The notes beneath the pieces are model-generated. The model was not told where the DNA came from. It worked only from the letters and a program-made list of their open reading frames with translations, and ran no database searches. Shown here piece after piece: positions 1 through 57,969 of a stretch of DNA of 57,969 bases. Origin of the DNA: Deltaproteobacteria bacterium RIFOXYD12_FULL_56_24. GTDB taxonomy: Bacteria > Desulfobacterota > Desulfobulbia > Desulfobulbales > Desulfurivibrionaceae. Location of the stretch: NCBI GenBank assembly GCA_001799285.1, contig MGTD01000029.1, forward strand, positions 1 to 57,969. The letters are read 5' to 3'. The translations under genes and the position numbers were made by a program. The stretch's first letter is position 1. Each line of letters begins with the position of its first letter.

Positions 1-335
1 ACCCCCGCAGACGGGTCTCCAGCACTGGGCAATAAATCTTCGAAAATATGCCATCCCTGCTACCCCGTGAGTCGATGAACGCCACTTCCGTTATTCCAGC
101 GCCCATCCAACGGCCTTCCCCTTCTGACCACAGGGTCGGCTTCTCCATTTCGTTTACGAGGCTACTCATAGGTTCACTTGCGTTACGGCCTGCTCTCTTG
201 CTGTTTGGAAACTCACGACCCCGTGTTACCACGACGCCGCTTCCTCATGCTACCTGGGCGTACGGACAACTCCCCAGACGGGACTTTAACCCGCTAGATT
301 CACTGCTATTACTGCGAACGGCCAGGTCTGGAAAA
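1..335 (-). mobile_element. Group II intron, 5' ribozyme portion (partial, runs off left edge)
   Basis: Read on the minus strand, this stretch has the conserved, non-coding look of a bacterial group II intron upstream of its maturase ORF. It contains CTAGCGGGTTAAAGTCCCG, then AACGCAAGTGAACCT and GAAATGGAGAAGCCGACCC, then CATCGACTCACGGGGTAGCA. I recognise these strings from introns of the chloroplast-like type. The intron would run leftward off the window, so no reverse transcriptase is seen. The exact 5' splice junction (consensus GTGYG) could not be placed; it should lie somewhere in about 335-420. Open frames crossing this DNA are not believable proteins. Family assignment is from memory of conserved intron sequence, not from folding. 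Confidence 0.6.
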
Positions 336-450
336 TCAGCTTTTTCATGCCTCCATGATTCGTACCTATTGGGGGGGGCGGGACATCGTCACGCGACATG
401 CAACAACCTTCCCTGACGCAATCAGGCTCGTTGAGGACGCCAGAAATTCT

Positions 451-488
451 AAAGGGAATCAACTTTTTCAGGTTGATTCCCTTTTTTA
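451..488 (+). terminator. Intrinsic terminator
   Basis: A perfect 10-bp stem (GGGAATCAAC / GTTGATTCCC) with an 8-nt loop is followed by six T residues. It reads as a plus-strand terminator but no plus-strand gene precedes it inside the window. On the minus strand it lies just upstream of the intron; some group II introns insert next to such hairpins, but the intron start is not directly abutting here. Confidence 0.75.
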
Positions 489-723
489 TTGTCCGGGTCG
501 CAGCAGCAGAAGACCCCACTCTTGAAAAGAGTGCCATAAAACGACAACATACGGACCTCTCAGCACTAATCTTCCAGCTTCCTGGAAAAGTTGCATTTCC
601 ATTTTGGATCTGCATTACAATATAAATGTGTGCCGCTAAATTTGTGGCCGAATTCTCTTTTCAGGTCGAATACCGACCTTGACCACCCACCGCTGATCCA
701 GCCCCACCGAAGGAGCCTCTCTG
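489..723. other. Intergenic, no gene seen
   Basis: Non-coding stretch between the terminator and the first gene. It presumably holds the promoter of the GGDEF/hemerythrin gene, but I see no convincing -35/-10 pair. A GGAGCC motif at 712-717 can serve as the ribosome-binding site for the ATG at 724. Confidence 0.5.
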
Positions 724-2781
724 ATGCCGGGGAACAAAGAAAAGCTGATACTGCTTGTGATGGCCGCCTGGCTCGCCATTCTGGGTGGCTTTGCCTTCAT
801 GCTTGAGAGGAACACCCAGAAGGAGGAAAGGTCTCTGGCGTTAAGTTCTGCCAGGGCACTCTTTCAACAAAATCTGATCAACCGCAAATGGGTCGCCCGC
901 CATGGCGGGGTTTATGTCCCGGTCACAGCCACGACCCAGCCTAATCCGTATCTGCCAAAGCACCTCCGGGTATTGACCACAGACAACGGCATGACGCTGA
1001 CTAGAATAAACCCCAGCTGCATGACCAGGCAGATGGCGGAAATGATGGCCGAAATTGTGGCAGGCACCCAGTTTCACATCACGAGCCTGAAGCCGATCAG
1101 ACCAGAAAACAAGGCGACGGAGTGGGAGGAAGAGTGGCTCAAGTCCTTTGAGCTGGGGGCAAAGGAACAGGGTGAATTTTTCCATGGCGGCAAAACTTCC
1201 TTGTTTCGCTACATGGCGCCTCTCATGGTCGAGCCGGAGTGTATCAACTGTCATGCCCACCAAGGTTACAAGGTAGGTGACGTCCGGGGCGGGCTCAGCA
1301 TCTCCCTGCCCTACTCCACCCACTCTCGCCGTGGCTTCTTTATCCTTTTTGGTTCGTTGTCGATCATCGGCCTGGTCATCATCTTTCTTGGCGGCACCTT
1401 CTATGGACGAAAGCAGCGTCTGCTTGACTCCTTATTCGACAGCCCGCTGGCGACCTGCGTTACCGATAAAGACCATACTATCCTGATGGCTAATGAAGTT
1501 TACTGGACCACGTTCGGCTACCTCCCTGACCAGCAAAAGACAATCAAGTGCCATGAACACAGGACGGGGAATCTATGCCACACCGAAAATTGCCCAATCA
1601 TCAGAATCATGGGCGGAGCGAGGACATACACCTGCGAAGAAATCAAGGAAAAAAACGGGGCGTCCCGGCACTTCATCGCCACCGCCAAACCATTGCTCGA
1701 CACCCAGGGCAAGGTGGGCGGGATTGTCGAAAGTTTTCAGGAGATAACCCAGCGCAAGCAGGCGGAAAAGGTGCTGGAGGAAGCCAACCGCAAGCTTGAA
1801 GCCCTGAGCATGACTGACAGCTTAACAGGAGTCGCCAATCGCCGGCGTTTTGACGCGGTCCTGGCCAGGGAATATGCCCGGCATGCCCGTTCAGGGGCGG
1901 AACTGTCATTGATTATGCTGGACATCGACCACTTCAAAGACTTCAATGACTGTTACGGACATCTCAAGGGTGATGAGTGCCTGCGCCAGGTTGCCCAGGC
2001 GATGGCTGATTGCGTTGTCCGGCCCACCGATCTGGTGGCCCGTTATGGCGGAGAAGAGTTCGCCTGTATCCTGCCGGAAACAGACAGCCACGGCGCGATC
2101 GCCATCGCCGAAAAAATCCGCCGGGGTATCATCGCCCGTGCCATTCCCCATCAAGAGTCGAAGGTGGCCGCCTGCGTCACCGCCAGCCTTGGCGTGGCAA
2201 CAATGCCGTGTGCCGCAGGAGGATCGGCCATGGACCTCATTGCCCAGGCGGACGGACAACTCTACCTGGCAAAATCTTCCGGCCGCAACCAGGTGAAATG
2301 CGCCGCCGCAACCCATGTTGCCGGCGGAGCCCAAGGAGGAACTTTTATGCGGTTGCTCTGGAAAGACTCCTTCTGTTGCGGCAACGAGCTCATCGACGCA
2401 CAGCATCAGACCCTCTTTTGTCTCTCCAATAAACTGCTCGAAGCGGCTCTTCTGGCTCGTCCAGCCGAGGAAATTTCCTCGCTCATTGGCAGACTGTTTG
2501 CCGAGGCCCGCCAACACTTCCACGATGAAGAGACGATCCTTAGGGAAGCAGGTTTCCCCGGCCTGAATCACCATATTGCCGAACACGCCAAACTGCTCGC
2601 CAGGGGACATGAACTGGCACAGGAGTTCAAAGCAGCCAAGCTCACCCTCGGCGATGTTTTCCAGTTTCTGGCCTCCGAGGTGATTATGCTGCATATCCTC
2701 AAGGAAGACCGGGAGTATTCCCCGTTCATCAAAAAAACGGAGGAGGATGATCAGGATGAAGAGAAAATGCGTGACCGCTGA
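724..2781 (+). CDS. Heme-sensor/PAS/GGDEF diguanylate cyclase with C-terminal hemerythrin domain
   Basis: Predicted inner-membrane oxygen/redox sensor making cyclic di-GMP, 685 residues. Residues about 7-27 form the first membrane segment. A periplasmic Tll0287-like (DUF3365) domain follows, with a CINCH heme c motif at 173-177, then a second membrane segment at about 204-226. A PAS domain (230-345) carries a cysteine cluster (C276, C285, C290). The GGDEF domain (about 355-525) has an intact GGEEF active site at 442-446. The tail (543-670) is a bacteriohemerythrin-type diiron domain with the His/Glu pattern HFHDEE and HILKED. Heme plus diiron sites on one cyclase suggest O2, NO or redox sensing; the ligand is inference. 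Its end overlaps the next gene. Confidence 0.85.
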   Translation: MPGNKEKLILLVMAAWLAILGGFAFMLERNTQKEERSLALSSARALFQQNLINRKWVARHGGVYVPVTATTQPNPYLPKHLRVLTTDNGMTLTRINPSCMTRQMAEMMAEIVAGTQFHITSLKPIRPENKATEWEEEWLKSFELGAKEQGEFFHGGKTSLFRYMAPLMVEPECINCHAHQGYKVGDVRGGLSISLPYSTHSRRGFFILFGSLSIIGLVIIFLGGTFYGRKQRLLDSLFDSPLATCVTDKDHTILMANEVYWTTFGYLPDQQKTIKCHEHRTGNLCHTENCPIIRIMGGARTYTCEEIKEKNGASRHFIATAKPLLDTQGKVGGIVESFQEITQRKQAEKVLEEANRKLEALSMTDSLTGVANRRRFDAVLAREYARHARSGAELSLIMLDIDHFKDFNDCYGHLKGDECLRQVAQAMADCVVRPTDLVARYGGEEFACILPETDSHGAIAIAEKIRRGIIARAIPHQESKVAACVTASLGVATMPCAAGGSAMDLIAQADGQLYLAKSSGRNQVKCAAATHVAGGAQGGTFMRLLWKDSFCCGNELIDAQHQTLFCLSNKLLEAALLARPAEEISSLIGRLFAEARQHFHDEETILREAGFPGLNHHIAEHAKLLARGHELAQEFKAAKLTLGDVFQFLASEVIMLHILKEDREYSPFIKKTEEDDQDEEKMRDR

Positions 2782-3337
2782 AGAGTGCACCATGACCTGC
2801 ACCCAGGATTATCACCAGCTGCTTGCCGCCCTTGACGCAGAGATCTCCCGCATCGGGGAGCTACATGCCACCGCCCTCTCCTGCGGGCCTGGCTGTGCCT
2901 CCTGCTGCCAGTCCTTCAGCGTCCTGCCCCTGGAAGCCGCCTGCCTGCGGGATACCATTGGAGCCCTGCCGCCGGCCAGCCAGGCCCGGCTTGCGCGCAA
3001 CCTTGCGGCAGGCGATAAACGCTGCCACTTGCTCATTAATGAGCTGTGCAGCATCTACGCGGCCCGCCCGATCATTTGCCGGACCCAGGGGCTGCCCCTG
3101 GCCTATGTGGACGAAGAGCGCGAGACCGTCGAAGTTTCGGCCTGCCCGCTTAATTTCCCGGCCGAATACCCCTTTACCCCGGAAAGCCTTCTGTTCATGG
3201 ACTGGTTCAACGCCCGCCTCTTCGAACTAAATCTGGCCTGGTGCCGCAAACAGGGTCTGGCCCCGGACAGACGCATCCCTCTTCGGGAGATTGCCCACCT
3301 TACCCCTATTGCTCCTATTTCTGGTCCGCGGCAATGA
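2756..3337 (+). CDS. YkgJ-family cysteine-cluster protein (UPF0153)
   Basis: About 193 residues. It carries the CxxxCxxCC cluster (CGPGCASCC) near the N-terminus and the CSIYAARPIICRTQG segment typical of the YkgJ family, which is thought to bind zinc or iron; no reaction is established. I prefer ATG 2756 because AGGAGG at 2741-2746 is correctly spaced from it, whereas the in-frame ATG at 2747 directly abuts that site. The gene overlaps the cyclase by 26 bp and converges with the histidine kinase on the other strand, the two coding ends overlapping by 23 bp. Confidence 0.8.
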   Translation: MKRKCVTAEECTMTCTQDYHQLLAALDAEISRIGELHATALSCGPGCASCCQSFSVLPLEAACLRDTIGALPPASQARLARNLAAGDKRCHLLINELCSIYAARPIICRTQGLPLAYVDEERETVEVSACPLNFPAEYPFTPESLLFMDWFNARLFELNLAWCRKQGLAPDRRIPLREIAHLTPIAPISGPRQ

Positions 3338-4880
3338 GCGGCAGAAAAACATGAAAGGTCGTATGGATATCCAAGGCGGCAAGCTCCGGCTCCTGGGGCG
3401 GGGATTTCACCTCGATTCTGCCGTTATGGTCCTTAATAATCCCGAAAGAAACAGACAACCCCAGCCCGGTGCCCTTGCCAACGCCCTTGGTGGTGTAAAA
3501 AGGGTCAAAGATCCTACCCAGCTGCTCCGGGGGGATTCCGGTTCCCGAATCGCCGATGACGATCTCGATCTGGCCGATCTCCTCGTGCCAGCGGCTCCAC
3601 ACCCCGATAATCCCTTCACTGCCGATGGCGTGGTGAGCATTGGCCAATAAGTTGACAAAAACCTGGCGCAGCCGCTCGTTGTCAAAGCAGGTTTTCGGCA
3701 GATTCTCGGCCAGGCAGCGATGGACAAAGATATGATCCATGTTCAGGGTATGGTTAACGATGGCCAGCACCTCTTCCAAAGACTGGTTGAGATCGCCGGG
3801 CAGCTTGTTGTGTTCCTGGGTCTGCCGGGAAAAATTCAGCAGGTCGGCGACGATCCGCCGACAGATCTTCGCCTGCTTCTCGATGATCCGCAGGGTCTCA
3901 TGCACCTCGGTCTGCTCGGCAAAATCCTCCTCCAGCAGCTGGGCATAGCCGAGGATGATCCCGAGCGGGGTATTGATTTCGTGGGCCACCCCGGCAGCTA
4001 GCTGACCCACCGAGGTCATCTTTTCGGAATGCACCAGCTGTTCCATCATCTTTTTGAAATGGGTGAGATCCTTGGCAATCCCCTGACAGCCCTGGATGGC
4101 GCCGGCTCGATCCGTTATGGTCGAGGCGGTGATCATCAAATACAATGAGCCCTCTTCCCTGCCGACAAATTCAGCCTCGAAATCCTTGACATGTCCATCG
4201 GCAGCAAGCAGGGCCAAATACTGCGCCCCACGCGCCTGGTCGAGAAAAAACTCCGCCAGTGCTTGGCCGACAAGATCCTCCCTCCGCTCGACCCCCAAAA
4301 GGCGCAAGCCGCTCTCGTTAATGTCGCAGAACCGGCCCGCCGCATCGCAGAAATAGATCATGTCTTTCGAGCCTTCGAAAAAGCCGCGGAATTTTTCCTC
4401 GGACAGGCGAAGCTCGCTGGCGCGCTTTTCCACCCGCTCTTCGAGCGTCAGGTTGAGTTGATGGAGCGCAGCGTGGGCCGCGGCCAGCTCTACGTGGGCC
4501 CGGCGCAGACTCTCGGCATCGCGCTGCACGGTGGCGACAACCTTTTCGGTGTTGTGATAATAAAAAACGGTCGCCGCGGCAACGCAGAAGGTGATGGAAT
4601 TGATGCTGCCGCTGTAAGGGCTGAGAGCACGCCAGGCACTATTCAAGCCGCCCAAAATGAAAAGGTAGCGGAGCAGATGCCAGAGGCTGCGGGAAACGGC
4701 GAGCGCCATGACTGTCATGGTCAGCCAGAAAAAGAAGGTCCAGAGAAAGTTCTTAGGCTCCAGCCGCAGCAGTCGCCGGGCGTAATAAAAGGCGACGGCT
4801 GACATGATGATCATCAGGGTGGAGCCGAAAAAATCCACCAGATAGATGGGCAAGAACGGCAAGGTGATGGTAGCGGTCAT
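3315..4880 (-). CDS. Membrane PAS sensor histidine kinase
   Basis: 521 residues. An N-terminal region of about 110 residues holds three or four membrane helices, then come a coiled-coil linker (115-160), a PAS domain (about 160-275), a HisKA domain with phospho-acceptor H300 in GVAHEINTP, and a HATPase domain ending in the G-box GKGTGLGL. Start chosen at 4880 because ATG overlaps the upstream gene's TGA in an ATGA junction. Transcribed after a small membrane protein and divergent from an NtrC-type regulator at 5531, which is the likely phosphorylation partner. The signal is unknown; the aromatic- and histidine-bearing membrane part could sense quinone or redox state (inference). Confidence 0.85.
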   Translation of the reverse strand: MTATITLPFLPIYLVDFFGSTLMIIMSAVAFYYARRLLRLEPKNFLWTFFFWLTMTVMALAVSRSLWHLLRYLFILGGLNSAWRALSPYSGSINSITFCVAAATVFYYHNTEKVVATVQRDAESLRRAHVELAAAHAALHQLNLTLEERVEKRASELRLSEEKFRGFFEGSKDMIYFCDAAGRFCDINESGLRLLGVERREDLVGQALAEFFLDQARGAQYLALLAADGHVKDFEAEFVGREEGSLYLMITASTITDRAGAIQGCQGIAKDLTHFKKMMEQLVHSEKMTSVGQLAAGVAHEINTPLGIILGYAQLLEEDFAEQTEVHETLRIIEKQAKICRRIVADLLNFSRQTQEHNKLPGDLNQSLEEVLAIVNHTLNMDHIFVHRCLAENLPKTCFDNERLRQVFVNLLANAHHAIGSEGIIGVWSRWHEEIGQIEIVIGDSGTGIPPEQLGRIFDPFYTTKGVGKGTGLGLSVSFGIIKDHNGRIEVKSPPQEPELAALDIHTTFHVFLPLIAADQK

Positions 4881-5356
4881 GGCACCTGAATCCTCGCCTG
4901 GTTTTGCCGGTCGGCGGCCTCGCGGCAGAAACCCCGGAGGCTCAGGATCAGAAACCAACTGGCCGGCACACAGAGTAAATGGTCGAAGCTGCCCAGGTAA
5001 TAGAAGAGCCAGGGGCCGGCAAGAGGCAAGAACAGTCGATCATCCAGCAGGGAACCGCCCGCGAGGAGGAAGGCGTCATCCGGTAGCCGGGAAGCCAACC
5101 AATGCACGATGGTGGTGTCGATGTTCCAAAGCAGGAAAAGGGTGAGCGATATCTTGAGCTGCCGCCAGGGCTTGCCCAGGCCGGGGGGGCGCTTGACGAG
5201 GACGTAGAGCAAAAATAGCAGCGCAGCAATGAAAAAGAGATGCCCCATCTGGTGAACCAGATAACCTTCGGAATCTCCATGAACCTGAACAGCCCAGGCC
5301 GGGGAACTCCAGCAGAGCAGACAGGCACAGGTCAGCAGAAAACCGTATTTTTTCAT
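4877..5356 (-). CDS. Histidine-bearing small membrane protein, putative sensory partner of the kinase
   Basis: 159 residues. A signal peptide ends at about AWA (22), followed by roughly three or four hydrophobic segments. Histidines H26, H35 and H39 lie together in HGDSEGYLVHQMGH, and further ones occur in TTIVHW and FDHLL, near predicted membrane faces. This pattern could bind heme or metal, but no family is recognised. Start at 5356 has GGAGAA upstream and begins MKKYGF, a normal signal peptide; a longer frame upstream lacks this. The gene is translationally coupled to the kinase by a 4-bp overlap, so the two probably act together. Confidence 0.7.
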   Translation of the reverse strand: MKKYGFLLTCACLLCWSSPAWAVQVHGDSEGYLVHQMGHLFFIAALLFLLYVLVKRPPGLGKPWRQLKISLTLFLLWNIDTTIVHWLASRLPDDAFLLAGGSLLDDRLFLPLAGPWLFYYLGSFDHLLCVPASWFLILSLRGFCREAADRQNQARIQVP

Positions 5357-5530
5357 TGGAAATTCTCCACCACTGTCCGTAATATGCAGATGCTTCTCAC
5401 AAATAGCAGGTTGTCCCGGAGGACACAAGCGATATCCAAGGGAGTCGTCCTGTGGCACAAGAAGAAGATGTTGATTTTTTTGAATAAATGAGGCATTCAA
5501 TGGGGAGCTGTTCGAACCTCGCCCCCCATC

Positions 5531-7003
5531 ATGACTTTTTCCGGAGATGACTGCTTGACCGCTGACCAGCCAGATTTTCCCTGCCCGGAAGAGATTTTAG
5601 CTGCCTCGATCCTCATCGTTGATGATGATCTTGACATGCTTTCCATGCTGGAGCGGATCGTGCGCAAGAAATGCCGCTGCGAGGTGAAAACCGCGCCCTC
5701 CGGCGAACGCGCCTGGCAGCTTTTGCATGACTGGCGGCCGAACATCGTACTGACCGACATCAAGATGCCGGGGCTGGATGGCCTTGCGCTCCTACAAAAA
5801 ATCAAGGAACAGTCTCCGGCTGTCGCCGTGATCATGATGAGCGGCTACGGCACGGTGGAATCCGCCATTGCCGCCCTGAAAAACGGGGCCTATGATTTTA
5901 TCCAGAAGCCCTTTGACAACGAGCACCTGCTCCACATCCTGCAACGCTGCCTGGAACACCTCTGCCTGCTTGAAAAAAACCGGCGGCTCCAAAGCCGGCT
6001 GGCCGACCAGGACGCCTTTCCCGGTTTCACCGGCGCCTCGGTAAAAATCAAGGAGGTCTATGGACTGATCAGCCGGCTGGCCGATACCGATGTCACCGTT
6101 CTGATCCGGGGCGAATCCGGCACGGGCAAGGAGCTAGCCGCCCGGGCCCTGCATGGCTTAAGCGCCAGAAATAAAAAGCCCATGGTCACGGTGAACTGCC
6201 CGGCCCTACCGGAACACATCCTGGAAAGTGAACTCTTCGGCTATGCCCGGGGAGCCTTTTCCGGGGCGAATCACGACAAAAAAGGCTTGTTTCTCGAAGC
6301 CAGCGGCTCCACCATCCTGCTGGATGAGATAGGGGATCTCCCCATTGCGCTCCAGACCAAACTGCTCCGGGTTCTCCAGGAAAAAGAGATCATGCCCCTG
6401 GGGCAGACCAAAAGCCTGGCCGTGGATGTCCGGGTGCTGGCCTCCACAAACCAGAATCTGGAAGAAAAAATGCGCCAGGGGCTTTTCCGGGAAGATCTTT
6501 TCTACCGTCTCAACGTGGTGACCATCACCATGCCACCCTTACGGAAGCGGGCGGAGGACATCCCGGCCCTGGCCCAACATTTTCTCGCGACCTTTGCCAA
6601 GGAATATGACCGCGAGGGCTTGGTCTTTGCGGGGAATGCTCTCCCCGCCTTGGTGAAACGGTCCTGGAGAGGGAATGTCCGGGAGCTGCAGAATATTATC
6701 AAGCGGGCGGTGCTGCTTGCCGATGACCGCACCATCTCAGCCGAACTGCTGGCAGAGCCCGAAGCGGAGGCTTCCGGCCCCAGGCCGATTGCCGAGAATC
6801 TGCACAGTCTGCCTTACAATCTCGCCAAACAACGGGTGGTTGAGGAATTCTCCGCCGACTATCTGGCCGAGGCCCTGCAGCAAAACAACGGCAATGTTAC
6901 AGCCGCGGCCCAGGCAAGCGGCATGAACCGTCAGGCATTTCAAAAACTCATGCACCGCTTTGGTCTTACAGCCGAAAAATTTCGCACCCCGCCGGAGAGA
7001 TAG
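5531..7003 (+). CDS. NtrC-family sigma-54-dependent response regulator
   Basis: 490 residues in three domains. The receiver has acidic residues D31-D33, phospho-acceptor D76 in LTDIKMP, and K126. The AAA+ sigma-54 activation domain has Walker A GESGTGKE at 194-201 and the sigma-54 contact loop GAFSGA (241-246), a known variant of GAFTGA. The C-terminal Fis-type helix-turn-helix includes NVTAAAQASGMNRQAFQKLM. It is divergent from the membrane-protein/kinase pair, and a consensus sigma-54 promoter lies 203 bp after its stop codon, so the downstream transporter is its likely target. Cognate pairing is inferred from gene order. Confidence 0.92.
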   Translation: MTFSGDDCLTADQPDFPCPEEILAASILIVDDDLDMLSMLERIVRKKCRCEVKTAPSGERAWQLLHDWRPNIVLTDIKMPGLDGLALLQKIKEQSPAVAVIMMSGYGTVESAIAALKNGAYDFIQKPFDNEHLLHILQRCLEHLCLLEKNRRLQSRLADQDAFPGFTGASVKIKEVYGLISRLADTDVTVLIRGESGTGKELAARALHGLSARNKKPMVTVNCPALPEHILESELFGYARGAFSGANHDKKGLFLEASGSTILLDEIGDLPIALQTKLLRVLQEKEIMPLGQTKSLAVDVRVLASTNQNLEEKMRQGLFREDLFYRLNVVTITMPPLRKRAEDIPALAQHFLATFAKEYDREGLVFAGNALPALVKRSWRGNVRELQNIIKRAVLLADDRTISAELLAEPEAEASGPRPIAENLHSLPYNLAKQRVVEEFSADYLAEALQQNNGNVTAAAQASGMNRQAFQKLMHRFGLTAEKFRTPPER

Positions 7004-7205
7004 GCCCCTCCCCGCCGCTTCCCCGAAAAGCGAACGCCTCTGTGCCGCAGCAAAAATATCCGCACCTTTTTTGCTGCACCGCATATCTTTTGCTGCTCCT
7101 CCACCCCCGCCTTAAAGCCATTTTCCCGCCGCCCAATCCGAATATAACATAAACACATTCACAAATCCAAGCAGATAGCAAGAATAACCTGATCCATCTT
7201 TTTAG

Positions 7206-7221
7206 TGGCACCGTTATTGCT
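7206..7221 (+). promoter_or_regulatory. Sigma-54 (-24/-12) promoter
   Basis: TGGCAC at 7206-7211, five bases, then TTGCT at 7217-7221: an exact match to the TGGCAC-N5-TTGCW consensus, with correct GG/GC spacing. Transcription would start near 7233, about 195 nt ahead of the TSUP gene at 7428. The gene immediately upstream encodes a sigma-54 activator. I see no clear inverted-repeat enhancer site between 7004 and 7200. Confidence 0.85.
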
Positions 7222-7427
7222 TAATTACAGAACAGTAAGGAGACGAGTAAACCGCGTCTCATCGCAAACCAATGCACACAGAAGCGAACCAGCGTCTTTA
7301 CGCGCCAATCGTTCGCCTCTGCCGGACCGTGGAAACCACAAAGGAGGAGGTGCCGCCGCACAAATGGGGGAACTTTGGGGAAACGCCGTCATTTAAGAGA
7401 TTTCATTTCAGACAGGAGGTGGATGGT
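7222..7427 (+). other. 5' leader of the TSUP operon
   Basis: Non-coding leader between the sigma-54 promoter and the transporter start. It contains a short hairpin GAGACG/CGTCTC at 7240-7260 and a wider GCGAAC/GTTCGC pairing further on. AGGAGGTGG precedes ATG 7428. The frame that opens at 7272 is continuous with the gene but lacks its own ribosome-binding site and encodes no signal-peptide-like start, so I treat it as leader. Confidence 0.55.
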
Positions 7428-8675
7428 ATGAAAGTCAAGTTCTGTATTTTGCCGTTACTCGCCCTGGTGATGATGGCTTTTGCCCTCATCCCGCAGGCAC
7501 AGGCCGAAGAGAATGGTCCTGCCCCAACCATAACGCTCGACAAAACGACCCTTGACAACGGCGGCGAAATCACGGTCAGCGGCCAAGTCCCGGCCGGAGC
7601 CCAGGTTTATGTGGAAGTGTTTGCCGCAGACAAAACGGTCCGGGCCAACCGTTTTGACGGCAAAAAGGATCCCAAGACCGGCAAGATCCCCTACAAGTTT
7701 TATCTGACCCATGAAATGCCGGCATACTACAAGATCTTCATCCCCAAAGATATGCAGCCGGAACTGGATAAAGCCAAAGCTGCCGGAAAGGGCTGGAAAT
7801 ATTCCGAAGTGCTGAAGAAGACCGGCGCCAACGCCGCCTACAGCGCGCCGACCAAGATCAAGATCGACAAATATCAGGCCACCATCATGGCCAGCATCAT
7901 CGGCTCCCGGGGCGACCTGCTGGAAGCCATGGACGAAAAAGCGACCAAGAGTGAGTCGATGAAGCTGGTGAAAGGCCGCTTCCGCAGCGTCGGCAACCTG
8001 CTGGCCGCCGCCGTAGAAATCAAGCCCGACGGTGCCTACGCAGCTAAGATGAAACTGCGTTCGGGCCTTGCCCCGGGGAAATATAATGTTGTTGTTACCG
8101 CCGTCACCGAGCGGACCATGGAAGGCGACAAGGAAACGGTCAAAAAGGTCAAGAGCGAGGTAGCGAGCTTCGAGAACAAACAAACATTTCCCACCGTCTA
8201 CCTCAGCAACGCGGGCACCAGCATCAACCTCCTCTGGCCCTTCATCCTTACCCTGGCCATTTCCATCTTCGGGGTACTCATGGGCGCGGGCGGTGGTTTT
8301 ATCCTCAACCCCATCCTGGTCTCCATTTTTCCGGCTCTGCCCCACACCATCGTAGCGGGCACCGTCATGCCCACCGTGCTTTTCTCCCAGGGCTCAGGCA
8401 TCTACAACTACTCAAAGATCAAATTCATCAACTGGAAGCTCGGGGTCGGCATCGGCTGCGCCATGCTGGTGGGCGGCTTCATCGGCCCCAAACTCACCGA
8501 GATGATCACCCTGGACCAGTTCAAATTCGCTTTCGGCTGGATTCTGCTGGTGCTTGCCGGCCTGATGTACTGGCAGACCACCCCCGGCTATCTTGAGAAA
8601 AACAAGAAAGAGCAGTCCATCCTCAAGGAATTCAAGAAACGGGCGGAAGAAGCTGCTAAAGCCAAGGGCAACTAA
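7428..8675 (+). CDS. TSUP (TauE/SafE) half-transporter with large N-terminal periplasmic domain
   Basis: 415 residues. A signal peptide ends at about AQA (26). A periplasmic region of about 230 residues (27-260) with no family I recognise follows. Then comes one TSUP repeat of about four helices (267-385) with the family glycine motif GAGGGFILNP at 287-296, and a charged cytoplasmic tail. TSUP proteins export sulfite, sulfoacetate or other small anions, normally as two repeats in one chain. Here the second repeat is the next gene, 24 bp downstream. ATG 7428 follows a strong AGGAGG. A role in moving a sulfur oxyanion or organosulfonate is inference from family and host. Confidence 0.8.
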   Translation: MKVKFCILPLLALVMMAFALIPQAQAEENGPAPTITLDKTTLDNGGEITVSGQVPAGAQVYVEVFAADKTVRANRFDGKKDPKTGKIPYKFYLTHEMPAYYKIFIPKDMQPELDKAKAAGKGWKYSEVLKKTGANAAYSAPTKIKIDKYQATIMASIIGSRGDLLEAMDEKATKSESMKLVKGRFRSVGNLLAAAVEIKPDGAYAAKMKLRSGLAPGKYNVVVTAVTERTMEGDKETVKKVKSEVASFENKQTFPTVYLSNAGTSINLLWPFILTLAISIFGVLMGAGGGFILNPILVSIFPALPHTIVAGTVMPTVLFSQGSGIYNYSKIKFINWKLGVGIGCAMLVGGFIGPKLTEMITLDQFKFAFGWILLVLAGLMYWQTTPGYLEKNKKEQSILKEFKKRAEEAAKAKGN

Positions 8676-8699
8676 ACATACCATCTGGAGGAATCCGTT

Positions 8700-9089
8700 A
8701 TGAAAGTAGATTTTTGGGGTCATGAATTTGAAGTCAACATGTGGCTCGGCTGTCTCGGCGGCTTTCTGATAGCCATTATGTCCTCGATGTTCGGTTTCGG
8801 CGGCGGCCCGTTCATGGTACCGCTGATGACCGTCGCCCTGGGGCTTCCCATGTACATCGTGGTCGGTAGCTCACTTCTGGCCATCTTCTTCAACACGGCC
8901 ATGGGCACCATGCGGCACATGCAGTTCGGCAATTTCGACCTGCTCCTTTTTCTCTCCATGTTTCCCGCGGCCTTGCTGGGCGGCTACTTCGGCCCGCAGA
9001 TCGCCAAACGCTTGAGCCCGTTGGTGGTGAAGCGCGTTGCCTGTGTGGGACTGATCCTCCTTGGCCTTAAATTATTGGACCTGTACTAA
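8700..9089 (+). CDS. TSUP (TauE/SafE) half-transporter, second repeat
   Basis: 129 residues, hydrophobic, about four helices. It has the second-repeat signature FGFGGGPFMVPL and VGSSLLAIFFNTAMG. It is half the length of a typical TSUP protein and matches the missing half of the preceding gene, so the working transporter is probably a heterodimer. GGAGG lies just upstream of ATG 8700. It belongs to the same sigma-54-driven operon. No terminator is obvious before the MITE at 9179. Confidence 0.82.
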   Translation: MKVDFWGHEFEVNMWLGCLGGFLIAIMSSMFGFGGGPFMVPLMTVALGLPMYIVVGSSLLAIFFNTAMGTMRHMQFGNFDLLLFLSMFPAALLGGYFGPQIAKRLSPLVVKRVACVGLILLGLKLLDLY

Positions 9090-9178
9090 AAAAATCCGAA
9101 TCGTCCAGGTCCGGTCCCACGGCGCACTCCTCCCTCTCTAGCCGTGGAACCGGATCTGGCTCCGGCCTGAGAATAAAC

Positions 9179-9332
9179 GTAACGGATCACGGGGTACGCC
9201 CCAATAGGTCAAATAACCACGAAATAAGCGGTCACAGGGTGCCGCTGGTTGCGGCAAGCGGGACGGCGATGCGTACTTTTATACGTGAGCCGAACCGATC
9301 GCCGCAAGATGTGGTGCCATGTGATCGCTTAC
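9179..9332 (+). mobile_element. 154-bp IS66-type MITE, copy A1
   Basis: The ends are inverted repeats (GTAACGGATCACGGGG on the left, CATGTGATCGCTTAC on the right), and 8-bp target duplications GAATAAAC lie at 9171-9178 and 9333-9340. Two further copies of identical length lie at 12346 and 15128. GTAA-type termini with 8-bp duplications are the hallmarks of the IS66 family, so this is probably a non-autonomous IS66 relative. The interior contains a CGTAC-TTTT-type hairpin and a GGCGAT/ATCGCC pairing. No transposase gene is in the window. Confidence 0.88.
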
Positions 9333-9381
9333 GAATAAACCTTGGGTCAACCACCCTGCCGGCCCAAAAGAGGGTAAATGT

Positions 9382-9741
9382 ATGGCACACATTTTCGTCT
9401 TGGATGATGTCCTGGATGCCGCCGTACTGACCCAGAAAATCCTGCGCAAAAAAGGGCACCAGGTAGCCATCTTCACCGAAGAGCAGGAAGCATTGCAGTA
9501 CGCCAGTACCAACCAGGTGGATCTGGCAATATTGGACATAAATCTGAAAAAAACCAACGGGATCAGCGTGCTGGAAGAACTCAGGCGTGTGGCCCCGACG
9601 ATCCGGGTCATCATGCTCACTGGCTATCCGACCATTGAAACAGCCCGGCAGGCCCTGCACCTTGGCGCCACGGACTATTGTGTAAAACCCATCGACAAAA
9701 GCGAACTGGAAGAGAAGGTCTCCGCCGCGCTGGCCATTTGA
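9382..9741 (+). CDS. Stand-alone response-regulator receiver protein
   Basis: 119 residues, a single CheY-like receiver with D8/D9, phospho-acceptor D52 in AILDINLK, T80 and K102 all present, and no output domain. GAGGG at 9370-9374 serves ATG 9382. It lies 38 bp upstream of the molybdopterin oxidoreductase gene with no terminator between them, so it is probably co-transcribed. It may be a phosphorelay intermediate or act by protein contact. No histidine kinase is adjacent. Confidence 0.85.
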   Translation: MAHIFVLDDVLDAAVLTQKILRKKGHQVAIFTEEQEALQYASTNQVDLAILDINLKKTNGISVLEELRRVAPTIRVIMLTGYPTIETARQALHLGATDYCVKPIDKSELEEKVSAALAI

Positions 9742-9779
9742 GTCCTGCCCGGCAAGCCACATCCACAGGAGTCATCACC

Positions 9780-11894
9780 ATGAAAAAATCAGTCTGGAGC
9801 ATGTGCGGCATGTGTACCGTCCGCTGCCCCATCCGCGTCGAGGTCGAGGGCAACACCGTGACCTGGCTCGAAGGCAACCAAAATCTCCTGCAAGGCGCCC
9901 TGTGCGCCAAGGGCTCGGCCGGCCCCGCCCTGGTGGCCGACCGGGAGCGCCCCCAGCAACCATTGATCCGTAAGGGCGGCAGGGGGGCGGGCCGATGGGA
10001 ACCGGTGAGCTGGGAGTTCGCCCTTGACTACATCGCGGACAAACTCAAAACCATCATCGATCGCCATGGCCCGGAGGCGATCATGGCCAGCTCCAGGGGC
10101 GGCCCGTTCCAGGATCTGGTAAAGGCCTTCACCCATGCCCTGGGTTCGCCCAACTACACCAACCACGACAGCGCCTGCGGCCGGAATGTGCACCATGCCA
10201 GCATCTCGTTGTTTGGCGTAGGACGTCCGGCCTTTATCTACGACATCAAAAACACCAAGCATCTGGTGCTGTTCGGCCGCAACATCCTCGCCTCCCTGCG
10301 GCCCGCCGAGGTCAACCAGGTCATGGACATGCTGGACAAAGGCGGCAGGCTCACCTATGTGGACGTGCGTCAGACCCTGACCGGGATCAAGGCCACCAAT
10401 TTCTTCCAGGTGCGGCCCGGTACGGATTACGCCCTGGCCCTGGCCCTGATCCATGAAATCATCAAAGCTGAAGGCTATGATGCGGAGTTCGTGGAACGCT
10501 ACACCACCGGTTTTGATGAACTGGCCTATTTCGTGGAAAACTACTCGGCCCAATGGGCGGCCAAGGAATGTGGAATCAAGGCCAAGGACATCCACGAACT
10601 GGTCGGCCAGCTCATTGCCGACCGGCCCAAGGTCATCTTCCATCCGGGCTGGATGCTCTCCCGCTACAGCGATTCCTTTTACGCCAGCCGGGCCTTGAAT
10701 TGCCTCAACGCCCTGATGGGCAACATCGAGATCCCAGGCGGCCTTATTTTTGCCAAGGGTGCCGGCGACTGCGGCGGCAAAGGGCCGCGCAGCCTCACCG
10801 ACCTCTCGCCCAAGCCGACCGCCAAACGGGCCGATGGGGTGGGTGAGGTCTACAAACAGTTCGAAAAAGGACCAGGCCTCTTCCATCTTTTTTACAAGGC
10901 CATGGCCACGGGCAACCCCTATCCGGTCAAGGGGATCATCTGCGTCCGCCACGACCCCTTCTCCTGCTTCCCCGACCCGCAGGCGCAGAAGGAAGCGTTG
11001 GACAATTGCGACCTGATCGTTTCCATCGACACCCATTACAGCGAATTCGGCTGGTATGCCGACGTGATTCTGCCCGAATCGACCTATCTGGAACGCGACA
11101 GCATGATCGCCCTGCAAAAGGGGATGAAACCGCGAATGATCATGCGCAACAAGGTTCTGGAACCCCAGGCCGACACCCTCGGCCTCTATGACATCATCAA
11201 GGGGCTGGCCACCCGGCTCGGGCTTGACCAGTATTTCCCCTTCAACACCACCCAGGAGCTTTGGGCCTGGCAGCTGGAGCCCACCGGCTTCACTCTCGCC
11301 GATTTCGAGAAAAAGGGCTTTGTCGAATACGCGGACAAACCGGTGCTGTACGACCGGGACAAACTGGAAGGCAAGTTCAAGACCCCTTCGGGCAAGATCG
11401 AAATCATCAGCCAGAAACTCAATGAATGGGGCTTCCCCTCCTGGAAGCCCTACACGAGTCCGGCCAAGCCGCCGAAAGGCCAGTATCGCCTGGTGTTTGG
11501 CCGCTCACCGCTGCACGCCCACAGCCACACGGTCAACAACCCGCTGCTCAACGAGATGATGCCGGAGAATACCCTGTGGATCAACACCAGGGAGGCGGGC
11601 AAGATGGGGGTTGCCGAAGGGGATTTCGTCGATGTTATCTCCGGGGAGATCACCAGCGTAATCACCGCCAAGCTGACCGACTTCATCCACCCCGAAGCGG
11701 TCTATACCGTACACGGTTTCGGTCGCCAGATACCCCTGCAAACCAGGGCCTACCATGCGGGCATGAGCGACCAGAAACTCATGAAGGGGCAACTGCAGAA
11801 CATGGACCCGGTGGGCGGCGGACTCAACCTCTGCGAAACTTTTGTTACGGTGCGGAAAAGCTCGAAAAACCATCAACGGAAGGTGGAACTATGA
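9780..11894 (+). CDS. Molybdopterin oxidoreductase, PsrA/PhsA-like catalytic subunit, apparently cytoplasmic
   Basis: 704 residues of the DMSO-reductase superfamily. The N-terminus has an Fe-S motif C9-x2-C12-x3-C16 with C42. The molybdenum (or tungsten) ligand is probably C133 in NHDSACGRNVHH, as in thiosulfate, polysulfide and arsenate reductases. The C-terminal MGD-binding domain begins near PKGQYRLVFGRSPLHAHSH. No Tat signal peptide precedes the cluster and no NrfD/PsrC membrane anchor follows, unlike classical Phs/Psr. Start 9780 has AGGAG upstream. It overlaps the ferredoxin subunit by ATGA. The substrate is unknown: a soluble sulfur or arsenic oxidoreductase, or another Mo/W enzyme such as an acetylene-hydratase relative, are all possible. 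Confidence 0.8.
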   Translation: MKKSVWSMCGMCTVRCPIRVEVEGNTVTWLEGNQNLLQGALCAKGSAGPALVADRERPQQPLIRKGGRGAGRWEPVSWEFALDYIADKLKTIIDRHGPEAIMASSRGGPFQDLVKAFTHALGSPNYTNHDSACGRNVHHASISLFGVGRPAFIYDIKNTKHLVLFGRNILASLRPAEVNQVMDMLDKGGRLTYVDVRQTLTGIKATNFFQVRPGTDYALALALIHEIIKAEGYDAEFVERYTTGFDELAYFVENYSAQWAAKECGIKAKDIHELVGQLIADRPKVIFHPGWMLSRYSDSFYASRALNCLNALMGNIEIPGGLIFAKGAGDCGGKGPRSLTDLSPKPTAKRADGVGEVYKQFEKGPGLFHLFYKAMATGNPYPVKGIICVRHDPFSCFPDPQAQKEALDNCDLIVSIDTHYSEFGWYADVILPESTYLERDSMIALQKGMKPRMIMRNKVLEPQADTLGLYDIIKGLATRLGLDQYFPFNTTQELWAWQLEPTGFTLADFEKKGFVEYADKPVLYDRDKLEGKFKTPSGKIEIISQKLNEWGFPSWKPYTSPAKPPKGQYRLVFGRSPLHAHSHTVNNPLLNEMMPENTLWINTREAGKMGVAEGDFVDVISGEITSVITAKLTDFIHPEAVYTVHGFGRQIPLQTRAYHAGMSDQKLMKGQLQNMDPVGGGLNLCETFVTVRKSSKNHQRKVEL

Positions 11895-12343
11895 ACACCT
11901 ACACCCTGTATCTCAACAGCAAACGCTGCATCGGCTGTCACGGCTGCGTGGTCCATTGCAAGGCCAACAAGAGGTTGCCGGTAGGGCCGATCCTCTGCGA
12001 GATAAGCCACGAGCCGCTCAAATCGGTGCGGGGGGTTCCCAAAACCGAGTTCAAGTTCCGCTCCTGCTACCATTGCGAGGATCCGTTCTGTGTCACCATC
12101 TGCCCCACCGGAGCGATGAAGAAGCGGGAAGACGGCATTGTCTATGTGGATGCGGCGAAATGCATCGGCTGCATGGCCTGCGCCGGGGCCTGTCCCTGGG
12201 GCATCCCCCAGCATAATCCCGAAACCAATAAGGCCGTCAAATGCGATTACTGCATGGACCGCCTGGATACCGGTCTGCAACCTGCCTGTGTGACCAAATG
12301 TACCACCCACGCCTTGAAACTGGTGGCCATGAAGGAAATCTGA
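11891..12343 (+). CDS. Four-cluster ferredoxin subunit (PhsB/PsrB/DmsB-like)
   Basis: 150 residues with four cysteine groups typical of electron-transfer beta subunits, beginning C13-x2-C16-x2-C19-x3-C23 and including CYHCEDPFC and CIGCMACAGACPWGIP. It passes electrons to or from the catalytic subunit, with whose gene it overlaps by 4 bp (ATGA). No third subunit follows: a MITE sits 3 bp after the stop codon. The MITE's target duplication includes the stop triplet, so the reading frame end was preserved. Confidence 0.88.
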   Translation: MNTYTLYLNSKRCIGCHGCVVHCKANKRLPVGPILCEISHEPLKSVRGVPKTEFKFRSCYHCEDPFCVTICPTGAMKKREDGIVYVDAAKCIGCMACAGACPWGIPQHNPETNKAVKCDYCMDRLDTGLQPACVTKCTTHALKLVAMKEI

Positions 12344-12345
12344 AC

Positions 12346-12499
12346 GTAAGCGATCACAGGGCACCACATCTTGCGGCGATCGGTCCGGCTCACGGACCAA
12401 AGTACGCATCGCCTGCCCGCTTGCCGCAACCTGCACCACCCTGTGGCCGCTTGTTCCGTGGTTATTTGACCTTTGTGGGCTTACCCCGTGATCGGTTAC
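12346..12499 (-). mobile_element. 154-bp IS66-type MITE, copy A2 (inverted)
   Basis: Same 154-bp element as A1, in the opposite orientation. Target duplications ATCTGAAC lie at 12338-12345 and 12500-12507. Left end GTAAGCGATCACAGGG, right end CCCCGTGATCGGTTAC. It landed across the 3' end of the ferredoxin gene without damaging it. Confidence 0.88.
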
Positions 12500-12522
12500 A
12501 TCTGAACAGACCGCCTTCCAAT

Positions 12523-12560
12523 AAAAAAAGCCGCCGGACACCCGTCCGGGGGCTTTTTTT
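12523..12560. terminator. Bidirectional intrinsic terminator
   Basis: An A7 tract, a GC-rich stem (CCGGAC/GTCCGG extended by GCC/GGC) and a T7 tract form a symmetric terminator. It lies between the convergent ends of the oxidoreductase operon and the EF-G paralogue, and serves both strands. In the ancestral locus it followed the ferredoxin gene directly, before the MITE inserted. Confidence 0.85.
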
Positions 12561-12580
12561 ATTACTGTCTGTCTGCCCGC

Positions 12581-14695
12581 TCAGTCAGCGTTTTGGGCCG
12601 CCAGGGTTTTTTGCACCTCAGAAGGAACCGGCGCATACTCCTTGAATCGCCGCGTGAAACTGGCCCTCCCTTGGGTAAGGGATTTGAGCGAGGTAGTGTA
12701 TTTGTACTGTTCGGCCAGCGGGGTCAGTGCCTTGATCACCTGATAGCGGCCCTTGGTTTCCATGCCGCTGATGATCGAGCGCCGCGTCTGGAGATCACCC
12801 ATCACCTCGCCCATCACCTCTTCCGGCACCATAATCTCCATCTCATAAATGGGCTCGAGGATCAGCGGGTCCGCCTGTTTGAAAGCCTCTTTGAAAGCCT
12901 GGGCGCCGGCGATCTTGAAGGAGATGTCGTTGGAATCCACCGCGTGCATCTTGCCGTCGAAGACCATGACCCGCACGTCCCGGACATGGGAGCCGGTCAT
13001 GGGCCCTTCCTGCATCTTCTCCATGACCCCCCTCTGGATGGAGGGCAGGTATTTGGCGTCGATAACCCCGCCCACGATACAGTTGTAAAACAGCAGCTTG
13101 CCGCCCCAGGGCAGGTCGATTTCCTCACGGCCGCGCACATTTAGATCGGTGGGGTCAGGGGCCCCCTCCACATGGGGCTCGATGCGCATATGCACCTCGG
13201 CGAACTGGCCGGAGCCGCCGGACTGTTTTTTGTGACGGTACATGGCGGTGGCCGACTTCTGAATCGTTTCCCGGTAGGGGATCTTCGGCTCGACAAACTC
13301 AGCCTTGATCCCATAAGCATGGTCCAGCCGCCAGCGGGCCACCTGCAAGTGCAGCTCGCCCTGCCCCCAGAGAATCAGCTGCTTCACCTCTGCGGCAAAC
13401 TCGGCCTTGAGAGTCTGGTCCTCGGTCTGCATGTCACGCAGCGCCTCGCCCAGCTTTTCGTCGTCCTTTTTCTCCTTGGCCACGATGGCCGAACGGAGAC
13501 GCGGCTCGGGGAATTCGATGGGCGCCAGCCCCACCCGTTTCTCCTTACCGTGCAGGGTATTATTGGTCTTAGTGCCTTTCAGCTTCAAGGTCGCGCCGAT
13601 GTCGCCGGCGGAGAGCTTCTTTACCTGATTGCGCTCCTTGCCGTCCATGATAAAGAGCTGGGCCAGACGTTCAGTGTCGCCGGTCTGGTAGTTGACCAGA
13701 TCCTGCCCCTCGCTCACTTCGCCGGAACAGACCTTAAAAAAGGTGACCTTCCCTAGATAGGGCTCCACCAGGGTCTTGAAGACAAAGAGCACCGGAGGCC
13801 CGGCGGGATCGCAGGCAAGTTCCCCGCCGTCCAGAGTATGCTCAGGCAGCATCTCGTGGGCCGAAGGAGCCACATTGTCGATGAAGCCCATCATCCGGCC
13901 GCTGCCCATATTCTGTTTGGCGGACAAACAGAAAATCGGAAAAATCTCCCGGTTGCGCATGCCGATCTTGAGCCCCATGCGCATCTCATCCTCATCCAGG
14001 TTGCCCTTGGCAAAGTAAAGCTCCATCAGAGCCTCGTCGTTTTCCGCAGCCTTTTCCACCAGCTCGTTATGGAGGCTTTCCGCTTTTTCCCTCTCGCTCT
14101 CGGGGATGGGCAGTTTCTCCGGCTTTCCTCCCTCGGCCGGGAACCGGTACATGGTCATCTTGAGCAGATCGATGATGGCGTTAAAGCCCTCGCCCTGGCT
14201 TAATGGATACTGCATGAGTACCGCCGCTTTGCCGAAACGATCCTGAATGGAGGAAACCGCCTCATCATAGGCGGCTTTGGGATGATCAACCTGATTGATC
14301 GCAAAGATCACGGGCTTGGCGAATCTCTCCACCGAGTTCCAGACCAGCTCGGTGCCCACCTCCACCCCATGTTGGGCGTTGATCAGCATGACGCAGGTGT
14401 CGGCCACCCGCAGAGCGGCGACAATCTCGCCGACAAAATCGTCCAGCCCTGGGGTGTCGATGATGTTGATTTTGTAATCCCGCCATTCGGTGTGCAGGGA
14501 GGTGGCGTACACGGAATTGCCGCGTTCCTGCTCAATCTGGTGATAATCGGAGATGGTGTTCTTGTCTTCGATGCTCCCGCGCCTTTTGGTAAGCCCCGCC
14601 TCAAAAACCATGGTTTCAGCCAGGGTGGTTTTGCCGGATTTTACACTGCCCAGCAAAACGATGTTCTTGATATGCTTGTCGTCATAGACTTTCAT
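12581..14695 (-). CDS. Elongation factor G-like GTPase (EF-G paralogue)
   Basis: 704 residues with the full EF-G domain order: GTP-binding, domain II, and domains III-V ending in SLTQGRASFTRRFKEY. The G1 loop is GSVKSGKT (16-23) instead of the canonical AHIDAGKT, G3 is DTPG (80-83), and G4 is NQVD (134-137) instead of NKxD. These mark it as the divergent EF-G2-type group rather than the housekeeping translocase. No ribosomal-protein genes are adjacent. Start 14695 follows GAGAGGTGG; a MITE of family B lies just upstream. Possible roles are ribosome recycling or stress translation (family-level inference). Confidence 0.85.
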   Translation of the reverse strand: MKVYDDKHIKNIVLLGSVKSGKTTLAETMVFEAGLTKRRGSIEDKNTISDYHQIEQERGNSVYATSLHTEWRDYKINIIDTPGLDDFVGEIVAALRVADTCVMLINAQHGVEVGTELVWNSVERFAKPVIFAINQVDHPKAAYDEAVSSIQDRFGKAAVLMQYPLSQGEGFNAIIDLLKMTMYRFPAEGGKPEKLPIPESEREKAESLHNELVEKAAENDEALMELYFAKGNLDEDEMRMGLKIGMRNREIFPIFCLSAKQNMGSGRMMGFIDNVAPSAHEMLPEHTLDGGELACDPAGPPVLFVFKTLVEPYLGKVTFFKVCSGEVSEGQDLVNYQTGDTERLAQLFIMDGKERNQVKKLSAGDIGATLKLKGTKTNNTLHGKEKRVGLAPIEFPEPRLRSAIVAKEKKDDEKLGEALRDMQTEDQTLKAEFAAEVKQLILWGQGELHLQVARWRLDHAYGIKAEFVEPKIPYRETIQKSATAMYRHKKQSGGSGQFAEVHMRIEPHVEGAPDPTDLNVRGREEIDLPWGGKLLFYNCIVGGVIDAKYLPSIQRGVMEKMQEGPMTGSHVRDVRVMVFDGKMHAVDSNDISFKIAGAQAFKEAFKQADPLILEPIYEMEIMVPEEVMGEVMGDLQTRRSIISGMETKGRYQVIKALTPLAEQYKYTTSLKSLTQGRASFTRRFKEYAPVPSEVQKTLAAQNAD

Positions 14696-14732
14696 GCGGC
14701 GCCACCTCTCTTGGTCAATATGATTAGGGGCC

Positions 14733-14885
14733 GTAACTATCCAGCAGCACCGCATCTGCGTTGTTATCAGCCTGCTCATGGGCACCAGCACACTTCGCGG
14801 GCTTCTGCCTAGCAGCTACGGCACTGATGGATAGTTACGATTTAGGTTGTTTTTGTTCGTTCCCGGCCATGAGCCGGATGGTTAT
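14733..14885 (+). mobile_element. IS66-type MITE, family B copy (153 bp)
   Basis: It begins GTAACTATCCAGCAGCACCG and ends GGATGGTTAT, a worn form of the inverse GGATAGTTAC. Both sides are flanked by TAGGGGCC (14725-14732 and 14886-14893), an 8-bp target duplication. The first 100 bases are nearly identical to the copy at 40194. It sits in the region upstream of the EF-G paralogue and may have displaced or altered that promoter. Confidence 0.75.
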
Positions 14886-15017
14886 TAGGGGCCAACCCAT
14901 CATGGGCAGGGGGGAATTCGCATCCGTTTCAAGATAACAAAAAAGAGGGAATGTCGGCAGATTTTTTTCCTGGAACCAGGCAAATTTTTCGTGGCCAGGA
15001 GCGGGTGCTTGTGGAGG

Positions 15018-15047
15018 TTGGCATTCCGCTCCCCACCATGGTATATT
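15018..15047 (+). promoter_or_regulatory. Probable sigma-70 promoter of the yhdH-like gene
   Basis: TTGGCA at 15018-15023 and TATATT at 15042-15047 with an 18-bp spacer. AAAGGAG follows at 15096-15102, ahead of the TTG start at 15110. Confidence 0.5.
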
Positions 15048-15109
15048 GGCCTCTTACAAAATAATTATGCCGCCGTTGTCCGCGCCCAAAAGAACAAAGG
15101 AGCATCCTC

Positions 15110-16270
15110 TTGCCTAGCACTTTTCAGGTAACCGATCACGGGGAAACCCCACAAAGTTCAAATAACCACGGAACAAGCGGCCACAGGGTGGTACAGGTTG
15201 CGGCAAGCGGGACGGCGATGCGTACTTTTGTACGTGAGCCGGACCGATCGCCGCAAGATGTGGTGCCCTGTGATCGCTTACCTTTTCAGGCCATGGTCGT
15301 CAGCCAAACCGCCTCCGGCCAATGCCAGAGGGCCATCATCACCAGAAATCTCAGCGAGCTGCCACCGGGCGAGGTGCTGATCAGGGTCCGCTACTCTTCG
15401 CTGAATTACAAGGATGCCCTGTCCGCGTCGGGTAACCGGGGCGTGACCAGGCGCTACCCGCATACTCCGGGCATTGATGCCGCAGGCGAGGTGCAGGAAA
15501 GCAGCTCACCCGATTTTTCCCCAGGGGATGCAGTCGTTGTCTCCTGCTATGATCTCGGCATGAATACGCCGGGTGGCTTTGCCCAGTATATCAGGGTCCC
15601 GGCAAGATGGGTCATGCCCCTGCCCGCCGGCCTAACCTTACGGGAAAGCATGATTTACGGCACCGCCGGTTTTACTGCGGCCCAATCCGTAGCCCGCTTG
15701 CAACGCCACCCGGTCTTGCCGGAACAGGGCAAGATTCTGGTCACCGGCGCCACCGGCGGCGTGGGCAGCATGGCGGTGGCCATGCTTGCCTTAAGCGGCT
15801 TTTCCGTTGCCGCCGCCACCGGAAAACCGGAACATGAACAATTTTTACGCGACCTGGGCGCCCAGGAGATCATCCCCCGGGAGAAGAGCATCGACCGCAG
15901 CGGCCGGATGCTGCTCAAGGGGAAATGGGCTGGGGTAATCGATACCGTAGGGGGCGAGATGCTGGCCACCGCCATCAAGTCCACCCGCTATGGCGGGGCG
16001 ATCACCTGTTGCGGCAATACGGCCTCCCCGGACCTGCCCCTGAACGTCTACCCCTTTATCTTGCGGGGTGTGAGCCTGCTTGGCATTGACAGCGCCGAAT
16101 GCCCCATGGCGGTCCGCATCCCCATCTGGCAGAAGATCGCCACCATCTGGCGGTTGCCGAACCTGGAAAGCCTTGCCACGGAAATTTCGCTCAAAGAGCT
16201 TGACCGGCAGATCGAATCTATTTTACAAGGAAGGCAGACAGGGCGAGTTATTCTTAATCTTGATGCCTGA
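15110..16270 (+). CDS. YhdH/AcuI-type medium-chain reductase carrying an in-frame MITE insertion
   Basis: A medium-chain dehydrogenase/reductase of the acrylyl-CoA reductase (YhdH/AcuI) group: SSLNYKDALSASGNRG, PHTPGIDAAG, IYGTAGFTA, and the NADPH-binding GATGGVGSMAVAML. It begins TTG-CCT-AGC-ACT-TTT-CAG after AAAGGAG. A 154-bp MITE plus its 8-bp duplication (162 bp, exactly 54 codons) interrupts the sixth codon region, after which the native sequence resumes as FQAMVVSQTASG. The frame stays open, giving 386 residues where relatives have about 330. Either the protein bears a 54-residue N-terminal insert or translation restarts at ATG 15293, which would lose only about eight native residues. 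Activity is therefore uncertain. Confidence 0.85.
   Translation: MPSTFQVTDHGETPQSSNNHGTSGHRVVQVAASGTAMRTFVREPDRSPQDVVPCDRLPFQAMVVSQTASGQCQRAIITRNLSELPPGEVLIRVRYSSLNYKDALSASGNRGVTRRYPHTPGIDAAGEVQESSSPDFSPGDAVVVSCYDLGMNTPGGFAQYIRVPARWVMPLPAGLTLRESMIYGTAGFTAAQSVARLQRHPVLPEQGKILVTGATGGVGSMAVAMLALSGFSVAAATGKPEHEQFLRDLGAQEIIPREKSIDRSGRMLLKGKWAGVIDTVGGEMLATAIKSTRYGGAITCCGNTASPDLPLNVYPFILRGVSLLGIDSAECPMAVRIPIWQKIATIWRLPNLESLATEISLKELDRQIESILQGRQTGRVILNLDA
15128..15281 (+). mobile_element. 154-bp IS66-type MITE, copy A3, inside a coding sequence
   Basis: The third 154-bp copy: left end GTAACCGATCACGGGG, right end CCCTGTGATCGCTTAC. Target duplications CTTTTCAG lie at 15120-15127 and 15282-15289. It is inserted after codon 6 of the yhdH-like gene. 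In this orientation and phase the element has no stop codon, so the host gene reads through it. Confidence 0.92.
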
Positions 16271-16310
16271 GTCCCAGTATGTTCCCACCTCTTTCCCAAA
16301 GGAGACCGCC

Positions 16311-16895
16311 ATGCCTCTGCGCACCACCATCCTGCTGGCCATTATCCTCAGTTTTATTTCGGGCTGTTCCGGGTTGCTGCCGGTGGCAAAAAGCACGGAC
16401 GAATCCCGCTGGGAAAGCTTTGACCAGGTAAAGGCCTCCTTTGACCTGATAACTCCCGCAAAAACCACCTGTAAAGATCTTCAGCAGCTTGGTTTCGACC
16501 CGTACCACACCGCCAACGTCCAGATTCACAATTACCTGGCCATCATCAATAAATTCATGCCCAACACCAACATCACCATGGCCGATCTCCCCCCCGGTCT
16601 CCGCGGTTGTCTGGAGGCAAAGGATTCCTGTGTCGCCTACGAACTGAAAATCGAGAATCTTAAAAGTAAGCGACACGGCAATCTCTTCCTTGACCTCCTG
16701 CGCTTCAAACGCGAGGCCACCCAGTCCGGCTGGCGTTTTTCCGCCTTCCTTGTCCTGGTGGACGATCTGGTGGTGTACAAACTCTGGGAAGGCCAACCCA
16801 GCATCGCAGGAGAGATCTACAAAAAGAATCCCCTCGGCCCCTTGCAAGACCCTGCGGAACTTGCCAAGGATACGGCGGTGGTTGGCACTCTTTAG
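16311..16895 (+). CDS. Putative lipoprotein of unknown function
   Basis: 194 residues. A hydrophobic signal ends in the lipobox-like FISGC with the cysteine at position 19, so the mature protein is probably lipid-anchored. The rest is soluble with no domain I recognise. AAAGGAGA precedes ATG 16311. It lies 40 bp after the yhdH-like gene on the same strand and may share its transcript. Confidence 0.72.
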   Translation: MPLRTTILLAIILSFISGCSGLLPVAKSTDESRWESFDQVKASFDLITPAKTTCKDLQQLGFDPYHTANVQIHNYLAIINKFMPNTNITMADLPPGLRGCLEAKDSCVAYELKIENLKSKRHGNLFLDLLRFKREATQSGWRFSAFLVLVDDLVVYKLWEGQPSIAGEIYKKNPLGPLQDPAELAKDTAVVGTL

Positions 16896-17046
16896 CAGAC
16901 TTGCTGCCTCGCCGTAATCCCGGAAGGGAACGATTTTTAAGTTTTCCCGGGCCAACAAACTTTTTAACATCGCGAAAAGGGGAAAAGCCTCAAGGCCGGA
17001 AAAAGAAAGGCGGGAAAAAACATCTTGCGGCTGACTTGATCTTCCT

Positions 17047-17063
17047 GTAATAAGAATTATTAC
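17047..17063 (+). promoter_or_regulatory. Probable PerR/Fur operator
   Basis: GTAATAAGAATTATTAC: 7-bp inverted arms around a 3-bp centre, AT-rich like Fur/PerR boxes, 19 bp before the perR start. It overlaps a plausible -10 region (TAATAA), which suggests autoregulation. Confidence 0.6.
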
Positions 17064-17082
17064 CAACTTGAGGAGAAAGGTC

Positions 17083-17481
17083 ATGTCGCAACTCAACAAT
17101 CACAGTCTCCGGATAACCAAGCAACGCCAGATCATCCTCGATGAGCTGTGCAGCGTGACCTCACACCCCACCGCTGATGTACTTTATCAGATGGTGCGCA
17201 AGCGGTTACCGAAAATCAGCCTGGGCACGGTTTACCGCAATCTGGAGATCATGTCCGAATGCGGGATCATTCAAAAACTTGATATCGGCGGTACTCAGAA
17301 GCGTTTCGACGGGGCAGCCCATCTCCATTACCATGTCCGCTGCAACCAGTGCGGACGGGTTGACGACCTTGATCTTCCCCCTAATTTCAATGTAGAAAAG
17401 GCAGCGAGCAAGCTGACCTCCTTTACCATTCTCAAGCATCGCCTGGAATTCACCGGTATCTGTCCACAATGCCAGCCCTGA
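17083..17481 (+). CDS. perR: Fur-family peroxide-response regulator (PerR-like)
   Basis: 132 residues: a winged-helix N-terminus (TVYRNLEIMSECGII), then the metal-binding HLHYHVRC and two CxxC zinc pairs (CNQC, CPQC). The PerR assignment rather than Fur rests on context: it heads an oxygen-defence island with rubrerythrin and desulfoferrodoxin, which make up the known PerR regulon in Desulfovibrio. GAGGAGAAAGG precedes ATG 17083. Confidence 0.8.
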   Translation: MSQLNNHSLRITKQRQIILDELCSVTSHPTADVLYQMVRKRLPKISLGTVYRNLEIMSECGIIQKLDIGGTQKRFDGAAHLHYHVRCNQCGRVDDLDLPPNFNVEKAASKLTSFTILKHRLEFTGICPQCQP

Positions 17482-17724
17482 TTTTCTCACCGGCTTGATT
17501 TTTTCCACACAGGCCACCGAGAAACATGTACAATTAATAAAATCGCACCTGCTGAGGTTGTTTGGGTTGTGGTCTGTCAGGACTGAACGAAAAGCGAAGC
17601 TGAGCCTCCAGTACCTACAGATCATCTCCACCTGAACCCCTGCAGACTATCCACTCGAGTCGTTACAATAATCAAACCACTTTCCCGGATAATATAATTG
17701 CGTTCCTCAAAGGAGATTAGCAAG

Positions 17725-18300
17725 ATGGGTTCTTTGCAAGGCAGCCGAACCGAAAAAAACATTCTCACCGCCTTTGCCGGTGAATCACAGGCCCGCAACC
17801 GGTACACCTACTTTGCCTCCCAGGCAAAAAAGGATGGTTTTGTGCAAATCTCCGAGATTTTTACGGAAACAGCCAACCAGGAAAAGGAACACGCCAAACG
17901 GCTGTTCAAGATGCTGAAAGGCGGCGAGGTCGAGATAACCGCCCGTTTCCCAGCCGGGGTTGTGGGCACCACCCTGGAAAATCTTGCCGAGGCGGCGGCT
18001 GGAGAAAACTATGAACAAACCACCATGTATCCAGAATTCGCCGCAATTGCCCGGGAAGAAGGTTTCCCCGACATAGCCGGGATATTCCTGGCCATTGCCG
18101 TGGCGGAAAGGCAGCATGAAAAACGCTACCGGGATCTCATGGCCAATATCGAAAAAGGCCGGGTTTTCAAAAAAGACGCCGAAGTAACCTGGCGCTGCCG
18201 TAACTGCGGCTATCTCCACAAGGGAGCCGAAGCTCCCGAGAAATGCCTGGCCTGCGACCATGCCCAGGCGCATTTTGAATTGCACGGCGAAAACTGGTAA
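17725..18300 (+). CDS. rbr: Rubrerythrin
   Basis: 191 residues. The N-terminal ferritin-like diiron domain has GESQARNRY and [10 protein letters not shown], with further Glu/His ligands at GENYEQ and [11 protein letters not shown]-terminal rubredoxin domain (CRNC and CLAC) supplies the second iron site. It reduces hydrogen peroxide to water in the cytoplasm of anaerobes using electrons from rubredoxin. AAAGGAG precedes ATG 17725. The AT-rich stretch at 17665-17700 (GTTACAATAATC, GATAATATAATT) resembles degenerate PerR boxes, but I could not fix a site. Confidence 0.95.
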
Positions 18301-18326
18301 AGTTAATAATTAAAGGAGAAACCACC

Positions 18327-18701
18327 ATGGCTGAAAAACTCGAAGTGTACAAATGTGAAGTGTGCGGTAACATCGTTGAAGTCCTGCACGGCGGGGTCGG
18401 CGAGCTCGTCTGTTGCGGCCAGCCCATGACCCTGCTCACCGCCAACACCGTGGATGCGGCCAAGGAAAAACATGTGCCGGTAATCGAAAAGGTGGCTGGC
18501 GGCTACAAGGTGAAGGTCGGGGCTGTTGCCCACCCCATGGAGGAAAAGCACTATATTGAGTGGATCGAGCTTATCGCCGGCGACAAGGCCTACCGCCAGT
18601 TCCTCAAGCCAGGCGATGCCCCGGAGGCCTTTTTCGCCGTGGAGGCGAGCCAGGTCACGGCCCGCGAATACTGCAATCTCCACGGACTCTGGAAGGCCTG
18701 A
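18327..18701 (+). CDS. dfx: Desulfoferrodoxin (two-iron superoxide reductase)
   Basis: 124 residues. The N-terminal desulforedoxin centre has C10/C13 and C29/C30. The C-terminal superoxide-reductase domain has the histidine ligands ([19 protein letters not shown]) and the CNLHGLW end carrying the cysteine and final histidine. It reduces superoxide to peroxide, which the neighbouring rubrerythrin can remove. The gene lies 26 bp after rbr, with AAAGGAG before its ATG. Confidence 0.96.
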
Positions 18702-18702
18702 C

Positions 18703-19218
18703 ATGTTGAGCAAAACCATGGAAAAGGCTCTTAACGAGCAGATCAACGCGGAATTTTATTCTTCGTACATGTACCTGTCCATGAGCACCTGGTTCGACTC
18801 TGCGGGTTTGCCCGGCGCGGGTAAATGGATGCAGGCTCAAACCCAGGAGGAGTTGTTCCATGGCATGAAGCTCCTGGGTTATCTCAATGAGCGTGGCGGC
18901 CGCGTGACCTTAAAGGCCATCAAACAGCCTCCTGTCGACTGGGATTCTACTCTGCATGTCTTTCAGGAGGTGCTGACTCACGAGCAGAAGGTAACCGAAC
19001 TGATCAACAAGCTGGTCACCATGGCCCTGGCAGAGAAGGACCATGCCAGCAACATCTTTCTGCAGTGGTTTGTCTCGGAGCAGGTCGAGGAAGAGGCCAA
19101 TGTCAGCGCGGTGCTGAACAAGCTCAAGCTAATCGGCAAGGATACCACCGCTCTTTTCACCCTGGATGAGACCTTGGGCCAGCGGGTCTTCACCCCGCCC
19201 CCGGCCGCGGGAAAGTAG
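18703..19218 (+). CDS. ftn: Bacterial non-heme ferritin
   Basis: 171 residues, ferritin fold: NEQINAEFYSSYMYLSM, the ferroxidase glutamates in QTQEELFHGMKLLGYLNERGG, and SEQVEEEANVSAVL. It stores iron and limits Fenton chemistry. It starts 1 bp after the desulfoferrodoxin stop, so the genes are translationally coupled. A terminator follows. Confidence 0.93.
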   Translation: MLSKTMEKALNEQINAEFYSSYMYLSMSTWFDSAGLPGAGKWMQAQTQEELFHGMKLLGYLNERGGRVTLKAIKQPPVDWDSTLHVFQEVLTHEQKVTELINKLVTMALAEKDHASNIFLQWFVSEQVEEEANVSAVLNKLKLIGKDTTALFTLDETLGQRVFTPPPAAGK

Positions 19219-19272
19219 CACCGCTCCTGTTTCCCGGCAAAAAGCGTAGAGCGAAACAAAAAGATCATGCAC

Positions 19273-19302
19273 CTGCCCGCCGGAAACGGTGGGCAGCCTT
19301 TT
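19273..19302 (+). terminator. Intrinsic terminator after ferritin
   Basis: CTGCCC/GGGCAG stem extended by CCG/CGG, followed by CCTTTTT. It lies 18 bp before the flavodiiron start, so it may act as a partial terminator or attenuator between the two genes. Confidence 0.7.
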
Positions 19303-19319
19303 TACAAGATGAGGATATT

Positions 19320-20513
19320 ATGGCTGCGAGAGAGATTAAAAATGATATCTACTGGGTTGGCGCCGTGGACTGGAACATCCGCGATTTCCACGGTTACTCC
19401 ACGGAAAAGGGCACCAGCTATAATGCCTATCTGGTCAAGGATGAGAAAATCGCCCTCTTTGACACCGTAAAAAAAGAGTTGAAAGCCGACCTTATCCACC
19501 ATCTCTATCAGGTACTGGGAGACCCCAGCAAGATTGACTATATCATAGTCAACCATGTGGAGATGGATCACTCCGGGTCCCTGCCGGAAATGATCGACCT
19601 CATCAAGCCGGAAAAGATCTTTTGCTCGCCCATGGGCAAGAAAGCCCTGATCGAACATTTTCACCGGGAAGACTGGCCGTATGAAGTCGTGGCCACCGGC
19701 GATTCCATAAGCCTTGGCACCAGGACGGTCCAGTTTCTCGAAACCAAGATGCTGCACTGGCCGGACAGCATGTTCTCCTATCTGCCGGAAGAAAAACTGC
19801 TCATCTCCAGCGACGCCTTCGGGCATCACTGGGCCACCTCGGAACGCTTCGACGACGAAGTGGACCCCCATGAACTCATGGTGCATGCGGCCAAGTATTA
19901 CGCCAACATCCTGATGATTTTTTCACCCATCGTCCAGAAATTGCTTGCCCAGATAAAGGAACTGGGATTGCAGATCGAGATGATCGCCCCGGACCATGGC
20001 GTGATCTGGCGCACCTCGCCGCAGGCCATCCTCGAAGCTTATGCCGGCTGGAGCCGGGGCGAAACAAGGAACAAGGCGGTCATCATCTACGACACCATGT
20101 GGCACAGCACCGAGAAGATGGCCAAGGCCATTATGAACAGCCTGCTCAAGGCAGGGATCACCAACGTTAAAATGCTGCATGTCCGCAACAACCACCGCAG
20201 CGACATCATGAGCGAGGTACTCGACGCCCGGGCCGTCATTTTCGGCTCGCCAACCCTGAACAACAACATCATGCCGGCTATGGCCGACATCATCACCTAC
20301 ATGAAAGGGCTGCGTCCGAAAGACAAGATCGGCGCTGCCTTCGGCTCCTTCGGCTGGAGCGGTGAGGCGGTAAAACATCTCACCGGCCACCTTACGGACA
20401 TGGGCTTTGAGATCGTGGCCGAGGGGATCAAGATCAAAAACGTGCCTACCCATGAATCGCTGGAGCAGTGTACGGAGTTGGGCAGCCTGATTGCCGCGGC
20501 CATGCTGAAGTAG
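19320..20513 (+). CDS. roo: Flavodiiron protein (rubredoxin:oxygen oxidoreductase / FprA type)
   Basis: 397 residues. The metallo-beta-lactamase-like diiron domain (1-250) has the ligand run NHVEMDHSG and later SSDAFGHH. The flavodoxin domain (about 255-397) has YDTMWHSTEKMAKAI. It reduces O2 to water, or NO to N2O, in the cytoplasm, taking electrons from rubredoxin. GAGG precedes ATG 19320. Position after SOR, rubrerythrin and ferritin fits oxygen scavenging. O2 versus NO preference cannot be read from the sequence. Confidence 0.95.
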   Translation: MAAREIKNDIYWVGAVDWNIRDFHGYSTEKGTSYNAYLVKDEKIALFDTVKKELKADLIHHLYQVLGDPSKIDYIIVNHVEMDHSGSLPEMIDLIKPEKIFCSPMGKKALIEHFHREDWPYEVVATGDSISLGTRTVQFLETKMLHWPDSMFSYLPEEKLLISSDAFGHHWATSERFDDEVDPHELMVHAAKYYANILMIFSPIVQKLLAQIKELGLQIEMIAPDHGVIWRTSPQAILEAYAGWSRGETRNKAVIIYDTMWHSTEKMAKAIMNSLLKAGITNVKMLHVRNNHRSDIMSEVLDARAVIFGSPTLNNNIMPAMADIITYMKGLRPKDKIGAAFGSFGWSGEAVKHLTGHLTDMGFEIVAEGIKIKNVPTHESLEQCTELGSLIAAAMLK

Positions 20514-20569
20514 CAGGCCCCCTTGCCCGTGGCGAGTCGCGACCCAGGATCTGTGTCAGAGGAAAAGCT

Positions 20570-21265
20570 ATGGCAGTGAGCCAGCGGGGCATCAAAAAGG
20601 AAATCCTGGCGCTGCTGGCTCAGGCAGAGCTTGAGGCGGTTCTCGCCGCCCTGGCCCGCTACCAGCCGGAGAAACTGCTCAACCCTTTGTTTTCCGGAAT
20701 CTGCAGCGGATCGGAAAAAACAAAATGGAACGCCGTTTCCGCTATGGGCGTAACGGTGGCCCGCCTGGCCAACCAGGATATGGAGGCGGCCCGCATTGTC
20801 ATGCGCCGCTTCATGTGGAGCCTCAACGACGAATCCGGCGGCATCGGCTGGGGCACGCCGGAGGCCCTGGCGGAATGTCTGGCCTGCCATGCCGGCCTGG
20901 CCGAGGAATACACCAAGATCCTGGTCTCCTTCATGCGGGAGGATGGGTTTTATCTCGAACTTCCTGCCCTCCAGCGCGGCCTGATGTGGGGGATAGGCCG
21001 CCTGGCCCAGGTCCGTCCGGAGCTGCTCCGTACCTGGCAAGCCCCCCGCCACCTTCTGCCCTACCTCGCCTCGGAAGACCACATTGTCCGGGCTCTGGCC
21101 GCGCGCGCCCTTGGCTTGCTGGGAGCAAGCGAGGCCGGACCGGCTATCGCCGGACTCCTGCCGGAAACCGCATCATTCCCCCTGTACACCGATGGCCGCC
21201 TGAGCCCGGTCTCCGCGGCTTCCTTGGGCAGAGAGGCTCTCGCCGCTCTTTCGACTTCGCCCTGA
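20570..21265 (+). CDS. HEAT-repeat-like protein of the DVU0298 type
   Basis: 231 residues, alpha-helical, with HEAT-like segments in the C-terminal half (ASEDHIVRALAARALGLLGA). It resembles a family I know from sulfate reducers as DVU0298-like; function unknown. Start 20570 has GAGGAAAA upstream; a longer frame begins inside the flavodiiron gene without a ribosome-binding site. Conserved cysteines around ALAECLACHAG are notable. It may be co-transcribed with the flavodiiron gene 56 bp upstream. Confidence 0.7.
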   Translation: MAVSQRGIKKEILALLAQAELEAVLAALARYQPEKLLNPLFSGICSGSEKTKWNAVSAMGVTVARLANQDMEAARIVMRRFMWSLNDESGGIGWGTPEALAECLACHAGLAEEYTKILVSFMREDGFYLELPALQRGLMWGIGRLAQVRPELLRTWQAPRHLLPYLASEDHIVRALAARALGLLGASEAGPAIAGLLPETASFPLYTDGRLSPVSAASLGREALAALSTSP

Positions 21266-21300
21266 ACCCTCACCTCCTTCCAGTAACTTCACCGCAGGGA

Positions 21301-21431
21301 GTTCTCTGTCGGATAATGTTTTCGCGGTTTCGGCTGCGTTGTCCGGTCCAAGGACGGGCTGGACAGCAGACGCCTCGGAGGCAGACAGGATGTCTGCCGA
21401 GAATGAGCGAAAACATTATCCGACAGAGAAC
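21301..21431. mobile_element. 131-bp inverted-repeat element (MITE-like, family D)
   Basis: Perfect 25-bp terminal inverted repeats (21301-21325 and 21407-21431; the left one begins GTTCTCTGTCGGATAATG) enclose 81 bp. No clear target duplication is seen. Its length and perfect ends fit a non-autonomous transposon. As RNA it would form a very stable hairpin that could also end transcription between the HEAT-like gene and rrf2. Family unknown. Confidence 0.7.
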
Positions 21432-21511
21432 GGTTCCTTGCCGACAAACCGCCGCGGCAGGTGCTAATTTCACAATCCCCCAAGCTTAGCTGCCGCTGCG
21501 TTATTTTTTTC

Positions 21512-21539
21512 TTGACACTTGCCACTCCTTTTCTATATA
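21512..21539 (+). promoter_or_regulatory. Sigma-70 promoter of the Rrf2 gene
   Basis: TTGACA at 21512-21517 and TATATA at 21534-21539 with a 16-bp spacer, 48 bp before the start codon. No obvious palindrome overlaps it. Confidence 0.7.
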
Positions 21540-21586
21540 AGACTAAAAACATCTTATATGTCTTGTTTAGATTTGGGAATACATCA

Positions 21587-22015
21587 ATGCGACTTACCCG
21601 CGCCGGAGAATACGGAATACGCTGCGTACGACACCTGGCCATCCATGGTCAGGGAAAGCTGGTCAGCCGAAAGGAGATCGCCTCGCGCACCGAGGTGCCG
21701 CCGCACTTTCTCGCCAAGATCGCCCAGCAGCTGGCGAGAGCCGGGATCATCGAGATTCTCCAGGGGGCCAACGGCGGCTATCGCCTGCTGAACGACCCCG
21801 CAAAGATCACCTTGCTTGCGGTAATCGAAGCGATCATCGGCGAGATATCCCTCAACGATTGTGTTGGGCGGCCAGAATCATGCCGAGACAGTGCGCTCTG
21901 TACCGTGCACCGGGTCTGGAACAAGGCCAACCAGCAGCTCCGGGCCACTCTGCAAGAGGCGGACTTTGCCACCCTGGCCAGGGAAGATGCCTGCTGCCTG
22001 ACATCTTTTCCTTAA
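21587..22015 (+). CDS. Rrf2-family transcriptional regulator with Fe-S-type cysteines
   Basis: 142 residues: winged helix (MRLTRAGEYGIRCVRHLAIH), recognition part PPHFLAKIAQQLARAGII, then the cysteine triad in CVGRPESCRDSALC. The triad is the kind that holds an Fe-S cluster in IscR/RsrR/NsrR relatives. It sits directly upstream of the cytochrome bd operon on the same strand, so it probably controls respiration in response to O2, NO or redox state (inference). ATG 21587 is chosen because the family begins MRLTR; a longer upstream frame overlaps the promoter. Confidence 0.9.
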   Translation: MRLTRAGEYGIRCVRHLAIHGQGKLVSRKEIASRTEVPPHFLAKIAQQLARAGIIEILQGANGGYRLLNDPAKITLLAVIEAIIGEISLNDCVGRPESCRDSALCTVHRVWNKANQQLRATLQEADFATLAREDACCLTSFP

Positions 22016-22052
22016 ACCGGCGATTGCAACTTCCCTACTTGAGAAAAATAAT

Positions 22053-22080
22053 TTGACCTGGCACAGGTCATCCATATACA
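22053..22080 (+). promoter_or_regulatory. Promoter and overlapping operator of the cytochrome bd operon
   Basis: TTGACC at 22053-22058 and TATACA at 22075-22080 are 16 bp apart. A perfect palindrome TGACCT-GGCAC-AGGTCA (22054-22070) covers the -35 box and spacer, the ideal place for a repressor. The adjacent Rrf2 protein is the first candidate; a CRP/FNR-type regulator is another. Confidence 0.65.
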
Positions 22081-22123
22081 ACAGAGAAACAGATTTGTTT
22101 TGTCAGCTGAGGGGAAACCGCTC

Positions 22124-22348
22124 ATGACCGCATTGCCCAAACAACTGTATATCTTTTATCGAGACGGCTTCCGCGCCATGGTGGTAGGGCAAACCCTGTG
22201 GCGGATCATCGCCATCAAGCTGTTCATCATGTTTGCAGTTCTCAAACTCTTTTTCTTTCCGAACTATCTTAAAACCAATTTCAACACCGAACACGAACGG
22301 GCCAGCCATGTGCTGGAGAACCTTACCCGAACGCCGTCGACCCGTTGA
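22124..22348 (+). CDS. DUF4492 small membrane protein of the cytochrome bd operon
   Basis: 74 residues, one membrane segment, with the DUF4492 pattern FYRDGFRAMVVGQTLWRII followed by IKLFIMFAVLKLFFFPNYL. Such genes precede cydAB in many anaerobes and microaerophiles, suggesting a role in assembly or stability of the oxidase. GGGG precedes ATG 22124. A leader of about 190 bp separates it from cydA. Confidence 0.85.
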   Translation: MTALPKQLYIFYRDGFRAMVVGQTLWRIIAIKLFIMFAVLKLFFFPNYLKTNFNTEHERASHVLENLTRTPSTR

Positions 22349-22541
22349 CTTTTTTTTGCATAATTGTCTTGTGCTTTACCGCATTATTTAAGAGTCGTTG
22401 CCAAACAACTTGTCCGATTCCGGACGTTCCTTTACGGCCCCCTGTGCCGTTTTGGTCACCGGGAAAGCCGGGTTGATTCCAACAACGGCTTAACAACCAT
22501 GGCTGGAGTTCGCTCCTGCCAGCACACATAAGGAGGGTATT

Positions 22542-24071
22542 GTGGGAGATCCAATTCTAGCCACGGTGGACTGGGCCAGGGCGCAATTCGCGTTGACCGC
22601 CATGTATCACTGGATTTTTGTGCCGTTGACCTTGGGGCTGTCCTTTCTCGTCGCCTTTTTTGAATCCATCTACGTCAAAACAGGCAACGAAGAATGGAAA
22701 AAACTTACCAGATTCTGGATGACCCTTTTTGGCATCAATTTCGCCATCGGGGTGGCCACCGGCATCATTCTGGAATTCGAGTTCGGCACCAACTGGTCCA
22801 ACTACTCCTGGATGGTTGGGGATATCTTCGGCGCTCCCCTGGCCATCGAGGGCATCTTCGCCTTCTTTATCGAGGCCACCTTCTTTGCCGTGATGTTCTT
22901 CGGCTGGCAGAGGGTCTCCAAGGGTTTCCACCTCTTTTCCACCTGGATGGTGGCCGTGGGCTCCAACCTTTCGGCGGTCTGGATTCTCGTGGCAAACGGC
23001 TGGATGCAGTTTCCCACCGGAATGGCCTTCAACCCCGACAAGGCCCGCTTTGAGATGCAGAATTTCTGGGAGGTTGCCCTTTCTCCGGTGGCGGTGCACA
23101 AATTCACCCACACCACCAGCTCCTCCTTTCTCCTTGCCTCTCTTTTTGTCGTGGGCATCTCGGCCCTTTTCCTCCTCCAGCAGCGGCACCAGAAAATGGC
23201 CAGGCGCAGCATGGTGGTGGCCGCGGTTTTCGGCCTCATCGCCTCCATCTTTGTCGCCGTTACCGGCGATGAGGCCGCTTTCAGCGCGGCCCATAGACAG
23301 CCCATGAAACTGGCTGCCATGGAAGGGCTGTACGTTGGCCAGAACAATGCTCCCATCGTTGCCCTGGGCATCATCAACGCCGACAAGAAACCCGGCGATG
23401 ACCAGCCCGCCTTTAATCAGGCGGTAAAGATCCCCGGCCTGCTGTCGCTTCTGGCCAACCGGGATCTCAACAGCTATGTCCCCGGAATCAACGATCTGGT
23501 TTTCGGCAATGGTGAGCATAACATTATCGGCGCCGAGCAGCGGATGGTCACCGGCAAGATCGCCCTGGCCGAGTTGGCCCACTACAAATATGCCAAAGAA
23601 AAAGGGGATGCGGCGGAAGCCGCCGCGGCCCTGGCCATTTTTGACCAGCACAAGGCGGATCTCGGCTACGGCTACCTGAACAGCCCGGCCGAGGCCGCGC
23701 CGCCGGTTGCCATTACCTTCTACAGCTTTCACATCATGGTGATCCTGGGCGCCCTGTTCCCGGTTATTTTCCTGCTGGTCCTCTACTTCTCCTTCAAGGG
23801 AACCCTGGAGCAACAACGCTGGTTGAACACAGCCTGCTTCTTCTCCATCTTTTTAGGCTATGTGGCCAGCCAGGCCGGCTGGGTGGTGGCCGAGGTGGGC
23901 CGCCAGCCCTGGGCAATCCAGGGTTTATTACCGGTGGGCGTGGCCACCACCAACATTGCCGCAAGCAATGTGCAGATTACTTTTTTTATCTTCCTGACCC
24001 TGTTCACCGCCCTGTTGCTGGCGGAGATTAGGATTATGATGAAGCAAATCAAGATCGGACCGGAGGCATAA
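22542..24071 (+). CDS. cydA: Cytochrome bd ubiquinol oxidase subunit I
   Basis: 509 residues, multi-helix. The heme-ligand region includes H23 in MYHWIFVPLT, a second histidine-rich site AVHKFTHTTSSSF, and the GRQPW motif near residue 450. The quinone-binding Q-loop is of the short type. It oxidises quinol and reduces O2 with high affinity at the cytoplasmic membrane, here probably for oxygen removal in an anaerobe. The start is GTG 22542 after AAGGAGGG. Confidence 0.96.
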   Translation: MGDPILATVDWARAQFALTAMYHWIFVPLTLGLSFLVAFFESIYVKTGNEEWKKLTRFWMTLFGINFAIGVATGIILEFEFGTNWSNYSWMVGDIFGAPLAIEGIFAFFIEATFFAVMFFGWQRVSKGFHLFSTWMVAVGSNLSAVWILVANGWMQFPTGMAFNPDKARFEMQNFWEVALSPVAVHKFTHTTSSSFLLASLFVVGISALFLLQQRHQKMARRSMVVAAVFGLIASIFVAVTGDEAAFSAAHRQPMKLAAMEGLYVGQNNAPIVALGIINADKKPGDDQPAFNQAVKIPGLLSLLANRDLNSYVPGINDLVFGNGEHNIIGAEQRMVTGKIALAELAHYKYAKEKGDAAEAAAALAIFDQHKADLGYGYLNSPAEAAPPVAITFYSFHIMVILGALFPVIFLLVLYFSFKGTLEQQRWLNTACFFSIFLGYVASQAGWVVAEVGRQPWAIQGLLPVGVATTNIAASNVQITFFIFLTLFTALLLAEIRIMMKQIKIGPEA

Positions 24072-24075
24072 GACC

Positions 24076-25212
24076 ATGATAGGAAATCTGGATCACTCAA
24101 CCCTGCAGCAACTCTGGTGGCTGATCGCCTCCGTGGTTGGCTCGCTTTTTCTCTTCCTGACCTTTGTCCAGGGAGGCCAGACCCTTATTTTTACCCTGGC
24201 CGACAGCGAAGAGGAAAAATCCCTGATCATCAATGCCATGGGCCGCAAATGGGAGCTGACCTTCACTACCCTGGTCCTCTTCGGCGGCGCCCTGTTCGCG
24301 GCCTTCCCGCTCTTTTATGCCACCAGCTTCGGCGGGGCCTACTGGGTGTGGATGCTCATCCTCTTCACTTTCATCCTCCAGGCGGTGAGCTACGAATACC
24401 GCAAAAAACCGGACAATTTTCTCGGCGCCCGAACCTACGAAATCTTCCTCTGCATCAACGGCAGCGTGGGGATTCTCCTGATTGGCGCGGCGGTGGGCAC
24501 ATTTTTCACCGGCTCCCGTTTCAGCCTGAACCTTTACAACTCCGTAACCTGGCACACTCCGTTCCATGGCCTGGAAGCGGCGTTCAACCTGTTCAATCTC
24601 TCCTTTGGCCTGTTTCTCGTCTTTCTGGCCCGGGTCCTGGGCGCCATGTACCTCGTCAACCACGTGGCCAATGAACCCCTGGTCAAAAAGGCCCGCAAGG
24701 CGACCTTGCTCAATCTGCTCCTGGCCCTGCCCTTCCTGCTCATCATCCTGATCAGTCTGGTGACCATGGACGGTTTTGCCGTTAATCCGGCCACCGGCGA
24801 GATCTTCATGGAAAAGGGCAAATACCTCCACAATCTGCTGGGGATGCCCGCAGTACTGATTCTGCTGCTGGGTGGGTTGATCTCGGTGATTTACGGGGTA
24901 GTCGCCACCGCCTTTCTCGGCAAGAATTGCGGCATCTGGTTCGGCGGCCTCGGCACCGTGCTGGTGGGACTGGCGATCTTTTCTCTGGCCGGCTACAACG
25001 ACACCGCCTTTTACCCGTCGCTGACCGACCTGCAATCAAGCCTCACCATTCATAACGCCTCAAGCAGCAAATACACCCTCACCGCCATGAGCTATGTCGC
25101 CCTGGGCGTACCCTTTGTCCTGGCCTATGTCGCCTATGTCTGGAAGCTGATGAATGCGGAGAAGCTGAGTCTGGCCGAGCTGGCCGGGGAAGACGCCAAG
25201 GACATGTATTAA
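24076..25212 (+). CDS. cydB: Cytochrome bd ubiquinol oxidase subunit II
   Basis: 378 residues, eight or nine helices. It has the CydB features of an N-terminal LWWLIASVVGSLFLF helix, conserved NAMGRKWELTFTTLVLFGG, and FLARVLGAMYLVNH. It starts 4 bp after cydA and forms the heterodimer with it. Confidence 0.96.
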   Translation: MIGNLDHSTLQQLWWLIASVVGSLFLFLTFVQGGQTLIFTLADSEEEKSLIINAMGRKWELTFTTLVLFGGALFAAFPLFYATSFGGAYWVWMLILFTFILQAVSYEYRKKPDNFLGARTYEIFLCINGSVGILLIGAAVGTFFTGSRFSLNLYNSVTWHTPFHGLEAAFNLFNLSFGLFLVFLARVLGAMYLVNHVANEPLVKKARKATLLNLLLALPFLLIILISLVTMDGFAVNPATGEIFMEKGKYLHNLLGMPAVLILLLGGLISVIYGVVATAFLGKNCGIWFGGLGTVLVGLAIFSLAGYNDTAFYPSLTDLQSSLTIHNASSSKYTLTAMSYVALGVPFVLAYVAYVWKLMNAEKLSLAELAGEDAKDMY

Positions 25213-25233
25213 ATTGCAAATAAGGAGGAACCC

Positions 25234-25326
25234 ATGAATACCATTCTGCTCGTAAGCTGGCTGCTGGTGCTGGTTGTCTCGTACCAGGGCGCCATCGTAG
25301 TTCTAAAGAAAACTGATCTGCTGTAA
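25234..25326 (+). CDS. 30-residue single-helix peptide, candidate CydX-type subunit
   Basis: An ORF of 30 codons plus stop, preceded by TAAGGAGGA at 6-bp spacing, starts 21 bp after cydB and ends before the operon terminator. It begins MNTILLVSWLLVLVV and ends QGAIVVLKKTDLL: one hydrophobic helix with a short charged tail. Short peptides of this kind (CydX, CydS, CydH) are bona fide subunits of bd oxidases. It lacks obvious sequence identity to E. coli CydX, so the assignment rests on size, topology and position. Confidence 0.75.
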   Translation: MNTILLVSWLLVLVVSYQGAIVVLKKTDLL

Positions 25327-25353
25327 GCTACGGCAAAATCAAGACAATCAAGA

Positions 25354-25387
25354 CCGGGGCAGGCGAATATCCTGCCCCGGTTTTTTT
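25354..25387 (+). terminator. Terminator of the cytochrome bd operon
   Basis: A perfect 9-bp GC-rich stem CCGGGGCAG / CTGCCCCGG with a short loop, followed by seven T residues. It ends the DUF4492-cydA-cydB-small-peptide transcript. Confidence 0.92.
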
Positions 25388-25483
25388 CATTAAAGCGCAC
25401 CCCATAATTTGCCCAAAATCAATCTTGCCTTTTTGTATCCCAAAATATATATTTATTTTGAACTACAAAAAATGGAGCTGATT

Positions 25484-25720
25484 ATGGGAATAATATCATT
25501 GCGTATCGAAGATGAGCTTCTTGCCGAAGTGACCAGTCAGGCAAGGGAACTGCACCTGACCAGGACGGAATACCTCCGGCGGGCGATCGCCGAGATGCGT
25601 GAAAAAATAGCCCGCGACCTCCGGCGACGGCGCCTTCAAGATGCCTCGCGCAAGGTGCGGGAGGAAAGCATGCTGGTCAATCAGGAGTTTGCCGAGATTG
25701 AGGATGCCCCAAATGCGTGA
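25484..25720 (+). CDS. Ribbon-helix-helix antitoxin (MazE/CopG type)
   Basis: 78 residues. The short N-terminal strand SLRIEDELLAEV and two helices (HLTRTEYLRRAIAEMREKI) match ribbon-helix-helix antitoxins; the charged tail would wrap the toxin. ATG 25484 follows GGAG at 25474. It overlaps the MazF/PemK toxin gene by 8 bp. Presumably it autoregulates the pair. Confidence 0.85.
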   Translation: MGIISLRIEDELLAEVTSQARELHLTRTEYLRRAIAEMREKIARDLRRRRLQDASRKVREESMLVNQEFAEIEDAPNA

Positions 25721-26057
25721 GCGTGGTGAAATCTGGCTGGCCAACCTCAACCCCGGCCGGGGGACGGAACCCGGCAAAACCAGGCCAGTCCTGATCGTGC
25801 AGAGCCAGGCCCTCCTCGACGTGGACCATCCCTCAACCCTGATCGTGCCGCTCACCACCAGGCTGATTGACGATGCCGCCCCGCTGCGCCTGCGTGTCCC
25901 TGCCGGCGGCGATCTGGCGCATGATTCAGACCTGCTCCTCGATCAACTCCAGGCTATCGACAACAACCGCCTGGTTAAAGGCCCGCTGCAACGCTGCCCT
26001 GAAGCATTGCTGACGCAGGTGGATCAGGCCTTGCTGGAGGTGCTTGATCTGGGGTGA
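25713..26057 (+). CDS. MazF/PemK-family endoribonuclease toxin
   Basis: 114 residues: RGEIWLANLNPGRGTEPGKTRPVLIVQ is the classical MazF opening, followed by the conserved VPLTTR strand. It would cleave mRNA at short sequences when released from the antitoxin encoded just upstream. GAGG at 25699 serves ATG 25713. The chain appears full length. Confidence 0.9.
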   Translation: MRERGEIWLANLNPGRGTEPGKTRPVLIVQSQALLDVDHPSTLIVPLTTRLIDDAAPLRLRVPAGGDLAHDSDLLLDQLQAIDNNRLVKGPLQRCPEALLTQVDQALLEVLDLG

Positions 26058-26119
26058 GAAGATGAAAAACCCCAGGCATCCGCTGTTGTTGTATCCCGCT
26101 CACCAGTGGAGGCAAAGCA

Positions 26120-26227
26120 ATGGACACCATTTTTTCCAATATCACCGTCAGCGTGACAGAATTAAAACGCAACTTTGCCGCTATTCTCAAACAAGCGGAT
26201 GATTCTCCCGTGGCTATTCTGAACTAA
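26120..26227 (+). pseudogene. Truncated Phd/YefM antitoxin fragment
   Basis: 35 codons matching the start of a Phd/YefM antitoxin (VTELKRNFAAILKQADDSPVAILN), then a TAA. Normal members continue for another 40-50 residues from exactly this point. The DNA that follows is mqsR coding sequence, so the fragment is probably the product of a deletion that joined two toxin-antitoxin loci. GGAGG precedes its ATG, so the peptide may still be made. Confidence 0.7.
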
Positions 26228-26239
26228 CCCCATTACCAT

Positions 26240-26515
26240 TTGGACGAGATCAAAACGGTTGTCGCCCGGCTTGGCAAGATGGCCTTTACCCAAACGGCTT
26301 TGTTCAACAGCCTTGCCATGGGCCTTTCCGCTGATGAAGCGGTGGGGGTCATCCTTACACTTTCAAGAGGGATGTTCTATAAATCCATGACCACTCATGC
26401 TGATCACACCCTGTGGCAAGACGTATATCATGCTCCGTGCCGGAACGGACTGACTGCGTATGTAAAAATGACCTTACGCAATGGGGCGGTAATAATTCAG
26501 TTCAAGGAGAAATAA
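26240..26515 (+). CDS. mqsR: MqsR-family mRNA interferase, 5' end replaced
   Basis: 91 residues from TTG 26240. Strong MqsR identity: FYKSMTTHADHTLWQDVYH and the C-terminal VIIQFKEK. MqsR toxins cut mRNA at GCU. The family's N-terminus (a few residues, then PHY.L..IK) is only partly present: the codons for PHYHLDEIK continue upstream of the TTG in frame but meet the phd fragment's stop at 26225. No ATG or ribosome-binding site is available, so translation would depend on reinitiation after the phd peptide. It may be poorly expressed or dead. Confidence 0.8.
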   Translation: MDEIKTVVARLGKMAFTQTALFNSLAMGLSADEAVGVILTLSRGMFYKSMTTHADHTLWQDVYHAPCRNGLTAYVKMTLRNGAVIIQFKEK

Positions 26516-26518
26516 ACC

Positions 26519-26926
26519 ATGGAAACAAAACAATGCGGTGCCTGTGGCGACCAGAACCTGACGATGGACACCAGAGACCGCCACATGACATATAAAGGGG
26601 AAGTAATCACGGTTAAGGCGTTGCCTGGATGGTATTGTCCGGATTGTGAAGAGAGCGAGTTTGTCAGCGGCGATGATGCACGACGATTCTCTGACGAGGT
26701 TGTCGCGGCCATGCAGGCCATCGATGCCAAAGAGGCGGCAACTATTCGTTCCATCCGTAAGCGTCTTGGCCTGAATCAGGCCGAGGCTGCGGCTCTCTTT
26801 GGCGGCGGGGTCAATGCCTTTTCCGAATATGAGCGCGGAATCCGCCAGCCGTCGAGATCGACGGTTTTGATTTTGAAGTTACTTGATCTGCATCCGGAGC
26901 TTTTATCTGAGATTAGGGCGGCGTGA
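26519..26926 (+). CDS. mqsA: MqsA-family antitoxin
   Basis: 135 residues. The N-terminal zinc domain has CGAC and CPDC. The C-terminal XRE helix-turn-helix contains AAALFGGGVNAFSEYERGIRQP, diagnostic for MqsA. It binds MqsR and represses the operon. It starts 3 bp after mqsR with AAGGAG upstream and appears intact, as expected if the toxin was still a threat when the upstream deletion occurred. Confidence 0.92.
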   Translation: METKQCGACGDQNLTMDTRDRHMTYKGEVITVKALPGWYCPDCEESEFVSGDDARRFSDEVVAAMQAIDAKEAATIRSIRKRLGLNQAEAAALFGGGVNAFSEYERGIRQPSRSTVLILKLLDLHPELLSEIRAA

Positions 26927-26970
26927 TCGGGAAAACAGGAGTCAGAAACTCCTGATCCTCAACCCGCATC

Positions 26971-27576
26971 CTACCGGTCGGCGCGGCCGATCAGGAAGAT
27001 ACCGTAGGTGGCCCGCAGGTTGGGGAGAAAGTGGACGATATGCCCGGTTTTCTGCTGCCGGTGGGTGTTGATCGCCACCTCCTTGAGGATGGCGATGCCC
27101 TTTTCCCTGGCAAAGTTGCGGAAATCCCGGAGGGTGATCACCCTGATGTTGGGGGTGTCGTACCATTCGTAGGGCAGCTCCTTGCTTCTCGGCGCATAGC
27201 CTGCGAAGAGGAGTTGCAGACGGATTCGCCAGTGGCTGAAATTGGGAAAGCTGACCACAACCTTTTTGCCGATGGAAAAAAGGTTGTTGATGAGGGCGAC
27301 CGGTTCGTAAACCTGTTGCAGGGTCTGGCTGATGATGATGTAGTCAAAGCTGTCCGGCGGATAATCAGCCACCTCCAGGTTAAAATCCCCCTGGAGCACG
27401 GAAAGACCCTTGCCGATGCAGACGGCCACCTCGGCCTCATCTTTCTCGATGCCGGTGGCCTTGACCCCTTTTTGCTCCTTGAGATACTGGAGCAGCTCCC
27501 CTTCGCCGCAGCCCAGATCAAGCACCCGTGAACCCGGCTCGATCAGGGAGGCGATGATCCGCAGATCAAAACGCAT
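26971..27576 (-). CDS. metW: MetW, methionine-biosynthesis methyltransferase-like protein
   Basis: 201 residues: SAM-binding VLDLGCGEGELLQYL, then the MetW core SFPNFSHWRIRLQLLFAGYAP. MetW works with MetX in homoserine acylation. Start 27576 follows AAGGGGAAAA on the minus strand. It is the last gene of the metY-metX-metW array; a REP palindrome sits in the 136-bp gap after metX. Confidence 0.9.
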   Translation of the reverse strand: MRFDLRIIASLIEPGSRVLDLGCGEGELLQYLKEQKGVKATGIEKDEAEVAVCIGKGLSVLQGDFNLEVADYPPDSFDYIIISQTLQQVYEPVALINNLFSIGKKVVVSFPNFSHWRIRLQLLFAGYAPRSKELPYEWYDTPNIRVITLRDFRNFAREKGIAILKEVAINTHRQQKTGHIVHFLPNLRATYGIFLIGRADR

Positions 27577-27621
27577 GGCTTTTCCCCTTATTCCATTTCT
27601 CAATCAAAGCGACAGTATTTG

Positions 27622-27677
27622 GTAGGAGCGGCTTTAGCCGCGATGTCCCGCAGTTTCGCGGCTAAAGCCGCTCCTAC
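27622..27677. repeat. REP palindrome (GTAGGAGCGGCTTTAGCCGC type)
   Basis: 22-bp perfect inverted arms around a 12-bp centre. The arm GTAGGAGCGGCTTTAGCCGC is a REP sequence widespread in proteobacteria and mobilised by RAYT transposases. No RAYT gene is in the window. Located between metX and metW, it may modulate metW expression or mRNA decay. Confidence 0.85.
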
Positions 27678-27712
27678 AGGGGCTTGGCTTCACTATTGCG
27701 ACAGAAATGGAA

Positions 27713-28855
27713 TTACCCGTCGGCAGACCTCTCCCGGAAAACCCGGGAAAGAAAGGCGGCCACCAGGGAGTGCAGCCTTTCATTGGGCAGCAAAAAGGCA
27801 TCATGGCCCCAGTCCGACTCGATCTCGCAGAAACTCACATCCATCCCGTTTCTTTTAAGATACCGAACCAGGGTCCGTGACTGCTCGGTGGGATAGAGCC
27901 AGTCCGAGGTAAAAGCCACCACCAGAAAGCTGATCTCAGCCGCGCTCAACCCGGCGGCCGCGTAATCGTCAAGGTCGAAATAATCCGCAGCCTTGGTCAG
28001 GTAGAGAAAGGAATTGGCGTCAAAGCGCTCGACAAACTTGTTGCCCTGGTAGCGCAGATAGCTCTCCACCTCGAAACCGGCGTCGAAATGAAAGGAAAGG
28101 GCATCCCTGCTCTTGAGCTGCCTGCCGAACTTCTTCCGCATGGACTCGTTGGAAAGATAGGTGATATGCCCGATCATCCGGGCCACGGCCAGGCCGAGGT
28201 CTGGCTTGGCCCCCTGTTCGTAATAATCGCCCCCCCGCCAATGGGGATCGGCCATGATCGCCTGACGGGCCACCTCGTTGAAGGCGATCGACTGGGCCGA
28301 ATGCCGGGGCGTGGTGGCCAGGGGAATCGCCGCCCGGACCATCTCGGGATAGCGGGCGCACCAGGCCAGGACCTGCATGCCGCCCACCGAGCCGCCCACC
28401 ACCGCAAGCAGCCGGGCAATGCCGAGATGGTCGACCAGCGCCTTTTGCGCCGCCACCATGTCGCCGATGGTGAGCAGGGGAAAGGTGAGGCCATAGGGAT
28501 GACCGGTCGCCGGGTTGAGCGAGGAAGGGCCGGTACTGCCCATGCAGCCGCCCAGCACGTTGGCGCAGATGACGAAATAACGTTCGGTGTCAATGGCCTT
28601 GCCTGGGCCGACCATGATCTCCCACCAGCCGGGCCGGGCATCATCTTTGGTGTAGCAGCCCGCCACGTGGGAATCCCCGGTGAGGGCGTGAACCACCAGG
28701 ATGGCGTTGTCCTTGTCCGGGGCCAGAACGCCGAGGGTTTCGTAGGCAATGGTCACCGGGCCCAGCCGTTCGCCGCTTTCGAGCACCAGCTCGTGGGGCG
28801 GCTCAGCAAAGGTGAAAAACTGTTTGCTTACCAGATTGGCACAGACGTCCGGCAT
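27713..28855 (-). CDS. metX: Homoserine O-acetyltransferase
   Basis: 380 residues, alpha/beta-hydrolase fold. Nucleophile S156 in GGSVGGMQ, oxyanion region HALTGDSH, and the C-terminal acid/histidine pair in SDWGHDAFLL. It makes O-acetylhomoserine (or O-succinyl; specificity not read here) for sulfhydrylation by MetY. It starts 3 bp after metY. Confidence 0.94.
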   Translation of the reverse strand: MPDVCANLVSKQFFTFAEPPHELVLESGERLGPVTIAYETLGVLAPDKDNAILVVHALTGDSHVAGCYTKDDARPGWWEIMVGPGKAIDTERYFVICANVLGGCMGSTGPSSLNPATGHPYGLTFPLLTIGDMVAAQKALVDHLGIARLLAVVGGSVGGMQVLAWCARYPEMVRAAIPLATTPRHSAQSIAFNEVARQAIMADPHWRGGDYYEQGAKPDLGLAVARMIGHITYLSNESMRKKFGRQLKSRDALSFHFDAGFEVESYLRYQGNKFVERFDANSFLYLTKAADYFDLDDYAAAGLSAAEISFLVVAFTSDWLYPTEQSRTLVRYLKRNGMDVSFCEIESDWGHDAFLLPNERLHSLVAAFLSRVFRERSADG

Positions 28856-28858
28856 GGT

Positions 28859-30115
28859 TCAGATCTTCTCCAGGGCTTGGGCCAGATCGTCGATGATATC
28901 CTCCGCCGCCTCGATTCCCACGGAGAGGCGCACCAGGTCGGGGGTGATGTCCAGATTTTTCCTGGTCTCCCCGGCAAAGGAGAGGTACTGGCTGGAATAG
29001 GGATGAATGACCAAACTCTTGCAGTCGCCGATGTTGGCCAGGTGATAGATCAGTTTCAGATTGTTGATGAAGCGAAAACAGGCCGCCTGATCAGCCAGAC
29101 CGAAGGTGAACATGCCGCCAAAGCCTAAATCCCCGAACTGCCGTTTTGCCACCTCGTGCTGGGGATGGTCGGCAAGGCCGGGGTAACGCACCCACTGCAC
29201 CTTGGGCTGCGAGGCGAGAAAGGCGGCGACCTTGCCGGCATTGGCCAGATGGCGCTCCATCCGCAGGGCCAGGGTGTCCAGACCCAGCATGGTCAGATAG
29301 GCATGGAGCGGCGCCGCCGTGGTGCCGAAATTGATGTGCAGCTCCCGCCAGACCCGGTCCAGATAGGCCAGCTCCCCCTTGCGCTCGACAAACAGGGCGA
29401 AATCGGCAAAACGCTCGCTGCTCCAGTCAAAACTCGCCCCGTCGATAACCACCCCGCCGGTCGCATCGCCATGGCCGCTAAGGTATTTGGTGGTGGAATG
29501 GATGACGATATCGGCCCCCAGCTCCAGAGGCCGGCAAAGGTACGGGGTGGCCAGGGTATTGTCCACCACCAGGGGCAGACCGTGGCGGTGGGCGAGCTGC
29601 GCGGCTGCGGCCAGGTCCGGCACATCCATCTTCGGGTTGCCGATGGTTTCGAGATAAATAAAGCGGGTCTTCTCGTTGATCGCCGCCGCCATGGCCGCCA
29701 GATCGGTGGACTCGACAAAGCGGGCCGTGATCCCGTATTTCTTGAAAACGTTGGCAAAAAGCACGTAGGTGGACATGAAGAGAGAATTGCCGCAGACAAA
29801 CTCGTCCCCGGCACGCAGCAGGGCCAGACAGCCGTTGGTGATTGCCGCCATGCCCGAAGCCATGAACACCGCACCCCGGCCGCCTTCCAGCGCCGCCAGC
29901 TTCTGCTCCAGCACCCGGTTGGTAGGGTTGGTGAGCCTCGCGTAGATATGGTCGGTGGTGCGCCCGGCAAAGGTATCGCTTAAGTTCTCCGCTGTTTCGT
30001 GGCAATGGGCCGCCGTCTGATAAATAGGGGGCAGAGTGGCGCCCTGCCAATCTCCAGGCTTTAAGGCGGCGTGAATTACCTGGGTATGAAAATGCCTTTT
30101 CTTTTCCGCTTCCAT
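28859..30115 (-). CDS. metY: O-acetylhomoserine sulfhydrylase (MetY)
   Basis: 418 residues, PLP-dependent Cys/Met metabolism family: TRFIYLETIGNPKMDVPD, VVDNTLATPYL, and the PLP lysine in HSTTKYLSGHGDATGG. It condenses O-acetylhomoserine with sulfide to homocysteine, a sensible direct route in a sulfide-rich organism. First gene of the metYXW operon, preceded by a structured leader. GGAG precedes its ATG. Confidence 0.93.
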   Translation of the reverse strand: MEAEKKRHFHTQVIHAALKPGDWQGATLPPIYQTAAHCHETAENLSDTFAGRTTDHIYARLTNPTNRVLEQKLAALEGGRGAVFMASGMAAITNGCLALLRAGDEFVCGNSLFMSTYVLFANVFKKYGITARFVESTDLAAMAAAINEKTRFIYLETIGNPKMDVPDLAAAAQLAHRHGLPLVVDNTLATPYLCRPLELGADIVIHSTTKYLSGHGDATGGVVIDGASFDWSSERFADFALFVERKGELAYLDRVWRELHINFGTTAAPLHAYLTMLGLDTLALRMERHLANAGKVAAFLASQPKVQWVRYPGLADHPQHEVAKRQFGDLGFGGMFTFGLADQAACFRFINNLKLIYHLANIGDCKSLVIHPYSSQYLSFAGETRKNLDITPDLVRLSVGIEAAEDIIDDLAQALEKI

Positions 30116-30144
30116 CTTTGATTCTCCGATCTTTTCGTCTGAAG

Positions 30145-30216
30145 GGCAAGAAGTTGCCTGCGGTGGACCTTTCCCGTCCCACCAAAGTCTGCCTAAACTA
30201 CCACATGGTAGCAGGC
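30145..30216 (-). promoter_or_regulatory. Structured leader upstream of metY
   Basis: On the minus strand three hairpins follow each other: GCCT-CTACCA/TGGTAG-AGGC (plus coordinates 30191-30216), GGTGG/CCACC (30162-30183) and GGCAA/TTGCC (30145-30158). The last is about 30 nt before the metY start. No match to the SAM-I, SAM-II or SAH riboswitch cores is evident to me. It could be an unclassified regulatory RNA or simply ordinary 5' UTR structure. Confidence 0.4.
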
Positions 30217-30259
30217 TGTCGAGAGAAAAAATCCGCCGTAATTAGCCATGTTTTATTTT

Positions 30260-31129
30260 TCACTCTTTCCCCGCCTTACTGAAATCCGCCAGTTGCCCGA
30301 CCATCTCGGCATGGATCCTGCCGTTGCTCGCCACCACCTCCGGCAGATAGGGGGTGTACTCTTGGCCATTGTAGGCGGTCAGCCGACCGCCTGCCTCGCT
30401 CACCAGCAGCATGGCCGCAGCGGTATCCCAGGGCTTGAGGTTGATCTCCCAGAAGCCGTCGGTCCGGCCGCAGGCAAGATAGGCAAGATCAACCGCCGCA
30501 GCCCCGGTCCGCCGCACTCCCTGGCATCTCGTCAGCAACCGGCTAAGCGCTGTCATCACCCCATCGACCTCTGTCTCGATGGCATAGGGAAAGCCCGTGG
30601 CCAAAAGGGAGTCCTGCAACAAAGAGGCGCCGGAAACCTGGATGGGGTGGCCATTGAGCCAGGCCCCGCCGCCAAGACAGGCGCAGAAAAGCTCGTCCTG
30701 CATGGGCGCGTACACCACGCCGACCTTGCTGAGGGTGCCCACCGCATAGGCGATTGAGACCGCAAAAATCGGAAAGCCGTGGGCAAAATTGGTGGTGCCG
30801 TCCAGGGGGTCAATGACCCAGACCGGCCCCTGGGGCAGGGTTTCATAGGAGGAGTGCGATTCTTCCGCGAGAAAACCGATGCCCTCGCCCGCTTCCTTGA
30901 GCATGGCCAGCACGGTCTGCTCCGCAGCCACGTCCGCCTCGGTGACCAGATCAATGGCCCCTTTGTGGGTAATCAGGTGGGGCTGGTCGTACAGGCCTCG
31001 CAAAATATTGCCTGCGGCAAGGGCGGCCCTCCCTGCGGTGCGCAAAATCTCGCCCAGGGACGGATCATTGCAGCCCAAGACACACCGGGCAATCCTTTCT
31101 TCCTCGCCATTGCTTAAAATGCCGGCCAT
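30260..31129 (-). CDS. Inositol monophosphatase family protein
   Basis: 289 residues. Metal-site motifs are LAEESH, WVIDPLDGTTNFAHGFP and the C-terminal WDTAAAMLLVSEAGG. It hydrolyses inositol phosphate or a related phosphoester (SuhB-like). Start 31129 follows GGGGAGAAAC on the minus strand; the frame extends further upstream, through MITE DNA at 31232-31269, and that part is not believed. Confidence 0.9.
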   Translation of the reverse strand: MAGILSNGEEERIARCVLGCNDPSLGEILRTAGRAALAAGNILRGLYDQPHLITHKGAIDLVTEADVAAEQTVLAMLKEAGEGIGFLAEESHSSYETLPQGPVWVIDPLDGTTNFAHGFPIFAVSIAYAVGTLSKVGVVYAPMQDELFCACLGGGAWLNGHPIQVSGASLLQDSLLATGFPYAIETEVDGVMTALSRLLTRCQGVRRTGAAAVDLAYLACGRTDGFWEINLKPWDTAAAMLLVSEAGGRLTAYNGQEYTPYLPEVVASNGRIHAEMVGQLADFSKAGKE

Positions 31130-31231
31130 GTTTCTCCCCATAATCATTATGCTTGAAAGCGCAAAAAGCCGGTTACCCCGCAATCCCCTTTGCAGGATCA
31201 GCCAACTTGCGATACAGTACAAAAAATCAGC

Positions 31232-31269
31232 GTAACTATCCAGCAGCAACGCGTCTGCGTTGTTATCAG
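31232..31269 (+). mobile_element. Family B MITE end fragment
   Basis: GTAACTATCCAGCAGCAACG and the following bases match the left end of the 14733 and 40194 copies over about 38 bp with few changes, then similarity stops. No right end or target duplication is seen: a one-ended remnant. The apparent TTG start of the MFS gene (31260) lies inside it. Confidence 0.7.
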
Positions 31270-32714
31270 TCCGCACTTTTTCCCCGAGGCAACAGAACCC
31301 TTCCGTGTCTTCCCCTGCGAACAAATGGCCCACGTTTCTCATCGTGGCCAGCGGCGTGTTCATGTCCACCCTGGACAGCAGCATGGTGAACATCGCCCTG
31401 CCCTTCATCATGAAGGATTTTCACAGCTCGCTGGCCGATACCCAGTGGGTGGTGCTGATTTATCTGCTTACCATCACCGCCACCCTGCTCTTCTGGGGCC
31501 ATCTTGCCGACCGGCTGGGCCGGGGCAGGATCTACACCTCGGGGCTGCTGATCTTCGCCCTGGGCTCCCTGGCCTGCGCCTGGGCCCCAGGCCTGGCCTT
31601 CCTGGTGGCCGCCAGATTCTCTCAGGCCCTGGGCGGGGCGATGATGATGGCCGCAGGCCCGGCGATCATCAAGGATGCCTTCCCGCGCGAACAGCTGGGC
31701 CGCGGCTTGGGGTTGATCGGCATGGCCGTTTCCCTCGGCTTGATGAGCGGCCCTAGCCTGGGGGGCTTGCTGCTCGAACTCGCCTCCTGGCGCGTCCTTT
31801 TTCTCCTCACCGTGCCGCTGGGGCTGCTCTTCGCTTTCTTTGCCATCCGGGTTCTGCCCGGCCCAACCCGCCATTACACCGGGCCGCTGGACTGGCTGGG
31901 AAGCCTCGCCTGGGCCGCGGCCCTGGTCCTGCTTTGCCTGACCCTGAGCCAGGTCTCCGCCCCCAGCTGGTCTGCCACCGGCTTGCTCCTCACCGGCGGC
32001 GGTGGAGCGGCCGCCCTGGCCTGCTTTATCGCCATCGAAGCCCGGCAGCCCCACCCGCTTCTGGTCCTGAAGCTTTTCCGCAACCGGCACTTCAGCCTGG
32101 CCATCGTCAGCGCGGTGCTTTCCTTCACGGTTCTTTTTGGCGTGATCCTGCTTATCCCCTTTCATCTTGACCGGGTTCTCGGCCTGCCGCCTTCGCAAAT
32201 CGGCTTGGTCATGCTGGCCATCCCCTCCTCGATCCTGGTGGTCTCCCCCTTGGCCGGCTGGCTTTCCGATCAGGTCGGCGCCCGGTTTATCAGCACTCTC
32301 GGCCTTGGCGTCTCCACCCTGGGAGTGTTCCTGCTTTCGACGATTCAGGCCGCCACCCCGCCGTCCATGATTGCCGGGCAGCTGCTGCTGGTTGGCCTGG
32401 GGCAGGCCCTGTTTCTTTCGCCGAACAGCGCCTCAGTCCTAAGCCACGTCGAGGCAGACAAGGCCGGAGCAGCCGCGGCCCTGCTGGCCACGGCCAGAAA
32501 TCTGGGCATGCTCCTGGGTATCGCCCAGGCGGCCCTGATCTTCTCCCTCTTTTTTCGGGGGCTCACCAACGGTCTTGATTTACGGGATTTCCGACCGGAG
32601 CATACCGCAGCCTTCCTGACCGCCCTGCACGGCGCCTTGCTGGGGGCGGCCCTCACCGGCTTGCTCGGCACGGCGGCCTCCTGGTTCCGGGGCAAAGCGG
32701 AAAACGGAAATTAA
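31260..32714 (+). CDS. DHA2-type MFS drug exporter
   Basis: 484 residues, probably 14 membrane helices. Motifs: DSSMVNIALPFI at helix 1, WGHLADRLGRGRIY between helices 2 and 3, and motif C GPSLGGLL. It resembles EmrB/QacA proton-driven exporters. The start is uncertain: TTG 31260 lies in MITE remnant DNA, and no good ribosome-binding site is evident; the folded protein would need to begin before residue 25. The native start may have been lost. Confidence 0.85.
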   Translation: MLSVRTFSPRQQNPSVSSPANKWPTFLIVASGVFMSTLDSSMVNIALPFIMKDFHSSLADTQWVVLIYLLTITATLLFWGHLADRLGRGRIYTSGLLIFALGSLACAWAPGLAFLVAARFSQALGGAMMMAAGPAIIKDAFPREQLGRGLGLIGMAVSLGLMSGPSLGGLLLELASWRVLFLLTVPLGLLFAFFAIRVLPGPTRHYTGPLDWLGSLAWAAALVLLCLTLSQVSAPSWSATGLLLTGGGGAAALACFIAIEARQPHPLLVLKLFRNRHFSLAIVSAVLSFTVLFGVILLIPFHLDRVLGLPPSQIGLVMLAIPSSILVVSPLAGWLSDQVGARFISTLGLGVSTLGVFLLSTIQAATPPSMIAGQLLLVGLGQALFLSPNSASVLSHVEADKAGAAAALLATARNLGMLLGIAQAALIFSLFFRGLTNGLDLRDFRPEHTAAFLTALHGALLGAALTGLLGTAASWFRGKAENGN

Positions 32715-32782
32715 GGGGCTGCCTTCGGATTATCTGACCTATACTACTTATAGGACCTATATGACTCATGCCTCCCGTATCA

Positions 32783-33868
32783 TCAAGCCTGAAGGTCAAC
32801 GATCCTGACGCTGTCCAGTTGCGCCGCCATCTCAATAGCGGTCTTCAATGATTCTAGCATGCCGACCTTGGCAACCCGGCAGGAGAAATGGACCACCCCA
32901 TAACCGAGCTTGCCCAGCAGCTCCTCAAGCTCACCAAGCTGCGGGGCCAGATGCTCCTGCACCTCCTCGCTGTTCACCAGGCATTCCCCTTGCAGGGTCT
33001 GGCCCTTGATCCGGAGTTGAATCTGCACCTCCCCCATTCGGCTCATCTCCAGAAAAAAAGAAAGCGAGTAGCCCCGTCCCCCGCCGGCGGCAGCCTGATC
33101 CTCCCCGCGGTCCAGGGTGAAGAGCCATTGCCCCACCCCGGCGCCCATGGCAAAGAGGCAGGGGAAGAGGAGAAACTGCGCCTGCTGGGTCGAAGCGGGC
33201 AGAGCGTTAAGTTCGCCCTGCAATTCCAGAAGCATCCCGAGCTTCTGCATGGCGGCGCCGTTCGCTTTACTCAAAACCCCTCCCTGTTCCCCGGCCAGGA
33301 GGGCGATCAGTTCCTGGAGCCTTTCCGGCCCAGAGCCTGCCTGGCCGAGGCCGCCATCTTCCGCGGCCACTCCGCTGCCCAGCATGGCCAGCAGACGGAT
33401 GAGCCGGCCGGGATCGGCCTCCGACCCCATGGCGCTATTGGCAAAATTTTGCAGGGCTAAAGCCTGCTCCGGAAAACTATTTTCCGCTTCCGCGAGAAAA
33501 GCCAGGCCGAGCAAGGCCCGCAACCCTTTACCCATGGCGGCGGGGTCGGTATAAAACTGCCGGATAAATTCCTGAGCCGCCCCTTTTTTGTCCGCCACCC
33601 GCAGCCAGAGAGGCTCGGTCTGCTGCACCTCAAACCAGAGGGCGCTGCCGGGCTTCAGCGCTACCTCGCTCCTCGCCTCGACGATCTGGCCACCGATCTC
33701 CAGAAGAACCTTGCCCTCGGGGGTGAAGCCGGTCACCTCCCCTCTGAGCAGTTGTCCCGGCCCCAAAAGCGAGGGCCCCGGCGCGACTGGCTTGTCGCCG
33801 CCTTCAATCCGGCCTGAAGCGGGCAACTGTATCCCCTTGAAAGGAGGAGTTGGTCCTTCGATTTTCAT
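32783..33868 (-). CDS. FliK-like flagellar hook-length control C-domain protein (orphan)
   Basis: 361 residues, glycine- and alanine-rich, low-complexity middle. The C-terminal about 90 residues (SRMGEVQIQLRIKG through LGKLGYGVVHFSC) match the Flg_hook fold of FliK. The N-terminus is not FliK-like, and no other flagellar gene is in the window. Such orphan proteins occur in deltaproteobacteria; the role is unknown. Confidence 0.65.
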   Translation of the reverse strand: MKIEGPTPPFKGIQLPASGRIEGGDKPVAPGPSLLGPGQLLRGEVTGFTPEGKVLLEIGGQIVEARSEVALKPGSALWFEVQQTEPLWLRVADKKGAAQEFIRQFYTDPAAMGKGLRALLGLAFLAEAENSFPEQALALQNFANSAMGSEADPGRLIRLLAMLGSGVAAEDGGLGQAGSGPERLQELIALLAGEQGGVLSKANGAAMQKLGMLLELQGELNALPASTQQAQFLLFPCLFAMGAGVGQWLFTLDRGEDQAAAGGGRGYSLSFFLEMSRMGEVQIQLRIKGQTLQGECLVNSEEVQEHLAPQLGELEELLGKLGYGVVHFSCRVAKVGMLESLKTAIEMAAQLDSVRIVDLQA

Positions 33869-33993
33869 ACCTTACCCACCTCGTCTGCCTGATGCCGGGA
33901 TTGGCCGACACCTGGCACCTGGCAACTTTTTAATCGGCAGCAAATTAGTAATCTTTCACTAGGGGCACCAAAATTTACGATAACCCCAGGGAT

Positions 33994-34126
33994 GTAAGCG
34001 TTCAGCAGTGCCGCAGATGCGCGTGTCAGTCGTCGGCAGAAGTGTCCGACAAAGAGGCCTACGAAGTGTGCTATTGCACATGAGCAGGCCGATGACAAAG
34101 CAGATGTGGTGCTGCTGAACGCTTAC
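33994..34126 (-). mobile_element. 133-bp IS66-type MITE, family B variant with GTAAGCGTTCAGCAG ends
   Basis: Terminal inverted repeats GTAAGCGTTCAGCAG / CTGCTGAACGCTTAC. Inside, about 45 bp (34076-34120) match the family B core (TGAGCAGGC.GAT.ACAA.GC). The outer termini differ from GTAACTATCC but keep the IS66-type GTAA start. No 8-bp duplication is detectable. It fills most of the 350-bp gap between the FliK-like and kinase genes; the rest of the gap holds nothing recognisable. Confidence 0.75.
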
Positions 34127-34219
34127 TCAAATTAATTCCCTCCTCTTGCTGTGGAGGAGCGTTTTTCAGGAAGATGCAAGAGTTATAAGGTACCAGCGGG
34201 GAACTGTTAACCGTGGAAA

Positions 34220-36151
34220 TTACTGGAGAGGCAGAACCACCCGGACTTCCAGACCGCCGCCAAGGTGGGGCTTGAGAGAGAAACTGCCGCCATGGGCGTT
34301 GACAATCCGTTCAACCAGGGTCAATCCCATACCGGTTCCATAAGTTTTCGTGGTAAAAAACGGGTCCTTTGCCTTGTCCAGATAGGATTCCGGAATCCCA
34401 GGGCCGGTATCGATTACCGAAACAATGGCCTGCCCCTCGCCGGCCCCCACGGCAACGGTCAACCGGCCCCCATCGGGCATAGCCTCCACCGCGTTTCTAA
34501 ACAGATGGAGAAACACCTGGCGAATCTGATGCAAATCCCCCTGGATAACCGGCTCCTGGACGGGGCATTCCATCTTCCAGGTCACGCCATGTTTTGCCAT
34601 GCTCGACTGAAGGAGAAGGGCTGTCTTTTCGACCACCACGCAGAGCGGGATCTCCTCCCTGTGGATCTCTCCCTGCCCCACAAAGGCAAAAAGATCCTCC
34701 AGGGTGGATTCCACCCGTTCTGTTTCATGAATAATGACATTCAGATATTTTCCCCACTCGGGATCGACATTTTTCTTGCTCAGAATGCGGGAAACCCCGC
34801 CGATGGAGGTGATGGGATTTCTGATAATGTGGACCAGCTGGGCCGCCATATGGCCCAGAGCAGAATAACGCTCCGCCTCGACCAGCAGATCCTTGCTCCG
34901 GTCGAGTTCCTGATTCACCGCCTCAAGCTCGACGATCTTGCGCTGCCGTTCGTTGTGCAGATGACTTTGTTCAATGGCGAGGCTGGCTTGGCTGGCAAAC
35001 AGTTCAAGGGCGCTGATATGATTATCCTCAATGGGGCGCCTTGTCACATAATTATCGGCAATGATTACCCCGAAGGAACGTCCAGGAGAGTACAGAGGCA
35101 CCACGACAAAGGAATCCTCATCAAGAATATTGATGAGTTCCCTGGGCACGGCAAGAGGAGGCGCACCTCCCTCCGCTTTTTCCCGTTGCTCATTAAGCAG
35201 GGGCCCGTTGCCATGCCTGCCACCATTGCCGTTACGCCGCTCCAGAGGCAAGGGCACCCAGCCGTTTTCCGGCGAAACCCGGTAGCTCCGCCTGCCCAGC
35301 ACGGCACGAATCAGGATGTTCTCGGTGTCCTCGGCCGAAACCACCAAACTCCTGGCAATAGTGTTGACCGCGGCTTCCTGGGACTTGCTGATCTCTTTGA
35401 GATTGTCAACGATCTGTAAAAAATTGAGCTCCCGCTCCTCGATCTCCTCCCACACCCTCCCGGCTTCCTCCCGGGAACTCGGGCCAATGGCCAGCCTCCC
35501 CCGCAAAAACCGGCCATCATCATCAAACATAACCAGAAACGCCCGGTTAAAACCCAAACCTTCCCGAGAGGTAATCCCCACCAGAATGGCTCGCAGGATC
35601 TGATCAAGTTCCACGGTGCTCAAATAGACGGTGTTCATCTTCACCGACAACTGATGCAGAAGCTGAATCCGAAAATGCGCCTCTTCCAGCTCTTCCTGAT
35701 ATTTGCGATTCTCAAAAACCAACCGCCTCTTTTCCAGGGCCTTGCGCGCCACATGAAATATTTCTTCAAACTGCACCGGTTTGGAGAGATAGTCCGTGGC
35801 GCCCTTGCGCATGCAATCCAAAGCTACCTGCAGATCAGCGATGCCGGTGAGCATGATCACGGCAACATCAGGGTATTGGTCCACGATCCGGGGCAAAAGA
35901 GAAAGACCATCAGTATCCGGAAGACCAATGTCAAGAAGGACCAGGGCCACATTCCGGGAGGACAGGACCTGCATGAGGTCTGCCGCCAAGGCGCATTCCA
36001 CCACGGGCAGGCCGTGTACTTCAAAATAGCTCCTGAGCGGCTCGCGAATTGCCGCATCATCATCAACAATGGCGATAATCTCGCCATTTTGCAGCAGTTG
36101 CCCCAAGGAAATGGAGACATGCTTATGCAGCCCGGAAACCGCTTCAACCAT
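34220..36151 (-). CDS. Receiver-GAF-histidine kinase hybrid
   Basis: 643 residues, soluble. Receiver domain (25-140) with D30-D32, phospho-acceptor D74 and K124. GAF region (about 165-395), split by a low-complexity insert (305-330, RRNGNGGRHGNG). HisKA with H441 and HATPase with NAVEAM, DTGPGIP and TGMGLTLVE. The H-box reads VHIIRNP: the acidic residue normally after the histidine (HEIRNP) is isoleucine, which would impair kinase or phosphatase chemistry in HisKA proteins. An upstream kinase may feed the receiver. The gene stands alone. Confidence 0.85.
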   Translation of the reverse strand: MVEAVSGLHKHVSISLGQLLQNGEIIAIVDDDAAIREPLRSYFEVHGLPVVECALAADLMQVLSSRNVALVLLDIGLPDTDGLSLLPRIVDQYPDVAVIMLTGIADLQVALDCMRKGATDYLSKPVQFEEIFHVARKALEKRRLVFENRKYQEELEEAHFRIQLLHQLSVKMNTVYLSTVELDQILRAILVGITSREGLGFNRAFLVMFDDDGRFLRGRLAIGPSSREEAGRVWEEIEERELNFLQIVDNLKEISKSQEAAVNTIARSLVVSAEDTENILIRAVLGRRSYRVSPENGWVPLPLERRNGNGGRHGNGPLLNEQREKAEGGAPPLAVPRELINILDEDSFVVVPLYSPGRSFGVIIADNYVTRRPIEDNHISALELFASQASLAIEQSHLHNERQRKIVELEAVNQELDRSKDLLVEAERYSALGHMAAQLVHIIRNPITSIGGVSRILSKKNVDPEWGKYLNVIIHETERVESTLEDLFAFVGQGEIHREEIPLCVVVEKTALLLQSSMAKHGVTWKMECPVQEPVIQGDLHQIRQVFLHLFRNAVEAMPDGGRLTVAVGAGEGQAIVSVIDTGPGIPESYLDKAKDPFFTTKTYGTGMGLTLVERIVNAHGGSFSLKPHLGGGLEVRVVLPLQ

Positions 36152-36281
36152 AAAAATACCCTGCGGACAGAGAAAAACTGGCGCGCCTCGATATGAGACC
36201 TATAACCATGCTAGGATGACAGGCAAAGCGCTGTCAAGGAAAATAGCACCCATTGCCCGCCAAGGAATACCGAACAAGAAC

Positions 36282-36322
36282 AAAAAAAATCGCACCCCCC
36301 CGGAACCCCGGGGAAATGCGAT
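36282..36322 (-). terminator. Terminator after the yeeE-like gene
   Basis: Reading on the minus strand, ATCGCA/TGCGAT with an inner CCCCGG/CCGGGG pairing is followed by a run of seven T residues. It ends the transporter transcript. Confidence 0.85.
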
Positions 36323-36364
36323 CTGTATGAACTCCAAGCCGCACCCAACGGCCTGATTGCCTCC

Positions 36365-37579
36365 TTACATCTCGATCAGGAGTTTGTTGCTGTCCTCATT
36401 CCAGCGCGCCACCAGCCACCAGACGGCCATGACCAGGAAAACCAATGCCAAGGTGCCACCGTAGCCGAGAAAGGTGTTCGGCATATAGACAAAGCTGCCG
36501 AGCTTGCCTGCGTTGGTGACCCCTTCATTAAGAAAGGCGTCCATTCCTTCGACATCGCTGACGGAGAACCACTTGTTCATCAAGGAGTTGGCTATCCCGA
36601 AAAAGGGAACCACGATCCACAGCTTGATCTGGCCTTCGCCGACCCGCCAAAGGGTGCCGGTACCGCAGCCACCAGCCAAAATGGCGCCAAATCCGAAGAT
36701 CATCCCGCCAACCACACCGCCCCAACCGAAAGTGCCGCGCACATAATGCTCCACGTCGTTGATGCCGCCGGCCTTGACGATCACTCCGCCGATGGTCAGC
36801 AGGACGATGCTCAAGGCCACCGACTTGGCCATGGTGGCGTTGCCGGTCATATGCGGTTCACGGAAACCCTGGATCATGCACCAGCGGCCCCGCTGCATGG
36901 TGTAGCCCAGCGCGGCCGCGAGCAACAACACCCCGCCCATCTTGGTAAGCGCCTCATTGGCAGTGTAGGTGTAGGCCCCCCAGATCATGACCAACAGGGC
37001 GACAATTCCGAGCACCACCTGGGTGGCAAAAGGAATTTCGATGGTCTTGGCCCCGCCGCTGCCCCAGGAGACATTCTCCATCTCCCAGTAAATGTACTTG
37101 AGACCGATAATGGCGCCGGCAATCAACCCGGCCATCATCGCGAAACCGCTGGCGGAGAGATTGCCGATGGCGTTGTAAAATCCACCCACGTTGCACCCTC
37201 CGGCAAGGGCCGCGCCGACTCCCATACAGATACCGGCAGCCACCCCCTTGACCATTTCCAGAACCGGCGGAATCCGGAAGGCGAAGTTGTTGCCAAGGCA
37301 GGCGGAAAGAAAAGCACCGCCCACAAAACCGAGGCCGATGATGGAACCGCCATTGACAAAAATCGAAGCAGGAGCATCGCTGTAGATTCCGATTCCGTAA
37401 AAAATCCAGTCCGCCCAGTTGCGCACCGCCCCGGTCGCTCCCCAAGGCCGGTACCAGGCCAGGAGCATCACGCTCAGAAAAGCGACGAGGGTCCCGGAGG
37501 TATAGGGATTCCACTCATCCTGGCACAACTTTTTGTAAAGCTCCTTGGCAGTGCCGCCAAACCCGCTGCTTCCACTCAT
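36365..37579 (-). CDS. YeeE/YedE-family (TsuA-like) sulfur transporter
   Basis: 404 residues, about 11 membrane helices. Two YeeE/YedE halves each have a glycine-cysteine signature: ALAGGCNVGGFYNAIG and ILAGGCGTGTLWRVGEG, plus GRWCMIQGFREP in the centre. Members such as TsuA import thiosulfate through a relay of cysteines. Start 37579 follows GGAGAGGAGAG. Divergent from tusA-dsrE-dsrE, so uptake and intracellular sulfur carriers are probably coordinated; the actual substrate (thiosulfate, persulfide or other) is inference. Confidence 0.88.
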   Translation of the reverse strand: MSGSSGFGGTAKELYKKLCQDEWNPYTSGTLVAFLSVMLLAWYRPWGATGAVRNWADWIFYGIGIYSDAPASIFVNGGSIIGLGFVGGAFLSACLGNNFAFRIPPVLEMVKGVAAGICMGVGAALAGGCNVGGFYNAIGNLSASGFAMMAGLIAGAIIGLKYIYWEMENVSWGSGGAKTIEIPFATQVVLGIVALLVMIWGAYTYTANEALTKMGGVLLLAAALGYTMQRGRWCMIQGFREPHMTGNATMAKSVALSIVLLTIGGVIVKAGGINDVEHYVRGTFGWGGVVGGMIFGFGAILAGGCGTGTLWRVGEGQIKLWIVVPFFGIANSLMNKWFSVSDVEGMDAFLNEGVTNAGKLGSFVYMPNTFLGYGGTLALVFLVMAVWWLVARWNEDSNKLLIEM

Positions 37580-38034
37580 AATCGCTCTCCTCTCCCGTTT
37601 TTTCTGAAAACCACTGTGCCTTCCCGACATTCTCCGAGTGAAACCCGGAAAGTCGGCGCTTCGAACCCAATTCGCAAGACAGCTCGGAACGATTTTCTTT
37701 ACCCGGTGCCGGACACTTTTGTCAAGCCGTGAAAACATCTCGACGCACATCCTGAAGCGCCACCACAATGTGACATACAACCTGGGGAAAAATCAACCGG
37801 AAAAACAGGGGGTTCGCGCCGAACATTCCGGCCAATGATCACTCACAAATTCCCTTGACATGGTCCGCGGATGTTTGGTAGAGACTAATTCACCATTTTT
37901 TTTGAAGAAGTTTACAGTACATGCAGCTCCCCCGTAGAACAGCAGCGGCATCGAGCGGAACCATCTCAAAAATCCCGCCGTTTCCCGTTTTTTTTAAAAA
38001 ATCAAACACCAAAATCTTTTCCAAGGAGGAAAAC
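37580..38034. promoter_or_regulatory. Divergent control region between yeeE and tusA
   Basis: 455 bp without a gene. For the tusA side, TTGACA at 37855-37860 lies 17-18 bp before a weak -10 (GTAGAG/TAGAGA, near 37878). GAAGAAG-type purine runs follow, and AAGGAGG at 38022-38028 is the tusA ribosome-binding site. A frame open from 37921 is in phase with tusA but has no translation signal. No clear operator palindrome was found. Confidence 0.5.
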
Positions 38035-38295
38035 ATGAGCGACGATTTCAAGAAAGTCCCGGAAGGAATCACCCCGACCCGCACCCTGGACGCAAAAGGC
38101 CTGAGCTGTCCAATGCCCCTGTTGCGGACCAAAAAGGAAATGGATAAACTGGGTTCCGGGGAAATCCTCGAAGTTCTTGGCACCGATCCCGGCTCCCGCA
38201 ACGACCTGCCCGGCTGGTGTACCCGCGCCGGACACGAGTATCTCGGCGAAAAGGAAGACGCCGGCTTCATCCGTTTCTACATGAAGAAACAATAA
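38035..38295 (+). CDS. TusA-family sulfur-carrier protein
   Basis: 86 residues. The signature GLSCPMPLL with the active cysteine C25 carries a persulfide. The protein is the size of TusA/SirA proteins but has a second cysteine, in DLPGWCTRAGHEYLG, which the family often has. It delivers sulfur to partners such as DsrE proteins. Start 38035 follows AAGGAGGAAAAC. Confidence 0.93.
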   Translation: MSDDFKKVPEGITPTRTLDAKGLSCPMPLLRTKKEMDKLGSGEILEVLGTDPGSRNDLPGWCTRAGHEYLGEKEDAGFIRFYMKKQ

Positions 38296-38364
38296 TTCCC
38301 ACAAACGCCATGGCGCCCGGATCTTTTCGGCTCTGCGCCTTTCAATTATTCAAGGAGACAGCAA

Positions 38365-38679
38365 ATGGCTAAAAGTTTGGGTATCTTTGTCACCTCTCCC
38401 CAGAACATGCGGCATGTCATGGGAGTAACCAAGGCCGCCAAGGCCAAGGGTTCCAAGGTCAAGGTTTTCTTCAGCTGGTACGGCGTCCACTTGACCAAGT
38501 GTTCTGATTTCCCGGCCCTCTGCGAACTGGCCGACGAGGTTTCGATCTGCGTGGACAGCTACAAGAAGTGCGGCTACGATCCTGCCGATATCCCCAAGGG
38601 TCTTGAGGCCAAGGACATGGCCACCCAGGGCCAGCACGGCGCGATCATTGAAGACTACGAATGCTACCTGACCTTATAA
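38365..38679 (+). CDS. DsrE-family protein 1
   Basis: 104 residues, DsrE/TusD-like fold: KSLGIFVTSPQNMRHVMGV, a TKAAKAKGSKVKVFFSWYG core, and cysteines in TKCSDFPALCEL, SICVD and KKCGYD. A probable sulfur-relay partner of TusA. It is separated from tusA by a 69-bp spacer with AAGGAG before the ATG, and lies 10 bp upstream of the second DsrE gene. Confidence 0.88.
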   Translation: MAKSLGIFVTSPQNMRHVMGVTKAAKAKGSKVKVFFSWYGVHLTKCSDFPALCELADEVSICVDSYKKCGYDPADIPKGLEAKDMATQGQHGAIIEDYECYLTL

Positions 38680-38689
38680 GGAGAAAACC

Positions 38690-39004
38690 ATGTCCAAGAA
38701 AGTAGGCTTTCTACTGGTAAACAAGGATTACACCCTGGACGGTATCCGCTCCGCTCTGGGACTTGCCGTCGAGAACATGTATGCGTATGCCTATGTTATG
38801 AACAACGAACTCACCGAGGTGAGCGACTACCACAAGGAAAACATCGAGTGGATTCGCGACATGGAAGGCGAGGTCTACACCACGGTGGACGCTAACGCCG
38901 AGAATTTAGGGATGCCCAAAGTCACCCTCGAAGAGATCGGCAAGCAGCTTCGTGACCTCGAATACATCATCCCCTACGGCATCATGCGCTCGGACAAGAG
39001 CTGA
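38690..39004 (+). CDS. DsrE-family protein 2 (TusC/DsrF-like)
   Basis: 104 residues: KKVGFLLVNKDYTLDGIRSALGLAVENM and YAYAYVMNNEL match DsrE/DsrF-like folds. The sequence has no cysteine, so it is probably a structural partner in a hetero-oligomer rather than a sulfur carrier. Confidence 0.82.
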   Translation: MSKKVGFLLVNKDYTLDGIRSALGLAVENMYAYAYVMNNELTEVSDYHKENIEWIRDMEGEVYTTVDANAENLGMPKVTLEEIGKQLRDLEYIIPYGIMRSDKS

Positions 39005-39039
39005 TCAACCCCGAGAACCAACAAACAAGGAGTGCTCCG

Positions 39040-39213
39040 ATGAAACTCTTGAATGTATATCGCTCTGAACCCAATGACGACACCAAAAAACTGGTGGAGA
39101 TCGTCTCCGAGGGTCGTGACGCCGAGGCCTTTGCCCTCAATGTCGAGAACCCGGACTACGACGCCTTGGTGGACAAAGTTTTTGCGGCCGACCAGACCAT
39201 CTGCTGGTGGTAA
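39040..39213 (+). CDS. 57-residue TusB/DsrH-like small protein
   Basis: 57 codons after AAGGAG at proper spacing, ending the tusA-dsrE-dsrE operon and followed by a terminator. It starts MKLLNVYRSEPND and ends AADQTICWW. TusB/DsrH proteins end in tryptophan and sit at this position in tusDCB/dsrEFH sets but are about 90 residues; the cysteine three from the end is the likely functional residue. Treated as a shortened DsrH-like subunit by position and ending only. Confidence 0.65.
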   Translation: MKLLNVYRSEPNDDTKKLVEIVSEGRDAEAFALNVENPDYDALVDKVFAADQTICWW

Positions 39214-39245
39214 GCAAGATTTTCCCAGACGATCCGGACTGAGCC

Positions 39246-39279
39246 AAATCCCCTGCCATCTCGGCCGGGGATTTTTTTT
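39246..39279 (+). terminator. Terminator of the tusA-dsrE operon
   Basis: AAATCCCC / GGGGATTT stem with a 13-nt loop followed by a T-rich run. It closes the sulfur-carrier operon. Confidence 0.85.
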
Positions 39280-39309
39280 GCCTTGAGGATGGGCCTTTTT
39301 ATAATGCCA

Positions 39310-39642
39310 TCAAGCATTAATCTGTGCATCCGCAAGCATCCGGTCAAGAAAATCAAAAAGGAACTGGCGCTGGCCCTGGTTCGCATAACTAATGCAAGAG
39401 CAATGCAGGTTGCTCTTGCTCCGGACCAGAAATTCGGCGATCAACCTGCTCCGCCCCAGCTCGATCCCGAAAAAAAACGGCCCGCATTGCCCGTGCCCCT
39501 GCTGGGCTTCGCCCAGTAGCTCCTCCGGGACCGGCAGCCAGAACATCCCCTCCATGGGGGCCGACGGCAAGGTCCGCTTCAGATATGATTCCAGATTATT
39601 CTGTTCTTCTCTGTTCAATTCATCAATAACAAACTGACGCAT
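39310..39642 (-). CDS. Conserved hypothetical protein, 110 residues
   Basis: Starts MRQFVIDELNREEQNNLESYLKRTL-like and is soluble, with SNLHCSC cysteines near the C-terminus. No family recognised. AGGGGG precedes ATG 39642 on the minus strand. It stands alone between the sulfur-carrier operon and the HIT gene. Confidence 0.6.
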   Translation of the reverse strand: MRQFVIDELNREEQNNLESYLKRTLPSAPMEGMFWLPVPEELLGEAQQGHGQCGPFFFGIELGRSRLIAEFLVRSKSNLHCSCISYANQGQRQFLFDFLDRMLADAQINA

Positions 39643-39778
39643 GGCATCCCCCTGCCGGTTTTCCACTAAATTAGTATTTTTGCTCTGATTTGCCACAGGA
39701 CAACTCCCAGGCAATAGCGTCCCTCATCACAATACCAAAGCAGCCGCAAGCTGTCATCAGAGATGACTACCTTTACAT

Positions 39779-39807
39779 TTGACAGAACCAGCTCCGAACA
39801 GTATCCT
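39779..39807 (+). promoter_or_regulatory. Sigma-70 promoter of the HIT gene
   Basis: TTGACA at 39779-39784, a 17-bp spacer and TATCCT at 39802-39807, 36 bp before the start codon. Confidence 0.65.
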
Positions 39808-39842
39808 GCGGCTGTTTATTATCTTACAAACAAGGAGGAGCG

Positions 39843-40184
39843 ATGAGCAACCCCTGTCTTTTCTGCAAAATCATCAACGGGGAAATCCCTGCCAAAAAAC
39901 TGTACGAAGATAAGGAGGTTTTCGCCTTCTGGGACATCTCCCCCCAGGCCCCCAAGCACTTCCTGGTCATCCCCAAAAAACACCTCAGCGGCCCTGGTGC
40001 GGTTGCAAGTGAAGACGAAGCGCTCATCGGTAAGGTCGTCCGGATCGGCGCGCAACTGGCCAGGGAAAACGGCGCGGAACAATGCCGCTTGGTCATGAAC
40101 AACGGGGCCGAAGCGGGGCAGACCGTCTTCCACCTGCATCTCCATGTTCTCGGGGGCAGGGCCATGTCCTGGCCGCCGGGCTGA
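39843..40184 (+). CDS. HIT-family nucleotide-binding protein (HinT-like)
   Basis: 113 residues: CLFCKIINGEIPA at the start and the catalytic histidine triad VFHLHLHVLGG near the end. It is probably a purine-nucleoside phosphoramidase. AAGGAGGAG precedes the ATG. A family B MITE begins 9 bp after its stop. Confidence 0.95.
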   Translation: MSNPCLFCKIINGEIPAKKLYEDKEVFAFWDISPQAPKHFLVIPKKHLSGPGAVASEDEALIGKVVRIGAQLARENGAEQCRLVMNNGAEAGQTVFHLHLHVLGGRAMSWPPG

Positions 40185-40193
40185 AACGAAACA

Positions 40194-40505
40194 GTAACTA
40201 TCCAGCAGCACCGCATCTGCGTTGTTATCAGCCTGCTCATGGGCACCAGCACACTTCGCAGACTTCTGCCTAGCAGCTATAGCTGAGTTGGGCAGCAAGC
40301 TGCCCAAACGAAACTTGATGAACTCGTAACAACCTGAAAAGTTTACAGGACCACCACACAAAATCAGACACTTACACATTAATACCCGTTGTAATCGTGG
40401 CTTTTTACGATTTCAACAAACTTATGCCCTTTGGGTGTACGGTACTGCTGGATAGTTACTGTTCGGTGGTTTTTGTTCATTCCCGGCACTGAGCTGGATA
40501 GTTAC
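40194..40505 (+). mobile_element. 312-bp IS66-type MITE, family B (longest copy)
   Basis: Ends GTAACTATCCAGC and GCTGGATAGTTAC. The flanks ACGAAACA (40186-40193) and ACGAAACC (40506-40513) match at seven of eight bases, an 8-bp target duplication. The first 90 bp and the last 60 bp match the 14733 copy; the middle holds an extra 160 bp including an inverted GCAGC-type palindrome (40279-40320) shared with 54289 and with the start of ddl. No transposase ORF. Confidence 0.82.
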
Positions 40506-40542
40506 ACGAAACCTTCCTTTCTAATCACGGTAAGCAAACACC

Positions 40543-41202
40543 ATGCCCCCTGTCATCTCATTCATCGGCAAGCCCGACTCCGGCAAGACCACGCTGCTGG
40601 AAAAACTGATCCCTGAACTGCATCGCCGCGGCTACCGCATCGGCACCATCAAGCACCATGTCCATACCTTTGAGATGGACAAGCCCGGCAAGGACACCTG
40701 GCGCCACAAGCAGGCCGGCGCTTCCACCGTGGCCCTCTCTTCCCCCACCGGGTTGGGCATTATCCGCGACGTGCCGGAAGACCTTACCATTGAAGAGCTG
40801 ATAGGCCGCTATTACGGCGATATCGATCTGGTGATCACCGAGGGCTACAAGCGGCTGGGACTGCCCAAGATCGAGGTCTTCCGCAGCGCCCTGCATGCCG
40901 AGCCCTTGCCGGATCGGGATGAAACCTGGGTTGCCATGGTCAGCGATGCCGCAGGCCCCGCGGATCTCCCCGGCTTTTGCCTGGACGATGTCGCCGGTCT
41001 GGCCGATTTTCTCGAAGAGCGCTTCATCAAGCCCTTTCCCCGACAAAAAACCAGCCTGCTGGTCAACGGTCAGCCGGTCTATCTCAATGCCTTCGTCGAA
41101 AGCTTTATCCGCCAGGCCATCACCGGCATGACCTGTTCGCTCAAGGGGTGCCAGAACCCCGAGGAGATTATTATCACCATCCGCCAGGGCGCCGCAGAAT
41201 GA
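40543..41202 (+). CDS. mobB: Molybdopterin-guanine dinucleotide biosynthesis adaptor MobB
   Basis: 219 residues: P-loop GKPDSGKT at 9-16, GTIKHH, and KLGLP-type MobB core. A C-terminal extension of about 50 residues (LLVNGQPVYLN through CSLKGC) is found fused to MobB in anaerobes. Overlaps mobA by ATGA. It helps supply MGD cofactor to enzymes such as the oxidoreductase at 9780. Upstream, a MITE separates it from HIT. Confidence 0.92.
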   Translation: MPPVISFIGKPDSGKTTLLEKLIPELHRRGYRIGTIKHHVHTFEMDKPGKDTWRHKQAGASTVALSSPTGLGIIRDVPEDLTIEELIGRYYGDIDLVITEGYKRLGLPKIEVFRSALHAEPLPDRDETWVAMVSDAAGPADLPGFCLDDVAGLADFLEERFIKPFPRQKTSLLVNGQPVYLNAFVESFIRQAITGMTCSLKGCQNPEEIIITIRQGAAE

Positions 41203-41792
41203 TCCGCCAGGTTGCCGGGGTGATCCTGGCGGGCGGCAAAAGCTCGCGTTTCGGCAGCAACAAGGCCCTTGCCCTCCATCAGGGCGACGCCCTGATCCAT
41301 GGGATCACCCGCAAGCTGGCCGGGCTTTTCCCGGAAACTCTGCTCGTCACCAATACCCCAGAGGACTATGCCTTTCTCGGCTGGCCGATGGTTGCCGATC
41401 AATACCTGAACTGCGGCCCCCTGGCCGGAATCCATGCCGCCCTGCGGTCGGTCTCCCAGCCCCGCGCCTTTGTCTGCGGCTGCGATATGCCGCTGATCAA
41501 TCCGGAGCTTATCCGTTTTCTCTGCGAACTACCCGGCGACCATGAGGTGGTGCTGCCCTGGCTGCCCGAGGGGCCGGAGCCTCTGTACGCGGTCTACAGC
41601 CAAACGGCCCTGCCGCTCATCGAGGAAAATCTCGCCGCCGGCCTGTACAAGCTCGGCGCCTTGTACAATAAACTGCGCCTCCGCAAAGTCACCGCCGAGG
41701 AGATCTTGCAGGTCATCCCCGATCTCACCACCTTTCAAAACATCAACCATCAGCATGACCTCGCCCGTCTTGCCGACCTGCTGGATCCCTGA
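41199..41792 (+). CDS. mobA: Molybdenum cofactor guanylyltransferase MobA
   Basis: 197 residues: GVILAGGKSSRFGSNKAL nucleotide-binding motif, GPLAGIHAAL and CGCDMPLI. Attaches GMP to molybdopterin. Starts inside the mobB stop (ATGA) and is followed 3 bp later by moeA. Confidence 0.93.
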   Translation: MIRQVAGVILAGGKSSRFGSNKALALHQGDALIHGITRKLAGLFPETLLVTNTPEDYAFLGWPMVADQYLNCGPLAGIHAALRSVSQPRAFVCGCDMPLINPELIRFLCELPGDHEVVLPWLPEGPEPLYAVYSQTALPLIEENLAAGLYKLGALYNKLRLRKVTAEEILQVIPDLTTFQNINHQHDLARLADLLDP

Positions 41793-41795
41793 TCC

Positions 41796-42995
41796 ATGCC
41801 GATCCTCTCGCTTGCCGCAGCGCAACGGCTGATTGTCAGCCACAGCCCCAGCCTGGCCGCGGAGGCTGTCCCTCTGTGTGAAGCCGCCGGCCGCATTGCC
41901 GCGCAGGCCATCAAAGCCGTACGTCCGGTGCCGGACTTTGCCCGTTCGGCCATGGACGGCTATGCCGTCAACAGCCGAAATCTGACCGCCGGAGCAGAAC
42001 AGGTAGCGTTACAGGTAACCGGCGAGATTGCCGCGGGCACCACCTATCTGCCGAGGCTTGCCGGAAAAAGCGCCATCGCGATCATGACCGGCGGCGCCCT
42101 GCCACCCGGGGCCAATCAGGTTGTCCCCTTTGAGCGCTGCCGCAGAGAGGAAAAGGTGGTGCTGGTGAACAGTCCGCCCCAGCCAGGCGCCTTCCTTCGC
42201 GCCCGGGGCGCGGACCTTGCCGCCGGACAACCCATTGTCCGGGCCGGGGCCAGGATCGAGACCCAGCATCTCCCGCTCCTTGCCGAAAGCGGCCTGGCCC
42301 AAGTTTCCGTGGTGACCCGTCCGGAACTGGCCATCATCTGCACGGGCAGCGAATTGCTCAATACGGCGGACACCCCGGAAACCGGCCAGATTATCGGCGG
42401 CAACCGTTTCCTGCTCGCCGCCCTCATCAGGGGCGCGGGAGCAACCACCCGTGATCTTGGCCTGGTGGCCGATGACTGCGCCCGAATTGTCGCCACCCTG
42501 AAAGAAGCCTTGCACGGCCCGTCCCAGGGGGTGATCACCACCGGCGGCATGGGCCCGGGCAACTACGATCTCCTGCCCCAGGCCTTTGCCGAGCTGGGAA
42601 TTGCCCCTTTGTACACGGCCCTGGCGGTCCGCCCTGGCCGCTCAACCATGCTCGGCCTCTATCAAGGAAAACCGATCTTCGCCCTGCCGGGCCCACCGCC
42701 CGCGGTTTTCCTGCTCTTTCACGAACTTGTCCTGCCGGCCTTACGGGCAATGCAGGGGCAACGCCGCCCCTTACCCCCCCTGCGGCGCGCCATTCTCACC
42801 ACCCCGATTCAGCTAAAAAAAACCGGGCTCCTCAACCTGAAAGGCGCGGTGGCCGGCTTAAACGGCAAGACCCTCACCGTCCGACCCGCCCGCAAGAACG
42901 AGGCGGCCAACGCCATCATCCATCTGCCGGCAAACCGAAAACACCTGCCAGCAGGTAAAGATGTCTCCCTGCGCCTCTGCACCACAGACTTCTAG
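41796..42995 (+). CDS. moeA: Molybdopterin molybdenumtransferase MoeA
   Basis: 399 residues. Includes PVPDFARSAMDGYAV, the GAxLPPGANQVVP region, and TGSELL. The usual GGVSVGDYD motif reads GGMGPGNYDL here, a conservative variant seen in some MoeA paralogues. Third gene of mobB-mobA-moeA; inserts Mo into molybdopterin. Confidence 0.92.
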   Translation: MPILSLAAAQRLIVSHSPSLAAEAVPLCEAAGRIAAQAIKAVRPVPDFARSAMDGYAVNSRNLTAGAEQVALQVTGEIAAGTTYLPRLAGKSAIAIMTGGALPPGANQVVPFERCRREEKVVLVNSPPQPGAFLRARGADLAAGQPIVRAGARIETQHLPLLAESGLAQVSVVTRPELAIICTGSELLNTADTPETGQIIGGNRFLLAALIRGAGATTRDLGLVADDCARIVATLKEALHGPSQGVITTGGMGPGNYDLLPQAFAELGIAPLYTALAVRPGRSTMLGLYQGKPIFALPGPPPAVFLLFHELVLPALRAMQGQRRPLPPLRRAILTTPIQLKKTGLLNLKGAVAGLNGKTLTVRPARKNEAANAIIHLPANRKHLPAGKDVSLRLCTTDF

Positions 42996-43115
42996 AGGCA
43001 GTTTAGCTCTGCTCCGGGACAACCCCTTCGTCCTCTTGATTTCTGCCCTGCGCCATGATACAACCCCTTCTGACAGAACTTTCAGAGAAAGTGCCCCAGA
43101 CTTAAGAGGACATCC

Positions 43116-44381
43116 ATGCTTGAATTACGTTTTATCAGGGAAAATCTGGCTCTCGTCAAAGAGAAACTCGCCTTCCGGGGGATCACCGATTCCCGCATCG
43201 ACGATTTTGCCGCCATCGACCTCTCCCGCCGCACCCTGCTCACCGAGGCGGAAACGCTGCGCAACAAACGCAAGACCGCTTCCCAGGAAATCGGCGAGCT
43301 GAAAAAAGCGGGGGTCGAGGCAGAAGGACCAATGGCCGAGATGCGGCAGGTGGGAGAGAGGATCAAGGAAATCGAAAGCGAGCTGGTCGGTCTGGAGGAG
43401 GATCTCCAGAGCATCGTCCTGACCCTGCCAAACCTCTGCGACGATTCCGTGCCCAAAGGCACCAGCGACGCCGACAATCTGGAAATCAAGCGCTGGGGCA
43501 CGGTGCCGCAATTCGGTTTTGCGGTCAAAGCCCACCATGAGCTGGGGGAAGCGGCCGGAGTCATCGATTTTGAGCGGGCCGCCAAGCTTGCCGGAGCCCG
43601 CTTTGCCGTACTCAAGGGCTTTGCCTCCCGCCTGGAGCGGGCGCTGATCAACTTCATGCTCGATCTCCACACCCAAAGGCACGGCTACACCGAGATCCTC
43701 CCCCCCTTTCTCGTCAATTCCCAGACCATGACTGCCACCGGCCAGCTGCCGAAATTCGAGGCGGACCTCTTCCGCATCAAGGACTGGGACCTCTGGCTGA
43801 TCCCCACCGCCGAGGTGCCGGTGACCAACCTGCACCGGGACGAAACCCTGGCCGAGCACGAGCTGCCCATCAAGTACACGGCCTACACCCCCTGCTTCCG
43901 TTCCGAGGCCGGCGCCTATGGCCGCGACACCAGAGGGCTTATCCGCCAGCACCAGTTCGACAAGGTGGAGCTGGTGAAATTTACTACCCCGGAGACCTCC
44001 GGCAGTGAACTGGAAAGCCTGCTCGCGGATGCGGAAGAGGTCTTGCAGCTCCTGGAGCTCCCCTATCGGGTGGTACAGCTCTGCAGCGGGGATCTCGGCT
44101 TTTCCGCCAACAAGACCTACGACATCGAGGTATGGATGCCTGCCCAGGACACCTACCGGGAGATATCCTCATGCAGCAATTTTGGCGATTTTCAGGCCAG
44201 AAGAGGCGGGATCAGGTATCGGCCCAAGGGCCAGAACAAAAGCGGGCTGGTTCACACCCTGAACGGCAGCGGCCTGGCCGTGGGCCGAACCCTGGCCGCC
44301 ATTTTTGAAAACTACCAGCAGGCGGATGGCACAATCGCCATTCCCAAGGTGCTGGCGCCCTATTTTGAAAACAGATTTTAG
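43116..44381 (+). CDS. serS: Seryl-tRNA synthetase
   Basis: 421 residues, class II. N-terminal coiled-coil arm (about 30-105), motif 2 [15 protein letters not shown], motif 3 [19 protein letters not shown]. Complete and of normal length. A weak promoter TTGATT-17-TACAAC lies at about 43037-43065. It charges tRNA-Ser in the cytoplasm. Confidence 0.97.
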
Positions 44382-44391
44382 AAAGCCGTTC

Positions 44392-45840
44392 CTACTTCAA
44401 GACTAACCGGTTTTTGCCGCTCTGCTTGGCCTCGTACATGTTCTGATCGGCCCGTTCCAGCAGGCTCTGCCCGCTTTCCCCCGTGCGATACTGGGTTACG
44501 CCGATGCTCACCGTTTTTTGCACTGTTTCCTGGGGGTTCGGTTGAAAAATAACCCCGGCGAAACCAGCCCTGATCCGCTCCGCAACCACGGTCGCCTGTT
44601 CGCCGCTCGCCGCCGGCAGAATGATGGTGAATTCCTCCCCACCATACCGGCAGGGAATATCACTGACCCGAACCGCCTCGGCAATCACCTGGCCCAGCCG
44701 GGCCAGAACCCGGTCGCCATCCGCATGTCCGTAAGTGTCATTATGATGCTTGAAGTTGTCGATATCAAGCAGCAACAAAGAAAGCGGCTGGCCATGTCGG
44801 CTGGCCCTCTCCACCTCAAGTTTCAGATGGGTGTTGAAATAGCGCTTGTTAAAAAGCGTGGTCAGCTCATCAACAATGCTTAACTCCTTGTAACGGCGTT
44901 CGCTTTCGGCCAGAGCCCTTACCGCCTTGACCCGTTCGGTGATGTCGGTGATATGCTCGACCGTGCCAACCAGATCGCCAGCCGGGCCATTGAAAGGGGT
45001 GGAAATGATGCTGTAATGCACGGTTTTCCCGGAGGCCTCCACCTTTTCTATCTCGCTGGCAATATATTTTTCCCCTTTTTTGATCCGCTGCAGGGGGCAC
45101 TGTTCGGTACCGCACATACAGGAGTGAAACAGCTCGTAACACTTGCTGTTCTGTACCGCCTTTCTCTCCACTCCTGCCATTTTGAGAAAAGCATCGTTGC
45201 AGCGCAGGATCTTGCACTGCTTGTCCACCAGGATAATACCGCCGGCCACGGTCTTGAATATCTGATTGATCTCGATATAGGCCTGCTCCGCCTCCATGGC
45301 CATGGCGTTGGCTCGGCCTATGGCTTCTTCCAGTTGGAGGTTGTTGTCCGCCAGCTCTTCCCTGATTTTCGCCAGAGCCAGATCATCCTCTTCCCGTTGC
45401 AGGCAATCATGAACATGCGTGGCAGCCGAGGCCATCCAGATCTCCATCACCTGCCTTTCCACCGGCTTGGCCATGAAAAAATTGACTCCGGCGGCAATGG
45501 CCGTGGAAATCTCCTCCGGGCTGTCCTTGCCGGAAATCATCAGGATGGTGAGGTATTGCCCCCGTTCGGAGGCGCGAAATGCTTTGGTTAGTTCCAGGCC
45601 GTCCATGTCCGGCAGCAGCCAGTCCATGAGAATAAGGTGTGGGAAACCGGCGGCAAAGGCCGCCTTGGCCGCAGCGGCTGTATGGCAGGCAATAGTGGTG
45701 TAGCCATGGCTTTCCACGATCCTTTGCAAAAGGTCGCAGACACCCTGGTCATCCTCGACAATCAGGGCAGTGAGCCCTGCTTTTCCCGACACGCTCTCTG
45801 TCAAGGCAGTGTACTCCGTTGGGTTGGCCGACGACCTCAT
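44392..45840 (-). CDS. Receiver-PAS-GGDEF diguanylate cyclase
   Basis: 482 residues: receiver with LMDWLLPDMDG phospho-aspartate, PAS domain with a cysteine cluster (KCYELFHSCMCGTEQCPLQ), and GGDEF with intact RYGGEEF. The PAS cysteine pattern resembles the one in the cyclase at 724, suggesting a shared redox- or metal-sensing module. No kinase is adjacent. The start is uncertain: only a weak GAG precedes ATG 45840. Confidence 0.9.
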   Translation of the reverse strand: MRSSANPTEYTALTESVSGKAGLTALIVEDDQGVCDLLQRIVESHGYTTIACHTAAAAKAAFAAGFPHLILMDWLLPDMDGLELTKAFRASERGQYLTILMISGKDSPEEISTAIAAGVNFFMAKPVERQVMEIWMASAATHVHDCLQREEDDLALAKIREELADNNLQLEEAIGRANAMAMEAEQAYIEINQIFKTVAGGIILVDKQCKILRCNDAFLKMAGVERKAVQNSKCYELFHSCMCGTEQCPLQRIKKGEKYIASEIEKVEASGKTVHYSIISTPFNGPAGDLVGTVEHITDITERVKAVRALAESERRYKELSIVDELTTLFNKRYFNTHLKLEVERASRHGQPLSLLLLDIDNFKHHNDTYGHADGDRVLARLGQVIAEAVRVSDIPCRYGGEEFTIILPAASGEQATVVAERIRAGFAGVIFQPNPQETVQKTVSIGVTQYRTGESGQSLLERADQNMYEAKQSGKNRLVLK

Positions 45841-45914
45841 CTCTGGGCTCTGGCGCGCTTATTCATGCAACCTGGAGATTATGTCCGGTTTGTTTAAAAA
45901 AATCCACCACAGAC

Positions 45915-46904
45915 TCATCTTTCCGCCAAGGCCAGTTCGATCAGCAGATCGAGCAGAGCAGGAAAGGACAACCCATAAGCGGCCGCAGCCTGGGGCAGCA
46001 GGCTGGTCGGGGTCATTCCCGGGATGGTGTTGGTCTCAAGCACATAAATACCATCTACGGCGACAATCATGTCGGTCCGGCTGTATCCCCTGAGCTGCAA
46101 GGCCCGGTGCGCGGCAAGCGCAATCGCCTGAGCCCTGGCAGTTACCTCGGGCGGCAGCTCCGCCGGGCAAACTTCCCTGGAGGCGCCTTTTATGTACTTG
46201 GCATCGTAATCGAAAAATGCATATTCCTCGCCGGGGATAATCTCCACGATGGGCAGGGCGGTGAGTTCTTTATTACCGAGTACCCCGCCGGTAATCTCCC
46301 GTCCCCGCACATACTGCTCAACCATAACCTCGCTGTCAAAGGTAAACGCCTTGGCCAACCCCTGGACCAGCTCCTCTTCGCTTCTGGCCAGGCTCATACC
46401 CAGACTGGAGCCCTGGCGAATGGGTTTGATGACCACCGGCAAGGAAAGTTGCGCCAGCAGGCGGCGGGGATTTTCCTGGTCTTCCGGCTGCGCCATCTCC
46501 CAGGGGGCCACGGTGAGCCCGGCCTGCCGGTAGAGGATCTTGGCCAGATTCTTGTCCATGGCCAGAGCGGAGCCCAAAACCCCGGCCCCCTGATAGGCAA
46601 TCCCCAGCAGATCGAGAAAGCCTTGCATGGTGCCGTCCTCCCCCAAGGGACCGTGGAGCAGGATAAAAGCAAGGTCGATCTTACCTGCATCCGCGGCAAG
46701 CTGAGCCAAATCCGTGGCCGGATCATAGCGATGGACTTCGTATTTTTCCTTGCTGAGTGCCTTTTCCACCTCTTTGGCCCCGGCCAGCGACACCTCGCGC
46801 TCGCCGGATTTGCCCCCGGCAATCAGGGCCAGACGAATCTTACCCCCACCGGGCATAAGTTTCGTAAGAGCAGGCAAGCTGCTCAACTCAGCTTTATTTT
46901 CCAT
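45915..46904 (-). CDS. ddl: D-alanine--D-alanine ligase with MITE-like N-terminus
   Basis: 329 residues, ATP-grasp: KIRLALIAGGKSGEREVSLAGA, KPIRQGSSLGMSLA, NTIPGMTPTSLLPQAA. It makes the D-Ala-D-Ala dipeptide of peptidoglycan. The first about 16 codons (AELSSLPALTKLMP) are encoded by DNA (46855-46893) that matches the family B MITE DNA at 54289-54327 at 36 of 39 positions. The native start has probably been replaced or extended. ATG 46904 has only a weak upstream GGA; ATG 46856 is an alternative without a ribosome-binding site. Confidence 0.92.
   Translation of the reverse strand: MENKAELSSLPALTKLMPGGGKIRLALIAGGKSGEREVSLAGAKEVEKALSKEKYEVHRYDPATDLAQLAADAGKIDLAFILLHGPLGEDGTMQGFLDLLGIAYQGAGVLGSALAMDKNLAKILYRQAGLTVAPWEMAQPEDQENPRRLLAQLSLPVVIKPIRQGSSLGMSLARSEEELVQGLAKAFTFDSEVMVEQYVRGREITGGVLGNKELTALPIVEIIPGEEYAFFDYDAKYIKGASREVCPAELPPEVTARAQAIALAAHRALQLRGYSRTDMIVAVDGIYVLETNTIPGMTPTSLLPQAAAAYGLSFPALLDLLIELALAER
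46855..46893. repeat. MITE-derived 39-bp segment inside ddl
   Basis: ATAAGTTTCGTAAGAGCAG and the following bases through AACTCAGCT align with 54289-54327 with three mismatches, and less closely with the inverted segment at 40279-40320. It covers codons 4-17 of ddl. No terminal repeat or duplication remains. Confidence 0.75.
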
Positions 46905-47077
46905 AGCTTTTTTCCGAATAGTTGCGTACTGATCTCAAAATGGTCATCCGCCCGCTGCTGAAAATCGACAACACCACGGCGCCGAGGGATGTATCCTTAT
47001 AATAGGTTCTTGGGTTATTTTGTAGGACTTTTTAAAACCGGCGAAAAAAACAACTACCCCTGCGGGAACTAACTGGA

Positions 47078-48478
47078 ATGAAAGAGGAAATAATCCGCGA
47101 ACTGCGAAAAATTGTCGGTCGGGACCAGGTAACCACGGTCCCGGAAGATCTGGCCTGCTACTCCTATGACGGCACCGGCCGGGAATACCCTCCTGGAGCC
47201 GTGGTCTTTCCCGGCTCCACCGAGGAAATCCGCCGCATCATGCAGCTGGCCTCCGCTACCCCGTTTTCCGTAGTCCCCCGGGGGGCGGGCACCGGCATGA
47301 GCGGCGGGGCCCTGCCGGTGGCGGGTGGCCTGGTCATGGTGCTGAGCCGCCTGAACCGCATCCTGGAAATAGACCCCGCCAATCAGCTTGCCGTGGTCGA
47401 GCCGGGGGTGATCACCGGCGAGCTGCGCGCCGAGGTAGCGCGGCACGGCCTCTATTACCCGCCGGACCCGGCCAGCCTGAAGTTCTGCACCATGGGCGGC
47501 AATGTCGCCGAGTGCGCCGGCGGGCCGAGCGCGGTGAAATACGGGGTGACCCGCGACTATGTCCTCGGCCTGGAGGCGGTGCTGCCCGACGGAAGCATCA
47601 TCCATACCGGGGTCCGAACCGCCAAGGGGGTGGTGGGCTACGACCTTACCCGGTTGCTGGTCGGCTCGGAGGGAACCCTGGCCATCATTACCCGGATCAC
47701 GGTAAAGCTCCTGCCCGCCCCCGAAGCCCGCAGCACGCTACTGGTCCTCTGCCCCACCATGGTCGAGGCAACCAGCCTGGTGACGACCATTCTCGCCCGC
47801 CATACGCCCTGCACTCTGGAATACCTGGACCGGACCGCCCTGGCCATTGTCCGGGACAAACTGCCCTCCCCCTTACCGGCAGAGGCCGAGGCCCTTCTTC
47901 TGATCGAGCTTGACGGGCAAAAGGATTCCGTGCCCCTGGCCACCCGCCAACTGACGGAATTTTTGCAGACCCAGCCGGGGATCATCCAGAGCCGCACCGC
48001 CGCAAGCCCGGCCGAGGCTGAGCAGCTCTGGGCAGCACGGCGTGCCGTCTCTCCGGCCGCCTTCAGTCTCAAGCCCCACAAAATGAGCGAAGACGTGGTG
48101 GTTCCCCGCAGCTGCCTGCCGCAGCTGGTCTCCTGCACCGAGACCTTGAGCCGGGAACTCGGGGTCGTCATCTTCACCTTCGGCCATGCCGGAGACGGCA
48201 ATATCCACGTCAATATCATGCTCGATCGGAATATTTCCCAGGAGGTCCGCCAGGCCGAGAGCGCCAAACAGCGACTCTTTGAGGAGGTCCTGCGGTTGGG
48301 CGGCACCCTGTCCGGCGAACACGGCATCGGCCTTACCAAGGCCGCCTATCTGGCCATGGAGCTTGACTTGCCGACCCTCGCTCTCATGCGGCAAATCAAG
48401 AATCTCTTTGACCCGCAGAACATTCTCAACCCCGGCAAGATCTTTCCTGCCCACGTTGCGCCGGAAAAAAATATTTGA
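47078..48478 (+). CDS. FAD-linked oxidase, GlcD / D-lactate dehydrogenase family
   Basis: 466 residues: PCMH-type FAD domain with PRGAGTGMSGGALP and MGGNVAECAGGPSAVKYG, and the C-terminal domain ending SGEHGIGLTKAAYL. It oxidises glycolate or D-lactate, passing electrons to a partner. The Fe-S partner (GlcF-like) is not in the window. No strong ribosome-binding site is seen before ATG 47078. Confidence 0.93.
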   Translation: MKEEIIRELRKIVGRDQVTTVPEDLACYSYDGTGREYPPGAVVFPGSTEEIRRIMQLASATPFSVVPRGAGTGMSGGALPVAGGLVMVLSRLNRILEIDPANQLAVVEPGVITGELRAEVARHGLYYPPDPASLKFCTMGGNVAECAGGPSAVKYGVTRDYVLGLEAVLPDGSIIHTGVRTAKGVVGYDLTRLLVGSEGTLAIITRITVKLLPAPEARSTLLVLCPTMVEATSLVTTILARHTPCTLEYLDRTALAIVRDKLPSPLPAEAEALLLIELDGQKDSVPLATRQLTEFLQTQPGIIQSRTAASPAEAEQLWAARRAVSPAAFSLKPHKMSEDVVVPRSCLPQLVSCTETLSRELGVVIFTFGHAGDGNIHVNIMLDRNISQEVRQAESAKQRLFEEVLRLGGTLSGEHGIGLTKAAYLAMELDLPTLALMRQIKNLFDPQNILNPGKIFPAHVAPEKNI

Positions 48479-48504
48479 CAACCAGAACCGCTATCGGCTA
48501 TATA
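48475..48504 (+). promoter_or_regulatory. Sigma-70 promoter of rpsU
   Basis: TTGACA at 48475-48480 (overlapping the preceding gene's stop) and TATATA at 48499-48504, with an 18-bp spacer, about 105 bp before rpsU. Confidence 0.65.
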
Positions 48505-48608
48505 AACGGTTTATTTTAAAAATTCTGCGCCATTTCAATTTGTTCTGAAACAGGCGTTGACTGAAAATTTCTGAAACACAACGTTGTAATCTGCATACTG
48601 GAGAAATC

Positions 48609-48803
48609 ATGATCGAGATTGAGGTAAGAGGGGACATCGAACAGGCGATTCGGCTGCTCAAGAAAAAAATGCAGCTCGACGGGATGAAAAAAGAACTCAA
48701 GCGCCGTGAGTACTACGAAAAGCCCAGCGACAAACGCCGGCGCAAGCAGGCTGAATCAAAGCGAAAAATCCGCAAGCTCATGATGCGCGGCGATCGCGAT
48801 TAA
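48609..48803 (+). CDS. rpsU: 30S ribosomal protein S21
   Basis: 64 residues, lysine/arginine-rich: MIEIEVRGDIEQAIRLLKKK, then a long basic helix (EYYEKPSDKRRRKQAESKRK). Standard S21. GGAG precedes ATG 48609. Confidence 0.95.
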   Translation: MIEIEVRGDIEQAIRLLKKKMQLDGMKKELKRREYYEKPSDKRRRKQAESKRKIRKLMMRGDRD

Positions 48804-48821
48804 CTTGCCGCTCTTCCTCGG

Positions 48822-49814
48822 ATGAACAGCACACGAGGAAAACCCGCAGATCATTGCCCACGCTCCGACCGGGACCGGCCCCAACCGCCGGCGTCTTCCT
48901 CTCTCCCCGGCGGAGCGTCTTTTTTTCCCGAGCCTTATTGCGACCAGTTCCTTCAGTATCTCAGCCTGGAACGACGTCTGGCCGCCAACACCATTCTCGC
49001 CTACCAGGCTGACCTGGCCTCTTTTCTTGATTTTCTCCGCCCCAGCCGACTCACCCAGCTAGCCGAAATCGAAATCAGCCACCTGCGCGCTTATCTGGCC
49101 CATTGCCATGGCATGGGCATCTCGACCAGAAGCAATGCCCGCCGGATCTCCGCGCTGCGCGCTTTTTTCCGCTTTCTCCTGGCGGAAAAGCTCATCGCCA
49201 TTGACCCCTGCACCATACTGGATCTGCCAAAACCGGGCCGCCCCCTCCCCAAGGTCCTGACCATCCCCGAGATAAACCGGCTTCTTGCCCCGCCGGCCAA
49301 TGGTAATTCCCTGGCCCTGCGCAATAACGCCATGCTGCACCTGCTCTACGCTACCGGCATGCGGGTTTCAGAGCTGGTAAACCTGCCTTTGGCCGGGGTC
49401 AATCTCATGGGCGGCTATGTCCGGGTTTTCGGCAAAGGCGCCAAGGAGAGACTCATCCCCTTTGGCGAGGCGGCCCGCGAATACCTCAAGATCTACAGCA
49501 AAGACGCCCGCCCCCGGATTCTCCGAAAAAGAACGAGCGATTTCCTTTTTGTCACCGGCCACGGCAAACCCATGACCCGCCTGCGTTTCTGGCAGATCGT
49601 CCAGCAAAGCGCACGCCGGCAGGGAATCAACAAAAAAATCAGCCCCCATGTGCTCCGCCACTCCTTTGCCACCCACCTGCTGGAACATGGCGCGGATCTC
49701 CGCTCCGTGCAGATGATGCTGGGCCATGCCGACATCGCCACCACCCAGATTTACACCCATGTGGACAGCAACCGCCTCAAAAGCGCCCACCAGAAATTCC
49801 ACCCAAGGGGCTGA
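48822..49814 (+). CDS. xerD: XerC/XerD-type site-specific tyrosine recombinase
   Basis: 330 residues. N-terminal SAM-like domain (40-130). Catalytic residues are visible in ATGMRVSEL (Arg), HVLRHSFATHLLEHG (His-Arg) and HADIATTQIYTHV (Tyr). It resolves chromosome dimers at dif. A 30-residue proline- and serine-rich N-terminal extension precedes the usual start; ATG 48822 has weak translation signals, so a later start is possible. Lies 18 bp after rpsU. Confidence 0.9.
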   Translation: MNSTRGKPADHCPRSDRDRPQPPASSSLPGGASFFPEPYCDQFLQYLSLERRLAANTILAYQADLASFLDFLRPSRLTQLAEIEISHLRAYLAHCHGMGISTRSNARRISALRAFFRFLLAEKLIAIDPCTILDLPKPGRPLPKVLTIPEINRLLAPPANGNSLALRNNAMLHLLYATGMRVSELVNLPLAGVNLMGGYVRVFGKGAKERLIPFGEAAREYLKIYSKDARPRILRKRTSDFLFVTGHGKPMTRLRFWQIVQQSARRQGINKKISPHVLRHSFATHLLEHGADLRSVQMMLGHADIATTQIYTHVDSNRLKSAHQKFHPRG

Positions 49815-50005
49815 GCCGCCGGACAAAAGGCAGCCGAGGCACCGCAATGAAATGACCGTGGCAATCATGATTTCGTAACGGCTTCTAAATATCATTGCTC
49901 ACCGGGAATGATGGTCTATAATCATTTCAGACCAGGCCTTTTCGGCATGAGACCACAAACTTTCCCTGGCAGAAACACGTTCCGAGCACAGAGGCCCTGC
50001 GAGAT

Positions 50006-52657
50006 ATGGAAGTCATCACCACCCATGTAAACGCCGATTTTGACGGGCTGGCCTCGATGATCGCCGCGCATAAGCTCTACCCCGAGGCGGTCCTCGCCTT
50101 TTCCGGTTCCCAGGAAAAAAACCTGCGCGATTTCCTCGCCCAGTCGGTGCAATACCACTACACCTTCCAGCGGCTGAAGAACATCCCCCAGGACCAGATC
50201 CACAGGCTCATCGTGGTGGACACCCGCCAGGCCTCCCGAATCGGCGACTTTGCCCAATGCCTTAACAACCCCGGCCTGGACATCCACCTCTACGACCACC
50301 ACCCCGATGCCCCAGGCGACCTGCATGGCTCGCGGGAAGAGGTTTGGCCGGTGGGCTCCACCACCACCATCTTTGTCCGCCTCCTCCGGGGAAAAAATCT
50401 CTCGCTCACCCAGGAGGAAGCCACCCTTATGGCCATGGCCATCTACGAGGACACCGGCAACTTCGCCTTCGACTCCACCAGCCCGGAAGATCTCGAGGCC
50501 GCCGCCTGGCTGCTTGGCCAGGGAGCCAACCTCAACGCCATCTCCCAGTTCATCGCCCAGGAGCTCACCAGCCGGGAAGTCACCCTGCTCCATGCCCTGA
50601 TCAAATCCGCCACCACCTACACCATCCACGGCCTGGACCTGGTGGTGGCCAAGATAGAACTGCCCGAATATGTTGATGAATTTTCCGTCATCGTCCGCCG
50701 CTTCATGGTGATGGAAAACCTGGACACCCTGTTCGCCCTGACCCAGATGGGAGGCCGCACCCACCTCATTGCCCGCAGCCGGATCCCGGAGGTAAACGTC
50801 GGGATCATTGCCCGGGATTTCGGGGGCGGGGGGCATGCCTCGGCCGCCTCGGCCACGATCAAGGATCTTACCCTGATCGAGGCGGAGGAAAGGCTGATCC
50901 AGCTGCTGCACAAGCATGTCCGACCCCGGCGGTTGGCCAGAGAGCTGATGTCCGCGCCGGTGATCTTCGGCCCGCCAACCCTGACGATCACCGGGGCGGA
51001 CGAGCTGCTCAACCGCTACAACATCACAGTGCTGCTGATCCTCAATGAAGCGCACGAGGCGGTGGGCCTCATCTCCCGGCTGGTGGTGGGCAAATCCATC
51101 CATCTGGGGCTGGGCGGCTCGCCGGTAAGCGACTACATGACCACCGATTTCGCCACCCTGCCGCCCACCGCCACCCTGGCCGATATCCAGGAACTCATCA
51201 TCGAAAACCGCCAGCGCTTTATCCCGGTGGTGGAAGAGGGCAAGGTCCTGGGGGTCATTACCCGCACCGATCTTCTCCACCTGCTGGTCAACGATCCGGC
51301 CCACATCCCGCGCCGATTGCTGGCCGAGACCGACCAGCCCTCCGTGGCCCGCAACCGCAACCTGAGTACCCTGATGGTGGAGGTCTTAAGCCGCGAGATA
51401 ATGGTCCTTTTGCAAACCTTGGGCGAGGTGGCACAGGAAACCGGCTGCCATGCCTATGCGGTGGGGGGGTTTGTCCGCGACCTGCTGCTGCACGTCAAAA
51501 ATCTCGATCTGGATGTGGTCGTCGAGGGCGATGGCTTGGCCTATGCCAAAAAGCTGGGCAAGAAACTGGGCGGCACGGTGCGCACCCATGAGAAATTCGG
51601 CACCGCCGTGGTCAAGCTGCCCGACGGCCTCAAGATCGATATCGCCACCGCCCGGTTGGAATACTACGAATATCCGGCCGCCATGCCCACGGTGGAGCTG
51701 AGCTCCATCAAACTCGATCTCTACCGCCGCGATTTCACCATCAACGCCATGGCCATCCACCTCAACCCGGACACCTTCGGCAACCTGGTGGATTTCTTCA
51801 ACTGCCAGAACGACCTGAAAGACCGGCAAATCCGCATCCTGCACAATCTAAGCTTTGTGGAAGACCCGACCCGAATCTTCCGAGCCATCCGCTTTGAGCA
51901 GCGCATGGGCTTCAAGATCGGCAACCACACGGAAAAACTCATTAAAAACGCGGTAAAGATGGAGCTTTTCGACCGTTTCTTCGGCCAGCGGTTTTTCAAC
52001 GAATTGACCAGCATCCTCTCCGAGGAGAACCCCCTCCCGGCCATCAGCCGCATGGCGGACCTCGGCTTGCTGCGCTTCCTCCATCCCACTCTCCGCATCG
52101 ACTTAAGGCTCAGCGCGGTGCTGGAAGAAACCCGGCAGGCCCTGGCCTGGCACCGGCTCCTCTACCTTGACCAGCCATGCCGCCAATGGCAGGTCTATCT
52201 GCTCGCCCTCATGACCAGCCTGCCCGTCCGGGAGATGGCGGCCTTTTGCGAGCGCTTCGAGGTGCCGCCGCGCCACCGGCAGTTTCTGGTCAGGGAAAAA
52301 GCCGCCGTGGCCCGGATTGCCGAGATCATGAAACGCGCCATGCCGGAAAGCCCAAGCGACCTCTATCACCTGCTCAAGGAGCTTTCCCCGGAGGGCATCC
52401 TCCACCTCATGGGGGTGATGAAAAAGAAATCCGGCAAAAAGGCCATATCCCTCTATGTTACCGAGTGGAGTCAACTGAAGCCGGAAACCGACGGCAACGA
52501 CCTGGAAAAAATGGGCTACCGGGCGGGGCCGCTCTATGGTACCATCCTGCGGCGCCTGCTGGACGCAAGGCTGGATGGCCTGGTGCAGGACCGGGCCACG
52601 GAAACCGCCTTCATCAAAAAACTTTTTCCCCTCCCGGAATCAATAAACCACCCATGA
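50006..52657 (+). CDS. DHH phosphoesterase / CBS / CCA-adding tRNA nucleotidyltransferase fusion
   Basis: 883 residues in three blocks. DHH-DHHA1 phosphoesterase (1-300) with THVNADFDGLAS, DHHPDAPG and FGGGGHASAAS. Two CBS domains (about 312-430). Class II poly(A)/CCA polymerase head (about 465-610, AVGGFVRDLLL, NLDLDVVVEGDG, RRDFTINAMAI) and tail. Aquifex and Geobacter-type A-adding enzymes share this design. It repairs the tRNA 3' end; the DHH part may hydrolyse cyclic or short nucleotides (inference). Coupled to the M50 protease by ATGA. Confidence 0.92.
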   Translation: MEVITTHVNADFDGLASMIAAHKLYPEAVLAFSGSQEKNLRDFLAQSVQYHYTFQRLKNIPQDQIHRLIVVDTRQASRIGDFAQCLNNPGLDIHLYDHHPDAPGDLHGSREEVWPVGSTTTIFVRLLRGKNLSLTQEEATLMAMAIYEDTGNFAFDSTSPEDLEAAAWLLGQGANLNAISQFIAQELTSREVTLLHALIKSATTYTIHGLDLVVAKIELPEYVDEFSVIVRRFMVMENLDTLFALTQMGGRTHLIARSRIPEVNVGIIARDFGGGGHASAASATIKDLTLIEAEERLIQLLHKHVRPRRLARELMSAPVIFGPPTLTITGADELLNRYNITVLLILNEAHEAVGLISRLVVGKSIHLGLGGSPVSDYMTTDFATLPPTATLADIQELIIENRQRFIPVVEEGKVLGVITRTDLLHLLVNDPAHIPRRLLAETDQPSVARNRNLSTLMVEVLSREIMVLLQTLGEVAQETGCHAYAVGGFVRDLLLHVKNLDLDVVVEGDGLAYAKKLGKKLGGTVRTHEKFGTAVVKLPDGLKIDIATARLEYYEYPAAMPTVELSSIKLDLYRRDFTINAMAIHLNPDTFGNLVDFFNCQNDLKDRQIRILHNLSFVEDPTRIFRAIRFEQRMGFKIGNHTEKLIKNAVKMELFDRFFGQRFFNELTSILSEENPLPAISRMADLGLLRFLHPTLRIDLRLSAVLEETRQALAWHRLLYLDQPCRQWQVYLLALMTSLPVREMAAFCERFEVPPRHRQFLVREKAAVARIAEIMKRAMPESPSDLYHLLKELSPEGILHLMGVMKKKSGKKAISLYVTEWSQLKPETDGNDLEKMGYRAGPLYGTILRRLLDARLDGLVQDRATETAFIKKLFPLPESINHP

Positions 52658-53277
52658 ACCTCCCCAAGCTCATTCAGGAAATTGCCATCCTCGCCCCCCC
52701 GTTTCTCCTGGCCCTCACAGTCCACGAGTTCGCCCACGCCTTCGTCGCCTACAAGCTTGGCGACCCCACCGCGCAGCGGTTGGGCAGGCTCAGCCTGAAT
52801 CCGCTGAAGCATCTTGACCCCCTGGGGGTGCTGGCCTTTCTGATCATGAAGATCGGCTGGGCCAAACCGGTGCCGGTGGATGCCAGCTACTTTAATAATC
52901 CCCGGCAGGGCATGATCTGGGTCTCGCTGGCCGGAGTCTCCGCCAATCTGGCGCTCGCCGTGGCCTGCGGTCTGGCCGCCCGCCTGCTGCTACCCATCGG
53001 CCAGTTGCTGCCCATGGCGATCTTCTGGCCGCTTGTCCAGATGATCGCCGCCGGCGTCTGGATAAACGTGATGCTGGCCATCTTCAATCTGATCCCCATT
53101 CCGCCCCTGGACGGTAGCCAGGTGCTGAGCAACCTGCTGCCCCCTGAGCTGGCCAGAATTTACAACAAGCTGGAGCCCCTCGGCTTTTTCATCCTGCTGG
53201 CCCTGTTTTACACCGGGGTCATCCCGAAGATCATGCACCCCCTGATCTCCTTTGCCCAGAGTTTGATTCTGGGCTGA
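52654..53277 (+). CDS. M50-family site-2 protease (membrane metalloprotease)
   Basis: 207 residues. HEFAH zinc motif in LALTVHEFAHAFVAYKLGDP, and the second metal-site region IPIPPLDGSQVL. About six membrane helices. Rhomboid-like and RseP-type S2Ps release membrane-bound regulators; target unknown. It overlaps the preceding stop (ATGA), a pairing common in bacteria. Confidence 0.93.
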   Translation: MNLPKLIQEIAILAPPFLLALTVHEFAHAFVAYKLGDPTAQRLGRLSLNPLKHLDPLGVLAFLIMKIGWAKPVPVDASYFNNPRQGMIWVSLAGVSANLALAVACGLAARLLLPIGQLLPMAIFWPLVQMIAAGVWINVMLAIFNLIPIPPLDGSQVLSNLLPPELARIYNKLEPLGFFILLALFYTGVIPKIMHPLISFAQSLILG

Positions 53278-53296
53278 AAAAAGAAAGGCGTTGAAT

Positions 53297-54052
53297 GTGA
53301 GCCCGGACAGCCCGAACATCCACGATGTACTTGCCTATGAGATAAAAAAAGAGATAGCCGACCGCTATTTCGGCTTCAGGAAACTCATTGAAGACGACAA
53401 ACTGGACTTTGTTGAAAAAACCCGGCAATACTCATTTATCCTAGAAAAACGGATCAGTTTTGATCTGATCCGCATCTACATTGTGCTAAAGGACGAACCC
53501 CTTATCCACCGTTTTTTGGCGCTTACCGGTCTGCCCGCGGATCTTTTCTACGACCCCTACCTGAGCCAATCAGGTACCATCCGGCAAAGGGTTTTTTCCG
53601 GGGTGCGCATCCATGGCCTCACCCATGCCGGTCGTTTTAAAAATCTGGTGTTCGACTGCTACGAACGCCTTGAAGTACATGTGACCGAATACCGGAGCAG
53701 ATTTGCCGAACTCAAGAGATACCGGGAAGAAATAAACGAAGAAATCGAAATCTTCTACCGGAAGAACGACCTGGGCTCCATCATGGGTTTTCTCAGAACC
53801 CTGGGCGACCCAAACAAGACCGGCAGCATGGAGGGCGGCATGGAAATGGGCCTGGGCCAGAGCATGGAAGCCAAAATGCGCATCGAGCCGCAGCTGCCCC
53901 CGGAACACTACCTGCCGGTCATCCAGTCCCTGCCTCCCCTGGCAAGCATCAAGGGGGAGCTGAAAAGCATCATTCGCGCCGCATACGAAGAGCATGGGAC
54001 AGAACTGATCCACCTCTTGTCCCGGCAGCAAGGCGGCAAGGCGGCCCGATGA
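53297..54052 (+). CDS. Conserved hypothetical protein, 251 residues
   Basis: Soluble, helical, with charged coiled-coil-like parts (ELKRYREEINEEIEIFYRK). No catalytic motif and no family recognised. GTG 53297 is preferred: AAAGG lies 8 bp upstream; TTG 53291 is possible. It follows the M50 gene by 19 bp. It is the last ordinary gene before the accessory right end. Confidence 0.65.
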   Translation: MSPDSPNIHDVLAYEIKKEIADRYFGFRKLIEDDKLDFVEKTRQYSFILEKRISFDLIRIYIVLKDEPLIHRFLALTGLPADLFYDPYLSQSGTIRQRVFSGVRIHGLTHAGRFKNLVFDCYERLEVHVTEYRSRFAELKRYREEINEEIEIFYRKNDLGSIMGFLRTLGDPNKTGSMEGGMEMGLGQSMEAKMRIEPQLPPEHYLPVIQSLPPLASIKGELKSIIRAAYEEHGTELIHLLSRQQGGKAAR

Positions 54053-54093
54053 GATCCGGCACCGAACCCTTGTCGCATTAAGGCCCGGATTTC

Positions 54094-54330
54094 GTAACTA
54101 GTGTCCATCCGGGAACGGCCCTTTCGCCCGATTGCTGCGTTGCTCAGTCGCCGAAAAATGCTCACGTACTGCGTGTACGCTCCGCCTTTTCGTCTTCCTC
54201 GCGCCTTGCACTCGAACGAAGTTGCTCGTTTCCGGACGGCCACTAACTATCCAACAACACCGCATCTGTGTTGTTGCACCCAGAGGGTATAAGTTTCGTT
54301 TGAGCAGACAAGCTGCTCAACTCAGCTATA
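54094..54330 (+). mobile_element. Family B MITE copy interrupted by another MITE (nested)
   Basis: GTAACTA (54094-54100) and, after a 143-bp insert, TATCCAACAACACCGCATC together recreate the family B left end. The interior continues to the shared 54289-54327 segment. The right end is not clear and seems lost near the fic 3' end. Confidence 0.72.
54101..54243. mobile_element. 143-bp MITE (family C) inserted in the family B copy
   Basis: Inverted ends GTGTCCATCCGGGAACG and its partner CGTTTCCGGACGGCCAC (14 of 17 positions complementary), flanked by TAACTA on both sides (54095-54100 and 54244-54249), a probable 6-bp target duplication. Removing the insert and one duplicate restores the uninterrupted family B end. 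Confidence 0.75.
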
Positions 54331-54339
54331 TCAGCCGAC

Positions 54340-55347
54340 TCATGGGTTGCGCAGCATGTAACGTCCTGTTTTTTTGCTGCCGATCTTTTCCACAAGTCCA
54401 GCCTCAAGCAGGGGATGAAGCAAGTCCATGGCCCCCTGGCGAGAGATGCCCAGCGCAGCCCAGAGTTCAGCCGGGGACATGCTGCCATGATCGCGCAGGA
54501 GTTGCAGCAACCGCTCCTGCTTGGGACGCAGGACAACTTTTTTTGACGTTTTGCGCTGAAAGGCTTGTGCCCGCAACCAGACACGCTCCAGGGTCAGCTT
54601 GAGCCCTTCCGCAGTATATTCCAGCCAGCCGGTGAGATCCTCACCTGCCAGCCGTACCGCTTGAAGGGCCGTATAGTAGCGCGGGCGGTCCTCCCAGTAA
54701 TATTCGTCCACCGAAAAAATATGGTGGGTATCGAACCCGCGCCGATACAGCTCCCAAAGAGCCAGCGCCCGACCCGTGCGGCCGTTGCCATCGGCAAAGG
54801 GGTGGATAGCCTCAAAGCGGTAATGGAGTATGGCGGAACTCAACACCGGCGAGATTTCTTCAGCCTTCTTGTTCCACCAGTCCAGAAACTCAAACATCAG
54901 CCCGGAAACCTCGGCCGGACCAGGCGGCATATAGCCCCCAACCCGCACGCCGATTGTGCGGTAACGGCCAGCCTCGCCCTGGTCCATCACCCCGGCCGCC
55001 AGAATGCGATGCAGTTCAAACACATCTTCATGGCGGGCGTTTTTCTTGCCTGCCTGTTTCTCCACATAGCGCAGGCCGGCGAAATAGTTGAGCACCTCAC
55101 GCCGCGAACGCTGGTCAGAGGCCACAATCTCCCCCCCCTCCTCCAGGGCGCGCACCTGTTCCAGGGTGAGGGGATTGCCTTCGATGGCCGTGGATGCGTG
55201 CACATTGCGGGTGCGCGTATCCTTCTGCAAGGCCGGAACCCAGGACAGCTCGACCGCTGCCCCCTGGATCCGTTCACGCAAGGCGGCCACCGCCTCGACT
55301 TGGGAGAGCAGGTGGGGGGTGATGGTATAGTGCGGGATATATGCCAT
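54340..55347 (-). CDS. Fic-family AMPylase (class II) with C-terminal winged helix
   Basis: 335 residues. N-terminal inhibitory motif STAIEGN (SxxxEG), the Fic core HPFADGNGRTGRA, and a C-terminal winged-helix-like region (LLQLLRDHGSMSPAELWAAL). Class II Fic proteins modify proteins with AMP; the winged helix suggests DNA binding or self-regulation. ATG 55347 chosen; no Shine-Dalgarno is seen. Three tandem TTGAC-type repeats lie just upstream. Confidence 0.92.
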   Translation of the reverse strand: MAYIPHYTITPHLLSQVEAVAALRERIQGAAVELSWVPALQKDTRTRNVHASTAIEGNPLTLEQVRALEEGGEIVASDQRSRREVLNYFAGLRYVEKQAGKKNARHEDVFELHRILAAGVMDQGEAGRYRTIGVRVGGYMPPGPAEVSGLMFEFLDWWNKKAEEISPVLSSAILHYRFEAIHPFADGNGRTGRALALWELYRRGFDTHHIFSVDEYYWEDRPRYYTALQAVRLAGEDLTGWLEYTAEGLKLTLERVWLRAQAFQRKTSKKVVLRPKQERLLQLLRDHGSMSPAELWAALGISRQGAMDLLHPLLEAGLVEKIGSKKTGRYMLRNP

Positions 55348-55351
55348 GTTG

Positions 55352-55383
55352 TAAGTCAAGCATAAGTCAAGTTATTTGTCAAG
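55352..55383 (-). promoter_or_regulatory. Triple direct repeat in the fic promoter region
   Basis: Read on the minus strand: CTTGACA, CTTGACTTA and CTTGACTTA at 11-14-bp steps, ending 4 bp before the fic start codon. They may be -35-like boxes or operator half-sites for the Fic protein's own winged helix; leaderless or near-leaderless translation would also fit. Confidence 0.45.
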
Positions 55384-55485
55384 TAAGACAATCCCGAGCC
55401 AACTCATGCCGTCGTCCCGGAGGACGTTACAGTAGTTCCATAGTTTCTGAACGATATTGGCTGAGGTCATATGATTATCTCTGTT

Positions 55486-55515
55486 TTATGGCCAATCCTT
55501 GGCCATAATTTTTTT
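55486..55515 (+). terminator. Hairpin with T tract (terminator-like)
   Basis: TTATGGCCAA / TTGGCCATAA stem with a 3-nt loop and T7. It reads as a plus-strand terminator, but no plus-strand gene precedes it; on the minus strand it lies downstream of the four-helix gene without a T run. Confidence 0.5.
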
Positions 55516-55553
55516 AATCGGTCCGATCCGTCTGATCCGTCCGATCGGTCTGG
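55515..55553. repeat. 9-bp tandem repeat array 1 (non-coding)
   Basis: Four 9-bp units of the form TCSGTCYGR (TCGGTCCGA, TCCGTCTGA, TCCGTCCGA, TCGGTCTGG) immediately downstream of the four-helix gene. The same unit recurs in arrays at about 55689-55738, 55946-55972 and 56389-56416. Confidence 0.8.
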
Positions 55554-55557
55554 TTTT

Positions 55558-56328
55558 TCAATCCACCGGCAAAGTAGCCTTGCAGCCGGGATACCCGGAA
55601 CAGCCCCAGAACCGTGCGCCGGCCTTCACCCCCTTTCGGGCCATGCGCAACACCATGGGCTTATTGCAGGCCGGGCACGGTTTTTGGTCGATCAGATCGG
55701 TCTGATCGGTCGGATCCGACTGATCGGACCGATCAGACAATTGTCCCTTTTGCCGCTCCTGTATCCGGGCGGCATAAAGCCGCTCAGTATAGCCGCCCTG
55801 ATCGATGAATTGCTTTTCCAGCCCGGCAATCTGCCGGTCCAACAGATAATTTGCCTGATGAATCAGGCAGATCAGGGCATTGGCAACCACTCCCGGATCA
55901 GCATGTTCGAGCCAGCGGAGATAGTCTGCGGCTGTGGGGCTCCCCGTCTGACCCGACCGATCCGACGGATTATTGCGCCCCACAGTCCGAACCGCCAAGG
56001 CCTCCAGATCATCTTTGCCCCACGCCGGCAGCTTCCGCTGCCGCAAAAAATCCTCATAATCGAGCAACAGCTCATCCAGACTGGCCCGGGCAACATTCAC
56101 CAATTTCAGTTCGCTTTTGCTGGAGGTCGCCGAGGCCCGGCTACCCTCGGCGATGTTCTGTCTGCCGCTGCGCGCCGCCTGCACCATCTGATCATGGGTG
56201 CGCGACCGCTTGTTTATAAAACGGTCGCAGAAAGACACCGTGCCGTCATAGATGATCTCCGTCGCCTGAAACGAGCGCAGGCGCCGGTAGCCGCCATGGG
56301 GCCGAAGTTTTGAATGTTGATTGCTCAC
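55558..56328 (-). CDS. Four-helix-bundle (S23-type) protein with C-terminal C4 zinc finger
   Basis: 256 residues. N-terminal four-helix bundle like proteins encoded in 23S rRNA intervening sequences (VQAARSGRQNIAEGS, SELKLVNVARASLDELLLDYEDFL). The C-terminal topoisomerase-type C4 zinc finger is CPACNKPM ... CSGYPGC. Between them is a Ser-Asp-rich linker (QLSDRSDQSDPTDQTDLIDQ) encoded by 9-bp tandem repeats. GTG 56328 follows AGGTAGGTGA. The role is unknown; it is typical of accessory DNA. A truncated relative of its start lies at 57036. Confidence 0.85.
   Translation of the reverse strand: MSNQHSKLRPHGGYRRLRSFQATEIIYDGTVSFCDRFINKRSRTHDQMVQAARSGRQNIAEGSRASATSSKSELKLVNVARASLDELLLDYEDFLRQRKLPAWGKDDLEALAVRTVGRNNPSDRSGQTGSPTAADYLRWLEHADPGVVANALICLIHQANYLLDRQIAGLEKQFIDQGGYTERLYAARIQERQKGQLSDRSDQSDPTDQTDLIDQKPCPACNKPMVLRMARKGVKAGARFWGCSGYPGCKATLPVD
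55689..55738. repeat. 9-bp tandem repeat array 2 (coding)
   Basis: About five 9-bp units (TCGATCAGA, TCGGTCTGA, TCGGTCGGA, TCCGACTGA, TCGGACCGA) inside the four-helix gene; being a multiple of three they add Ser-Asp-Arg-type tripeptides without breaking the frame. Confidence 0.8.
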
Positions 56329-56388
56329 AGTTCACCTACCTCTGGCTTCTTACCGCGATCCAGCCATCGCCTTCCTTCTTCCGGCAAA

Positions 56389-56416
56389 TCGGTCCGAGCC
56401 GACCGCTCCGACCGAT
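56389..56416. repeat. 9-bp tandem repeat array 4
   Basis: Three 9-bp units (TCGGTCCGA, GCCGACCGC, TCCGACCGA) between the four-helix gene and the small hypothetical gene, overlapping the latter's stop region. Array 3 lies at 55946-55972 inside the four-helix gene. Confidence 0.7.
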
Positions 56417-56788
56417 TTATAAACACGAGTTCAAAAACTTGTGCAGCTTTCGGCAGGTGGAGTCAAAGGATCGCATGTCATTTTCGGAGTCAAGGTGCCG
56501 GCAGTAAGGTCCGCCTTCCTCGTCAACACTTTGCCGAAGTTTTTCCTCCGGAGGGATGTCGTATTCCTCATCCATTCCGACATCCCGGATGATCTCGCCG
56601 CCAAGGAGCCAGAGATAGTCCATGTGCTTCCGGATGGTCTTCCTTGTCAGCCCATTGTCAATCAGGTGCAGCACAAACGGCCGCATCACCGCCACCAGAC
56701 CTTGACCATAAGGGATGTCTTCCTCAACGCCGTGCCAGCTTTCCGGCCACTCGGGAAAATCGGGGCAAATATCTTCGGGATTCTTCAT
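56417..56788 (-). CDS. Hypothetical protein, 123 residues
   Basis: MKNPEDICPDFPEWPESWHGV start, acidic, soluble; residues NGLTRKTIRKHMDYLWLLGG resemble a helical DNA-binding segment and cysteines are few. No family recognised. It lies 88 bp upstream of the four-helix gene on the same strand. Confidence 0.6.
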   Translation of the reverse strand: MKNPEDICPDFPEWPESWHGVEEDIPYGQGLVAVMRPFVLHLIDNGLTRKTIRKHMDYLWLLGGEIIRDVGMDEEYDIPPEEKLRQSVDEEGGPYCRHLDSENDMRSFDSTCRKLHKFLNSCL

Positions 56789-57036
56789 ATCTTAGGGCAA
56801 TTAATGATTTTATGGGGGGCTTCTCTCATCTTATTTCGCACCTTCTTACAACCTCCATTTTGACCATGAAAAGTGCGATATAAGGGCGAAAATGGTCTGT
56901 TGATGAAGAAAACATATCGTGATATTAGCATATTACCTTGGTCCGACCCCAACCAGCAACCCAGGTTCAGGCTGTGGTGAAGGTCAGAATCAACGGGCGC
57001 GGAGCGGGGCCTAAATTTTGAATGTTGCTTTCTCAT
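56789..57036 (-). pseudogene. Truncated duplicate of the four-helix gene's 5' end
   Basis: The leader and first codons (AGAGGCAGGTGAGCC, ATG at 57036, then RKQHSKFRPR) copy those of the gene starting at 56328 (SNQHSKLRPH) over about 55 bp. After codon 11 the similarity stops and an unrelated short frame of about 80 codons continues. It looks like the remnant of a second four-helix gene, removed by deletion. The remaining 250 bp hold no other gene I can support. Confidence 0.55.
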
Positions 57037-57086
57037 GGCTCACCTGCCTCTAGTTTCTTACAAGCGGCCCCCCCAAGTCACCAGCA

Positions 57087-57914
57087 CTATTCTTTAGCAG
57101 TTTTTTCATCTCCGGCCGATTCGATCTGCTTCACCATCCGGTCGAAGTCGCTTTCAAACAGCCGGTCCTGCACAATGCGGTATTTTTCGAATTCACTTTC
57201 GGCATGGGTCTTGGCCAGCTCAGCCGATACCTTTCCCGCGTCCTGCAGAATCTCCCGGTCCCAGAGTTTCAGAAAGCCCGCCAGCCGTTTTTCCCAGTCT
57301 TCCATGGTCATGGGGATTTTGCGCATGGCCTGAAGCTCGGCCATATCGAGATAGGCGGAGACGATACGCTGCAACTGGGCCAGCTCGAACTCGGAGAGAT
57401 AGTTCTTGGCAATGGCGACATCGTATCGGTGAATCTTCCCGTGTGGCGCATCTTCCCAATGGGTCAGTCCCATGTTTTCCTTGCGATGATCGGCGCGGTC
57501 CACAATGACCTCCGCTGCGGTCTGGCCGTGGATGGCGTAGTGCATCTTGTTCTGCACGGCGGCGAAAAACCGTTTAGTGGCGGTGGCAGTCTGGTCGTAA
57601 TCAAGCGAGGTGGCGTAGATGTCGGTAATTTTCTGGTAGAACTTGCGTTCGGAAAGCCGGATCTCCCGGATCTTTTCCAGTTGGCGCTCAAAAAACTCAT
57701 CAGTCAGGTTGCCGCCGCGCTTGAGGCGTTCCACATCCATGGTCCAGCCCTGAATGGTGTAGTCCTTAACGATCTGGTTGGCCCATTTACGGAACTGCAC
57801 GGCGCGTTCGTTTTCAATCTTGAAGCCGACGGCGATGATGGCCTGCAGGCTGTAGTGCTTGACCCGGTAGTTCTTGCCGTCGGCGGCAGTTGTTAAGTAC
57901 TGCTTAATAACTGC
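57087..57914 (-). pseudogene. RhuM-family virulence protein gene, 5' part removed by an IS end
   Basis: About 275 codons with clear RhuM similarity: VIKQYLTTAADGKNYRVKHY, then SLQAIIAVGFKIENERAVQF and YATSLDYDQTATATKRFFAA. The N-terminal about 60 residues of RhuM (winged-helix-like part) are missing: upstream of VIKQYL the DNA becomes an IS21-like terminus beginning at 57915. The frame stays open through that terminus to the window edge by chance. RhuM function is unknown; it occurs in genomic islands. Confidence 0.75.
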
Positions 57915-57969
57915 TGTGAATCGGCATGCAATAATGACCCACCTGGGGGGATAATCGGCGTTCAAAATT
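57915..57969 (+). mobile_element. IS21-family insertion sequence end (partial, runs off right edge)
   Basis: TGTGAATCGGCATGCAATAATG followed by ACCCACCTGGGG has the TG... terminus and the TGACCCA-type internal repeat I know from IS21-family inverted repeats. Only 55 bp are visible, so istA/istB and the target duplication cannot be seen. Confidence 0.6.

Follow-up and report, generated by a model that had tools for sequence, protein, structure and literature searches.

The five genes at positions 36365–39213 of the window, that is the 57,969-nucleotide stretch of DNA from Deltaproteobacteria bacterium RIFOXYD12_FULL_56_24 analysed here, very probably form a yeeE-tusA-dsrEFH type II (YTD) cluster, in which sulfur would be relayed from TusA to Cys62 of DsrE, then to DsrC and finally to DsrAB. 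The YTD cluster was reportedly described by Umezawa et al. in 2020. It is a conserved system by which sulfate-reducing and sulfur-disproportionating bacteria import sulfur and pass it on, and it has already been described and biochemically tested in related bacteria, with the window holding a further copy. A preliminary description of this DNA had proposed a sulfur import-and-carrier unit, which was borne out; gene content and order match the published cluster. Its view of the system as "minimal" has to be withdrawn, and the system is not new, with the cluster being already known as YTD and DsrEFH type II being reported from 985 genomes in 20 phyla (PMC13293266).

Gene layout and published counterparts

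The yeeE/yedE-like gene for a sulfur-compound transporter (36365–37579, reverse strand, 404 amino acids; Pfam Sulf_transp, 1.1e-40) is divergent from tusA and the three small genes. Its ATG at 37579 has the ribosome site GGAGAGGAGAG ahead of it, and the alternative TTG start given by the ORF tool, which would yield 471 amino acids, is unnecessary. On the forward strand lie tusA (38035–38295, 86 amino acids; Pfam TusA, 1.8e-25), with a CPxP motif and Cys25 as the presumed carrier, dsrE (38365–38679, 104 amino acids; Pfam DsrE, 0.0069, below the family cut-off), the second DsrE-type gene dsrF (38690–39004, 104 amino acids) and the small gene dsrH (39040–39213, 57 amino acids), which ends in CWW and has an AAGGAG at 39027–39032. 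All five genes had been placed correctly in the preliminary description, and the 104-amino-acid product of dsrF is indeed without cysteine, as had been said of the second DsrE. Neither dsrF nor the small gene matched a Pfam family, and a Pfam scan of 52 sequences of the small protein and 53 of DsrF returned no convincing family. In NCBIfam, the small gene was without a match and dsrF had only a sub-threshold match to an unrelated model.

Published accounts define the YTD cluster by a yedE-related gene together with tusA, dsrE and a pair of conserved genes for hypothetical proteins (PMC9751629, PMC8780430, PMC12998232), all of which are present together in the window. In May 2026, Plum-Jensen et al. 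reported that, in cable bacteria, the three small genes beside yeeE and tusA code for DsrEFH type II, a complex whose sequence identity to canonical DsrEFH is very low (PMC13293266). A separate paper of March 2026 reached a DsrEFH-like reading via structure prediction and reported a DsrH-like protein without the Cys20 of canonical DsrH (PMC13047784). Several features of type II were found in the window, namely the order E-F-H with tusA and yeeE, a conserved DsrE cysteine and a second subunit with a predicted DsrE/F fold; the source genome also has reductive dsrAB, a common though not universal companion of type II. The preliminary description was right in taking the small gene for a DsrH-like third subunit in the DsrH position, a reading that has been published independently. 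The cable-bacterial cluster resembles that of the window in gene content, in order and in its one functional DsrE cysteine, and also in its background of reductive dsrAB without canonical dsrEFH. It differs in DsrF, which has two cysteines in the cable bacterium and none in the window (PMC13293266). The name YTD, applied to the same genes as those of the window, is tied to disproportionation, a disputed role.

Like the complex proposed here, the type I DsrEFH of Allochromatium vinosum and the TusBCD complex of Escherichia coli are three-subunit relays with the carrier cysteine on DsrE/TusD. Their third subunit also ends in Trp, with the difference that it spans 95 model positions as against 57 residues in the window. 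Searches of the source genome with the models for TusD/DsrE (TIGR03012) and TusB/DsrH (TIGR03011) gave no match at E <= 1, and a canonical TusBCD or type I DsrEFH was rejected on this ground. As stated in the preliminary description, the unit is distinct from tusBCD and from canonical dsrEFH, namely in sequence.

Uptake of selenium or of sulfur for assimilation, by a system like YedE/YedF or TsuA/TsuB, was also weighed, with YeeE and TusA showing weak matches to the YedE/FdhT, TsuA and YedF models. However, these matches, including those of YeeE to the TsuA and YedE/FdhT models, lie far below the curated cut-offs (for example 88.6 against 350 bits, and 84.7 against 645 bits for TsuA), and TusA scored 17.1 against 147.5 bits with the TsuB model. 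Thus neither a YedE/YedF assignment nor thiosulfate uptake by TsuA/TsuB was retained. Neither of these systems is known to have dsrEFH, and uptake of this kind is considered extremely improbable.

Conservation of the gene order and of the yeeE-tusA intergenic region

Searching the genome collection with DsrE yielded 80 loci, these being the best 80 of 101 relatives, with the loci nearest to the window bearing names such as Desulfobulbaceae and Desulfurivibrio, which points to a host that probably belongs to the Desulfurivibrionaceae. Within these best 80, dsrE was followed on the same strand by dsrF and then the small gene in every one of the 76 loci with sufficient sequence downstream; the remaining four were excluded from this count, as their contigs end 83–282 bases after dsrE. 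The small gene has 57 codons in 69 of 75 measured loci, 58 in five and 55 in one, as counted from the start nearest to 57, with some loci having earlier ATGs that would give 61–64 codons or more. Its product was present in 22 of the 27 family genomes, including all 12 of good quality, and a profile search found it encoded in 53 of a phylum-wide sample of 297 genomes.

In comparisons with the window, the small gene gave a pooled pN/pS of 0.227 (69 pairs), dsrE one of 0.243 (41 pairs) and dsrF one of 0.202 (19 pairs), with synonymous sites being near saturation in the distant pairs. The same picture was obtained for the small gene when paired with loci L002–L017 (pS 0.31–0.68, pN 0.022–0.135). 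These values indicate that each of the three small genes is under purifying selection. The 57-codon gene is genuine, since its position, length and sequence are conserved and its pN/pS is 0.23, and the outcomes named in the preliminary description as contrary to its reading, a small gene that is unconserved or non-coding, are not what was found. A chance open reading frame, as could be suspected of a gene that is short and without a family match, is practically inconceivable in view of this conservation and of the confident predicted fold of the product (see below).

The gene tusA was located upstream of dsrE in 78 of the best 80 loci, with the contigs of the other two starting too close to dsrE. 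In the same set, yeeE was upstream and divergent in 64 loci, in the same direction in four and without a match in 12, of which six have little upstream DNA. The other six (L062, L066, L069, L071, L073, and L078) gave no yeeE match despite at least 2500 bases upstream, and in these six the importer may be encoded elsewhere or be of another kind. It should also be noted that two copies of the cluster each were detected in MAG DUZW01 and genome G014 (L006 and L031; L083 and L103). In both, one copy is approximately 93–95% and the other approximately 72% identical to that of the window, and these could represent either true paralogs or mixed bins.

Two facing promoter-like sites are proposed within the gap between yeeE and tusA (37696–37884). 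The first, a probable sigma-70-type promoter of yeeE on the reverse strand (37696–37725), has a −35 region of TTGACA (37725–37720) and a −10-like TAAAGA (37701–37696). The second, a probable promoter of tusA-dsrEFH on the forward strand (37855–37884), has TTGACA (37855–37860) followed after 18 nucleotides by a −10-like TAGAGA (37879–37884). Both were identified by eye; a consensus promoter scan listed neither of them because the TAGAGA and TAAAGA boxes are off consensus. In an alignment of 13 intergenic regions, that of the window included, the TGTCAA core of the yeeE −35 region lies in a stretch invariant in all 13, as are the TTGACA and TGGTAGA of the tusA-side site. The leader of tusA is approximately 145 bases long, with no RNA family detected in it by Rfam. 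Across the whole window, Rfam matched nothing but group II intron domains D1-D4-6 at the window edge (53–287, reverse strand, 68.2 bits).

Directly downstream of yeeE, a gene on the reverse strand (34220–36151) encodes a receiver-GAF-HisKA-HATPase protein of 643 amino acids. Among the best 80 of 101 loci, 64 have 4500 bases or more of sequence ahead of dsrE, and 28 of these 64 contain a full-length relative at the corresponding place. This receiver-GAF-histidine kinase is a candidate regulator of the cluster. On the other side, a 116-codon ORF (39310–39660, reverse strand) without a Pfam match has relatives at 33 of the 103 loci that were searched, in many cases downstream of dsrH and before HIT and mobB genes.

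Structure models and cysteines of the small proteins

The AlphaFold2 model of DsrF (pLDDT 92.8) is predicted to have the DsrE/F fold. Foldseek matched it to YchN (2.1e-5) and to the Sulfolobus DsrE/F-like protein 3mc3 (3.6e-4), and in a structure comparison DsrE/F-type chains scored Z 7.6–10.3, with the first unrelated entry at 6.7. The small protein was modelled as a beta-alpha-beta-alpha-beta structure with a pLDDT of 95.6. For this model Foldseek returned nothing at E <= 0.001, and no DsrH/TusB chain was among the 50 matches listed. Alignment with VIA-align gave Z 4.8 for YchN and 4.6 for DsrE of A. vinosum (2hy5_A), with unrelated proteins reaching 5.4; the 95-residue TusBCD chain 2d1p_C (Z 4.6, rmsd 2.5, 53 aligned) was likewise tied with unrelated proteins. 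As the small protein is only 57 residues long, a relationship to DsrH cannot be established from the fold by itself. Profile searches against solved structures found nothing convincing, the best values being 0.32 for DsrH and 0.21 for DsrF. For DsrE, a designed protein was matched at 0.0071 and 2qs7, whose entry is titled as DsrE/F-like, at 0.29, neither of which was convincing.

Within DsrE, Cys62 (codon 38548–38550) was the only invariant cysteine, being present in all 33 aligned sequences, as would be expected of a carrier site, and it is inferred to be equivalent to Cys67 of Electronema aureum DsrE. This invariance is in accord with a reported conservation of 99.3% for the functional DsrE cysteine of type II and with the outcome for the Cys67Ser variant in E. 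aureum (PMC13293266). E, F and H of E. aureum were purified as a complex in equal amounts, 1:1:1 (PMC13293266). In vitro, TusA put sulfur on DsrE only, via Cys67, with DsrF and DsrH remaining unloaded, and the loaded complex handed sulfur on to DsrC (PMC13293266).

The lack of cysteine in DsrF of the window is not noteworthy, since TusA loads the DsrE cysteine alone in these assays; among relatives of DsrF, 52 of 76 have at least one cysteine, with none being invariant. In 10 of the 75 loci measured, the place of Cys55 in the small protein is taken by Ser or Thr, for which reason this cysteine is not a general carrier site and is an unlikely sulfur carrier. This replacement is in line with the published DsrH, which was not persulfidated by TusA (PMC13293266). 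The last two residues of the small protein are WW in 74 of 75 loci and WF in one, in a set for which the locus filter itself required W followed by W or F at the C-terminus. No subunit lengths in amino acids were found in the main texts of PMC13293266 and PMC13047784.

The 57-residue protein is very probably the normal type II DsrH of these bacteria, with a small beta-alpha-beta-alpha-beta core, as modelled, and a C-terminal aromatic pair. By analogy with the E. aureum complex, it and DsrF would act as structural partners without an essential cysteine. It is also conceivable, if rather unlikely, that the small subunit is an unrelated minimal beta-alpha-beta-alpha-beta protein in the place of DsrH, in which the aromatic pair and not the cysteine does the work, for example by gating access of TusA or DsrC to Cys62 of DsrE, with the receiver-GAF-histidine kinase tuning the cluster to the sulfur or redox state in the family.

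Genome setting and direction of sulfur transfer

The source genome is 95.3% complete and contains dsrA (574.7 bits, over the cut-off), with a dsrB-like ORF and DsrD adjoining it. DsrD marks the reductive type of dsrAB, and the arrangement is considered reductive because DsrD stands beside dsrA and the dsrB-like ORF. DsrC of this genome has both C-terminal cysteines (C-x10-C-V). A dsrA match was present in all 27 family genomes, with 26 of them exceeding the cut-off. The source genome gave no match for aprA, for which reason the last oxidation steps are uncertain there; aprA was matched in 22 of the 27 family genomes and in 10 of the 12 good ones, and its absence here may represent an assembly gap or a real lineage loss.

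From these data the following route is suggested for a YTD cluster with DsrEFH type II. The YeeE-like protein would move a compound with sulfane sulfur, probably of the polysulfide type, across the membrane, and TusA, judging from its family, would carry the imported sulfur as a persulfide on Cys25. It would then be transferred to Cys62 of DsrE in a 1:1:1 complex of DsrE, DsrF and DsrH, from which DsrC would be loaded, both of these steps being modelled on those shown in vitro with the E. aureum proteins. Loaded DsrC would finally meet DsrAB of the same genome running oxidatively, either in sulfur oxidation or in the oxidative arm of disproportionation.

A housekeeping sulfur relay for tRNA thiolation, as performed by TusBCD, in place of energy metabolism would fit the lack of a recognisable TusD or TusB in the genome, through which such a role could be vacant. 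However, the patchy distribution in the phylum (the 53 of 297 genomes above) is unlike that of a tRNA function, the DsrC of the genome keeps both C-terminal cysteines, and DsrEFH type II is reported to be accompanied by reductive dsrAB in 73.9% of genomes (PMC13293266). A housekeeping role is therefore regarded as very improbable.

The direction in which the cluster works is disputed, with one 2026 paper favouring oxidation and another, a survey, ranking the YTD and MOLY clusters as the best candidate markers of disproportionation in Desulfobacterota and Nitrospirota. In a disproportionation scheme, thiosulfate or sulfane sulfur would be taken up and cleaved by the same YeeE and TusA, with DsrEFH type II supplying both arms. 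All five YTD proteins are reported to be more abundant in Desulfolithobacter dissulfuricans under thiosulfate disproportionation. Against this, dsrEFH type II is reported in only 25 of 63 cultured disproportionators, thiosulfate loaded neither TusA, DsrEFH type II nor DsrC of the cable bacterium in vitro (PMC13293266), and many sulfate reducers that do not disproportionate are also said to carry dsrEFH type II. Disproportionation as the function of the cluster is thus possible, falling short of likely, and we lean towards oxidation as the general function, of which disproportionation would be a special case.

The window adds one genome to the known carriers of the YTD cluster, together with a near-fixed length of 57–58 residues for the small subunit in close relatives. 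It also adds that the cysteine of this subunit appears dispensable in evolution while the C-terminal aromatic pair is retained, and that a pair of facing promoter-like sites is conserved between yeeE and tusA. The cluster may mark a capacity for sulfur oxidation in bacteria that are classed as sulfate reducers.
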